Positions 1-44,603 of a DNA stretch of 44,603 bases are shown in pieces (position 1 is the stretch's first letter; the number at the start of each line of letters is the position of its first letter). The stretch spans positions 1 to 44,603 of the forward strand of contig JAFROT010000043.1 of assembly GCA_017429525.1 (NCBI GenBank). Reading direction: 5' to 3'. The stretch comes from Bacteroidaceae bacterium. GTDB taxonomy: Bacteria > Bacteroidota > Bacteroidia > Bacteroidales > Bacteroidaceae. Made by a program: the position numbers and the translations under genes. Below the pieces are notes generated by a model. It worked only from the letters and a program-made list of their open reading frames with translations. It ran no database searches and was not told the origin of the DNA.

Positions 1-80
1 CTCTTGTCAACCTTTGTCAACCCTGTCCACGAGATGGCAAAATAAAAGCCCTCAAAATTCTCCGCGGTAGAAATGCGTTG

Positions 81-112
81 CAAAGATAAGCGGATTTTTG
101 AGAACCACCAAA
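81..112 (-). promoter_or_regulatory. Bacteroidetes-type promoter firing left out of the window
   Basis: On the minus strand a TATCTTTG -7 element (81-88) is preceded, after exactly 20 bp, by TTTG (109-112). This matches the Bacteroidetes sigma-ABfr consensus TTTG-N19-21-TAnnTTTG. It points left, so it should drive a gene beyond position 1. No ATG is visible on the minus strand between it and the window edge. Confidence 0.6.
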
Positions 113-166
113 AAGCAAGTCTGAAGTGTTAAAATCTAAAAGTGGTTGATATACAGTGGTTTATCT

Positions 167-841
167 CTATGTGTTTTTCATTGTTTGTGGTTGTTTAGAG
201 GTCTCTAAATACAGCCATAGGAACATGTTTTTCATGTAGGTGACGTTAGCGGTATTGAAGTTGCTCACGTTGAGGCTGGTAAGACCAGAGCAGCCATTGA
301 ACATATCATCCATGTTGGTGACGTTGGCCGTATTGAAGTTGCTCAGGTTGAGGCTGGTAAGGGCGGAGCATTTGTAGAACATATGTTCCATGTCGGTGAC
401 GTTGGCCGTATTGAAATTGCTCAGGTTGAGGCTGGTGAGGGCTAAGCACTCCTTGAACATAAAAGCCATGTTGGTGACGTTGGCTGTATTGAAATGGCTT
501 ACGTCGAGGCTGGTGAGGCCAGAGCAGTCAGCGAACATACTGTTCATGTCGGTGACTTTGGCCGTATTGAAGTTGCTCACGTCGAGGCTGGTGAGGCCAG
601 AGCATTGTTCGAACATACCGTCCATGTCGGTGACTTTGGCTGTATTGAAGTTGCTCAGGTTGAGGCTGATAAGGGCGGAGCAATTGTAGAACATTTGTTG
701 CATGTCGGTGACGTTGGCTGTATTGAAGTGGCTCACGTCGAGGCTGGTGAGGGCGGAGCAGTCTGCGAACATCCACTGCATGTTGGTGACGTTGCTGGTG
801 TTGAGGTTTCTCAAACCTGTAATGGAGGTGAGGTTCTTCAT
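167..841 (-). pseudogene. C-terminal part of a BspA-like leucine-rich-repeat surface protein, split off by a frameshift
   Basis: The 224 residues are almost entirely seven full 26-residue repeats (NVTxMxxMFxxCSxLTSLxxSxFNTA) plus a partial eighth, the DUF285/BspA leucine-rich-repeat type of Bacteroidales surface proteins. It has no signal peptide. Its first codon overlaps the stop of the upstream piece (838-2157) in an ATGA. The junction is homologous to a segment of the upstream piece: CYKWFEDM there, CYKWFNE then MKNL here. One missing base (GAATG for GAAATG) is enough to explain the split. The 3' end is also damaged. Near 220 an extra G relative to sibling repeats turns the expected NMFYGC into NMFLWLY, and even the corrected frame stops two codons later. 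I read this as the tail of one broken gene. Reinitiation at the ATGA cannot be excluded, but the product would not be exported by itself. Confidence 0.75.
228..790 (-). repeat. 78-bp tandem repeat tract encoding the leucine-rich repeats
   Basis: Seven units of 78 bp (26 codons) lie head to tail, easily seen as the recurring ttgaagttgctcacgt-type core. Identity between units is high at the DNA level, so unequal recombination or slippage can change copy number. More diverged copies continue in the upstream piece at about 1300-1560. Confidence 0.85.
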
Positions 842-2157
842 TCATTGAACCACTTGTAACAGCTAGTAGGTTTGGCATAGGCAAACGAGGAGTTGAACAC
901 CACTGTTGTGATGCTCTCGTGGTTGTCGTGCCAGCCCGGGGCGTAGTAGCCTGTGTTCAAATCGTAGAAGCCGGATGTTCCTTGTTTCGCTGCGTAGTAG
1001 TCGTCGCAGAAGAAGGTGAGTGCAGGACCGTTGACGAGGACGTAGGGTTTCATGCTCGAGCAGGTGAAGTAACCGCCATTCCATTTCACGTAGTTTGACG
1101 ACGCCTGTACGTTTGACAGATGGGCAGAGGTGGGGTATATCAGCGCGCAGGGCGTATCGACGTTTCCGTAAAAGTCCGTGCCGATGTTCGTGCAGGCCGA
1201 GCTGCTCAGATAATTCACCAAAGACGTTGAGAGGGTCAGTTCCTGCAAAGACGGCATGACACTAAGCATGGACTGGGTGCTCGTCGAACTGGAGATGTAA
1301 AAGTTGCTCAGGTTGAGTTTGGTGAGGCTGGAACAACTATAGAACATTTGATTCATGTTGGTGACTTTGGTAGTAATGAAGTTGCCCGGTATACTCAGGA
1401 AGGTGAGGTTGGAACAGCCATAGAACATATATGACATGTCGGTGACATCTGAAGTGTTGAAGTAGCTTCGTAGGGTCAGGCTGGTGAGACCAGTGTTCCT
1501 GAACATTCGAGACATGTTGGTGACGTTCTCGGTCCTGAGGTTGTCCAGTCCGTTGATGGTCTTGAGGTAGGTCATGTCCTCGAACCACTTGTAGCAACTG
1601 GTAGGCCGGTAGTTGGCGAAGTTGCTGTCGAAGGTGACGGTTTCCGGGTTCTTGCCACTCCATCCTGGTGTGTTGGTGCCGGTGTTCATCAAGTATGTGG
1701 TGCTGAAGGTGGACCTAAGGTGGTCGTAATGGAATGTCAGCGTACTGTTAGTGTTGTACTCGGCATAGGCCACCGGGTCGGGGAACTTCATGGCGATAGA
1801 GGAGTAGCTCGCCATGCTGGAGGCACCCATAGTAGACAGTGTGTATGCGTCTAAGGTGATAGCGTTCGTCAGGCTGTTGGCGCTGGAGACGCTGGCCGGA
1901 AGGCTGCACTTGTAGGTGGAGCTATTAAAAGTAAATAGCGTGGTTCCGCTGGCGTTCTTGAGTATTCTATCGCTGCCCGAGGAAGAAAGGGAGATCACGT
2001 TCTGCATCCCAAGCACATTGATGGCTTGCACGTCGTTCGCAGTGAGGGTGTAGCCCTGGGTGACGTTAATGGTGTATGTCCCCGCAGCTTTTACCCTCCC
2101 CAAAAAAATAATCGTGGTGAGGAGGGCGAGTAGGAAGGTAAAGAATCTGGTTTTCAT
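838..2157 (-). CDS. BspA-like leucine-rich-repeat surface protein, N-terminal part (frameshifted gene)
   Basis: The 439-residue product starts with a clear signal peptide (MKTRFFTFLLALLTTIIFLG, cleavage after about residue 24). A beta-rich region of about 170 residues follows, then DUF285-type repeats (VTNMSRMF, VTDMSYMFYGCSNL, VTNMNQMFYSCSSLTKLNLSNF). A second copy of the module AYAxxNxx...YKWF sits at the C-terminus, where the frame ends at TGA (838-840). The reading continues one base out of frame in the next piece, so the original gene probably spanned about 167-2157 and encoded some 660 residues. BspA proteins of oral Bacteroidales act in adhesion and matrix binding; a similar role here is family inference. 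A plausible promoter lies about 70 bp upstream. Confidence 0.75.
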   Translation of the reverse strand: MKTRFFTFLLALLTTIIFLGRVKAAGTYTINVTQGYTLTANDVQAINVLGMQNVISLSSSGSDRILKNASGTTLFTFNSSTYKCSLPASVSSANSLTNAITLDAYTLSTMGASSMASYSSIAMKFPDPVAYAEYNTNSTLTFHYDHLRSTFSTTYLMNTGTNTPGWSGKNPETVTFDSNFANYRPTSCYKWFEDMTYLKTINGLDNLRTENVTNMSRMFRNTGLTSLTLRSYFNTSDVTDMSYMFYGCSNLTFLSIPGNFITTKVTNMNQMFYSCSSLTKLNLSNFYISSSTSTQSMLSVMPSLQELTLSTSLVNYLSSSACTNIGTDFYGNVDTPCALIYPTSAHLSNVQASSNYVKWNGGYFTCSSMKPYVLVNGPALTFFCDDYYAAKQGTSGFYDLNTGYYAPGWHDNHESITTVVFNSSFAYAKPTSCYKWFNE

Positions 2158-2228
2158 AATGGTGGAATTTAATGTTTATGTATACGATTTTTTGCCTGAA
2201 AACCCTCTAAAGGTTATCTAATCCGCTG

Positions 2229-2260
2229 CAAATTTATTAATAATAACTAAGTAAAAAAAA
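2229..2260 (-). promoter_or_regulatory. Likely promoter of the BspA-like gene
   Basis: The minus strand carries TAAATTTG (2229-2236), with TTTT 20 bp further upstream (2257-2260) inside an A/T-rich block. The -7 element fits TAnnTTTG and the -33 element differs by one base. The predicted leader is about 65 nt. Confidence 0.5.
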
Positions 2261-2425
2261 GAATTTACTCTTTTTTTAAATAAAAAGTGCGCATTATGGT
2301 TATAATTTATAGGCAGTTGACCCATTGAGGGGAGTCAGCCCTGAGGAGTCAAAAGCGAGCGGAGCGGCGAGGCCTGATAGAGGGGTGATAGGAATCTCTT
2401 TAGGGCACACCTTCTTCCTTCCATC

Positions 2426-2491
2426 AACCGAAGCCCTCCATCCTTCAGTCATCCTCTCGGAGATGAACATGAAGAATGGAGGGCTTCGGTT
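2426..2491. repeat. Long inverted repeat / hairpin downstream of the secreted-protein operon
   Basis: Arms 2426-2441 and 2476-2491 are perfectly complementary over 16 bp (core gaagccctccat). After one mismatch they pair for five more bases, and the loop can fold again (tcatc with gatga). It starts 84 bp past the stop of the gene ending at 2575, so it could end that transcript. There is no U-run on either side, so a processing element or a dispersed repeat is equally possible. Confidence 0.7.
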
Positions 2492-2574
2492 TGTGCTGTC
2501 AGCAAGCAGCTTATCCCGGCACTTGCCGCTTCTACAGCTGTCCGGCAGCTGTCCGGCTGATGATGTCTTGGGAT

Positions 2575-3795
2575 TCAGTATGCGAGCTTCTGCAGGACGT
2601 AGCGGCCTGTGGCGGCGTCCGTCACTCTGACCAGGATCACCGCATGACGGCGAGCAAGAGGGATGGCGAGCTGCGACTGGCCTTGAGCCCAGGTGGCTGA
2701 GTGGAGGCACAGTCCTTGGGCGTCGAGCAGCTCCACCTGGCAGTCGCCGCTGCGCACAGCCGACGGATCGGCGAGGATCAGGCTGCCTCCGCGGGCGCTG
2801 ATGGCGATGGGCATGGTGAAACGGATGCCGGTGGCCGTAGTGATCGTGAATGGGCGGCTGCTCTCGACGGACCAGGTGCCGCTGTCGTCGCAGACGCGGA
2901 TGTGGAGCTGGTGGTCGCCTATGGACAGGGCGTCGATGTCGACGTCGAAAGCGAAGGGCTCGCCGGTCTGGGCTGAGATGTCGGCACGCATGGCCTGGCC
3001 TGGGGCTGGGGCGGTGTCGTCAAAGTAGTACTCAAGCGCGGTGATGCGCCGGCCGGATGGCTGTACGACGTAGATGGGCCGTGCCACGGTGGGCGACCAA
3101 TGGCCGTCGGCAGCGGCGCGCAGGTAGAGGACGTGGGCTCCGCTCTCGAGGCCGTCGAAGCTCATCACATAGGTGTTGGTGCCAGTGGAAGGGTGCTGAA
3201 GGGGGCGTCCCATGCCATAGCCTGGGTCGGTATCGAAGAAGTATTCAATGCGCGCGAGGTCGCCAGCCACGGGCGGGTCGGGGTCGACGGGAACTGTGCC
3301 TTCTACGATGGTGAAGCGGCGGCTCAGCATGTCGGTCCATTGGTCGAAGCGGTCGCGGGCACGAACGGTGATGGTGTGTTCGCCCAGAGCGAGATGCCCG
3401 ACATCGAGCAGCAGCGGCAGTTCGAGGTGAGCTTTATAGTCCTGCTCAGGAAGAGGAACGGGCGTGGCACGTCCCATGCCGGGGTCGGCATCGAAGAAAT
3501 ATTCGACATAGACGATATCCTGAAAGCGGTCGATCAGCAGCGGTCGGGCCACGGTAGGCGACCAGCGGCCCTCATCGTCCTGCGTGCGGACGTAGAGGAC
3601 GTGGGCTCCCTCGGTAGCCTCGCTGAGGTCGAAGGTGAGCGTGTTGCCTCCCACGTGTATTCCTGTGACCTCTGTGCCGCGTCCGTGGCCCGGGTCGGAG
3701 TCAAGGAAGAACTCGACCCTCGCGGGCGACTGCGCCGTCAGCGTGGCAGCCAAGGCGACACTGGCGAGTAGCGAAAGGAATCTCAGACCCGTCAT
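2575..3795 (-). CDS. Secreted protein with four beta-sandwich-like repeats and a type IX-style C-terminus
   Basis: The 406-residue protein has a signal peptide (LRFLSLLASVALAATLTAQ). Four repeated modules begin near residues 26, 95, 181 and 252. Each opens with (V/I)E(Y/F)(F/Y)xDxDPGxGx and closes with GxHxLxVRxxDxxGxWS, the look of immunoglobulin-like beta-sandwiches. The last 80 residues (ISARGGSLILADP to GRYVLQKLAY) resemble type IX secretion sorting tails. I do not recognise a named family with a known activity. The start codon overlaps the stop of the upstream beta-helix gene (ATGA, 3792-3795), so the two are probably co-translated and may act together at the cell surface. Composition is GC-rich like its neighbours. 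Confidence 0.75.
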   Translation of the reverse strand: MTGLRFLSLLASVALAATLTAQSPARVEFFLDSDPGHGRGTEVTGIHVGGNTLTFDLSEATEGAHVLYVRTQDDEGRWSPTVARPLLIDRFQDIVYVEYFFDADPGMGRATPVPLPEQDYKAHLELPLLLDVGHLALGEHTITVRARDRFDQWTDMLSRRFTIVEGTVPVDPDPPVAGDLARIEYFFDTDPGYGMGRPLQHPSTGTNTYVMSFDGLESGAHVLYLRAAADGHWSPTVARPIYVVQPSGRRITALEYYFDDTAPAPGQAMRADISAQTGEPFAFDVDIDALSIGDHQLHIRVCDDSGTWSVESSRPFTITTATGIRFTMPIAISARGGSLILADPSAVRSGDCQVELLDAQGLCLHSATWAQGQSQLAIPLARRHAVILVRVTDAATGRYVLQKLAY

Positions 3796-4736
3796 TGCTG
3801 CATGCCTACTTTAATGGTCACTTGAAGTCGGGAGCCTCGCTCCACGCTGGCGGGCACGATGAGGTCCTGGACGACGGGACCTGCCGGCACGCCCGAGAGC
3901 ACGTAGGGCGTAGCGCCGGCGAAGGCGCCGTAGGTGTTGCGCAGCTGTGCGTCTACTTCGAGGTTGGCGACGTCGCGGTCGATGATGCCGCCGGTGCCGT
4001 AGTTGAGCGAATGTAGCAGCTCTTTGTAGTCCTCCGACACGTGATTGGCCGAGAAGTTGTTCTCGGCCGCTGCCGTCTCGTTGGCCTTCAGGTCAGTAGT
4101 GCTCCAGTTGTGCTCGACGGTGCAGCCTCGACAGGTGTAGAGGTTCCAGTTCACGCTGTTGTCGATGTGCATCGTATTGTAGGCGATATAGCTGTCGACA
4201 AAGCCGTTGATGCCGTCGGTGAGGATGTTGTTCGTCACCTGACAGTAGGACGCCTTATTGTTCTGGTCGCCACGGATGTCGCCCGACACGATGTTCTGAT
4301 GGATGATGCAGTTGTCGGCTCCCTCGAGAACGATTCCGCCTGCGAAATGACACTTGTTGACGACGGCTTTAGCGGCCTTTATGGTGATTCCTCTGTAGAA
4401 CGTCAGGCCCTTGATGACAACGCCCTCGGCTGTGATGGTAGGATACTGGACGCTCGAGCCTATCATGGCGTAGCCGGGGCCCTCTTCGGTGATGCCGTTC
4501 TCGGTCAGCCAGTAGCCGGGGCCGAGCACGACGACGCGCTTGTTGAGGTCGACAGAGCCGTAGGTCTGCGTGGAGGCATCGAGCATGATTGTGTCGCCCT
4601 CGGCGGCAGCTTCAAGTGCGGCTCCGATGGTCTGATAGGGGGCTGAAGAGCCCGACGCGTTGTTCACGCGCAAGATCCGCGCGTTGGCAGCAAGCGCGAG
4701 TGCGCCAGCTGCGAGAAAAAGAATAGTTTTCTTCAT
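3792..4736 (-). CDS. Secreted right-handed beta-helix (pectin-lyase-fold) protein
   Basis: The 314-residue product has a signal peptide (KKTILFLAAGALALAANA). Next comes the opening typical of extracellular beta-helix proteins: YQTIGAALEAAAEGDTI followed by short beta-strand ladders (GVVIKGLTFYRGITIK, VVNKCHFAGGIVLEGADNCIIHQN, CQVTNNILTDGI). About 80 C-terminal residues look non-helical (PYVLSGVPAGPVVQDL, ending in IKVGMQQ). No catalytic signature of a named polysaccharide lyase or GH28 is visible, so binding or unknown enzymatic activity are both possible. The stop overlaps the start of the next gene by 4 bp. The gene ending at 4771 upstream leaves only 34 bp, so a three-gene operon is plausible. 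Confidence 0.8.
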   Translation of the reverse strand: MKKTILFLAAGALALAANARILRVNNASGSSAPYQTIGAALEAAAEGDTIMLDASTQTYGSVDLNKRVVVLGPGYWLTENGITEEGPGYAMIGSSVQYPTITAEGVVIKGLTFYRGITIKAAKAVVNKCHFAGGIVLEGADNCIIHQNIVSGDIRGDQNNKASYCQVTNNILTDGINGFVDSYIAYNTMHIDNSVNWNLYTCRGCTVEHNWSTTDLKANETAAAENNFSANHVSEDYKELLHSLNYGTGGIIDRDVANLEVDAQLRNTYGAFAGATPYVLSGVPAGPVVQDLIVPASVERGSRLQVTIKVGMQQ

Positions 4737-4770
4737 CGTGTTTCTTGTTTATTTAAAGATGATGACATAC

Positions 4771-5799
4771 TCAGATGTGAATCGTGCAGATGTTGCCTTG
4801 GTCGTCTTCGTCGAAGTAGAGGCCTTGGTAGGAGACTTGGCCGTAGTCGGGGTCCTCGGTGACGCCGCTCTCGCCCTTGAGGAAGCGCATCTGGTTGCCG
4901 CAGCTGTAATAGTTCCGGCCTACGCGGGCATAGATGTTGGCGCCGCGCACGTCGAGGTTGGCGATGGTCTTCTGGTCGTTGCTGATGGCCGTGGCCGTCT
5001 CCTGCCCCTGGAGGGTGAAGGTGATGATGGTGGTCGTCTCGCCCTCGTCGTCCTCGGTGCTGACGGAGAAGGCGTCGTAGAGGCCGGGGAAGGTCTTGGG
5101 CAGGTCGGCTATAGCCTGCCCTTTGAGCAGCTGCTGCTGGCCGTAGATGCCTTTGGCGGTGATGAGCGGCAGGATGCTGATGGGCGCATCGTTGATTCGG
5201 AAACTATAATAATGTCCGGCCCCTTGTTCCCCAATGTTTGAAGTCGCTCCGAGCAACACCATCTGCATCTCCTTGATGCTGGCTGGCACGTCCTGATAGT
5301 TGAAGGTGTACAGGGCCTTGGCACCTGGCTGTAAACTGTATGCCCCGACCCTCCTGTTGCCAGCCATTGCGGCTTCATCCCAGTACTGCCTGCCCTGTGG
5401 GTCTAGTGCATAGTTTCTGTCAGAATCGACGAGACCCATGCTTACCTTAAGTTCACCTTCGTTGATTAGCTGGAAGTAGGCCGTGACGACGGTGTTCCCG
5501 TAGATACGGTAGAGGCCTTGCCAGTTGATGTCAACACCAGGATTGTCGCCGTACTTGCTCAATGTGCTTTGACCAATCTTCACGGGCTGTCCAATCATTT
5601 TCCCTTCCTTACTTGTCTGTTGTGAAGTGCCGCCGCTTTGCGTCTGCGAGCCTCCTAACGCCTTGTCGAGCTTCTCGGTGGCTTGGTCCAACTTCTTGGC
5701 TCCTTTCTCGATGGCGTCGCCCAGCTTCTTCAGGAACTGCGCGTCGGCCTGCGTCTGTACGCCCATGCAGAGGGCGAGTAGAATAAGAATCTTTTTCAT
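4771..5799 (-). CDS. Secreted protein of unknown function with an N-terminal amphipathic helix
   Basis: The 342-residue protein starts MKKILILLALCMGVQTQADAQ, a signal peptide. A lysine/alanine-rich amphipathic helix (about residues 22-49, LKKLGDAIEKGAKKLDQATEK) and a Ser/Gln-rich linker (50-66) follow. The rest is a beta-rich globular region with no motif I recognise; YYSCGNQMRFLKGE and the C-terminal YFDEDDQGNICTIHI hold its only mature cysteines. It lies on the same strand as, and 34 bp before, the beta-helix gene. The regulator gene upstream is 73 bp away. It may be a periplasmic or surface protein; no function is assigned. Confidence 0.7.
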   Translation of the reverse strand: MKKILILLALCMGVQTQADAQFLKKLGDAIEKGAKKLDQATEKLDKALGGSQTQSGGTSQQTSKEGKMIGQPVKIGQSTLSKYGDNPGVDINWQGLYRIYGNTVVTAYFQLINEGELKVSMGLVDSDRNYALDPQGRQYWDEAAMAGNRRVGAYSLQPGAKALYTFNYQDVPASIKEMQMVLLGATSNIGEQGAGHYYSFRINDAPISILPLITAKGIYGQQQLLKGQAIADLPKTFPGLYDAFSVSTEDDEGETTTIITFTLQGQETATAISNDQKTIANLDVRGANIYARVGRNYYSCGNQMRFLKGESGVTEDPDYGQVSYQGLYFDEDDQGNICTIHI

Positions 5800-5872
5800 T
5801 GTTATTTGAGTTTGGTGAGCTCCGCTTGCTTGGGAGTGAACTCCTTTACTGCAAGCGAAAGCTGAGTCATGA

Positions 5873-6511
5873 TTATTTATTCTTTACCTTGATGTATCCT
5901 TTGGCTATCCCTTCTTTGACAAGCTGCGCCATGTTGGTCACGGCCAGCTTGCGCATGATACGCTTGCGATGGAATTCAATGGTATTGGCCGACACGAAAA
6001 GGCGCTCGGCAATATCCTTCGTCTGCAGGCCCTCGGCTATGAGGGCGAGAATCTCAATCTCGCGGTCGGAGAGCGTCTGATGGTGCTCCATCTCTTCGCA
6101 GCAATCGCGGAAATGGCTGCTGAAATAGTTGTTGCCCTCGAGCACGCTGTCGATGGCCATCCGCAGTTCGGAGAGGTCGTCGCTCTTGGCGACGATGGCG
6201 TTGGCGCCGCTATTCATCATCTGTCGGAGCGTCCATAGTTCGTCATGGATGGTATGAAAGATGAAGGCGCTGTCGGGCGAGAGCGTCTTCAGGCTCTTGA
6301 CGAGCTCGATGCCCGTCATGTCGGGCAGCTCCACGTCAATGATATAGAGGTCGTAGGGATGTCCTACGGTGAGTTCGATAGCCCGCTTGGCGGTAGCGGC
6401 GCAGTCGATTGTCCCGAGTGCCGGGTTGGTGGCAATAAGCGTTTTCAGTCCGAAGGCCACGATGTCGTGGTCTTCGATGATGAGGAGTCTTGGTTTCTCT
6501 GTTTGTTCCAT
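5873..6511 (-). CDS. NarL/LuxR-type response regulator
   Basis: The 212-residue protein has a receiver domain (8-125) with acidic pair E13/D14, phospho-acceptor D59 (YIIDVELPDMTG), T87 and K109. A LuxR-type helix-turn-helix follows (146-205: LSDREIEILALIAEGLQTKDIAERL...SANTIEFHRKRIMRKL). I start it at MEQTEKPRLL rather than at the longer open frame because a TATCTTTG promoter element (6543-6550) lies inside the longer version, leaving a short leader. The gene just upstream on the same strand encodes a HisKA_3-type sensor kinase, the usual partner of NarL-type regulators. The downstream secreted genes or the glycan locus are possible targets, but nothing in the sequence shows this. Confidence 0.9.
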   Translation of the reverse strand: MEQTEKPRLLIIEDHDIVAFGLKTLIATNPALGTIDCAATAKRAIELTVGHPYDLYIIDVELPDMTGIELVKSLKTLSPDSAFIFHTIHDELWTLRQMMNSGANAIVAKSDDLSELRMAIDSVLEGNNYFSSHFRDCCEEMEHHQTLSDREIEILALIAEGLQTKDIAERLFVSANTIEFHRKRIMRKLAVTNMAQLVKEGIAKGYIKVKNK

Positions 6512-6542
6512 TCTTTGCGTGATAAGGTTTACGTTATGACGG

Positions 6543-6550
6543 CAAAGATA
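6543..6550 (-). promoter_or_regulatory. -7 element of the response regulator promoter
   Basis: TATCTTTG on the minus strand, about 32 bp before the chosen ATG. A TTTG is present upstream but at a non-standard distance (13 bp), so the -33 element is uncertain. It lets the regulator be expressed independently of the kinase gene. Confidence 0.5.
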
Positions 6551-6651
6551 AGGCAAAAACAGCAAAGGCGTTTGAACCATAGCGAAAAAAATATGGCTTA
6601 GCGTTTAAAACTACGGACTGCCGTAGTAGTGTGGCAATTCGTGAAGGGCGG

Positions 6652-8586
6652 TCAGGGAGCCGACAGGCGGAGCGAGAATCCGTCCGAGGTCTGCTCAGTA
6701 GTGAGGTTGGCTCCGATGCTCTCTGCTCGTTCGCGCATGGACTGGAATCCAACGCCTGTCCCATCGCCTGGCACGCAAGTCCCTGCCGATGTGATGGAGA
6801 GATCGAGCCGTCCTGCGTTGTCGCGCGTCAGCTGAACAGCTACGTGTGCGTCAGTCTGGTGGACGATGACGTTGCCGATGGCTTCCTGCGCGATACGGTA
6901 GAACTGGTAGGCTATGGCTGGAGGTACATGCTCGTAGCCGCTGCCTTCGGCGCTGAACTGTATAACCGGTTTCTCGAGGTGGGACAGGTAGTGCCCGAGG
7001 GCTTCGTCAAGGTGTACGCCGCTCGTGAATTGAGGCGGCATCAGTTCGTGCGAGAGATTGCGCAACTGGGCTCGGAGGGTGGCGATCTGCTGGGTGGTTG
7101 CCGTGATGTCGGGGGCAGAGCCTCGCAGCTGCATCCCGATGGCAAGCAGGTCGTTGCACGCGCCGTCGTGTAGCTCGCGTGCGAAGCGTGCCCGCTCTTG
7201 CTCGATGCCTTCGACATATTTGCGGGTCTCGCGCATCAGCGCCTGTTGGCGGCGTCCCCTGAGCCACAGGATGAGCACGCCTAAAGACGCCAATAGGAGC
7301 CCCACGATGGCCAGAAGTGCGACGACGGTGCGCTGCGTCTGTGCCTGCTTGCGACTGAGACGGCTCAGCTGCAGTTCCTTCTCCATAACGCGGATGTTGG
7401 TGGTGAGCTGGTCCAGCTTGTCGGCGCTCTCGCGGCTGCGTACTGAGTCGCTGAGGACAGCGGCCTCAGCCTGCAGCTGGTAAGCCTCACGATAGCGCCC
7501 CATCCCGGCCAGCGCCCTGCCTTTGTAGGTCATCAGGCGGAATCGGGGAATCACCTGTTGCTGGCGCATGAGCGTGTCGAGACGTCCGATGGTTTGGAGT
7601 GCGTCCTCGTAGTCGCCTCGCTCGGTCTGAACGATCATCTTCGACTCGAGGATGCCAGCTGCCGCGGTGTTCGCCGGCGGGAGCTGCCTCGCGATGGCCT
7701 CGCCCTTCTGGAGGTAAGAGGCTGCCGCATCCCACTGCCGGGCATCGACAAGCGCCTTGAGTAGGTAGTTGATGACCTTCAGCTTGAGAGGCGTGCTGTT
7801 GGTGGAGTCGGCCTCGGCAAAAGTCGTGGTGAGGAGTTCGATGGCAGCGGCCGGGCGTTTGCTCATCTGCAGGGCGATGCCCTTGTTGGCTTGTGCCGAC
7901 AGGCGTTCTACGTCGTCTCCGGCACGCGCGGCACAGGCGATGGCCTTCTCGGCGTACTGCACCCCCTCGTCGTAGCGCCCCATCTCGACGTAGAGGACCG
8001 ACAGATTGTTGGCCAGATAGGCCTGGCTGGCCTCATCTTCGGCCTGAATGGCGCGCTCCAGTCCCAGCTGGTAGAAGATGGCGGCTGAGTCGTTGTTGCC
8101 AAGTCGTCGATAGGCGATGCCCGTGTTCCCGCACAGGATGGCATAGTCCTCATCCGAGCCAAAGCGTTGGAAAAGGGGGAGGGCCTTGCGTGCCCAGGCC
8201 ACGGAGCTGCGCATGTCGCCCAGGATGTTGTACGTAGCCGAAAGTTCGGCGTAGTACTGGGCCAGGACATCGTCAGCGGCACGCGGATTGACGCTCAGTC
8301 CTCGGTGGAGGCAGCTGACTGCCGAGTCGGGGCGGTCCATCATATTGTGGTGGCGCGACATCGCCAGCAGCACTTCAGCCTTGCTTTCTGCCGAGCGGGC
8401 ATGCAGGGCGAGGTCGTAGGCTTGGGTCAGCAGCGTCCAAGCCGAGTCGGCATCGTCGGCGTCGAGCATAAGCTCTGAGTCGCTGATGAGCTGTGCAACC
8501 TGTCGGCTGTCGGTCGTCGGCCTTTGGCAGGCGGCTATGAAGGAGACTGCGAGGAGCGGGACGAGGAACGAGGGATGTAGCTTCAT
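6652..8586 (-). CDS. TPR-containing sensor histidine kinase (HisKA_3 / HATPase_c)
   Basis: The 644-residue protein starts at MKLHPSFLVPLLAVSFIAAC, a signal sequence with a lipobox-like Cys20; the longer open frame has no signal-like start. Residues 30-395 form tetratricopeptide repeats (for example DYAILCGNTGIAYRRLGNNDSAAIFYQ), predicted periplasmic. A coiled stretch leads to one membrane helix (420-443). The cytoplasmic part has the H-box RFARELHDGACNDL with phospho-acceptor H473, then an ATPase domain with N-box residue N572 (AQEAIGN) and the glycine box GDGTGVGFQSMRERA (about 607-621). This is the architecture of NarX/DegS-like kinases that pair with NarL-type regulators, and the regulator gene follows 140 bp downstream. 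The ligand sensed by the TPR region is unknown. Confidence 0.9.
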   Translation of the reverse strand: MKLHPSFLVPLLAVSFIAACQRPTTDSRQVAQLISDSELMLDADDADSAWTLLTQAYDLALHARSAESKAEVLLAMSRHHNMMDRPDSAVSCLHRGLSVNPRAADDVLAQYYAELSATYNILGDMRSSVAWARKALPLFQRFGSDEDYAILCGNTGIAYRRLGNNDSAAIFYQLGLERAIQAEDEASQAYLANNLSVLYVEMGRYDEGVQYAEKAIACAARAGDDVERLSAQANKGIALQMSKRPAAAIELLTTTFAEADSTNSTPLKLKVINYLLKALVDARQWDAAASYLQKGEAIARQLPPANTAAAGILESKMIVQTERGDYEDALQTIGRLDTLMRQQQVIPRFRLMTYKGRALAGMGRYREAYQLQAEAAVLSDSVRSRESADKLDQLTTNIRVMEKELQLSRLSRKQAQTQRTVVALLAIVGLLLASLGVLILWLRGRRQQALMRETRKYVEGIEQERARFARELHDGACNDLLAIGMQLRGSAPDITATTQQIATLRAQLRNLSHELMPPQFTSGVHLDEALGHYLSHLEKPVIQFSAEGSGYEHVPPAIAYQFYRIAQEAIGNVIVHQTDAHVAVQLTRDNAGRLDLSITSAGTCVPGDGTGVGFQSMRERAESIGANLTTEQTSDGFSLRLSAP

Positions 8587-8659
8587 AGGCTTGTGGATTT
8601 GGGCAGTGAGTGACGGGGTTGGGCTTGAAGTTCGCTTGTGAACAGGAGGGCGGCACGTG

Positions 8660-11600
8660 TCAGTCGTCAAGCAGGCTCTCAGTGGTCACGACGGGCTGCT
8701 GGGCGCGGGCGTCGCAAGCCTTGTAGCGGATGTCGATGCTGCGTCGTTCGCCGGGGAAGAGAGTGAAGTAGTTGTCGCTATAGGTGGCGGGCAGGATCTG
8801 CTGTCCGTCAGTGCCCTTCAGGTTGAGACGGAGGAAGGGCGCTGGCGTGCTGCTCGTGTTGTGGAGGTCGACGTGTACGATGCAGTTGCCGTCGCGGTCG
8901 GAGGTGACGCTTGTCGCGGCTGTGACGCTGGCCTTAGGCAGCGAGAGCAGGGCACGGAGGTTGCCCTCTTCGCGACCGCGGATGTAGGTGTTTGAGGACA
9001 CGAGCTTGCGTCCCTGCAGGAGTTGCAGGCGCAGGAAGTAGACGTCGGATGGCGCTGAGGGGATGAGCGATGGCAGGTGGAGCCACGGCGTAGTGGTGTC
9101 GTCGGGGGCATCGAGTCGCTGTCGCCGTTCGGCCACTTTGCGTCCGCTCAGGTCGTAGATGGTGGCCACGGCCGTGAGGTGACGGCAGTCGCCCGCGAAA
9201 GCATTGACGATCTCGATGCTGTCGGTGAGGGCGTTCAGCTGGATGTGAAGCGGTTCGCACGCCTTCTTGGTACCGAAGTAGGCGGCGGTGGGCTCGAAGT
9301 AGTAGTCGTAGGTCTGCCATACCATCGACGGCCAGCAGGGATGGCTCATCCAGATGAGGAGTCCGGCGCGGCAACGGCTGGTCGACTCGTACATAGCGCG
9401 GTAGCCATCGTAGTTGATGAGCTGTGCACGGCGTGCGAACTGCCGGGCGCTGGCCGACGGGCCGAACGCCTTCTCGACGAGGTCGTTGAACTCGCTGGCG
9501 CGCTGTGCTCCCTGGAGCGTATAGTCGTGCTGTCCCCATTGGCGCGACTGCGGCCAGAGCGCGTCGGGCGAGAAGGTGCGGCTGAGGCTCTCGATGTTCA
9601 TCACGGCTGGCATGCCGCGCTCGCTGTGGATCTTGCCCGACTGCCGCTCGAAATAGACGCGCGCAGGCTGTGCGCAGTAGGGGCCGTGGCCAGTGATACA
9701 CTCGTCGGCCGAGCTGGGGATGTAGACATGGCCGGGCGTGAGCTCGCTGACGCAGGCGCGCAGGCCGCGGTCGATGCCCTCGGGCGGGAAGCCTTCGTTG
9801 CGGCCGCAGTAGAGGCCGATGGCGGCATAGCGGCGGATGCGGCGTACGTAGTCGCGCGCGTTGCGGAGAAAGAGGTCCTCGTCGTAGGGGTCGGGGCCGT
9901 CGGCAGGATTGGCCAACCAGAAGTCCTGCCAGATCATCATGCCGAGGCTGTCGCAGGCCTCATAGAACGCCTCGTCGCCGATCATGCCCACCCAGTTGCG
10001 GATCATCGTGCAGTGCATGTCGCGGTGGTAGGCGACGGCCGTAAGGTACTCGCGACTGCGATAGCAGAGGTTATGTTCGTCGAAGCCCCAGTTGCCGCCG
10101 AGAGGAACGAAGCGCCGCCCATTGATGTAGACGAGCAGGCTGTCCTCGACGTGCTTGTAAGTCATCTCTCGCAGACCCGCCTTGTACTTGAGGACAAGCT
10201 CGCCTCCCCTCGGGGAGGATGGGAGGGGGCCTCCGTTCCCGTTCATTATCCTATACCCCGCGTCATAGCGGTAAGGCTCGCCGTAGCCGTTAGGCCACCA
10301 GAGCCGGAAGTCGTGATGGGAGAGCTGAGGATAGCTGTTGGGGTCGAACGTCACCTCTTGCTCGGCGTGAGCCGGTATGGTGATGGGTTGGCTGAAACGT
10401 ACCTCGCCAATCCATCCCTCGAGCGTTCCGCTGTAGGGCGTATCGCCGTGGTTGCTGACGAAGACCGAAGGAGTCACGGAGAGCTGAGCGTGCCCGTCCG
10501 AACGTTTAGCCCGCCCCGAGCTTGTCGAGTGGGCTCTGTTGCTGCCAGGCTTGGCATCGTGAACGACGGTTCGGACGAAGGGGTCGGAGAGGGTGACGGA
10601 CGAACTGCTGGTGAGGTACACCTCGTTCCAGATGCCCGCGTTGCGGCCGCGCACGGTGGTGATCCAGTCCCATCCGATGGTGGCGTGGAAGGTAGGGTTG
10701 TCGGCGCCGAGGATGCCGCCGTTGAACTGCGTCGTGTTCTCGTTCTTCTCCTTCGGCGAACCGAAATGCTCGTTGGCGATGATCTCTACGGCCAGCACGT
10801 TGGTGCCTTCGACCAGCAAGTCGCTGACATCGAAACGGCCTCGCATGAAAGCCCCCTCGATGCGGCCGAGGCGGTGGCCGTTGAGGAAGACGTTGGCTTT
10901 CCAGTTGATGCCGTCGAAGTGGAGTTCGCGGAGCGTTCCGCTGGCGAGCAGTCGTGCGTCAACCTCGAACTCATCGCGGTACCAGAAGTTGGAGCGGAAG
11001 AACGATTCGGAGATCTGGTCGACCCAGTCGGCATAATTGGGGTCGGGCACGGCGCCGATGTTGACGTAGGACGTGAGCACGGTGCCTGGCACGGTCGCCC
11101 AGATCCAGTCTTTGGCGTCGTAGCCCCGGCTGGCAATCACTTCGCCCGTGGCCGCCACCTCCGAGGCGCGCTGCAGCTGCCATCGTCCACCGCTGAGGTC
11201 GATGCGGTCGGCGCGGCTGCGGGGCGCCTGGGCGTGCGGCTCGAAGGCTACGCCGCCCGTGCCCCACACCTCGAGTTCGGTCAGCGCATAGCGTCCCGAC
11301 GCCCCCGGCTCTTCCATGATGAGGGTGACGTAGCGGCCGTCGTCGCTCGTCTCAGCGTGCCAACGCGCGGGCTCCTCCAGCCAGTGAGGCGTGATATGGT
11401 CGATGGTGGCAGGAGCGCCCAAGTCCACGCGCAGCCATTGACGTCCGCCGCCGTCGCTCATCCAAGCGCTGGCGAAGGTCTGCGAGGGTTGCATCCACAG
11501 CTCCCTGCCCTCGGCGTCGAGGAAATAGAGCTCATGAAGGTCCCAGTAGGCAGCACCGTCCATCTCTAAGCGGAGGCGTAAGGTGCCGGCCTCTCCCCTG

Positions 11601-12415
11601 GGGGCCTCTCCCCCGACCCCTCCCCTGTTAGGGAGGGGAGTAAGGTTACTTCCGCTGATGGCATGCAGTCTCCCCTCCCTAACAGGGGAGGGGTCGGGGG
11701 AGAGGCCGCTGGGGGAGAGGCCGCTGGGGGATAGGCTTAGCTTAATGGTCTGCTCGAGCACGCGAGCCGGCAAGTAGTCGTTGGAGGTCTGCTTGTTGGG
11801 GTCGGAATGCAGTTTGTAGCGCATCGGCGTGCCGGGGAGGCCGTCGCCGCGCAGCTCGCCTACGGTCTGCCAGGTCTGTCCGTTGGTAGTCGTCTCGAAG
11901 GCGATGCGGTAGCCCTTGTTGGCCCGCTGGTCATCGTAGGCTACGCGCCCGTCGAGGCGTACGGCTGCGATGTCGGCAATCGACAATCCGCTCCAGTCAT
12001 ATTGAATCCATGTGCGCTCGCCCATGAGGATATTGCTCGAGTACACGCCGCCGTCGATGGCCCATTCCGCCTCGCGCCGGGGCAGCACGCCCTTGGGGGT
12101 CGTGACGGTGAGGTGACCAGAGCGGCCTGCGACGATGCCGTCGGTCACGAGGTGAGCCGTCAGGTTGTAGTCGACGGTCGACGAGGCCAAGGCTGTGCGA
12201 TGGAGTGCCAGGTTGCGCTGCCCGTTGGCAGCGGTGCGAGCCGTAGGGCCGAAGAAGGCCACAGGGTCGCCGGGATAACGGCCAATGCCGCGTGTCAACG
12301 AACCGTCGGCCTGAGCTCTCACGCGCGCGGGAAGAAGAATAAGGAATAGAGCAGCCGTCGAGACCGCTGCAAGGCGGAGTCGTCTGAGGATGGTAGTGGA
12401 GGCAGATGCTTTCAT
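8660..12415 (-). CDS. Secreted glycoside hydrolase family 2 enzyme (beta-mannosidase / exo-beta-glucosaminidase-like)
   Basis: The 1251-residue protein has a signal peptide (RRLRLAAVSTAALFLILLPARVRAQ) and discoidin-like segments (ALHRTALASSTVDYNLTAHLVTDG near 70). The GH2 architecture follows: sugar-binding domain (SFFRSNFWYRDEFEV, NVFLNGHRLGRIEGAFMRGRFDV), immunoglobulin-like domain and TIM barrel. The predicted acid/base is E874 in YCGRNEG and the nucleophile E932 in SERGMP, followed by NIESL as in other GH2 mannosidases. A Por-type tail is not evident. Substrate cannot be fixed from sequence; beta-mannoside, beta-glucosaminide or beta-galactoside are open. It is divergent from susC, so it probably belongs to the same glycan locus. 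Three stretches (near residues 235-285, 630-650 and 725-745) are encoded by palindromic repeat-like DNA and look like in-frame insertions. Confidence 0.88.
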   Translation of the reverse strand: MKASASTTILRRLRLAAVSTAALFLILLPARVRAQADGSLTRGIGRYPGDPVAFFGPTARTAANGQRNLALHRTALASSTVDYNLTAHLVTDGIVAGRSGHLTVTTPKGVLPRREAEWAIDGGVYSSNILMGERTWIQYDWSGLSIADIAAVRLDGRVAYDDQRANKGYRIAFETTTNGQTWQTVGELRGDGLPGTPMRYKLHSDPNKQTSNDYLPARVLEQTIKLSLSPSGLSPSGLSPDPSPVREGRLHAISGSNLTPLPNRGGVGGEAPRGEAGTLRLRLEMDGAAYWDLHELYFLDAEGRELWMQPSQTFASAWMSDGGGRQWLRVDLGAPATIDHITPHWLEEPARWHAETSDDGRYVTLIMEEPGASGRYALTELEVWGTGGVAFEPHAQAPRSRADRIDLSGGRWQLQRASEVAATGEVIASRGYDAKDWIWATVPGTVLTSYVNIGAVPDPNYADWVDQISESFFRSNFWYRDEFEVDARLLASGTLRELHFDGINWKANVFLNGHRLGRIEGAFMRGRFDVSDLLVEGTNVLAVEIIANEHFGSPKEKNENTTQFNGGILGADNPTFHATIGWDWITTVRGRNAGIWNEVYLTSSSSVTLSDPFVRTVVHDAKPGSNRAHSTSSGRAKRSDGHAQLSVTPSVFVSNHGDTPYSGTLEGWIGEVRFSQPITIPAHAEQEVTFDPNSYPQLSHHDFRLWWPNGYGEPYRYDAGYRIMNGNGGPLPSSPRGGELVLKYKAGLREMTYKHVEDSLLVYINGRRFVPLGGNWGFDEHNLCYRSREYLTAVAYHRDMHCTMIRNWVGMIGDEAFYEACDSLGMMIWQDFWLANPADGPDPYDEDLFLRNARDYVRRIRRYAAIGLYCGRNEGFPPEGIDRGLRACVSELTPGHVYIPSSADECITGHGPYCAQPARVYFERQSGKIHSERGMPAVMNIESLSRTFSPDALWPQSRQWGQHDYTLQGAQRASEFNDLVEKAFGPSASARQFARRAQLINYDGYRAMYESTSRCRAGLLIWMSHPCWPSMVWQTYDYYFEPTAAYFGTKKACEPLHIQLNALTDSIEIVNAFAGDCRHLTAVATIYDLSGRKVAERRQRLDAPDDTTTPWLHLPSLIPSAPSDVYFLRLQLLQGRKLVSSNTYIRGREEGNLRALLSLPKASVTAATSVTSDRDGNCIVHVDLHNTSSTPAPFLRLNLKGTDGQQILPATYSDNYFTLFPGERRSIDIRYKACDARAQQPVVTTESLLDD
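10203..10218. repeat. Small palindrome inside the GH2 coding region
   Basis: Perfect 7-bp arms (cctcccc / ggggagg) with a 2-bp centre, within a short stretch encoding GGPLPSSPRGGE. That peptide resembles spurious translations of dispersed intergenic repeats more than enzyme sequence. The flanking protein sequence reads smoothly without it. Confidence 0.5.
10508..10535. repeat. REP-like hairpin inside the GH2 coding region
   Basis: Arms agccc and gggct enclose ccgagcttgtcgag, close to the widely dispersed intergenic hairpin type with core CGAGCTTGTCGA. It is translated in frame on the minus strand as AHSTSSGRAKRS within an otherwise beta-rich domain. Confidence 0.5.
11589..11732. repeat. Large inverted repeat inserted in frame in the GH2 gene
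   Basis: Arms 11603-11640 and 11670-11707 are 38-bp perfect inverted repeats (core cctcccctgttagggagg) around a 29-bp loop. Outside them the complementarity continues imperfectly to about 11589 and 11727. On the right side the block gaggccgctggggga is tandemly duplicated. On the minus strand it encodes a Pro/Ser/Gly-rich stretch (LSPSGLSPSGLSPDPSP... TPLPNRGGVGGEAPRGEAG) of about 48 residues without a stop. GH2 sequence resumes on both sides (ARVLEQTIKL, TLRLRLEMDG). Confidence 0.85.
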
Positions 12416-12465
12416 ATTTTCGCTCGAAAAGGTTGAGAGTAGGATAATGAGTCATTAAGACTTTA

Positions 12466-12473
12466 CAAAAGTA
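12466..12473 (-). promoter_or_regulatory. -7 element of the GH2 promoter
   Basis: TACTTTTG on the minus strand, about 50 bp before the GH2 ATG. No TTTG is seen at the usual upstream distance, so only the -7 element is supported. It lies back to back with the susC promoter. Confidence 0.45.
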
Positions 12474-12555
12474 CACTTTTTCTCCTTTGTAGTGTGAGAT
12501 TCGTCGCGGATAAACATCATTATTTGCCTTTTTTAACGAAAAAAGGCCAAAATTT

Positions 12556-12586
12556 TTTGCAGTAAATAGAATAAATGTTACATTTG
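12556..12586 (+). promoter_or_regulatory. susC operon promoter
   Basis: TTTG (12556-12559), 19 bp, TACATTTG (12579-12586): a full match to the Bacteroidetes promoter consensus. The transcript would carry an A/T-rich leader of about 90 nt before the susC ATG at 12682. Confidence 0.75.
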
Positions 12587-12681
12587 TGGGCGAAAATCCT
12601 TAGGAAACGACTCCTGAATCATCATTTTTTAACAAATAACCAATACTAATTTACCTTATTATTAACCCAAAAAGTGCAAAC

Positions 12682-15600
12682 ATGAAAAAGAAAACTCCTT
12701 TTTCGTTCTCATTGAGAGCGTGTTTGACAGTTTTGTGCCTTTTCTTCGCTACGGCGTTCTATGCACAAAACGTAACTGTGAAGGGTACCGTAACCGATGA
12801 AACGGGTCAACCCGTTGCCGGTGCTACCGTCAAGGTAAAAGGCTATGCCTCAGGTACTATTACAGACATGAATGGCCAGTATTCCCTTTCGGCTCCTGCC
12901 AACGGAACGCTTGAATTCTCGTGCATGGGCTTTAAGGCTCAAAGTGCAAAAGTTGGGGGGGGTAATTCTCCCGTCAATGCTCAATTAGCTGAAGACGTTG
13001 CGGGCTTGGAAGAAGTCGTCGTCACAGCTTTAGGTATCAAGAAAGAACAAAAAGCTCTAGGCTATTCAGTTGCATCAATTGATGCCGATGAGCTGATTAA
13101 AACAGGCGCTCCTAACTTCGCTACGGCACTCTATGGAAAGGCCCCAGGCGTGCGTATCAGTTCCGCTCCTGGTGGTAATGTATCAGCCGTAGCCATTAAT
13201 GTTCGTGGTTATTCGTCAATTACGGGTAACACACAGCCTCTCATTGTTCTTGATGGTGTACCTATTCACAATGGTCAGACCAACAATGAAGGCTATTGGA
13301 CCAACCCGCGCATTCGCTCCAACGGCCTTGTAGACATTAACCCTGAGGATATCGAAAATATCTCCATCCTGAAGGGTGCCGCAGCTTCAGCACTATATGG
13401 CTCAGAGGCCGCAAATGGCGTTGTCATGATTACGACTAAGAAGGGCACTCAGGGCTCTGGTACTAAGGTCGATTTCAGTGCTAACCTCAGTTGGGATAAG
13501 GTGGCTTATATGCCCTCAACCCAGACAGAGTTCGGTCCTGGCTACGACAATTGGGTGTTCGGTAATGATGCCCCTGCAGCATTGGAAGGCTTTGTCACCA
13601 ACCGTCGTGTTGATCGTGACGGCAATCCTATTTATACGCCTAACCGTGAGACTTATTATTCCTATGGCCCTCGCTACGATGGCCGTATGGTTGACTATTT
13701 CGATGGGACAAAACGCCCATACAATGCTATCTGTGATGACCCTTGGTCTGAAATCTTCCGTACGGGTTTCAACCAGAACTATAACCTCACGTTGACCAAT
13801 GGCACAAATCGCAATCACGTGCGCCTTTCTTATACATTTACGGATGTAAAAGCGATGCAATACAACTCGAACAACCATCGCCACAACTTCAACTTGAATG
13901 GCTCATTTGATGTAACAAAGACCATAAAGCTGAATTACACCGCAATGTATCAGAATCAGTACATCAAAAATCGTCCATATCGTATTTCTCGTTTGGTAAC
14001 TAATTATTCCGGTATGGCTGGTAGCTTTACCGATATTGCCTACATCCGCGATCACACGGTTACAAGCCTTGGCTATAAGAACAGTATTCATGCTCTCAAT
14101 GGCGGAACATCTAATACTCTTACTCCCGACGAGCAATTCCTGTATAGCCCAATGGGCTCTACTTCACTCATAGATGAGTATTTCTGGAATATTCTTGGAA
14201 GAGTCCAGGAAGAGACTCACAACCGTTTTATAGGAAGCGTTAATCCCACTTGGGAAATCATTCCGGGCCTGACTCTCGGTGCGCGTGCAGCAGTCGATCT
14301 TACTATTGATAAGATTGAGAACAAGAACTATGCTGAGAACGCTCACATCTTCTCAACAAATGGTGAATACAGCGATTCTTATGGCTTACAGAATAGTAAA
14401 TATGAGATTTATTATGGTGATGTAATGTTGGGCTACGACAAGACTTTCGTAGATAAGCACAATGTCACAGCTCACATCGGTTGGAATGCTCGTCAAGAGG
14501 ACTATTACCTCTCCAGCGTCGGCACTAGACAGGGACTGACTCAAGAAAACTGGTTCAATCTTGCAGCTTCTGTGGGTACCCCTAGTGCCAGCATGGGGCG
14601 TCAAAGCCTCCTGCGCACAGGTCTGTTCTTCACTGCTGGTTATGGCTTTGATAGTTGGGCTTACATCGAAGGTACACTCCGTCAGGAGAAGACTTCCACC
14701 CTTAAGAAAGGTAATAACTCCTTCTGGTATCCCTCAGCAAGCGCAAGTTTGATTTTCTCAGAACTCCTGAAAGACAATTGTCCTACGTGGCTTGATTTCG
14801 GGAAAGTCCGTGCGTCTTATGGCGTCGTCGGTAATGCTCCCGAAATCTATCGTGCTGTCGTAGCTTTCAGCCAAGAGAACCTTCAGAAAGCAAATCCTGC
14901 AACGGGTGGTAATTCATTTATTCAGAATTATATTGGAACCTCTGTCGGTAATGAAAGTATCAAGCCTGAGCAGAAGCGTGAGTTTGAACTTGGTCTTGAA
15001 GCCAAACTCTTCAAAAATCGTTTAGGTTTTGAACTCTCTTATTACAGCAATACTATCAGTGACCAGATATTACAGACAACCTCGGCATACTCAATGGGTG
15101 CTCAGAGTTTGTTGATGAATGTCGGTAAACTGTCCAATAAGGGTGTTGAATTCGCTATCTACGGCACTCCCTTCCAGAACAAGGATTGGCGTTGGGACGT
15201 TCGCGCAAATATCGCGAAGAACAAGAACGAGGTCAAAGAATTGGCCGATGGCCTCGATGTGCTGCGCCACATGAGTGACTACGACTGTGATAATGGCGCC
15301 TTCATGCTCGAATCGCATGTCGGACAGCCGATGGGTGACTGGTACTCCTATGTCCATAAGCACCTCTATCAGGTTGCTGATGGTAGTCTGATGTCTACAG
15401 GTCCCGAACTGGATGAATACCTTGAGAATGGTGGCAAGATTACCAAAGACTTAGGTAAACTCGTTGGCGAGGACGGCCTTTATGTTACTGATACATCTAA
15501 GCGTCGAAAGGTGGGCAACGCCATGCCTAAGCTCGTCGGCGGTTTCGGTACCAGCTTAAGCTGGAAGAACCTGACTCTCGACTTGACCTTCGACTTCCGC

Positions 15601-16203
15601 GTAGGTGGCGACATGATTAACAAACCTTGGCAGTACTACATGGATACAGGTATCATTGATGACGCTGTTGGTGTTCGTGATGGCAAGAGTGGCGGTATGT
15701 ACTACTATAGTACAACCGAAGACGAGAACGACAAGGGTTCGATCGTACGCGTGACCGATCCCAGCGTCATTGCCAACTACAAGCGCGGCGAGACACAGGT
15801 CGACGGCCACTATGTATGGGACAATGGTCTTGTTCAGGATGGCGTCAAGGCTGACGGCACCCCCAATGACATTATCGTTACTCAATTCGAGGTCAATGAC
15901 ATGCAATATGGTTGGGGTACCAGCACAACTCAAAGCTATGCAGAGGCTATCCAAAAGAACAGCTATGTGAAGTGCCGTGAGATCAGCTTGGCATATACTC
16001 TGCCACGTACTTGGACTAAGAAGTTCGCTTGCGATAACCTTACCATTTCCGCTTTCGCACGCAACCCGTTCTATCTCTATCGCACACTCAAAGATTTCGA
16101 CAGTGAAACAGCTGATGGTATGAACTGGATTTACCAAGCTCAGGTCGGAGGTTCAACCGCAAGTGCACGCACATTTGGATTCTCGCTTCGTGCTAGTTTC
16201 TAA
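12682..16203 (+). CDS. susC: SusC/RagA-family TonB-linked outer-membrane transporter
   Basis: The 1173-residue protein has a signal peptide ending at YAQ (about residue 29). A carboxypeptidase-regulatory-like domain follows (32-105: VKGTVTDETGQPVAGATVKVKG...GTITDMNGQYSL). Then come the TonB-box region (LEEVVVTALGIKKEQKALGYSV), the plug domain (KAPGVRISSAPGGNVSAVAINVRGYSS, PLIVLDGVPI) and a beta-barrel ending in the C-terminal aromatic strand FGFSLRASF. SusC proteins are outer-membrane channels that import glycan oligomers with their SusD lid. susD follows 66 bp downstream in the same operon. The codon choice (GGT, GCT, CGT) is more T-ending than in the flanking GC-rich hydrolases, consistent with high expression. 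An 8-G run lies in the N-terminal domain. The substrate cannot be read from sequence. Confidence 0.96.
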   Translation: MKKKTPFSFSLRACLTVLCLFFATAFYAQNVTVKGTVTDETGQPVAGATVKVKGYASGTITDMNGQYSLSAPANGTLEFSCMGFKAQSAKVGGGNSPVNAQLAEDVAGLEEVVVTALGIKKEQKALGYSVASIDADELIKTGAPNFATALYGKAPGVRISSAPGGNVSAVAINVRGYSSITGNTQPLIVLDGVPIHNGQTNNEGYWTNPRIRSNGLVDINPEDIENISILKGAAASALYGSEAANGVVMITTKKGTQGSGTKVDFSANLSWDKVAYMPSTQTEFGPGYDNWVFGNDAPAALEGFVTNRRVDRDGNPIYTPNRETYYSYGPRYDGRMVDYFDGTKRPYNAICDDPWSEIFRTGFNQNYNLTLTNGTNRNHVRLSYTFTDVKAMQYNSNNHRHNFNLNGSFDVTKTIKLNYTAMYQNQYIKNRPYRISRLVTNYSGMAGSFTDIAYIRDHTVTSLGYKNSIHALNGGTSNTLTPDEQFLYSPMGSTSLIDEYFWNILGRVQEETHNRFIGSVNPTWEIIPGLTLGARAAVDLTIDKIENKNYAENAHIFSTNGEYSDSYGLQNSKYEIYYGDVMLGYDKTFVDKHNVTAHIGWNARQEDYYLSSVGTRQGLTQENWFNLAASVGTPSASMGRQSLLRTGLFFTAGYGFDSWAYIEGTLRQEKTSTLKKGNNSFWYPSASASLIFSELLKDNCPTWLDFGKVRASYGVVGNAPEIYRAVVAFSQENLQKANPATGGNSFIQNYIGTSVGNESIKPEQKREFELGLEAKLFKNRLGFELSYYSNTISDQILQTTSAYSMGAQSLLMNVGKLSNKGVEFAIYGTPFQNKDWRWDVRANIAKNKNEVKELADGLDVLRHMSDYDCDNGAFMLESHVGQPMGDWYSYVHKHLYQVADGSLMSTGPELDEYLENGGKITKDLGKLVGEDGLYVTDTSKRRKVGNAMPKLVGGFGTSLSWKNLTLDLTFDFRVGGDMINKPWQYYMDTGIIDDAVGVRDGKSGGMYYYSTTEDENDKGSIVRVTDPSVIANYKRGETQVDGHYVWDNGLVQDGVKADGTPNDIIVTQFEVNDMQYGWGTSTTQSYAEAIQKNSYVKCREISLAYTLPRTWTKKFACDNLTISAFARNPFYLYRTLKDFDSETADGMNWIYQAQVGGSTASARTFGFSLRASF
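12955..12962 (+). repeat. Poly(G)8 tract within susC
   Basis: Eight consecutive G residues encode Gly-Gly-Gly at about residue 92-94 of SusC, in the N-terminal extension domain. A change of one base here would truncate the protein. Confidence 0.8.
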
Positions 16204-16269
16204 TGCGAGTTGAATTTGTAGCGTAATAAATGAGAACTCATTCAAACCCATTTAATAAAGATTAAGGAT

Positions 16270-18126
16270 ATGAAAAAGATATTTTTATTAGCCTTTGCAG
16301 TTGTGGGACTGGTATCTTTCGTTTCTTGCTCCGATTCTGACTATGACGATAGATATGCTGACCCTTCAAAGACTTCGTCTGTGGGCGTTCCACAAGTATT
16401 CACAGGCGTTTTGCAAGCTGGCAACACATGGATGAACCCTGTTTACTATAGGTATTATACTCAATCATCTACTTCCGGTGTTTTCTCAGGTGTAATTGGT
16501 AACACCAACGGTCGTGGACGTTTCCGTGGAGCTAGTGAAGGTTATTTCAATAGCCGCTGGCAGAGTTTCTACAATCAACTTACACAGTACCGGGTCCTCG
16601 AAGATACCTACAACAACCTTTCTGATGACGAGAAGGCTGCTAATAAAGTATTCCTTCTGTTGGGTCGCACGGTTATTGAGGCTCAGCTCCATGAGATGTT
16701 GTCCATCTGGGGTGACGTGCCATACTCTGGCGCAGGAACACTTTGGAAAACGAGTGATTATGCTGCTGCGAAGGCCGCAGCCGTCTACGATGACGATGTT
16801 GAGGTCTACAAGCAGATTCTGACAGATCTCAAAGAGGTTGGAGATTTCTTTGCCGCGGGCAATGTCAGTCCCATCGGCTTGGCTTCACTCTCTCGTCAGG
16901 ATTTCACGGCTGCTGCTGGTTCCGCAGATATCTGGCAGCGCTTCTCAAATTCATTGCGACTTCGCATAGCCTTGCATTTGGCGACAAACGGTGAACTAAC
17001 CTCGGTCGCTCATGCTGCTATTAAAGAAATCCTGGAGAATCCCTCAAAGTATCCACTCATTGAGACTAATGAGCAGAATCAAGGTGTCAACGGTGATACG
17101 CAGACCGATAACTTCAATTATGGCAAGGGTATTGCACAAGCTCTCGCTGGACGCGGTGAAGGTGCAGGCTCTCAGGCTATGCTTGACGCTATGAATGTGC
17201 CAGCTAATGGTATTCCGGATGCCAACACCGATCCTCGAATTGAGGCAATTTATGATTGCAATCCTGATGGAGAATATGTTGCTTACAACAATGCCCTCAC
17301 TGAGACTCAGATCTCCAATATCGGTGATGAAAAGAATCAGGAATATATCGCCCGAGGCGTTGCTCCTTGCAACTATTATTGCTACATTGACTCCATCGCC
17401 TTCGCGGGCCATGCCACCTATTATGGAAATGAAAATCTCAATGGTGTGTGGATCAGTGCTGCCGAAGTTGCTTTCAGTAAGGCCGAAGCATACTTGATGG
17501 GGTATGGCGTAGCAAAGAACGAAGCTACTGCTAAGACCCATTTCATGAAGGGCGTTGTACTGTCCAACGAGTACTTCTGGAACGTTAAGCTCAACAGTTC
17601 ACTCACCACAACCTATATTGTTCCTGTCACGAAGAAAGATGAAGACGGAAAGGATGTTGTGGATGACGCAGGTAATGTCGTTTATGATAGCTATGGCTAC
17701 TTTAACGATAGCTTCCGAGCGACACGTCCTCTGAAATATGATGCAAATCTCGTGTCAAAGGACATTGATGGCGCAAAGGCCGAAATGATGGCTTATATTC
17801 AGGAGTCAGCATCTGCTTATGCAGAAAAGATTTGGGATGCCTCCCAACGCGTCGTGGCTACACAACTCTGGTTGAACTTCTGTTATATGAATGAACTGGA
17901 AGCTTGGAATGTAACCCGTCGTACAGGTTATCCATCAGTAAAGTTTGCCCGTGACACTCAGGCTTCTGATTATCCGACACCGCCACATCGTCTGCCTTAT
18001 ACCAGCGATGAGTTGGAATTCAATCGTGATAACGTCCAAGCAGCCATTGCGAAGAACTATTCTGAGAGCACTGGCTATTACACCAAACTTTTCTGGGCTA
18101 AAGAGAATTACTATTCGCTCTATTAA
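16270..18126 (+). CDS. susD: SusD/RagB-family surface glycan-binding lipoprotein
   Basis: The 618-residue lipoprotein has lipobox SFVSC with Cys20 and the acidic stretch SDSDYDD right after it, the Bacteroidetes surface-export signal. The body is alpha-helical with TPR-like SusD features (FYNQLTQYRVLEDTYNNLSDDEKA, RLRIALHLATNGE near the middle, AEVAFSKAEAYLMGYG and a C-terminal NELEAWNVTRRTGYP). This resembles the SusD-like_2 subgroup. SusD caps the SusC channel and binds the glycan. It lies 66 bp after susC and is followed by an intrinsic terminator, so susC-susD forms a closed transcription unit. Confidence 0.94.
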   Translation: MKKIFLLAFAVVGLVSFVSCSDSDYDDRYADPSKTSSVGVPQVFTGVLQAGNTWMNPVYYRYYTQSSTSGVFSGVIGNTNGRGRFRGASEGYFNSRWQSFYNQLTQYRVLEDTYNNLSDDEKAANKVFLLLGRTVIEAQLHEMLSIWGDVPYSGAGTLWKTSDYAAAKAAAVYDDDVEVYKQILTDLKEVGDFFAAGNVSPIGLASLSRQDFTAAAGSADIWQRFSNSLRLRIALHLATNGELTSVAHAAIKEILENPSKYPLIETNEQNQGVNGDTQTDNFNYGKGIAQALAGRGEGAGSQAMLDAMNVPANGIPDANTDPRIEAIYDCNPDGEYVAYNNALTETQISNIGDEKNQEYIARGVAPCNYYCYIDSIAFAGHATYYGNENLNGVWISAAEVAFSKAEAYLMGYGVAKNEATAKTHFMKGVVLSNEYFWNVKLNSSLTTTYIVPVTKKDEDGKDVVDDAGNVVYDSYGYFNDSFRATRPLKYDANLVSKDIDGAKAEMMAYIQESASAYAEKIWDASQRVVATQLWLNFCYMNELEAWNVTRRTGYPSVKFARDTQASDYPTPPHRLPYTSDELEFNRDNVQAAIAKNYSESTGYYTKLFWAKENYYSLY

Positions 18127-18147
18127 TCCCACTCATAACTCTATTTA

Positions 18148-18180
18148 ATGTGCCTCGCCTCATAGCGGGGCACATTTTTT
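18148..18180 (+). terminator. Intrinsic terminator of susC-susD
   Basis: An 11-bp stem with one G-U pair (atgtgcctcgc pairing with gcggggcacat), a 6-nt loop (ctcata) and a run of six T (18175-18180). It begins about 20 bp after the susD stop. Confidence 0.9.
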
Positions 18181-18213
18181 ATGTTCTTTGCCATCGGTTT
18201 GCGAGAAAAGTTG

Positions 18214-18221
18214 TATATTTG
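18214..18221 (+). promoter_or_regulatory. -7 element of the GH29-GH3 operon promoter
   Basis: TATATTTG, 25 bp before the GH29 ATG. A TTTG at 18187-18190 lies 23 bp upstream, slightly further than the usual 19-21 bp. The position just after the terminator shows that the hydrolases are transcribed separately from susCD. Confidence 0.6.
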
Positions 18222-18246
18222 CACACGAACTCAACCTAATCAGCTT

Positions 18247-19827
18247 ATGAAACGACTTATCATCTTCGGTTTCGGCCTTTGCATGGCTCTCGCGGCCGTC
18301 GCACAGCCTACGGCGCCCGCGCCCATCGGCCCGCTGCCCACCAAGCATCAGGTGGCATGGCAGCAGATGGAGACTTACGCCTTCATCCACTTCGGCCCCA
18401 ACACGTTCATGGACCGCGAATGGGGCTACGGCGACGCACCCCTCTCGGCCTTCAACCCCACGCGCCTCGACTGCGAACAGTGGGTGCGCGTGCTGAAAGC
18501 GGCTGGTATGCGCGGCGTGATCATCACCGCCAAGCACCATGACGGCTTCTGCCTCTGGCCCTCGAAGTACACCGACTACAGCGTGCGCAATACGCCTTGG
18601 TACGCCGAGCGCACAGCCGCGAGCGGCGCTGCTTCGGCCGATGCAAGTACTGACAAAGGCGACGCGAGCGTGAACAAGGGCGACGTCGTGGGCCAACTGG
18701 CGGCCGCCTGCAAGAAATATGGTCTGAAGATGGGCGTCTACCTCTCGCCCTGGGACCGCCACCAAGCCTTCTACGGCACGCCGCTCTACGTCGAGTACTT
18801 CCACGCACAGCTCGAAGAGCTGATGACGCAGTACGGCGAGCTGTTCGAAGTGTGGTTCGACGGCGCCAACGGCGGCGACGGCTACTACGGCGGTGCCCGC
18901 GAAGAGCGAAAGATAGACCGTCGCACATATTATAATTTCCCGCGCGCGCATGCGACGGTCTTCAAGCACCAGCCGCAGGCTATCATCTTCAGCGACGGAG
19001 GCCCCGGCTGCCGGTGGGTGGGCAACGAGAAAGGCTACGCCTTCCCGACCAACTGGTCGTTCCTTCGCATCAACGACGTCTATCCCGGCTATGCACAGTT
19101 CGAAGAACTGCAGAGCGGACATGCCGACGGCGACACATGGGTGGCCTCGGAGTGCGACGTCTCGATCCGCCCGGGATGGTTCTACCACGAGAGCGAGGAC
19201 GACCGCGTGAAGACGCCCGAGTACCTCACCGACCTCTACTACCGCAGCGTAGGCCACAACGGCACGCTCCTGCTCAACTTCCCCGTCGACCGCGACGGCC
19301 TTATCCATCCCAGCGATTCGGCCAGCGCCGTAGATTTCCGCAAGCGCATCGAGGCTGAACTGAAGACCGACCTCTTCGCGAAAGGCGTAAGCATAAAAGC
19401 CTCCGATACGCGCGACAAAGCCTTCCCCGCCAAGGCCCTCACCGATGGCAACTACGACACCTACTGGGCCACGCACGACGGCGTGACCTCGGCCACCCTC
19501 ACCTTCACCTTCAAGCGTCAGCAGCGCGTCAACCGCCTCTCGCTGCAAGAGTATATCCCCCTGGGCCAGCGCGTGAAAGCCTTCACCGCAGAATACCTCG
19601 ACGGCAAACAGTGGCGCAAGCTCGACGTAGGCGAAGAGACGACAACCATCGGCTACAAACGCCTGCTACGCTTCCCTGCCGTGACGACCAATGCCCTGCG
19701 CATTAGCATTACCGACTCGCGCGGACCCGTCTGCCTCAACGCCGTAGGCGCCTACTACGCTGCTGGCGCCGAGGCCAGCTACGAAGCCGATACAAGCAAG
19801 TACGACCAGCAAAAACTGCTCAGATGA
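18247..19827 (+). CDS. GH29 alpha-L-fucosidase with C-terminal F5/8-type domain
   Basis: The 526-residue protein starts at MKRLIIFGFGLCMALAAVAQ, a signal peptide; the longer open frame would run through the promoter. Residues 25-350 form the GH29 barrel (ETYAFIHFGPNTFMDREWGYG, VIITAKHHDGFCLWPSKYTDYSV, GVYLSPWDRH). The predicted nucleophile is D205 in EVWFDGANGG. The C-terminal part (from about 385: IKASDTRDKAFPAKALTDGNYDTYWA) is a discoidin-like carbohydrate-binding domain. Family members release alpha-linked L-fucose, and some act on alpha-L-galactosides. A short repeat-like insertion (ASADASTDKGDASVNKGD) interrupts the usual link between NTPW and VVGQL. The stop overlaps the GH3 start (ATGA), so the two are translationally coupled. 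Confidence 0.93.
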   Translation: MKRLIIFGFGLCMALAAVAQPTAPAPIGPLPTKHQVAWQQMETYAFIHFGPNTFMDREWGYGDAPLSAFNPTRLDCEQWVRVLKAAGMRGVIITAKHHDGFCLWPSKYTDYSVRNTPWYAERTAASGAASADASTDKGDASVNKGDVVGQLAAACKKYGLKMGVYLSPWDRHQAFYGTPLYVEYFHAQLEELMTQYGELFEVWFDGANGGDGYYGGAREERKIDRRTYYNFPRAHATVFKHQPQAIIFSDGGPGCRWVGNEKGYAFPTNWSFLRINDVYPGYAQFEELQSGHADGDTWVASECDVSIRPGWFYHESEDDRVKTPEYLTDLYYRSVGHNGTLLLNFPVDRDGLIHPSDSASAVDFRKRIEAELKTDLFAKGVSIKASDTRDKAFPAKALTDGNYDTYWATHDGVTSATLTFTFKRQQRVNRLSLQEYIPLGQRVKAFTAEYLDGKQWRKLDVGEETTTIGYKRLLRFPAVTTNALRISITDSRGPVCLNAVGAYYAAGAEASYEADTSKYDQQKLLR

Positions 19828-22271
19828 ACAGACGAATCCTCCTGCCGCTCGCGTTGTGTCTCGCAGCAGCAAGCGCCTTCACGGCCACGAAGCCTAAAGC
19901 CAAGGACCTCCCACCATATAAGAATGCCAGCCTGAGCACCGACGCTCGCGTGGCCGACCTTCTCGGCCGCATGACGCTCGAGGAGAAGGTGGGACAGCTG
20001 CGCTGCACCATGGCCTGGAACTATTACGAGATAAAAGAGAGCAAGAGAAAAGAGAAAAGTGAAGTGGCGGTCTCCGAATCGTTCCGAAAGGACATCGACG
20101 AGGAGCACATCGGCATGCTCTGGGCAACCTTCCGCGCCGACCCGTGGACGCAGAAATCCCTCGACAACGGACTGACGCCGGCTCTTGCGGCCAAAGCCGC
20201 CAACGCGCTGCAGCGCTACGTCGTAGAGCAGACACGCCTGGGCATTCCCCTCTTCCTGGCCGAAGAGGCGCCCCACGGCCATATGGCCATCGGCGCCACC
20301 GTCTTCCCCACGGGCCTCGGCATGGCAGCTACGTGGAGCCCCGAGCTATCACGCCAGGCAGGTGAGGTAATCGGCAAGGAAGTGCGCCTGCAGGGCGGTC
20401 ACATCAGCTACGGCCCCGTGCTCGACCTGGCGCGCGAGCCGCGATGGTCGCGCGTAGAAGAGACAATGGGCGAGGATCCGTGCCTGACGGCACAGATTGG
20501 CGCAGCACTCGTCAGCGGCCTCGGCGGCGGCGACGTCACGAAACCATATTCCACCATCGCCACGCTCAAGCACTTCATAGCCTACGGCGCCAGCGACGGC
20601 GGACAAAACGGCGGGCACGCCAGCATCGGCCTGCGTGCCCTCCACGAGGATTTCCTGCCGCCCTTCCGCGCCGCCATCAAGGCCGGGGCGCTCTCGGTGA
20701 TGACATCCTACAACGCCATCGACGGCCTGCCCGCCACCTCCGACCGCGCCTTGCTCACCAACCTTCTGCGCACCAGCTGGGGCTTCCGAGGCTTCGTCGT
20801 CAGCGACCTCTTCAGCATCGACGGCCTGGCGGGCACTCACCGCGTGGCCGCCTCGCGCCGCGAAGCAGGCACCATGGCCCTCGACGCCGGCGTCGATGTG
20901 GACCTCGGAGCTCAGGCCTACCGCCATCTCATAGCTGCCGTGCGCGAGGGCGAAATCCCTGAAGCGGCCGTCGATACAGCTGTGGCCCGCGTGCTCAGGC
21001 TTAAGTTTGAGATGGGTCTGTTCGAGAATCCTTACGTAGAGCCTAAAGCCACAACGCCCGTCGGTTCCACGGCCCACCGCCAGGCAGCCCTCGACGCTGC
21101 CCGCGCATCCGTGACGCTCCTAAAGAACGGGAAAGACTCCCTCTCCGCTCCACTCCCCCTTGCCAAAGACCTCCGCGTGCTCGTCTGCGGTCCTAACGCC
21201 GACAGCCAGTACAACCAACTCGGCGACTACACCGCCCCGCAGGCCGATGATGCCGTGACCACCGTACTCGAAAGCATCCGCGCCAAGCTGCCTGCCGGGC
21301 AAGTGGAATATGTCCGCGGCTGTGCCATTCGCGACACCACCGACTACGATATCGCTGCAGCCGTGGCAGCAGCGCGCCGGGCCGACGTCGTCGTCTGCTG
21401 CGTTGGCGGCTCTAGCGCGCGCGACTTCCGCACCAACTACGAAGCCACCGGCGCGGCCACCGTCAACGCATTGACCACCATAAGCGACATGGAGTGCGGC
21501 GAAGGCTTCGACCGCGCCACACTCGACCTGCTCGGTCGCCAGCAGCAGCTGCTCGAGGCCTTGCGCCCTGTAGCCAAGCGCCTCGTGGTAGTGTATATAG
21601 AAGGGCGCCCGCTGGATAAGCGATGGGCTGCCGAGCAGGCCGATGCACTCCTCACGGCCTACTACCCCGGAGGCGAGGGCGGCACGGCCATTGCCGACGT
21701 CCTCTTCGGCGACTACAATCCCGCCGGGCGCCTGCCTGTGAGCGTGCCGCGCCACGTCGGACAGCTGCCCGTCTACTACAACCATAAAGCCCCCTCGGCC
21801 CACGACTACGTCGAGACCACCGCTGCCCCGCTCTACCCCTTTGGCTACGGACTGAGCTACACGACGTTCGACTACGCGAACCTGCGCATCGAAGCCGTGG
21901 CGCAATCCGCGCAGGCGCAACCCGCTGCGCACGAGGACGTAACGGCCAAGGCGTGGCAGGCTCCGTTGTATCGCGTCAGCGTGGATGTCACCAATACAGG
22001 CGACTGCGATGGCGAGGAGGTCGTGCAGCTTTATCTCCACGACGACCTCGCCAGCATCGTACAGCCGTTGCGCCAGCTGAAGGCCTTCGAGCGCGTGGCT
22101 ATCCCCAAGGGCACGATGCGCACCGTCACCTTTACCCTGACGAAGGATGATTTCGCCATCGTCGACCGCCAGCTACGCCGCGTCGTGGAGCCCGGCACGT
22201 TCACTATCATGGTGGGCCGCTCATCGGTCGACATCTGCCTGACGGGAAAGATCGAGATCGCGAATGAATAA
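19824..22271 (+). CDS. GH3 beta-glucosidase/beta-xylosidase-type enzyme
   Basis: The 815-residue exported enzyme has a signal peptide (ILLPLALCLAAASAFTA), the GH3 opening (LLGRMTLEEKVGQLRCT) and the substrate-site segment EAPHGH...GATVFPTGLGMAATW. The nucleophile is D328 in GFRGFVVSDLFS. The C-terminal GH3 domain starts at about 425 (ARASVTLLKNGKDSLPL-like, VLVCGPNAD, GDYT). A fibronectin-III-like domain closes it (from about 690: DVTNTGDCDGEEVVQLYLHD, LKAFERVAIPKG, PGTFTIMVG). It removes terminal beta-linked glucose or xylose; the exact specificity is open. Residues about 70-88 (IKESKRKEKSEVAV) are a charged stretch unlike the rest. Translation is coupled to the fucosidase, pointing to joint trimming of one fucosylated glycan. 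Confidence 0.93.
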   Translation: MNRRILLPLALCLAAASAFTATKPKAKDLPPYKNASLSTDARVADLLGRMTLEEKVGQLRCTMAWNYYEIKESKRKEKSEVAVSESFRKDIDEEHIGMLWATFRADPWTQKSLDNGLTPALAAKAANALQRYVVEQTRLGIPLFLAEEAPHGHMAIGATVFPTGLGMAATWSPELSRQAGEVIGKEVRLQGGHISYGPVLDLAREPRWSRVEETMGEDPCLTAQIGAALVSGLGGGDVTKPYSTIATLKHFIAYGASDGGQNGGHASIGLRALHEDFLPPFRAAIKAGALSVMTSYNAIDGLPATSDRALLTNLLRTSWGFRGFVVSDLFSIDGLAGTHRVAASRREAGTMALDAGVDVDLGAQAYRHLIAAVREGEIPEAAVDTAVARVLRLKFEMGLFENPYVEPKATTPVGSTAHRQAALDAARASVTLLKNGKDSLSAPLPLAKDLRVLVCGPNADSQYNQLGDYTAPQADDAVTTVLESIRAKLPAGQVEYVRGCAIRDTTDYDIAAAVAAARRADVVVCCVGGSSARDFRTNYEATGAATVNALTTISDMECGEGFDRATLDLLGRQQQLLEALRPVAKRLVVVYIEGRPLDKRWAAEQADALLTAYYPGGEGGTAIADVLFGDYNPAGRLPVSVPRHVGQLPVYYNHKAPSAHDYVETTAAPLYPFGYGLSYTTFDYANLRIEAVAQSAQAQPAAHEDVTAKAWQAPLYRVSVDVTNTGDCDGEEVVQLYLHDDLASIVQPLRQLKAFERVAIPKGTMRTVTFTLTKDDFAIVDRQLRRVVEPGTFTIMVGRSSVDICLTGKIEIANE

Positions 22272-22424
22272 TGAACAAAGATGAACTCAAGTTCCGCAAG
22301 CTCCGCCTTGCTTGGTGAACTCTTTAACTCCTTAACTCCTTCATAATTTGCGTAATTTGAGTGAATAACATATACGTTCTCTGAATGAGCGGGTATTTTC
22401 TTGTGATTTTTGCTTGAATTTGCC

Positions 22425-22923
22425 TTCACGCCTTCACCGTGCTTCTATTTAATTGAACAATAACGGCTTACAGGTGAATGATAAGGTGAAAGATAGGGTG
22501 AAGGGTGAAGGCAAAACCCGCTTTTTGGGGCTAAGACTCAATACGCGACTATAGGAACATACGGAGCATGGCCCTTCACAGAGCGGTCAGGTGGAATCGC
22601 AAGACCAGTAATTGTGGGTTGTCTCATGGGTGAGACAGCCTTGTCTCACCGGTGAGACAAATGCGTCTCATTAATGAGACAAGGCGATACGAATAGACGA
22701 AAGGGTGGCGACGAACGCACGAAAGAACGGCGACGAACGGGCGACAATGTCCGTGGGAGCAATTGAACGGGGGAGGCATGCGTGAACCACAGTGTGGTCT
22801 GAATTGTTAAAACGGGCGTTAATAAAGTTTAAATCCTTCACCTCTCACCCTATCTTTCACCCTGTCTTTCACCTGATATATGGCTGTATATTAGCTGAAT
22901 ACGCACTTATGTGAAGGCGTGAA
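22425..22923. repeat. Symmetric inverted-repeat element (about 500 bp)
   Basis: Two nested pairs of inverted arms share one centre. Inner arms 22471-22511 and 22835-22875 are 41 nt each and match with a few mismatches (core ggtgaaagatagggtga). Outer arms 22425-22437 and 22911-22923 are a perfect 13-bp pair (ttcacgccttcac / gtgaaggcgtgaa). Both are centred near 22673-22674. The inner arms consist of GGTGAA-like words spaced about 10-12 bp apart. No transposase and no obvious target-site duplication were seen. It could be a MITE-like element, a structured RNA or a regulatory island. Confidence 0.7.
22621..22750. repeat. 22-bp-period array: three palindromes then three degenerate units
   Basis: Three 16-bp units GTCTCA-N4-TGAGAC sit at 22621-22636, 22643-22658 and 22665-22680, exactly 22 bp apart, with centres tggg, ccgg and ttaa. 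Directly after them come three related units starting at 22683, 22707 and 22729 (ggcga..cgaac..acgaaag), again 22-24 bp apart. The regular spacing of about two helical turns resembles multimeric protein-binding sites (operators or iterons). Confidence 0.8.
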
Positions 22924-23053
22924 AGATAAATAGCGCAAAATACTTAGGTAAACAACAAAATATACACCAATATCCTATGCTTAAATAGCTTCTGGCAAAA
23001 CAGAAATATCATTGGGCGCAACTAATAGAACGTTCAGACAATTCAATTATCAG

Positions 23054-23097
23054 AAAACTCCGCTTCAGGGAAGGTGATCCTGCTGAAGCGGAGTTTC
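23054..23097 (-). terminator. Intrinsic terminator of the VTC-DUF4956-Cthe_2159 operon
   Basis: A 14-bp perfect stem (aaactccgcttcag / ctgaagcggagttt) with a 14-nt loop, ending in TTTTC on the minus strand, about 30 bp past the last stop. The plus strand also has a weaker T stretch, so it may work in both directions. Confidence 0.85.
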
Positions 23098-23125
23098 TTT
23101 AAGCGCTGAACGTGTCGGCGAATGT

Positions 23126-24427
23126 TTAGTACTTGAAGTTGCCGCTGACGGTGCCGCCTTCGCCTGGACGGAACACGTTGTCGAGCTTGATGCCTTGGCT
23201 CTTAGTGCCTGTGTTGGTGACGACGAGCGAGCCGCCGGTTGCGGTGAGGGTGGTGGCACGCACGCCGCGACTCTTGTCTCCTGTGGCGCTGACGGTGGTG
23301 GCGCCACCTGCGATGGTGAGCGTCTGGTCGGCTTTCAGGCCCGTGGCACGGTTCTCCTCGCCGGCTGTGTCGACGTAGACGCCAGCATCTACGGTGATGC
23401 CTACGGTGGGGGAGGTTGTCGTAGAACCAATGGTCAGGTTGCCGTCGCTGGCGATGGCCTTTGAGCCGTTGGCTGTAGTGGTGAGGTTGACGGTGACGGT
23501 GCCGTCGAGCAACTGCATGTGAGGCACGATGGAGGGGGCGGCTGCATCGGCGTCAAGACGGATGCCCTTGCTGTCTACGCTGGCAAGAGTGAGGTTGATG
23601 CTGCCGCCGTTCATGATGAACTGGCCGTTGAGGTCCTCGGCGGAGGTGGCGTCGGTCTCGACCTGTAGGCCGTCGGCTGCTGTGCCGCTGATGGTGATGT
23701 TGCCGCCATTCATCTGGAAGTACTCGCCGCAGTGGATGCCGTCGGCAGCAGCGTCGGTGATGGTGATATCGCCTACGCTCTTCTTCAGCAGCAGGTATTC
23801 GTTGGAACGGAGGGCGTGATTGGTCTTGCCGGCGATGGTGAGCGAGCCGCCACCTGACACCTCAAGGTGACCTTGGCAGTTGAGGGCTGCCTTGTGGGTG
23901 CCGCCTGCAGCGTCGGTGAGGCTGTTGACGGTGCCGTCCTCGATGATGAGGTCAATACGCTTGCCGCATTGGATGTCGAGGGCTGCGCCAGAGGTGCTGG
24001 TGAGGTTGACTCCATCGAGGTGGAACTTACATTTATAGGTGCCGTTGTAAGTGAGTGAGCCTGATGACGAAGAGCCCTTGAGGATGAACTCCTGCTCGGA
24101 GGACGTATTGGCGTTCGTGATGACGACATCGCCACCAGAGACGGTGGCTGTCACACCCTCGACATTCTCAGGAATGTCAACATCGACTGTCGTGCCAGAC
24201 CAAGTGATGGTGACGGGGTAGATTACGGTGATGCTGTCAATGGCGGCGGTGGCATAGCTGTCGCTGCCAACGGTGATGGTGGAGCCGGCAGCGGAGTAGG
24301 GGACGAGGGGTGCGTCGGCGATGGCGTAGCGCGTGCTTTCGCCGCCCTGCCATACGCGAATCCATTGTGCTTGCGTGGTGATCGCTCCTGCGCAGAGGAG
24401 GAGCAAAGAGAGGAATAACTTCTTCAT
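23126..24427 (-). CDS. Secreted beta-helix protein with Cthe_2159-type carbohydrate-binding domain
   Basis: The 433-residue protein has a signal peptide (KLFLSLLLLCAGAITTQAQ) and a short N-terminal beta module ending in AAIDSITV. From about residue 90 to the end it is a long right-handed beta-helix of the Cthe_2159 / PF14262 type: KCKFHLDGVNLTSTSGAALDIQCGKRIDLIIEDGTVNSLTD, then repeated GGxLTIxG, ADGIHCGEYFQMNGGNITISGTAADGLQVE and SKGIRLDADA. The founding member from Clostridium thermocellum binds cellulose and polygalacturonate (family knowledge). It is the last gene of a five-gene operon, 3 bp after the preceding stop, and is followed by a terminator. In other bacteria this family often sits beside VTC and DUF4956 genes, as it does here. 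Ligand unknown. Confidence 0.85.
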   Translation of the reverse strand: MKKLFLSLLLLCAGAITTQAQWIRVWQGGESTRYAIADAPLVPYSAAGSTITVGSDSYATAAIDSITVIYPVTITWSGTTVDVDIPENVEGVTATVSGGDVVITNANTSSEQEFILKGSSSSGSLTYNGTYKCKFHLDGVNLTSTSGAALDIQCGKRIDLIIEDGTVNSLTDAAGGTHKAALNCQGHLEVSGGGSLTIAGKTNHALRSNEYLLLKKSVGDITITDAAADGIHCGEYFQMNGGNITISGTAADGLQVETDATSAEDLNGQFIMNGGSINLTLASVDSKGIRLDADAAAPSIVPHMQLLDGTVTVNLTTTANGSKAIASDGNLTIGSTTTSPTVGITVDAGVYVDTAGEENRATGLKADQTLTIAGGATTVSATGDKSRGVRATTLTATGGSLVVTNTGTKSQGIKLDNVFRPGEGGTVSGNFKY

Positions 24428-24430
24428 GGC

Positions 24431-24880
24431 TTAGCGGATGACTTTAAGGGTTCGGTTGCCGAGGCGTGCGATATATAGGCCGCGAGGCAGGTCATAGAGT
24501 TGGACTTCGCTGCGGTTGCCGCTGACGTACTGCTGACGGACGACTTGTCCGTTGGCATTGTAGATGAGCAGGAGCCCCTGTCCGTCGGCGACGATGCGGC
24601 CAGCTTCGATGCAGAGGTCGGCGGCTGGGCGTGCAACGGACTGGATGCCTGTGGCCGTGGAGGTGAAGGCGAACTGGCTGAAGCTGGCCAGCGGCATGGA
24701 GGTCGTTGTGCCGTCGGCGGTCGTGACGACGATGTCAGCTCCCTCGAAGGTGATCTTGCGAACCGTCTTTAGGGCAATGCTCTGCTCCGCGGAGGTGGAG
24801 GTGAGCGTGAGGTAGTTGTAGGTGTCGGCCACTGCGAAGGCGGGGATGACCAACAGGATGATCGTGAGTAGGCGTTTCAT
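24431..24880 (-). CDS. Small secreted protein with a type IX-like C-terminal tail
   Basis: The 149-residue protein starts at MKRLLTIILLVIPAFAVA, a signal peptide; the 9 extra residues of the longer frame are not signal-like. The N-terminal half (SIALKTVRKITFEGADIVVTTADGTTTSMPLASFSQFAF) is a module common in secreted Bacteroidales proteins. The C-terminal half (from about 83: GRIVADGQGLLLIYNANGQVV...LPRGLYIARLGNRTLKVIR) has the GxYIxxxG pattern of type A sorting domains. It probably works with the beta-helix protein starting 3 bp downstream, whose N-terminal module is similar. No enzymatic motif is seen. Confidence 0.75.
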   Translation of the reverse strand: MKRLLTIILLVIPAFAVADTYNYLTLTSTSAEQSIALKTVRKITFEGADIVVTTADGTTTSMPLASFSQFAFTSTATGIQSVARPAADLCIEAGRIVADGQGLLLIYNANGQVVRQQYVSGNRSEVQLYDLPRGLYIARLGNRTLKVIR

Positions 24881-24946
24881 ACTTTCTGTTGTTGCTTGAA
24901 AATCCATCGGCGAGCGATGGTGTCTCCTGAAAAACTTGTTGTCTGT

Positions 24947-25960
24947 TTAGAATTTGAATTTATAGCCGATGCTGATGGCGTGGATGTTCTCGTTGCCGTC
25001 GTCGTCGTTCTCATGGGAGAAGATGTAGGCCGCCGAGAGCTTGTGCTGCTTTGTCACGGCATACTCCACGCCGGCCGAGACGCGGAATTTGTCGAAGTGC
25101 CAGCTTTCGCCAAGGTTGTTGAAACTCTCGGCATAGACGAAAGGCGACCACATCCACCCTTTCTTGTCCACTTCCAGGGTGAGGCGTGAGCGCAGGACAT
25201 GCAGTGTCTTGCTGCTTTTCTCCTTGATGGTTTCCTCGCCAGCGTCCTCCGAGGTGGGGCCTTCGACCTCGTCGTAGCTGTCGCCCAGCGCTCCGTCCAC
25301 GAGGTTGCCGCTGGCGTCGTAGCTGGGGTCGCGGTACTTGGTGGTGAGCTTGGTGCCGGTGCGTGTGCGGTTGACTTCCTTGCTGGGCACGATGGTGAAC
25401 TGATAGCGTTCTCTGAGGCTCAGCCTCAGCCACTTCCAGAACTTGTAGGTGCCGGTGGCATCGACGCTGAAGCGATGCTTGGCACGCCAGTAGGCGTCGG
25501 TGACGCGGGTGTAGTTCTTCACCTCTTTGTTGTAGCCTCTGTAGGTGTAGGCCGTGGTGCCGTCGTTGTAGGTGGGTGCCCCCATGAACTCAGTGAAGTC
25601 GGTGTTCTCGGCGGCGTTGGCAGCCCTATACTTCCATTCGTACTCAGTGGAGGATTTGGTGGCGTTTTCCACGGGATAGTGCTTCATGATGAAGGTGTAG
25701 CCCACGCCGAACTTCAAGTACTTGGAGGGTTTCCATCCGAGCCCCAGTCCGACATCGAAGCGGCTGGCCTCGTCGAACCATTCGTTGGTGCGGAAACCGG
25801 CATCCAGACTCAGGGAGACGTCGTGAGGCAGCAGTTTCGTGGCGCCGACTTCGGTCCACAGGCCTCCTGTGGTCTTGCCGGCATCATCGCTGACGTAGTC
25901 GTCCTGTGCTGCTGCCGCAACAGGCAGTGCCAGGAGGAGGGTGAAAATGAAGCGTTTCAT
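24947..25960 (-). CDS. DUF2490-like outer-membrane beta-barrel protein
   Basis: The 337-residue product starts at MKRFIFTLLLALPVAAAAQ, a signal peptide, which sets the start well inside the longer open frame. Alternating amphipathic strands (SLSLDAGFRTNEWFDEASRFDVGLGLGWKP, LKFGVGYTFIMKHYP, HRFSVDATGTYKFWKWLRLSLRERYQFT, RSRLTLEVDKKGWMWSPFVYAE) end in HAISIGYKFKF with the terminal aromatic of outer-membrane barrels. This matches the DUF2490 type, whose function is not established. It sits between the DUF4956 membrane protein (34 bp upstream) and two secreted proteins, so it may give the system an outer-membrane component. Confidence 0.8.
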   Translation of the reverse strand: MKRFIFTLLLALPVAAAAQDDYVSDDAGKTTGGLWTEVGATKLLPHDVSLSLDAGFRTNEWFDEASRFDVGLGLGWKPSKYLKFGVGYTFIMKHYPVENATKSSTEYEWKYRAANAAENTDFTEFMGAPTYNDGTTAYTYRGYNKEVKNYTRVTDAYWRAKHRFSVDATGTYKFWKWLRLSLRERYQFTIVPSKEVNRTRTGTKLTTKYRDPSYDASGNLVDGALGDSYDEVEGPTSEDAGEETIKEKSSKTLHVLRSRLTLEVDKKGWMWSPFVYAESFNNLGESWHFDKFRVSAGVEYAVTKQHKLSAAYIFSHENDDDGNENIHAISIGYKFKF

Positions 25961-25994
25961 TGTGCTTGATGAAGTTGACAGTTTAGGGTTCACA

Positions 25995-26711
25995 TTACAT
26001 CTCTTTGGGCATGCGGCCATAGCGGGCAATGCTGTTGGCCACGTCGGAGGGATCATCGTAGAAGATGCGGATGAGGGCAGAGTCCTTGAGGAAATCAATC
26101 ATCCCGACTTCGATGCGGTGGATCTTCAGTCCCGTGCGCTTCTCGAGGTCGGCAAGGAGTTCGGGGCGCTTCTCGGGAGAGATGAGGCTGACGTTGTCGT
26201 ACTTGATAATCTTCGAGGCCTCCTGGCTCATGACCTTCGAACTCTCGAAAATCCAGGCCATACAGATGAAGGCGATATTGACGAAGAGAATGGTGACGAT
26301 ACCGACTCCGTCCCAGTAGTCGGCCTTCGGATGGTAGTCGCCGTGGGCCACGGCATTGACCACGCTCAGCGCGATGAGCATGAATAGATAGGTCATCTCG
26401 CGGATGGGCACGGCTTCGGTGCGGAAACGCATGATACCGAAAATGGCGAACAAGCCCATGGCAGCGCCGATGTTCATGCCTTCGCCCTCCATGAGGCTGA
26501 CGAGCAGGAAGATGCTCATGGCCATGAGGATGAAGATGAAAGCGTAGTCACTGCGGCGGCTTCGGGGGAAGTAGAAGCAACGCGAAATGACGCTCACGAC
26601 GACCAGGTTGATCAGGAAGCGGATGAGCAGCGAGATGAATTGCTGGGGGTCGAAGAGCGTGACGCCGAACAGGTTGCCCAGCTCATAGTTTAGGTGTTGA
26701 ATAATCTCCAT
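25995..26711 (-). CDS. DUF4956 inner-membrane protein
   Basis: The 238-residue protein has four to five membrane helices in its first two thirds (about 25-48, 56-74, 80-96, 108-122, 136-155), with the conserved loop GIMRFRTEAVPIREMTYLF between helices. A soluble C-terminal domain follows (about 165-238: NVSLISPEKRPELLADLEKRTGLKIHRIEVGMIDFLKDSALIRIFY). This is the DUF4956 family, which commonly neighbours VTC-domain genes; its biochemical role is not known to me. It has no signal peptide and needs none. The polyphosphate polymerase-like gene lies 86 bp upstream, and the intergenic gap contains a short GTAAATG-type tandem repeat. Confidence 0.88.
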   Translation of the reverse strand: MEIIQHLNYELGNLFGVTLFDPQQFISLLIRFLINLVVVSVISRCFYFPRSRRSDYAFIFILMAMSIFLLVSLMEGEGMNIGAAMGLFAIFGIMRFRTEAVPIREMTYLFMLIALSVVNAVAHGDYHPKADYWDGVGIVTILFVNIAFICMAWIFESSKVMSQEASKIIKYDNVSLISPEKRPELLADLEKRTGLKIHRIEVGMIDFLKDSALIRIFYDDPSDVANSIARYGRMPKEM

Positions 26712-26797
26712 AAGAATGGTACTATTTTTTTATTGATGATTAGCTTTTCTGTAAATGGTAAATAGTAAATGGTAATGGTTGGCTCATGTGAGCGGGG

Positions 26798-27571
26798 CTA
26801 AGCTTCGATGAGCTTGCGAATCTTGACGAGCTTCGGCTTGAAGAGGTTGCGCTTGAGGGCGTCGTTGGTCATCACACTGCCGATGCAGTATTTCGAGAAG
26901 CCCGAGGGTTTGATGCGAAGCTGTCTCAGCAGGTCGAGGATGGGCGAGAAGACGTTGCCGTCGCGCTTGAGCTCGATGATGACCAGCTCGCCCGTCTCGG
27001 CGTCGTTTGCGGTCTCGAAATTGTGGAAGCAGACATTGAAGTCGATGGTCAGGCGTTCCGTCTTGCCATAGTTGACAAGCGTGATGCGCTGGAAGCGGTT
27101 CTGCACCGTCGGGATGATCTCGTCGAAGGTAGCTCCTGTGAGTCCTTGGATGAAGGGCGTTCCGCCTGCCTCGATGACGTCTCGTCGATCCTGCGAAGGT
27201 ACGGTGATGCGCTTCTTCTTCGTACGGCCGTGGTTATTCTTGGTCTTCACCTCGAGGAACGTCAGGTCGCTATCTAAATACGTGCGCACGCGAATCTTCT
27301 GTCGTGGAGCACGCGCATTGTGGTGCTCAAGGAAGAAGCGGTGTTCGGGCGTGTCCCAGTAGATGGTGCGATAGGCCGCTATGCGCTTGTCTTCAATCTG
27401 CTGGGCATAATACTGCCCTTGCGCCAACCTCAGGAGCTCGGCCAGCTTGCGTTTGCTGGTGACGAATTTGGTGTCGGTGCGATTCATGAGCTTGATACCG
27501 CTCATCTCGTCGAGCGAGATGGGAGTGAGCTGCGCAAGCCACTGACGTATGTTTTCGTCTACGTTAGTCAT
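26798..27571 (-). CDS. VTC-domain polyphosphate polymerase-like protein
   Basis: The 257-residue protein matches the VTC fold (the catalytic domain of yeast Vtc4, which makes polyphosphate from ATP). The tunnel motifs are present: N30-R-T-D-T-K-F (K35), the basic strand KIRVRTY (92-98), the metal/phosphate triad ExKxK (E107, K109, K111), the basic patch KKKR (118-121) and a late acidic strand ELVIIELKRDG. It has no membrane segment or signal peptide, so it acts in the cytoplasm, probably at the membrane with DUF4956. It heads a minus-strand operon ending in the beta-helix protein. Polyphosphate synthesis is inferred from the family; bacterial VTC proteins are poorly characterised. Confidence 0.88.
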   Translation of the reverse strand: MTNVDENIRQWLAQLTPISLDEMSGIKLMNRTDTKFVTSKRKLAELLRLAQGQYYAQQIEDKRIAAYRTIYWDTPEHRFFLEHHNARAPRQKIRVRTYLDSDLTFLEVKTKNNHGRTKKKRITVPSQDRRDVIEAGGTPFIQGLTGATFDEIIPTVQNRFQRITLVNYGKTERLTIDFNVCFHNFETANDAETGELVIIELKRDGNVFSPILDLLRQLRIKPSGFSKYCIGSVMTNDALKRNLFKPKLVKIRKLIEA

Positions 27572-27592
27572 TTATAAGGGCAATTTCGGCTG

Positions 27593-27600
27593 CAAATATA
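27593..27600 (-). promoter_or_regulatory. -7 element of the VTC operon promoter
   Basis: TATATTTG on the minus strand, 21 bp before the VTC ATG. No clear TTTG at -33. Confidence 0.5.
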
Positions 27601-27696
27601 GTGATAACTTTACACTTTATATGCCGAAAGCAAAACTTTTTGCATCTGTGGCACATTTTTTTCGATAAAATAGCATTTCGTATCGACGAAAAACGC

Positions 27697-27704
27697 TATC
27701 TTTG
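27697..27704 (+). promoter_or_regulatory. -7 element of the frr-rsgA promoter
   Basis: TATCTTTG, about 60 bp before the frr ATG. The -33 region is not a clear match. Confidence 0.55.
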
Positions 27705-27764
27705 TCCCCGCAAGGCTTGAAAAAGCTATCCCCGCAGAACTCAAAACCTAAAACTCCTACATAT

Positions 27765-28325
27765 ATGGCAGAATATAAAGAAATCCTCTCCGACGCCGAG
27801 GAGCGCATGGAAGAGGCCGTGATGTACCTGGACGAAGCCCTTTCGCACATCCGTGCGGGCAAGGCCAACGTGAAACTGCTGGACGGCATCCGTGTCGACA
27901 ACTATGGCGCGATGGTGCCCATCAACCAGTGCGCTGCCGTCACGACACCTGACGCTCGTACCATCGCCATCAAGCCTTGGGACAAGACGATGTTCAAGGT
28001 AATTGAGAAAGCGATCATCAACAGCGATCTGGGTATAATGCCTGAGAACAATGGAGAAATCATCCGCATCGGCATTCCACCCCTCACCGAGGAGCGCCGT
28101 AAGCAACTCGTGAAACAGTGCGGCAAGGAGGTTGAGCAAGCCAAGGTGAGCGTGCGCAACGCTCGTCGTGATGGCATCGAAGCCCTCAAGAAAGCGGTGA
28201 AAGACGGCCTGAGCGAAGATTTCCAGAAGGACGGCGAGAGCGAACTCCAGAAGAAGCATGACAAGTTTGTCAAGCAAATCGACGAACTGCTTGCCGCTAA
28301 GGAAAAGGAAATCATGACAGTGTAA
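27765..28325 (+). CDS. frr: Ribosome recycling factor
   Basis: The 186-residue protein has the normal length for RRF and opens with [30 protein letters not shown] (first long helix). The conserved central part ([58 protein letters not shown]) and the C-terminal helix ([19 protein letters not shown]...EKEIMTV) follow. It splits post-termination ribosomes together with EF-G. I start at MAEYKE because the longer frame begins ahead of the promoter element. rsgA follows after 5 bp, so two ribosome-related genes share a transcript. Confidence 0.97.
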
Positions 28326-28330
28326 AGCCC

Positions 28331-29332
28331 TTGACTGGACTTGTCATTCGAAATACAGGGAGCTGGTACGACGTCCAAACGGACGACGGCCAGCTCTTTG
28401 CGTGTAAGGTGAAAGGCAACTTTCGCCTCCGTGGCATCCGCAGTACGAATCCCGTAGCCGTCGGCGACCGCGTGGATATCAAGCCTACAGTGGCGGCTGC
28501 TGAGGCCGAAAATGACCCATTGGCACTTCCGACGGCTCTCATCACCGAGATACACGACCGTAGCAACTATATCATCCGCAGAGCCTCTAACCTCTCTAAG
28601 CAGAGCCATATCATTGCAGCCAATGTGGATCTGGCTGGACTCGTCGTCACCATCACTCATCCCGAGACATCGACCACTTTCATCGATCGTTTCCTCGCTA
28701 CGGCCGAAGCCTACCGCGTGCCCGTGGCCCTTATTTTTAATAAGGTAGACCTCTATGGCGATGATGAGCTCCGCTACCTTGAAGGCATTATGGCGCTCTA
28801 TCGTTACCTTGGCTATAGTTGCTATGCCGTTTCGGCCAAGACGGGTGAGGGTATTGATGCGCTAACGGCTGACCTGCGGGGTAAGACAACGCTCTTCAGC
28901 GGCAATAGCGGTGTCGGCAAGAGTACGCTCCTCAACTGCCTCGTCCCTGAGGCGTGTGCTAAGACCGCTGAAATCAGCATCGCCCATGACCAGGGTCAGC
29001 ACACGACTACTTTCTCTGAGATGTACGACCTTCCGATGGCAGGCTTGGATACGGAGCGGGCAGCGGATTGTAATCCAGGCCGTATCATCGACACACCAGG
29101 TATCCGAGGCTTCGGAACCTTCGATTTTGAACGCGAAGAAGTGTCGCATTACTTCCGCGAGATTTTCCAGATTGGACGCGAATGTCGCTTTTCCAATTGC
29201 ACGCACACCCATGAGCCTGGTTGTGCCGTAACGAAAGCTCTCGACAACCATGAGATTGCCGAGAGCCGTTATCAGTCTTATCTCTCGATGCTCGACGATA
29301 AGGACGAGCGCAAGTACCGCGAACGTTTCTGA
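28331..29332 (+). CDS. rsgA: Ribosome small subunit-dependent GTPase A
   Basis: The 333-residue protein has an N-terminal OB-fold ([26 protein letters not shown]) and a circularly permuted GTPase domain. G4 (NKVDLY) precedes G1 (GNSGVGKST, 191-199) and G3 (DTPGIR). The C-terminal zinc knuckle has C285, C290, H292 and C298. RsgA checks late 30S subunit assembly. The start is a TTG, 5 bp after the frr stop; the only nearby ATG belongs to the end of frr. Expression is therefore likely coupled to frr. Confidence 0.95.
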
Positions 29333-29407
29333 TGTCTTAACCTTCTCTTGCTGTTACGTTTTGCCGTCAATACTCCCTCTGAAGGCCGGGGAATTCACGG
29401 CTCAGCA

Positions 29408-29986
29408 TTATTTGTCGCCAATCTTTCCGTCGCGGAAACTCATATTCATCGTATGCTCTGAGCGGGGCACGAGGTAGGCCTTGAGGTCTATTTGCCAGTT
29501 GCTCAGGTCGAGACTTATGAAGCCTTCGGTCAGGACGATTGGATAGTTGCTGATGGTGACTTCGCTGCTACCGGGGTTGCGATTGGGCATGGCGATGCTG
29601 TCCACCTGAGCTGAGAAATCCCAAGCCGAGTGGTCTTGGCGTATCGTGGCGGTGATGGGCTTGCTGAAGATGTAGGCCGTGTCGTTCTTCGTTACGCTGA
29701 CCGTCTTGAGGGTCGTCTTGCCCCAGGTCTCGCTCTCGTAGACGAGGTCGACGGTCGAGTTGCCCGACGCGTCGGAGCCTAAAGATACGATTGTCAGCTT
29801 GTCACCTTCAGAGGGGATGTAGGCGGCATAGGCATTGCTGCCCCAAGTCCAGCCTTCGTAGGTGCCGGCGAGCGATACTACCGGATCGATGATGGGCTGA
29901 GGGTCTTCGTTGTCATCCTTGCAGCTGCTGACGAAGGCGGCGCCGAGCATCAGCGCTGCAGCCAAGAAAGAAATCTTTCTGTTCAT
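29408..29986 (-). CDS. Surface lipoprotein, possibly calycin-like
   Basis: The 192-residue lipoprotein (start MNRKISF; MIKAM four residues earlier is possible) has lipobox FVSSC with Cys22 and KDDNED right after it, the canonical Bacteroidetes surface-export signal. The mature part is beta-rich (LAGTYEGWTWGSNAYAAYIP, DKLTIVSLG, STVDLVYES, TTLKTVSVTKNDTAYIFSK, DLSNWQIDLKAYLVPR). It fits the calycin-like lipoproteins seen in Bacteroides, but this is a fold-level guess. It is divergent from a TonB-dependent receptor with a dyad between the two promoters, so the pair may be co-regulated and work on the same ligand. Confidence 0.7.
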   Translation of the reverse strand: MNRKISFLAAALMLGAAFVSSCKDDNEDPQPIIDPVVSLAGTYEGWTWGSNAYAAYIPSEGDKLTIVSLGSDASGNSTVDLVYESETWGKTTLKTVSVTKNDTAYIFSKPITATIRQDHSAWDFSAQVDSIAMPNRNPGSSEVTISNYPIVLTEGFISLDLSNWQIDLKAYLVPRSEHTMNMSFRDGKIGDK

Positions 29987-30028
29987 TGCTTTTATCATAG
30001 ATTGTGTTAGGGTTGTGTTTTGACGGTG

Positions 30029-30036
30029 CAAAGATA
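30029..30036 (-). promoter_or_regulatory. -7 element of the lipoprotein promoter
   Basis: TATCTTTG on the minus strand, about 43 bp before the chosen ATG. It lies within the longest open frame, which supports the shorter start. Confidence 0.55.
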
Positions 30037-30071
30037 AGCGTTTTCTCGCACATACGCCTAAAATAAAATAG

Positions 30072-30101
30072 GTATTCTTGTGGCTGAATCACAGAATACC
30101 C
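30072..30101. promoter_or_regulatory. Dyad between the divergent lipoprotein and TonB-receptor promoters
   Basis: Arms ggtattcttgtg and cacagaatacc are complementary apart from one bulged base, separated by a 7-bp centre. It lies between the two outward-facing promoters, where an operator would act on both. T-rich sequence on each side also allows a bidirectional terminator reading. Confidence 0.55.
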
Positions 30102-30110
30102 ATTTTTTCT

Positions 30111-30141
30111 TTCCTTTTCTCCCGTTTTTGTCCTACCTTTG
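30111..30141 (+). promoter_or_regulatory. TonB-receptor promoter
   Basis: TTTC (30111-30114), 19 bp, TACCTTTG (30134-30141); the leader is about 20 nt. The -33 element deviates from TTTG by one base. Confidence 0.6.
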
Positions 30142-30169
30142 CACCTGCAAATAAAAAGAGTATGGATTT

Positions 30170-32680
30170 ATGCATCTTCTGATCGCTGCCTTATTGGCCC
30201 TCGCCGCACCCGAAAGTACAGACTCGCTTCGCACGACGGATATTGAAGAAGTGGTCGTTGTTTCCACCCCCAAGGAGAATCTGCGCCTTCGCCGCCAGCC
30301 CCTGTCGTCGACGTCGTTCTCGCAGGCTTCGATGAGCGAGCGCGGCCTCGTTGGCGTCAAGGACTTCTCGGCTGAGGTACCTAACCTGTTCATCCCTTCC
30401 TATGGTTCGCATCTGACGACCAGTGTCTATGTCCGCGGAATAGGGTCGCGCATCGGCACGCCTGCTGTAGCACTCTATGTCGACGGCGTACCTCAGGTAT
30501 CGGCAGCCAGCTACGATTTTAATTTCGCCGCCGTCGACCGCGTGGATGTGCTGCGCGGCCCACAGTCGACACTCTATGGGCGCAACTCAATGGGCGGCGT
30601 CATCCGCGTGTTCACCAAGAATCCGATGCAGTACCAGGGAACGGACATTTCTTTCGATGCCAGTCATGCTGCAGGCAAGGCACCGAGCGGTCGCCACGAT
30701 GGCGGCGGCATCGGCCGTTATCGCCTGAACCTCACTCACTATCACCGCATCAGCGAGCGTTTCGCATTCAGCGGCCATCTGTTCGGGGACGTTGATGGAG
30801 GTTATTTCCGCAACGAGGGGCGAGATGATGAGCATATCGACGACCAAAAGGACTTTGGTGCCCGTATGCGTTTCATCTTCAAACCAAAGGACGATTTGAA
30901 TTTGGATCTTACAGTGGGGCATGAATGGCTTCGTCAGGGAGGATACCCCTATGAATATCGAGGTGTTGTAGGTACGCCTTCAACACCAGAACCTCAGACT
31001 CCTGTCGGACATATTGCCTATGACAACCGCAGTGGTTATCGTCGCAATCTGACGAACGTCGGATTAACAACCGAACGCCTGTGGCCGAGCCTTGTTCTTA
31101 CCAGTGTGACGGGCTTCCAGCATCTGCATGACCGTATGGATCTTGATCAGGACTTCACAACGACAAATCTCTATACGCTCATGCAGCGTCAGAACGCCAA
31201 CACCCTCTCGGAGGAGGTTGTGCTGAAGAATCGACAGGGTGTTGATACGCATGCGTCGGCGAACTGCTATGATTGGCTCTTCGGCCTCAATGTGCTTCAG
31301 CAGTGGATGACAACCGACGGCCCTGTGGCCTTCCATACGGACGGGCTCGGTTGGCTCAACGGGCTCATCAATCGTCAGGGCAATGCCCATCTGCCCACTA
31401 TCACCAGCCACGACAAAGAAGGGCATGAGCAGTATACCATGAATTTCGTCTTCGATAATCAGATTCTCGGTCCTGAACTTGCCTTCCCTGGAACTTTCAA
31501 GACGCCTGCCACTAACCTCGCCCTCTACCATCAGAGCACGCTCGAGAATCTGTTTGGCGTTGAGCACCTCGGCCTTACGGCAGGTCTGCGTCTAGACTAC
31601 GAGCGCTTTGCCCTCGATCACGATGCACGTTATGGCTTCGACCAGCGCTATGGCCTTAACGGCCGTCTTACCTATCCTGATGGGAGCGTTCGTGAGGGTA
31701 TGACCCTCGTTCCTCAACGTACGTTTCGTGTCGACGATGGCCTTCAAGGGCGTTTGCACAAGGACTATCTCCAACTTCTACCCCGGGTGACACTCCAGTA
31801 CGCTTTCCGCTGCGACGATTTAAGTTCGCGGTCGAACGTCTATGCGACCCTTTCTCGCGGCTATCGTTCGGGAGGCTATAACGTCCAGATGTTCAGCGAC
31901 CTGCTGCAGACGCGTATGCAGACTTCTATCATGCATAACGTGGCCAGTGCCACGATTCCCGTTGTCCAGTCGGTCACGATGATTCCATCGGACGTGAAGC
32001 AGAAGGTGTCCGATCTGCTCGAAGAGATGGGCAAGCAGACCGACACGGATGTCCAAGCAGCCACATGGTATAAGCCAGAGAACTCTTGGAATTACGAATT
32101 GGGTGCGCATCTCAACCTCTTCAATAGCCGTCTGCAGGCTGACCTCGCCGCGTTCTTGATGGATACACGCGATCAGCAGGTTTCAAAGATGTCGGCTGGT
32201 GGCCTTGGGCGAGTTACGGTCAACTCTGGTCGTAGTCGGAGTCTTGGTGCAGAAGTCAGCTTGCGCGCTTCGCTTACTGACAACCTGTCAGCCTATGCCA
32301 GCTACGGCTTCACTCACGCCAAGTTCCGTGATGACGACCGCGACACGTTCGTTCCCTTCGTGCCCCGTCATACGTTCTCAGTAGGTGCTACTCAGCAGTG
32401 GAGCGTTCGTGGACATTGGCTCGATGGCATCGCTCTGCATGTCGATTACAGTGGAGCTGGCCGCATTTATTGGACTGAGGCCAACACTGCATGGCAGGAT
32501 TTCGTAGGCACGCTCAACGGCCGTCTCACCTTGCAAAAAAAAGGCACAGAGCTGTCGCTCTATGCCCATAATATTCTTTCCACGCGCTTCGAAACATTTT
32601 ATTTTGAGACGATGCAGCGTGGTTTTGCACAGTTTTCGCGTCCGATGGAGGTTGGCTTGCAACTCCGACTGCGCTATTGA
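30170..32680 (+). CDS. TonB-dependent outer-membrane receptor
   Basis: The 836-residue protein has a very short signal-like start (MHLLIAALLALAAPES). A TonB-box-like segment (IEEVVVVSTPKE) and a plug domain follow (SVYVRGIGSRIGTPAVALYVDGVPQ, VDRVDVLRGPQSTLYGRNSMGGVIRVFTKNP). The long beta-barrel ends in GLQLRLRY. It lacks the carboxypeptidase-like N-terminal domain of SusC proteins and has no SusD neighbour, so it belongs with receptors for iron complexes, cobalamin or other small ligands. The barrel contains the usual tyrosine-rich strands (RVTLQYAFRCDD, SRGYRSGGYNVQMF). It is divergent from the lipoprotein gene and convergent with a small acidic protein gene 18 bp away. Ligand unknown. Confidence 0.9.
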   Translation: MHLLIAALLALAAPESTDSLRTTDIEEVVVVSTPKENLRLRRQPLSSTSFSQASMSERGLVGVKDFSAEVPNLFIPSYGSHLTTSVYVRGIGSRIGTPAVALYVDGVPQVSAASYDFNFAAVDRVDVLRGPQSTLYGRNSMGGVIRVFTKNPMQYQGTDISFDASHAAGKAPSGRHDGGGIGRYRLNLTHYHRISERFAFSGHLFGDVDGGYFRNEGRDDEHIDDQKDFGARMRFIFKPKDDLNLDLTVGHEWLRQGGYPYEYRGVVGTPSTPEPQTPVGHIAYDNRSGYRRNLTNVGLTTERLWPSLVLTSVTGFQHLHDRMDLDQDFTTTNLYTLMQRQNANTLSEEVVLKNRQGVDTHASANCYDWLFGLNVLQQWMTTDGPVAFHTDGLGWLNGLINRQGNAHLPTITSHDKEGHEQYTMNFVFDNQILGPELAFPGTFKTPATNLALYHQSTLENLFGVEHLGLTAGLRLDYERFALDHDARYGFDQRYGLNGRLTYPDGSVREGMTLVPQRTFRVDDGLQGRLHKDYLQLLPRVTLQYAFRCDDLSSRSNVYATLSRGYRSGGYNVQMFSDLLQTRMQTSIMHNVASATIPVVQSVTMIPSDVKQKVSDLLEEMGKQTDTDVQAATWYKPENSWNYELGAHLNLFNSRLQADLAAFLMDTRDQQVSKMSAGGLGRVTVNSGRSRSLGAEVSLRASLTDNLSAYASYGFTHAKFRDDDRDTFVPFVPRHTFSVGATQQWSVRGHWLDGIALHVDYSGAGRIYWTEANTAWQDFVGTLNGRLTLQKKGTELSLYAHNILSTRFETFYFETMQRGFAQFSRPMEVGLQLRLRY

Positions 32681-32698
32681 ACGGCCTTTTCCCCTCGA

Positions 32699-33019
32699 TC
32701 AATCGGCTTGTTCGCCGTACTCCAGTTCGCCCTGTACGACCCATAGAAGGTCTTCGGGCGAGAATTCGCCGTACTTGTCCTTGCGGGCGCGTTCGGCAAT
32801 GGCTTGGGCAATCGCTTCGGTGTCGATGTCGATGCAACCATCTTCGCCCGGCTCTTGCTCGAGCAGGCCACTTTCGACATAGTAATCGGCCAGTAGGTCT
32901 ATGAAGTAAAAAAGGTCGTCGTCGGTAAAGCGCTCCTTCACATCTTGGGGCAAATAGGCACGGATGAACTCCAACGTCTTGAGGTCATCTTCGGCTTGGG
33001 CGAGGAAATCGTCTTCCAT
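32699..33019 (-). CDS. Small acidic conserved hypothetical protein
   Basis: The 106-residue protein (start MEDDFLAQAEDD) is very acidic and helical: LKTLEFIRAYLPQDVKERFTDDDLFYFIDLLADYYVESGLLE, then DIDTEAIAQAIAERARKDKYGEFSPEDLLWVVQGELEYGEQAD. It has no signal peptide or membrane helix, so it is cytosolic. I do not recognise the family. It is on the same strand as trxA and dnaE, 161 bp after trxA. Confidence 0.75.
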   Translation of the reverse strand: MEDDFLAQAEDDLKTLEFIRAYLPQDVKERFTDDDLFYFIDLLADYYVESGLLEQEPGEDGCIDIDTEAIAQAIAERARKDKYGEFSPEDLLWVVQGELEYGEQAD

Positions 33020-33180
33020 TGTCTGATGATTAACCAATCAATATAAAAATGATTCTATTTTGGAAATGGAGATGCTGAATCGAAGAGAGAGCCTATCGAC
33101 TCCGCATCTCTGTATCTCCGTATCTCAGTATAATCAGGTAGTGAATGCCTACTTGATAGGGGTAGAAAACAATCTAATTG

Positions 33181-33495
33181 TCAGAGGATAGCCTTGAGCT
33201 TGTCCTCGAGAATGTTCTTGGCGACGGCGCCAATCTGCTTGTCCACCACTTGCCCGTTCTTGATGAATAGGATGGTCGGGATGTTGCGAACGCCGAACTG
33301 CATAGGCAGGTCTTGATTCTCGTCGACATCGACCTTACCGATGATAGCTTGGTCAGCATATTCCTCGGCCAGTTGCTCGATGTAGGGACCAACCTTCTTG
33401 CAAGGGCCACACCAGGTCGCCCAGAAATCAACAACCATAGGCTTGCCCTCGGCAACCAGTTGCTCGAAATTGGAATCTGTAATTTGTAGTGCCAT
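33181..33495 (-). CDS. trxA: Thioredoxin
   Basis: The 104-residue protein has the thioredoxin fold with the active site WCGPCKK (C29, C32), the preceding FWATW strand and the cis-proline segment NIPTILFIKNGQ. It has no signal peptide, so it is a cytoplasmic disulfide reductase. It lies 93 bp downstream of dnaE on the same strand, with room for its own promoter, although I cannot point to a convincing one. Confidence 0.95.
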   Translation of the reverse strand: MALQITDSNFEQLVAEGKPMVVDFWATWCGPCKKVGPYIEQLAEEYADQAIIGKVDVDENQDLPMQFGVRNIPTILFIKNGQVVDKQIGAVAKNILEDKLKAIL

Positions 33496-33588
33496 GATGA
33501 CTAAAAAGTTTTATTGTTAATAAATATGGATAATCTCGTGAAATGACTCTTGCAAAAATCGTGCCAGAGAAAGCTGTATTGCCAGTCC

Positions 33589-36500
33589 TTATTGAGTATT
33601 GATGCGATAGGAGAGGCTCTCGCGGCTATCAATGAATTCGATGAGGCTTTGCTGCACCGTAATCTTATGCTCTCGGCTGTGGAGCGTCAGGGGCATCTGC
33701 CCTTCTGGGTCGGGGATGTGAAAGTAGAGATCGGTTGTTCCAGGATGCCCTTCGATATGTTGTATCATTTCCTCAACAGTGTCCTCGTTCATGCTCGTGA
33801 GGGGGATTGTGATGGTGATGTCGTGGATGAGTTCATCCTTCACGTCGACCAGATAATCCACCTTCCCGATCGTGATGTCGATGCGATTGGCATTGTATTT
33901 GCCCGGCTCGACGTGAGCAGTTACGTAGATAGAATTACCGATGGTCATATAATTGGCCCAGGTGCTCCATTCCTTACCAAAAAGGGGCAGCTCGCCTGCG
34001 CCCGTATAGTCCTCGATAGTGACGATGCCGAACGGAAGACCGCTCTTGCCAACACCGTTGCGCAAGCCTGTGATGATACCGCCGAAGGTGATGTCCTGAT
34101 TGAGCCAGCGTTGCTTGTCAGCCAACTCAATCATGTGCGTCGTGCAGACATTATTGAGGACGATGGAGTAGTCGTCCAATGGATGGGCAGAAAGATAGAT
34201 ACCTACAAGGTCGCGTTCTTTGTTCAGTTTTTCCAGTTTGCTCCATTCTTCTATGATCTGCGGAATGGGAGGCGTTGCTACTTCCACTTCGTCCATGCCG
34301 AAAAGCGATGCCTCGGCCGATTGCTTGGATTCCTGAAAACGTATTCCGTAGCGCACCAGCACGTCGATGAACAACTCGCCGCGAGAATTAGGGGCAAAGT
34401 ATTGCTCGCGCTTCACGTCCTTGAACACGTCCAGTGCACCACTAAGTACCAATGTTTCGATTCCGCTGCGTTTCACGGCTGGTAGGCTCACACGCTGGAT
34501 GAAGTCAAAGATGGTTTTGTAGGTGCCGTTCTTCAAGCGCTCGGAAATTATGGCCTCAGCTGCTCCTTCGCCTAAGCCCTTGATGGCGCCCAGGCCGAAA
34601 CGGATGTTGCCATCTTCGTCAACGCTGAACTTCTGACGGCTGTGGTTGATGTCGGGCCCAAGCACTTGCAGGTGCATGCTCTTGCACTCGCTCATCAATT
34701 TCGTTATTTCGGTGATGTTGTCAAGGTTACGACTCAGGTCGGCAGCCATGAATTCGGCAGGGAAGTTGGCTTTCAGCCAAGCCGTCTGAAATGCTACCCA
34801 CGAGTAGCACGTCGCATGGCTCTTGTTGAAGGCGTAGGAGGCGAACTTCTCCCAGTCGCCCCATATCTTTTCCAAGATCTTGGGGTCGTGGCCATTGGAC
34901 GTGCCTTGGTTGATGAACTGCGGCTTCATGTGATCTAGCTTGTCCTTCAGCTTCTTACCCATGGCTTTGCGCAGGGTATCGCTCTCGCCGCGTGTGAAGT
35001 TGGCTAGTTGGCGCGACAGCAGCATCACCTGCTCCTGATAGACTGTGATGCCATACGTGTCCTTCAGGTATTTTTCCATACACGGAATGTCGTACTTCAC
35101 GGGCTTGCGTCCTTGCTTGCGATCGATGAAATCCGGTATGTAGTCCATAGGGCCTGGACGGTAGAGGGCGTTCATGGCGATGAGGTCCTCGAATGTTGTG
35201 GGCTGGAGTTCGCGCAGGTATTTCTGCATGCCGGCTGACTCAAACTGGAAGGTTCCGATTGTTCGTCCTTCGCAGTAGAGGTCGTAGGTAGCAGGGTCGT
35301 CAATGTCAATGCTATCGATGTCGATGTCTATGCCGAGGCTGTCGTGAATATTCTTCACGGCCTCATTGATGATGCTCAGCGTTTTCAGCCCCAGAAAGTC
35401 CATCTTGATGAGTCCCGTGTCCTCGATGACTGAACCTTCGTACTGTGTGCAGATGAGTTTCTCGCCCGTCTCCTTGTCGTCGGCGGTGCTGACGGGGACC
35501 CAGTCGCTGACGTCATCGCGGCAGATGATCACGCCGCAGGCATGTACGCCCGTGTTGCGTACGTTTCCTTCGAGCATCTGTGCGTAGCGCACAGTCTCAC
35601 GCAGCGTGTCGTTGGGGGAGGCGGCGGCTTGTTGCAGTTCGGGCACGCAAGCGAGCACATTCTTCAGATTCATCTTGCGAGGCTTGCCGTCGGGCGCATC
35701 GGGTAGGCGGTCGGGGATGGCTTTGACCAACGCATTGCTCATGTCCAACGGTAGCTTTTGCACACGTGCTACATCCTTAATGGACGATTTTGTAGCCATT
35801 GTGCCGTAGGTGATGATATGAGCCACGTTCGCTTCGCCATATTTCTGCGTCACCCATGAAAGTACTTTGCCGCGACCATCGTCATCGAAGTCTACGTCAA
35901 TATCGGGTAGCGAGATGCGGTCGGGGTTAAGAAAACGTTCGAACAGCAAGTCGTACTTGATAGGGTCCACCTTCGTGATACCTAAGCAGTAGGCAACGAC
36001 GCTTCCTGCTGCCGAGCCACGGCCTGGACCTACACTTACGTCCAGCTCATAGCGAGCCGCGTTGATGTAGTCCTGTACGATAAGGAAGTAACCGGGGAAA
36101 CCCATCGTCTTCATCACGTGCAGCTCAAAGCGGATGCGGTCATCAACCTCCTTGCTGAGAGGTTCTCCATAAATATGTCGCGCGCCCGCGTACGCAAGGC
36201 TGCCGAGGTAGTCGGCTTCAAGTTTTAGGCGGTAGAGCTTTTTGACGCCTCCCAGGCGTTTCACCTTCTTCTCGGCTTCTTCTCGGCTGCAGACTTCGTT
36301 GCCGTTCTCATCACGCGTGAACTCTTGGAAGAGCTGCTCGTCGGTGAATCGCTGATGGTATTCCTCCTCTGTGCCGAACGACTTGGGAATGGCAAAGTTA
36401 GGCATAATGGGCGCGTGGTCGATGCTATAGGTCTCAACCTTGTTCAGTACCTCCAGCGTGTTGCGCAGTGCCTCGGGGACGTCGGCGAAAATGTCATTCA

Positions 36501-37314
36501 TCTCAGCCTGCGTCTTAAACCACTCCTGCTTGGTATAGAGCATGCGCTTGGGGTCGTCCAGGTCGCGGTTGGTGCCGAGACAGATGAGGCGGTCGTGGGC
36601 TTCGGCGTTCTCTTCATCCACGAAATGAACGTCATTCGTGCAGACGACCTTGATATTATGCTTGCGTGCCAGCTCCAGAATAACTGCGTTGGCCTGTTGC
36701 TGCAGAGGATATGTCTCGCGGTTGGCGCGCTGTTTCGGGTCGTGGACTTCATGGCGCTGGATTTCCAGGTAATAGTCGTCGCCGAAAACGCGTTTGTACC
36801 AGAGCAGTCGGCGTTCGGCCTCTTCGATATTGCCATTGAGGATGAAACGAGGAACCTCGCCGGCAATGCAAGCTGAGCAGACAATCAATCCCTCGGCATG
36901 ACGCTCCAACTCGTCGTGGTCGGTGCGTGGACGGGTGTAGAAACCGTCCACCCATGCCTTTGAAACCAACTTGACCAGATTGTGGTAGCCACGCTCGTTC
37001 TTGGCCAGCACGATCAAGTGGTAGCGCGTGTTGTCGCCTCGGTCTTTGTCTTTGTCGTAGAGCGTGCGGTTGGCCACGTACATCTCGCAGCCGAAGATGG
37101 GCTTGAACGGCTCTAGTCCTTCGTCCTTGCGCCCTTTGTTGATCTTGTTGACATAGTTGAAGTACTCCTTCACTCCCATCATATTCCCATGATCGGTGAT
37201 GGCCATGCCGCGCATCCCATCCTTGATGGCTTTGTCCACCAATTTGGGGATGCTCGCCTGTCCGTCGAGCAGTGAGTACTGAGTATGAACGTGTAAGTGA
37301 ATAAAATTCTCCAT
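33589..37314 (-). CDS. dnaE: DNA polymerase III alpha subunit
   Basis: The 1241-residue protein is somewhat longer than the E. coli enzyme (about 1160). It opens with the PHP domain (HLHVHTQYSLLDG, residues 6-18; ITDHGNMMGV). The polymerase catalytic acidic residues are in PDIDVDFDDDGRG (D471, D473, D475), preceded by the GPGRGSAAGS phosphate-binding loop. Conserved segments include ACGVIICRDDVSDWVPV, MDFLGLKTL, ALYRPGPMDYIPDFI and QEQVMLLSRQLANFTRGE. A helix-hairpin-helix region, and an OB-fold near the C-terminus (ITFGGIITGLRNGVGKSGLPFGIVTIEDYTG), follow. It is the replicative chain-elongating subunit. Confidence 0.97.
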   Translation of the reverse strand: MENFIHLHVHTQYSLLDGQASIPKLVDKAIKDGMRGMAITDHGNMMGVKEYFNYVNKINKGRKDEGLEPFKPIFGCEMYVANRTLYDKDKDRGDNTRYHLIVLAKNERGYHNLVKLVSKAWVDGFYTRPRTDHDELERHAEGLIVCSACIAGEVPRFILNGNIEEAERRLLWYKRVFGDDYYLEIQRHEVHDPKQRANRETYPLQQQANAVILELARKHNIKVVCTNDVHFVDEENAEAHDRLICLGTNRDLDDPKRMLYTKQEWFKTQAEMNDIFADVPEALRNTLEVLNKVETYSIDHAPIMPNFAIPKSFGTEEEYHQRFTDEQLFQEFTRDENGNEVCSREEAEKKVKRLGGVKKLYRLKLEADYLGSLAYAGARHIYGEPLSKEVDDRIRFELHVMKTMGFPGYFLIVQDYINAARYELDVSVGPGRGSAAGSVVAYCLGITKVDPIKYDLLFERFLNPDRISLPDIDVDFDDDGRGKVLSWVTQKYGEANVAHIITYGTMATKSSIKDVARVQKLPLDMSNALVKAIPDRLPDAPDGKPRKMNLKNVLACVPELQQAAASPNDTLRETVRYAQMLEGNVRNTGVHACGVIICRDDVSDWVPVSTADDKETGEKLICTQYEGSVIEDTGLIKMDFLGLKTLSIINEAVKNIHDSLGIDIDIDSIDIDDPATYDLYCEGRTIGTFQFESAGMQKYLRELQPTTFEDLIAMNALYRPGPMDYIPDFIDRKQGRKPVKYDIPCMEKYLKDTYGITVYQEQVMLLSRQLANFTRGESDTLRKAMGKKLKDKLDHMKPQFINQGTSNGHDPKILEKIWGDWEKFASYAFNKSHATCYSWVAFQTAWLKANFPAEFMAADLSRNLDNITEITKLMSECKSMHLQVLGPDINHSRQKFSVDEDGNIRFGLGAIKGLGEGAAEAIISERLKNGTYKTIFDFIQRVSLPAVKRSGIETLVLSGALDVFKDVKREQYFAPNSRGELFIDVLVRYGIRFQESKQSAEASLFGMDEVEVATPPIPQIIEEWSKLEKLNKERDLVGIYLSAHPLDDYSIVLNNVCTTHMIELADKQRWLNQDITFGGIITGLRNGVGKSGLPFGIVTIEDYTGAGELPLFGKEWSTWANYMTIGNSIYVTAHVEPGKYNANRIDITIGKVDYLVDVKDELIHDITITIPLTSMNEDTVEEMIQHIEGHPGTTDLYFHIPDPEGQMPLTLHSREHKITVQQSLIEFIDSRESLSYRINTQ

Positions 37315-37333
37315 GATGGCCTAAAAACGGGCA

Positions 37334-37365
37334 TAAAAGTACGAATCTTTTGCCGAACTGCCAAA
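37334..37365 (-). promoter_or_regulatory. dnaE promoter
   Basis: On the minus strand TTTG (37362-37365), 20 bp, TACTTTTA (37334-37341), one base from consensus at the last position. It lies about 20 bp before the dnaE ATG and back to back with the psd promoter. Confidence 0.6.
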
Positions 37366-37380
37366 AAAGTTGCTCTTTTT

Positions 37381-37411
37381 TTTGTCCCTTTGCAAATAAT
37401 GACTACTTTTG
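37381..37411 (+). promoter_or_regulatory. psd-pssA promoter
   Basis: TTTG (37381-37384), 19 bp, TACTTTTG (37404-37411): full consensus. The leader to the psd ATG would be long, about 160 nt, and contains a small hairpin (agcccc / gggcct around a T-run). Confidence 0.65.
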
Positions 37412-37576
37412 TCGTGTTAAACTTGAAAAAATGCCAATTATAGCCCCTTTTTTGGGCCTACTTGTTGCACTTCGCTTTCGTGCTTCGAACCGTATGTACG
37501 ACTCGCTGTCACCTTAGGACTTCGTTCGACTTCGGTCATTTGTTGCTGCAAGGACGTTGGTAGTTATGCACACGAA

Positions 37577-38266
37577 ATGGTAAAACGTTTAAGAAAGATA
37601 AAGAACATCCGACTGCATCGCGAGGGTACTCATACCCTCGTTTTCGGCGCAATTGTACTCACGCTGTTCTGTCTCCTCTTCGGTTATGTCTTTGGCTTCG
37701 GAAGCCCTTGGTTTGTGGCGATTGTCGCCATCTGTGCTGTTGTCTACCTGATTACTGTCAACTTCTTCCGCTGCCCGATTCGCCTTTATGAGGGCGAGAC
37801 GGAAGGGATTGTCCTTGCTCCTTGCGACGGCAGGGTCGTCGTTGTTGAGGAGGTAGATGAGAATGAGTATTTCCACGACCGTCGTCTCATGATCAGCATC
37901 TTCATGAGTCTTTTCAACGTGCATGCCAATTGGATTCCTGCCGATGGTGTCGTGCGTCTGGTCCGTCATCAGAACGGGCGTTTCCAGGCCGCTTGGCTCC
38001 CCAAAGCCAGTACCGACAATGAGCGTTCAACCATTGTCATCGAGACTCCTGAGGGTGAACAGATTCTTGTGCGTCAGGTGGCAGGCGCCATGGCACGTCG
38101 GATAGTCACGTATGCAACAGAGGGCGAAGAGTGTTATGTCGACGAGCACTTGGGATTCATCAAGTTCGGCTCTCGCGTTGATGTCTATCTGCCTCTCAGC
38201 GCCAAGCCTCTCGTAGAGGTCAACCAGCGTACGACCGGCAATCAGACCATTATTGCGCACCTCTAG
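37577..38266 (+). CDS. psd: Phosphatidylserine decarboxylase
   Basis: The 229-residue protein has two membrane helices near the N-terminus (about 20-60), then the small-type decarboxylase body ([79 protein letters not shown]). Self-cleavage is expected between G198 and S199 in FGS, with S199 becoming the pyruvoyl group of a short alpha chain. It converts phosphatidylserine to phosphatidylethanolamine. pssA, which makes its substrate, follows 81 bp downstream; the gap holds several tctag-type short repeats. Confidence 0.94.
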
Positions 38267-38347
38267 AATCTCTAGAATTTCTAGCCCCTATAGAAAATCT
38301 AGCCCCCCTCTCTTCATCATCAGTCACCCTTTCTTCTCCTTCAAACT

Positions 38348-39073
38348 ATGCTTTTCTCTTTTCCCAATATCCTGACCTGCTGCAACCTCATCTGCGGTTG
38401 TATGGCTACAGGTGCAGCCTTTCATGGCCATTTCACGTGGGCGCTGCTGATGATTGTCCTCGGCGCTGTCTTCGATTTCTTCGACGGACTCTCAGCTCGT
38501 TTCTTCCACGTCAGCTCGCCTATTGGCAAGGAACTCGACTCGCTGGCAGACGTCGTCAGTTTTGGCGTCGCTCCCTCGGCTATGATCTTCCAGCTTTTTG
38601 GCATCGTCCAGGTGCCTGCATGGTTGCAGCCCTTGGCCCCTTATCTGCCTTACACCGCTTTCCTCATGGCCGCATTCTCGGCTTTGCGACTGGCCAAATT
38701 CAATCTTGACGACCGTCAGCAGAGCTCGTTCATAGGTCTTCCCACTCCAGCCAATGCCCTTTTCTGGGCTTCGCTCATCGCCGCTCAGTTGCCGTGGCTC
38801 GCCTCGCCCCGTTTCAATGCGGTATGGCTCTTTCTCTTCATGCTCGCTGCCTGTTTCCTGCTGGTCAGTGAGCTACCCCTCTTCGCACTGAAGTTCAAGA
38901 ACCTCACGTGGGCCGACAATCGCGTCCGCTACATCTTCCTCGCTGGAGCCGTTCTGCTCCTTCTGGCAGGACTCTTGACGTCACTCGGCCTCACTGCCGT
39001 GCCGCTCGTCATCCTCTGGTACCTCGGCCTTGCTATCTTCGCTGGTACATTGACACGCTCTTCCCTTGACTAA
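38348..39073 (+). CDS. pssA: CDP-diacylglycerol-serine O-phosphatidyltransferase
   Basis: The 241-residue membrane protein has the CDP-alcohol phosphatidyltransferase motif D-x2-DG-x2-AR-x8-G-x3-D-x3-D in full (D43, D46, G47, A50, R51, G60, D64, D68). The remaining helices are hydrophobic (WALLMIVLGAVF, AVWLFLFMLAACFLLV, YIFLAGAVLLLLAGLLTSLG, VILWYLGLAIFAGTL). It makes phosphatidylserine at the inner membrane, the step before Psd. psd and pssA thus form the phosphatidylethanolamine branch in one operon. Confidence 0.96.
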   Translation: MLFSFPNILTCCNLICGCMATGAAFHGHFTWALLMIVLGAVFDFFDGLSARFFHVSSPIGKELDSLADVVSFGVAPSAMIFQLFGIVQVPAWLQPLAPYLPYTAFLMAAFSALRLAKFNLDDRQQSSFIGLPTPANALFWASLIAAQLPWLASPRFNAVWLFLFMLAACFLLVSELPLFALKFKNLTWADNRVRYIFLAGAVLLLLAGLLTSLGLTAVPLVILWYLGLAIFAGTLTRSSLD

Positions 39074-39120
39074 CTTTTGGCGAACACTCGTCATTTACCA
39101 TCCATCACTCTACATCCATC

Positions 39121-40089
39121 ATGAAAAAGTACACTCACGCGTGGCTCGCTTTTATGGCGATGAAACGGCTCGACCAGGCCGCTCTGCCCGAAGTCGAAGG
39201 CAGTGGCAAGTCCGAAGTGGCGGTCTCTCGGCACGCCAAGAGCCTTGTCAGATGGTTCAAGAACTACCGCGATTTCGTCGTACAGGGGGCGTGGTACCCC
39301 GACGAAGTCTTTGCTGATCAAGGCCAAAGCCATGGCGTGAAGTATGCTCCCGACGAAATCAGCGAGGAGGCACGCTCTTTCAAGGTGCTGCCCCAGACGA
39401 TGGAGGTGCGGCGCCTGATGATGGACGAGTCATCGCTCTATGGGCGTCAGTTCACGATCGTGAAAGGCAACCTCTGCGACCGCTGCGACGCTATGGCCCA
39501 TACCATCGTCGACAACTTCAAGATACAGTACCGAGAGGAGAAGGGGAATCCCATCGCGCCCTCGTCCACGCACATGGCCATGCGCTTCTTCATCATGAGC
39601 CATTATATCGCCGACGCTCACATGCCCCTCCATTGTGACGCCCGTTCGCTCACCAAGATTCACACCGCCATCGAGAGCCAGTGGGAGAACGCTGTCAAGA
39701 AATCTTATGATATCGATTTCGACAACGAACGCTTTTTCTACGACCCTCAGGGCTACCCGCTGCCGACGCCCAAGATGAACTCCTTGATGGCACTCGTCGA
39801 GGAGAAAGCGCTCTCACGTCCCTTTGTCTACAATTGGGGTCAGAGTGACTACAGCACATGGGACTACATGAGCGCAGTCACCGAGTACTCCTACCTCTTC
39901 GCCTACGAGATGCTTCCCAGCGGTAGCGACGACCCCGATTGGGTCACCTACAAGAAGACTCCCGCAGGTCAACGCTTCGAGGAATATAGTTCCAAGCTTA
40001 TGGCCGATGCCGTTGATTCCATCGCTCGTGCTTGGCTACATGTCTGGATACGCTATCGCACTTGGGGGCCCGACAAAGGCAAGAGTTGA
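39121..40089 (+). CDS. Zinc-dependent phospholipase C / S1-P1 nuclease-like protein
   Basis: The 322-residue protein shows the ligand pattern of the trinuclear-zinc PLC/S1-P1 superfamily: HAW near the N-terminus (H6, W8), FVVQGAWYPDEV (D61), SHG (H71), H151, and H161-Y-x2-A-D165-x-H167-x-P-L-H171. An acidic/tryptophan helix follows (IESQWENA). Members cleave phosphodiester bonds in phospholipids or single-stranded nucleic acid. Unusually, no signal peptide is seen: it starts MKKYTHAWLAF, so it is predicted cytoplasmic. It lies 47 bp after pssA on the same strand, which suggests a phospholipid link, but the substrate is not shown. Confidence 0.75.
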   Translation: MKKYTHAWLAFMAMKRLDQAALPEVEGSGKSEVAVSRHAKSLVRWFKNYRDFVVQGAWYPDEVFADQGQSHGVKYAPDEISEEARSFKVLPQTMEVRRLMMDESSLYGRQFTIVKGNLCDRCDAMAHTIVDNFKIQYREEKGNPIAPSSTHMAMRFFIMSHYIADAHMPLHCDARSLTKIHTAIESQWENAVKKSYDIDFDNERFFYDPQGYPLPTPKMNSLMALVEEKALSRPFVYNWGQSDYSTWDYMSAVTEYSYLFAYEMLPSGSDDPDWVTYKKTPAGQRFEEYSSKLMADAVDSIARAWLHVWIRYRTWGPDKGKS

Positions 40090-40205
40090 CGCCTATCGTC
40101 GTCTTCCTCACCTGCTTACGGTGCTTGGACGAACCCACGGTTTCGGCATTGCTCGGATGTCGACTCATTTTATCGATCACATTTACACATAAACACATTA
40201 TACTC

Positions 40206-41030
40206 ATGCGAACACTTCTATCCGCCTTAGCGTTCCTATGGCTCGTCGCTTTCCCGTCTGTTGCCCAGCCGAAAGTCTCTATTTTCTTTGATCATGTGGT
40301 GGAGATGTCTCGTCAGGAGCGCATCACCGTCCGGGATGCCGCTCAGCATGTTCGTCAGTTAGGCTATGAAGGCATTGATGTTCGCGTGGGCATGCCCGAG
40401 CAGCAGTTGCGCATGTTGGATTCGCTTGGCTTTCAAGTGGCATCGGCTATAGCCGACATCGATTTCGTCCGTGGCGAGCAGCCCGAAGCCGTCCGTCGTG
40501 CGCTCGACTTCATGCACACCCACGGCTACTCACGTCTGCTGGTCATCCCCGGTCTGTTGCCTGAGGACGCTTCGCCCGAACGCTTCGACGAGGTATGCCA
40601 GCGCGTTGTCGCCTTCGTCAAGGAAGCCGCGCGTGAAGGCGTAGATGTCATGGTAGAGGATTACGACAACCCGCGTTCGCCGTGCTACAACACCTCCACT
40701 CTCGACCACCTCTTTGCCGCCTCGCCAGGACTCAACCATGTCTTCGATACGGGCAATTACCTCTTTTGTGGCGAGGAAGTGATGACGGCTCTCCGCCATT
40801 TTCGCGAGCGGGTTCATCACGTCCATCTCAAGGATCGTAAGGCAATGGGTGACCGTGCTTCCTTGCCTGTCGGTACGGGCGTCGTCCCCTTGAAGGAGGT
40901 CATCTGCACTTTGCTTCGCAGCGGTTACGATGGTTGGTTCTGCGTCGAGCACTTCGGAGCACCATCCATGTTGGACTATGCTCGTCAGTCTATCGCCAAC
41001 GTGAAGGCAGCATGGAACGACTGCCAATGA
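40206..41030 (+). CDS. Exported sugar isomerase/epimerase-like TIM-barrel protein
   Basis: The 274-residue product starts at MRTLLSALAFLWLVAFPSVAQ, a signal peptide; the long upstream extension of the frame overlaps the preceding gene. The body is a xylose-isomerase/AP-endonuclease-2-type barrel (AQHVRQLGYEGIDVRVG, AREGVDVMVEDYD, NHVFDTGNYLF, VHHVHLKDRKAMGD, GYDGWFCVEHFG). It has the expected metal ligands: Glu in MVEDYD, Asp in VFDTGN, His in HHVHLKD and Glu in CVEHFG. It probably isomerises or epimerises a sugar or sugar acid in the periplasm. The adjacent convergent GH28/PL22 pair suggests a uronate-related role, but this is inference. Confidence 0.82.
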   Translation: MRTLLSALAFLWLVAFPSVAQPKVSIFFDHVVEMSRQERITVRDAAQHVRQLGYEGIDVRVGMPEQQLRMLDSLGFQVASAIADIDFVRGEQPEAVRRALDFMHTHGYSRLLVIPGLLPEDASPERFDEVCQRVVAFVKEAAREGVDVMVEDYDNPRSPCYNTSTLDHLFAASPGLNHVFDTGNYLFCGEEVMTALRHFRERVHHVHLKDRKAMGDRASLPVGTGVVPLKEVICTLLRSGYDGWFCVEHFGAPSMLDYARQSIANVKAAWNDCQ

Positions 41031-41089
41031 CTGGCGTGCTCGTCTGCGGTTTCGAGTTTTGGAATGATGTGAACGATTTTAGAAACAGT

Positions 41090-41134
41090 TGACCTGCCAG
41101 CTCGGTTGGGGCTTAACCGCCATTCAGCAGGTCA
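41090..41134. terminator. Stem-loop between convergent genes (possible terminator)
   Basis: Outer stem tgacctgc (41090-41097) / gcaggtca (41127-41134) and inner stem cggtt / aaccg (41103-41107, 41115-41119). It sits between two convergent stops. No U-run follows, so terminator function is tentative. Confidence 0.45.
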
Positions 41135-41149
41135 CTCTTGCCCCTTCAA

Positions 41150-42628
41150 TCACCTTAACTTCTTGATGACTCCAGCATGATTGACTGTTGACCGACGGAA
41201 GCGAACGCGCTTGACATCGTCAGTGTAAAGCGTAGGACGCTCATCTCTCTGCAACACTTCCAGTCTGACGTTATTCATCTCGATGTCCCGTGCATGCGCG
41301 ATGCTTATGCCCCATGAGGGCTGTAGGCCATGAGCGGCAGGCTCGGGGTAGAGTCTAACGCCCCCTTGTCCAGCCTGACGTATCTGTTCGAAGAAGAAAG
41401 GGTTGGCTCCGCGCTGTTGACGTAGGTCGTCGAGCGTCAGTCCGCCTTTTGCTTGTACGTAGAAATCGCTGATGGTCACGTCTCGGACGGGGTGGCCTTC
41501 TGTGCCTACGATGAGGCAGGCGGCATAACGGCTGTCGGCCCCCGTTGCGCTGACGTTGCTGATGCGTATGTCCTTGATTACCGATGGGCGCAGACCGTCA
41601 GGCCCTCGCATGCGGTCGCCAAGGCGTATGTACAGCGGTGGATTGCAGATGTCTGTCATCGTGAGTTCGCTCACGTCGATGTCCTCCATGGTGGCGCCGT
41701 CCACGGTCTCTAAAGCGAGACCCCGGCAGTGGGTGAAGGTGCAGCGGCGAATGACGATGTGCCGAAAGCCTCCGTTCGACTCTGTTCCCAGTTTGATGCG
41801 GCCCGTAGGTCCGTCGCCGTCGGGTGCCTTGAGCGTGGCTGTCGTGCGTGTGCCGTCGAGCAGCGAGCCCACATCGAAGCCACTGACATGGCAGTCCTCG
41901 ATGACGACGAGCGCCGTAGGCTTAGCCCATCCGAGGGCATAAGAGCACTTGAGTACGATGGCGTCGTCGTTGACCGTGTTCACGCGGCAGTTGCGCACGA
42001 CCACACGCTCGCAGCAGTCGATGTCGAAGCCATCGCGGTTGGTGTCGGCCGTCACGCCGTCGATGAGCACGTCGTCGACCCCTGTGAACAGGATGGCGAA
42101 GTGGCCGCAGGCTCGAAAGCTCAACCCGCGTACGTTGACTCTTTGGCAGTTGCGCAGGGCCAAGGCTTTGTTGGCCGTGGTCTGTCCGCTGCTGCTTTTG
42201 CGCTCCCCGCCGCGTGTCAGCACCTCGCTTCCGTCGATGAGCCCTTCGCCCTCGAGGGTGACGTCGTGCAAACCCTCGCCCCAGATGAGCGAGTTGTGCC
42301 AATGGCTGTGCCCGAAGTCCTGGTAGTGCGAGTCGTTCGCTTCGGCGTGGTCATAGCCTTTAGTGGCCGTCACGGGTGCAGCTTTGATGACGGCCCCGCG
42401 CTCCAACCTCAGCGTGACACCGCTCTGCAGGTGGATGGAATAGCAGAGGTAAGTGCCCGCGTCGAGCGTTACCGTATCACCCACGGCGGCAGCCGAGAGG
42501 GCCGCATTGATGGCGTCGGAGTCGATGTGCCGTCCGTCGCCCATAGCACCATAGGCGCGTGGATTCAACCGAGCCGACCAGGCGTTCGCTGCCAGTAGCA
42601 ACGTGAGGAGGAGAGTGTGTGATCGCAT
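41150..42628 (-). CDS. GH28 family pectin hydrolase
   Basis: The 492-residue exported enzyme starts at MRSHTLLLTLLLAANAWSA, a signal peptide, followed by the usual GH28 opening (NPRAYGAMGDGRHIDSDAINAALSAAAVGDTVTLDAGTY). The right-handed beta-helix carries the catalytic aspartates NRDGFDID (D199, D202) and NDDAI (D221, D222), and the RIK triplet (TGRIKLGTESNGG). The canonical GHG between them is replaced by a divergent stretch, as in many Bacteroidales GH28 paralogues. Family members hydrolyse polygalacturonate or rhamnogalacturonan. It lies 13 bp after the oligogalacturonate lyase gene in one operon, so both should act on the same pectin fragments. Extensive antisense open frames here are codon shadows. 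Confidence 0.9.
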   Translation of the reverse strand: MRSHTLLLTLLLAANAWSARLNPRAYGAMGDGRHIDSDAINAALSAAAVGDTVTLDAGTYLCYSIHLQSGVTLRLERGAVIKAAPVTATKGYDHAEANDSHYQDFGHSHWHNSLIWGEGLHDVTLEGEGLIDGSEVLTRGGERKSSSGQTTANKALALRNCQRVNVRGLSFRACGHFAILFTGVDDVLIDGVTADTNRDGFDIDCCERVVVRNCRVNTVNDDAIVLKCSYALGWAKPTALVVIEDCHVSGFDVGSLLDGTRTTATLKAPDGDGPTGRIKLGTESNGGFRHIVIRRCTFTHCRGLALETVDGATMEDIDVSELTMTDICNPPLYIRLGDRMRGPDGLRPSVIKDIRISNVSATGADSRYAACLIVGTEGHPVRDVTISDFYVQAKGGLTLDDLRQQRGANPFFFEQIRQAGQGGVRLYPEPAAHGLQPSWGISIAHARDIEMNNVRLEVLQRDERPTLYTDDVKRVRFRRSTVNHAGVIKKLR

Positions 42629-42641
42629 GATAGTGGAAGCC

Positions 42642-43973
42642 TTATTTCTTGTAGCGATCAATGAGTTCCTGTGGCAGCTTGACGATGCAGATGTTCATCG
42701 AGCGGCCGTCCTCGCTGAGCATGGCCGACTGGATTTCGATCTCCGTGCCATCGGGCTTGAACGTAGGATGGACGTGGTCGCGGGCTGTCGTCTTATGCCC
42801 TGCCGAGAGCAGGATGCGCTCTCCCGTGTGGCGGTCGATGAGCCATAGCTCGCGGGCGAAGTCGTCGCCTGCCACCCAGTGTCCGTCCTGCGAGCCTGCC
42901 ACATGCCAGAAGTTGTCGCCCGGCACCTGCCCTTCGAGGGTCAGTTCGCGCGTGCGCATGTTGACCACGGCAATGCCCGTAGCATATTCCTTCGTGCCCG
43001 AAGGTCCCCAGTCGTCGGAGGTGGCGAAGGACTCCAGTCCGTCGATTGTTTTCTGCTCGCCTTTGTTGATGGGCCGGTGCCCGATGATGGCTATCACCAG
43101 TTCGTCCTCGCTGATGACGGCCTCATGGGTCACCCAGTCGTGCTCTGTCTCGCGGTAGATGGGGCGCAAGCCCGTGCCGTCGGCATTGCAGATCCATGTG
43201 CGTTGCGGCGCTTTTCCCCCCGTCTCCCAGCAGAAGATAACCTCGCCCGGATGCCATGGATTGCCTTGTATGTGCCCCACTTTGAAGTGCACGGCCACCA
43301 CAGGCTCGGCCTTGCCCGTCGTCAGGTCCATCTTGCCGATACCTCCGGGGCCAGCTCCCATCCGGCGCGGCCCGAAGTTGGGCGCTATCTGCTCGGCGAT
43401 GGGGTATTTGCGGGCGAACTCCTTGTCGAGGCGGAAGTAGACAAACGCCTCACTGCCGTCGAGCGCCATGTCGCCTTCGCTGCACATCTCGGCAGGGATG
43501 GTGCCGCAGATGCGCTCGTAGGCCGTTTTCTTCTTCATCTTGCCCGCCTCGGAATCGGCAAAGAGGCGTTCGAGGTTCACTTCCACCACCTCCATGCCCT
43601 TGCGCTTGCCGTGCTTGTCCTTCGCCTCTCGCATGATATAAAGGTTCATTGACTTGCGCGCCACGCAGAGCATACCCGTGTAACCGCCCTCGGTCACCTG
43701 CACGATGTCGCCCGTCTGCTCGTTCACGGCCATGGCTTCGCCCTTGACGCGGTCGGAGCGGAAGATGACCCATCGGCCATCGCTGGTCCATTGGTTGTGA
43801 GTCTGGTAGATTTTGGAGTCGCCCGTGCCGCTTTTCGAGGTGAGGAACACCAGTTCGACGCCCGTCTTGGGGTCCTTCATCACTTTGCGTTCCGAGGGAA
43901 ACCGAGTCCCTATCTGGGCCAGTGCAGACGCCGCCCACAGCAGCATCGCGCACAAAGGAATCATCTTTTTCAT
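42642..43973 (-). CDS. Oligogalacturonate lyase-like beta-propeller protein (PL22)
   Basis: The 443-residue protein has a signal peptide (MKKMIPLCAMLLWAASALAQ), unlike the cytoplasmic enterobacterial enzyme. It opens with KDPKTGVELVFLTSKSGTGDSKIYQTHNQWTSDGRWVIFRS, a PL22 hallmark. Propeller blades follow (VGHIQGNPWHPGEVIFCWETGG, HDWVTHEAVISEDELVIAIIGHRP, FWHVAGSQDGHWVAGDDFAREL, HVHPTFKPDGTEIEI). The histidines in these blades fit the manganese-binding site known for the family. It cleaves di- and oligogalacturonate by beta-elimination. The start at MKKM is chosen over MSMKKM two codons earlier; both are possible. It is the first gene of the pectin operon. Confidence 0.9.
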   Translation of the reverse strand: MKKMIPLCAMLLWAASALAQIGTRFPSERKVMKDPKTGVELVFLTSKSGTGDSKIYQTHNQWTSDGRWVIFRSDRVKGEAMAVNEQTGDIVQVTEGGYTGMLCVARKSMNLYIMREAKDKHGKRKGMEVVEVNLERLFADSEAGKMKKKTAYERICGTIPAEMCSEGDMALDGSEAFVYFRLDKEFARKYPIAEQIAPNFGPRRMGAGPGGIGKMDLTTGKAEPVVAVHFKVGHIQGNPWHPGEVIFCWETGGKAPQRTWICNADGTGLRPIYRETEHDWVTHEAVISEDELVIAIIGHRPINKGEQKTIDGLESFATSDDWGPSGTKEYATGIAVVNMRTRELTLEGQVPGDNFWHVAGSQDGHWVAGDDFARELWLIDRHTGERILLSAGHKTTARDHVHPTFKPDGTEIEIQSAMLSEDGRSMNICIVKLPQELIDRYKK

Positions 43974-44012
43974 GCTCATAAGTGAATGTTCGTTTAAGTG
44001 GTTCTGCGAGTG

Positions 44013-44020
44013 CAAATATA
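44013..44020 (-). promoter_or_regulatory. -7 element of the pectin operon promoter
   Basis: TATATTTG on the minus strand, about 40 bp before the PL22 ATG. No TTTG at -33. Confidence 0.5.
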
Positions 44021-44225
44021 AGGAAATAATGCTATTCCATCGCAATATTCACTCCCCTAAACATAAAAAAAGGAATAATTTCCAATTTTTAGTGTGTATT
44101 TTCTCATCTATTCCCTCGACAGCACCCCGTTTGACGTGAAACATACCATGTTATGCCTCCTTCTTGGATGGCCGGCATAGGCGTCTAACGATTGACGACT
44201 AAAACGTATAAAGAGATTGACGTTC

Positions 44226-44377
44226 AGATTGACGTAGATTCTTGAAGTGTCAAGCGTCGCTTTGCGCCGAGCGGACGTTAAAAACACCCTATGCCGCATG
44301 AATCAGGACGTCAATCTACGTCCGCTCGGCATCCCGAAGGGTGACGCTTGACACTTCAAGAATCTATACGTCAATCT
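44226..44377. repeat. Large imperfect inverted repeat
   Basis: Arms 44226-44278 and 44318-44377 pair over most of their length (cores gattcttgaagtgtcaagcg and ccgagcggacgt), with a two-base indel and a short divergent section. The word agattgacgt or its complement occurs at least four times in and next to the arms (44216, 44226, about 44309, about 44368). It resembles a mobile-element end or a MITE, but no transposase is in view. Confidence 0.75.
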
Positions 44378-44469
44378 TACATCGCGCAGCCCAGTTCCCG
44401 TTCCCGTTAACGTTCCCGTTAAAAAATATTTCCAGTTTCTAAGTTTTTTTACTCTTCACACAAAAAAAG

Positions 44470-44601
44470 GTCTATGGGTCAAATTGCAGGATAAAATCTC
44501 TCATGATGCCAGTATATAAAGGCATTCCGAGAGATTAAGCAGCTTGAGGCAAAAATCGGCAAACAAAACACGTCTATGGGTCAAATTGCAGGATAAAATC
44601 T
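44470..44601. repeat. 30-bp direct repeat with hairpin spacer, cut by the window edge
   Basis: A perfect 30-bp repeat (begins gtctatgggtcaaattgcag) occurs at 44470-44499 and 44572-44601, 102 bp start to start. The 72-bp spacer begins inside an imperfect hairpin (aatctctc / gagagatt with tgcc / ggca, 44493-44536). Only two copies are visible, so a longer tandem array may continue beyond the window. Confidence 0.8.
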
Positions 44602-44603
44602 TC

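Follow-up and report, generated by a model that had tools for sequence, protein, structure and literature searches.

A five-gene VTC–DUF4956–DUF2490–Cthe_2159 operon in a Bacteroidaceae bacterium: a possible polyphosphate export unit

Five open reading frames, all on the minus strand and separated by gaps of 86, 34, 66 and 3 nt, make up the operon described here (Table 1), which lies in a 44,603-nt stretch of DNA from a Bacteroidaceae bacterium (the window). The inner ATG was chosen as the start of the DUF2490 gene (at 25960) and of the small-protein gene (at 24880); the Pfam scores compare with cut-offs of 23 (VTC), 30.6 (DUF4956), 29.8 (DUF2490) and 25.8 bits (Cthe_2159). An earlier note on this DNA had proposed a five-gene operon, and all reading frames were located as it stated, on one strand and with small gaps. 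We infer that the five genes are co-transcribed, and the recurrence of their order in many genera argues that the grouping is more than chance. The same note had given the operon its own promoter and terminator. The terminator was borne out as a near-perfect hairpin, with a 91-nt stretch folding at −34.7 kcal/mol (z −6.1) and none of 200 shuffles equally stable. Upstream of the VTC start, a pattern search found a single TATATTTG, which matches the TANNTTTG-type promoter motif; because this pattern occurs near chance frequency across the window (17 observed vs 11.5 expected), the element is a candidate only.

Table 1. Features of the operon (positions in the window)
Feature	Position	Strand	Details
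VTC (PF09359), polyphosphate-polymerase-type tunnel enzyme	26798..27571	-	257 aa; Pfam 103.8 bits
DUF4956 (PF16316), membrane protein	25995..26711	-	238 aa; Pfam 170.5 bits
DUF2490 (PF10677), predicted outer-membrane barrel	24947..25960	-	337 aa; Pfam 95.9 bits
Small secreted protein, candidate T9SS type A tail	24431..24880	-	149 aa; TIGR04183 29.6 bits
Cthe_2159 (PF14262), beta-helix	23126..24427	-	433 aa; Pfam 116.4 bits
Intrinsic terminator hairpin, operon end	about 23053..23097	-	fold z -6.1
Candidate -7 element, TANNTTTG-type	27593..27600	-	21 nt upstream of VTC start

Among 197 genomes of the window's class, DUF4956 lay within 462 bp of VTC and on the same strand in 101 of 107 VTC loci (counted after dropping one row that was the second piece of a split gene in genome G101), and it was present in all 95 genomes with VTC; 13 genomes carried DUF4956 without VTC. 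ORF calls in the scripts were mechanical, and for this reason VTC was missed at two loci (L288 and L290). We conclude that VTC–DUF4956 is a real two-gene module, whose recurrence the earlier note had correctly asserted. All 65 members of the DUF4956 set A3 matched PF16316. The protein has about five membrane helices and a C-terminal alpha/beta domain (AlphaFold, mean pLDDT 83). An N-out/C-in topology is predicted from the loop charges, which would place on the cytosolic side both the C-terminal domain and a basic loop carrying a near-invariant R-x-R-T motif. Comparison with MgtC (PF02308) revealed no profile similarity: hhalign of 65 DUF4956 against 7 MgtC sequences gave a probability of 0.6%, but both profiles are shallow and the two families may still be distant kin.

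In the VTC protein the VTC domain alone was matched, and neither an SPX sensor domain nor a fused membrane domain was found in Pfam searches at E up to 1. Its alignment profile matched yeast Vtc4 structures (best 3g3q, E = 6e-10). In 151 distinct VTC sequences of at least 190 aa (from 157 gathered), mapped through the Vtc4 profile alignment, R94, R96, E200 and K227 (Vtc4 R264, R266, E426 and K458) were invariant (151/151). Tunnel phosphatases are described, in the cited passages, as having four glutamates at sites that set them apart from Vtc4 (PMC4641920, PMC9911596). At these four sites R31, K109 and K202 are basic and D33 is acidic, with an inferred mapping for R31, D33 and K109. Judged by its residues, the enzyme leans towards the polymerase type, in agreement with the polyphosphate-polymerase-type assignment made earlier. 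PPK1 is also kept in 73 of the 95 VTC genomes of the class.

The gene after DUF4956 was surveyed in a scan of named neighbours (best 80 of 519 relatives, Deinococcus-led query), which includes near-duplicate loci (L215 and L216; the Larkinella loci). Within these best 80 of 519 relatives, a DUF2490 barrel followed DUF4956 in 44 of 64 Bacteroidota loci, so that the barrel is common there rather than peculiar to this locus, and a Porin_O_P-like gene followed in 12 of 13 gammaproteobacterial loci. Pfam confirmed Porin_O_P (E 2e-47 to 3e-39) in two of these 12 and in one plasmid locus. Two different Pfam barrel families stand at one place in two phyla, and we read the barrel as exchangeable. OprP/OprO, the phosphate/polyphosphate porins, belong to PF07396, a family other than DUF2490 and absent from the window's operon; it is a PF07396-type porin that fills the place in Gammaproteobacteria. 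The DUF2490 protein was modelled as a narrow barrel of 11 strands by DSSP (11–12) with a net basic lumen (mean K+R 17.4 vs D+E 11.8). Its best VIA matches were acidic-oligosaccharide porins, tied in Z with autotransporter barrels; identity to KdgM, NanC and VhGalP was 10–13%, and DUF2490 forms a separate Pfam family.

At the surface end, 74 of 89 loci of the window's family had Cthe_2159 no more than 5 kb from DUF4956, and none of the 80 named-scan loci (best 80 of 519 relatives) had it beside VTC–DUF4956. The 42 family loci inspected were a chosen set, 23 having a listed Cthe_2159 nearby and 19 having none; the unselected rate comes only from the 89 loci and the follow-up of all 19. The adjacency survey covered the window's family and the best 80 of 519 relatives in the named scan, a set without Firmicutes and Actinomycetota. 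The surface end is swapped to Cthe_2159 in the window's family. Of the VTC–DUF4956–Cthe_2159 recurrence put forward in the earlier note, the VTC–DUF4956 part, often with CotH, is widespread, whereas among the loci surveyed adjacent Cthe_2159 was seen only in this family. The window's predicted beta-helix matched PDB 4peu (E = 2e-7), which we take to be Cthe_2159 of Clostridium thermocellum. That protein, of the same Pfam family, is reported to bind polygalacturonic acid (PMC6712302); the window's copy differs from it in standing in an operon with VTC, DUF4956 and DUF2490. The surface location proposed for it is conjectural: a signal peptide but no lipobox was recognised by eye, and Pfam and NCBIfam matched no T9SS tail on it. 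The small protein is the one with a candidate tail. There, TIGR04183 passed its cut-off (29.6 vs 23 bits), as it did in three of four tested relatives, whereas PF18962, the same domain in Pfam, fell below its own (21.5 vs 27 bits). The profile of the small protein's relatives is similar to the N-terminal end of certain adjacent Cthe_2159 proteins.

In Bacteroidota, the recurrent neighbours of VTC–DUF4956 were CotH, a small lipoprotein and a repeat protein upstream, and a DUF2490 barrel downstream. Pfam matched no CotH among the five operon proteins, as had been claimed, but the window's genome has nine CotH matches (one place, on C8, among the matches listed). The proposed CotH connection is supported at genome level. 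Of the 95 VTC genomes in the class, 93 encode CotH; in the window's family it occurs in 82 of 89 genomes that carry DUF4956 and in 23 of 62 that lack it (Fisher tests uncorrected for kinship), mostly off the operon. Genome counts for CotH, Cthe_2159 and PPK1 are complete, and positions are those among the matches listed. In Gram-positives, CotH, polyphosphate polymerase and DUF4956 have been described as a trio adjoining Pel genes (PMC7112168, PMC12345266), and the trio is stated, in the passage cited, to occur only at Pel loci (PMC12345266). Deinococcus contradicts this statement, as no Pel-named gene was present up to 8 kb from the trio of Deinococcus taeanensis. In Streptococcus intermedius, SIR_1592, which has membrane segments and a C-terminal ACT domain and is taken here as its DUF4956, gave more Pel and less aggregation when deleted, while for deletion of the polymerase homologue the cited passages report no phenotype (PMC12345266).

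We tentatively favour, by analogy with yeast VTC, the reading that the operon is a trans-envelope polyphosphate (polyanion) synthesis-and-export unit split into separate proteins, although we hold it as possible rather than probable. Cytosolic VTC would make the chain from ATP; DUF4956 would dock VTC and form or gate the inner-membrane path; and the chain would leave by way of the DUF2490 barrel, which is modelled as narrow and basic, or in Gammaproteobacteria by way of the phosphate/polyphosphate-type porin. Outside, it would meet a secreted partner that can be exchanged: in many bacteria CotH-family kinases and, in the window's lineage, the Cthe_2159 beta-helix, whose family founder binds acidic sugars. 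The gene set, conserved order, partner and barrel swaps, Vtc4-type residues and barrel model are documented here. Export is argued for by VTC–DUF4956 adjacency and DUF4956 in every VTC genome, the invariant Vtc4 residues, the barrel directly after DUF4956 in most scanned loci of Bacteroidota and Gammaproteobacteria, the basic DUF2490 lumen with its acidic-oligosaccharide porin matches, phosphate-type neighbours in all three alphaproteobacterial plasmids viewed, the CotH co-occurrence in class and family, and the SIR_1592 phenotype; the Streptococcus polymerase-homologue deletion counts against it. Yeast VTC (Vtc1/Vtc3/Vtc4), a polyphosphate polymerase and translocase, shares the key residues of the tunnel domain; in both systems the polymerase is paired with a membrane protein, and basic residues of this protein are predicted to point towards the enzyme. 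Unlike yeast VTC, the window VTC has no matched SPX or fused membrane domain, its membrane partner is DUF4956, for which no likeness to the Vtc1-type domain was found, and the set further includes a predicted outer-membrane barrel and secreted partners. The Gram-positive Pel clusters (SIR_1592–1594; PMC7112168, PMC12345266) are described as encoding a polymerase and a membrane protein of the same kinds, and CotH is a partner in many relatives; diderm versions, however, often have a barrel, and the operon in the window carries Cthe_2159 but lacks CotH.

The same genes could serve phosphate import and storage, with the barrel taking up phosphate or short chains, DUF4956 sensing or passing them, and VTC polymerising in the cytosol. 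Porin_O_P adjoins the module in Gammaproteobacteria, a phytase-like protein occurs in all three viewed of 12 alphaproteobacterial plasmids carrying the module (that of Nitratireductor also has an inorganic phosphate transporter), and in Deinococcus sp. QL22 a phosphonate transporter cluster begins 1.2 kb after DUF4956. However, import leaves the CotH or Cthe_2159 partner and PPK1 retention in most VTC genomes unexplained, and yeast VTC is described as sending its chain from cytosol to vacuole (PMC9911596); we consider it rather unlikely. Quite unlikely is phosphate decoration, in which surface glycans or proteins would be modified: VTC and DUF4956 would supply the phosphate donor with which extracellular CotH-type kinases phosphorylate matrix polymers, Cthe_2159 binding the acidic glycan. 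The genome-level CotH link holds even where the genes are unlinked, and the Gram-positive Pel neighbourhood and the founder's polygalacturonic acid binding fit, as far as the cited passages go; yet that link is uncorrected for relatedness, the window's operon lacks CotH, and the Streptococcus intermedius polymerase has no phenotype in the source passages.

VTC might instead be a tunnel phosphatase or NTPase that is paired with DUF4956 in signalling or homeostasis; the barrel and the secreted proteins would then be encoded by passenger genes, carried along in a locus that is passed on as one block. Related tunnel enzymes are described as phosphatases (PMC4641920), the C-terminal alpha/beta domain of DUF4956 looks sensor-like, a likeness we infer, and DUF4956 does occur without VTC. 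This seems improbable, as the VTC residues lean the other way and passengers do not explain two barrel families at one place in two phyla.

An extended form of the export reading, unlikely in our estimate, is a dedicated bacterial polyphosphate secretion machine, with the VTC polymerase split from the membrane channel and an outer-membrane pore added, whose exported chain would be an ionic cross-linker or phosphate source for CotH kinases, to which ATP is otherwise unavailable outside the cell, or for Cthe_2159 beta-helices. In Deinococcus the trio stands without annotated Pel genes nearby, contrary to the statement in PMC12345266, and the position after DUF4956 has been taken by different barrel families in two phyla. 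The module offers one genetic handle on both the route of polyphosphate to the bacterial surface and the phosphate donor of extracellular CotH-type kinases, in culturable commensals and marine bacteria.

The five genes previously read as one co-directional run (VTC, DUF4956, a DUF2490 barrel, a 149-aa small protein and a Cthe_2159 beta-helix) were borne out by ORF positions, with intergenic gaps of 86, 34, 66 and 3 nt, and by Pfam, where VTC, DUF4956, DUF2490 and Cthe_2159 all scored well over the curated cut-offs. The window is a complete 44,603-base contig of a 3.3-Mb draft genome (86% complete). The type IX-like tail claimed for the small protein passed the NCBIfam cut-off but fell under that of Pfam. 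Of the promoter and terminator that the earlier note assigned to the operon, the terminator stands, as a strong hairpin at the operon end (z -6.1, folding versus shuffles); the upstream promoter element is a candidate.

Features beside the operon and in related stretches
Stretch	Positions	Feature
Window	27765-29332	186-aa gene (presumably ribosome-recycling-factor-like) and GTPase gene (presumably RsgA-like), divergent from the operon; similar-sized genes in the equivalent place in about ten family loci
Window	22620-22690	Intergenic, downstream of the operon; several consecutive GTCTCA/TGAGAC palindromes
L001 (own genome, contig C16)	743-3342	Small-tail-protein relative directly before a 726-aa Cthe_2159 protein
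L067 (VTC-DUF4956 locus)	7858-9785	His_kinase and LytTR response regulator pair after VTC-DUF4956-DUF2490-Cthe_2159; genes of these regulator clusters also adjoin the Cthe_2159 gene in L105
L105 (genome G063)		167-aa gene in the place before Cthe_2159
L206 (Pseudoalteromonas sp. CuT4-3 plasmid)	7661-9657	VTC as a 104-aa C-terminal piece, then DUF4956 and a Porin_O_P gene; lamin-tail gene immediately upstream

The core of the operon is a two-gene VTC-DUF4956 module. In a class sample of 197 genomes, the window's own among them, 95 had VTC and 108 had DUF4956; the latter was present in all 95 VTC genomes and occurred without VTC in 13. A same-strand DUF4956 lay within 462 bp at 101 of 107 VTC loci (counted after one row of a split gene was dropped), with VTC first in 94. 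Among 14 control genomes, the two matched in the identical three: Bacteroides ihuae, Corynebacterium glutamicum and Methanosarcina acetivorans. A VTC profile (alignment of 27 proteins, searched against PDB sequences, E up to 1) returned seven matches, all VTC subunits, led by Vtc4 3g3q (E 6e-10). Positions aligned to Vtc4 R264, R266, E426 and K458, and also the bacterial residues K109 and K202, were invariant in 151 distinct VTC sequences; R264A/R266A/E426N inactivates Vtc4 (available text of PMC9911596). Relative to tunnel phosphatases, Vtc4 has four basic residues in place of AtTTM3 Glu-2, Glu-4, Glu-90 and Glu-171 (available text of PMC4641920). At the equivalent sites, three of them mapped by inference, bacterial VTC has three basic residues and one acidic.

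Forty stretches were retrieved: 37 from the class sample that carry VTC, plus three additional Cthe_2159 places, two in the own genome and one in G063. Their genes were clustered together with those of the window. On the same strand within 6 kb, the 38 VTC stretches including the window contained DUF4956 in 38, a small lipoprotein in 22, CotH in 16, a secreted repeat protein in 14, Cthe_2159 in two and a DUF2490-cluster barrel in at least 25, a lower bound because the window's own barrel was not captured by that cluster. The recurring order, CotH - small lipoprotein - repeat protein - VTC - DUF4956 - barrel, is rarely complete. The one CotH checked beside VTC-DUF4956 carries a T9SS tail. CotH was present in 93 of 95 VTC genomes versus 21 of 102 others in the class sample.

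A separate scan of named genomes used a Deinococcus-led DUF4956 alignment as query, and the best 80 of 519 relatives were retained (by record title, 64 Bacteroidota, 13 Gammaproteobacteria and 3 other). Within these 80, the Bacteroidota loci held VTC in 60, a DUF2490 barrel in 44, CotH in 30 and Cthe_2159 in none; 12 had all six recurring genes and 46 at least one of CotH, lipoprotein or repeat protein. The gammaproteobacterial loci held VTC in 12, CotH in 11, a Porin_O_P-like barrel in 12 and DUF2490 in none; one (L232) ends at a contig end, and another (L259) has VTC with CotH and porin absent. PF07396 (phosphate-selective porin O and P) was confirmed in two of the 12 gammaproteobacterial porins, the other ten being assigned by clustering, and in one Pseudoalteromonas plasmid porin. 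PF07396 and DUF2490 are separate Pfam families, and a distant kinship is possible because both weakly match general barrel models. On Shinella, Aminobacter and Nitratireductor plasmids (three viewed of 12 alphaproteobacterial records), DUF4956-VTC precedes a phytase-like protein, and on the Nitratireductor plasmid a phosphate transporter separates the two.

In the window's family (151 genomes), DUF4956 was found in 89, Cthe_2159 in 90 and both in 83. Among the matches listed, Cthe_2159 lay within 5 kb of DUF4956 at no fewer than 70 of 89 loci; 69 of these neighbours follow DUF4956 on its own strand, 986-2250 bp away, and one lies upstream. The other 19 loci were all retrieved: four more have a downstream Cthe_2159 (74/89 in total), five reach the end of their contig within 1.9 kb, CotH stands right after DUF4956 in one (L203), and nine have neither gene on the same strand, although one of the nine (L198) has an opposite-strand Cthe_2159 just past 5 kb. 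All 42 inspected loci (23 selected for a nearby Cthe_2159 and 19 for none nearby) contained VTC and DUF4956; the barrel came next in 40, and CotH occurred in L203 only. Nineteen showed the exact five-gene order, two of them with an extra Cthe_2159 ORF, which in L200 is probably one gene split in two pieces. The five-gene set is therefore a conserved lineage variant. Outside the family, Cthe_2159 was found in one of 191 class-sample genomes (G063). PPK1 (PF02503), present in 157 of 197 class genomes, had no match in the own genome (86% complete); of the five other family members in that sample, two (G155, G179) likewise gave none.

Of 20 pairs of a small-protein gene and a Cthe_2159 gene, 11 share a 4-nt overlap. 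A 25-protein small-protein profile matched 12 of 31 neighbouring Cthe_2159 ORFs, mainly N-terminally, and did not match the window's own. By sequence, tail and beta-helix appear divided between two coupled genes. The pair looks like a separate unit, since both occur in L001, a retrieved stretch from which VTC is absent. The Cthe_2159 founder binds cellulose and polygalacturonic acid, and Cthe_2159 and CotH are among domains reported unique to anaerobic rumen fungi (available text of PMC6712302); the two may be linked in those fungi too.

The earlier statement that CotH is absent here holds for the five genes and fails for the genome, which has nine CotH matches. CotH is retained, not lost, in the family, occurring in 82 of 89 DUF4956 genomes versus 23 of 62 others (kinship ignored). 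Because this genome-level link persists where the genes are unlinked, such counts, with kinship ignored, hint that CotH and the module function in trans. The control Bacteroides ihuae has VTC, DUF4956 and Cthe_2159 with no CotH match.

We favour a unit that would synthesize polyphosphate and export it across the envelope. Polymerase-type VTC would be cytosolic, with a membrane partner having basic cytosolic loops, an outer-membrane pore of basic or phosphate type, and a polyanion-binding protein or kinase as secreted partner; chain synthesis would drive export. The strongest single argument for export is that one position is occupied in two phyla by two different barrel families, one of them phosphate/polyphosphate-selective in kind. 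Two points weigh most heavily against it: Porin_O_P porins are known as uptake channels, and the S. intermedius polymerase deletion gave no reported change. Deletions of the membrane protein and CotH there altered Pel and aggregation, and the authors state that CotH, polymerase and membrane-protein genes were not found together outside Pel loci (available text of PMC12345266). Among the best 80 of 519, 11 loci from Gammaproteobacteria and 30 from Bacteroidota carry this trio (Pel genes not part of either count). It also occurs, as CotH-VTC-DUF4956, on a Deinococcus taeanensis plasmid with no Pel-named gene in the annotated 16.6 kb; in Deinococcus the statement does not hold. No description of a trans-envelope set was found in the literature covered, mostly open, published papers rather than subscription papers and preprints. 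The set of parts fits a trans-envelope version of yeast VTC divided among separate proteins.
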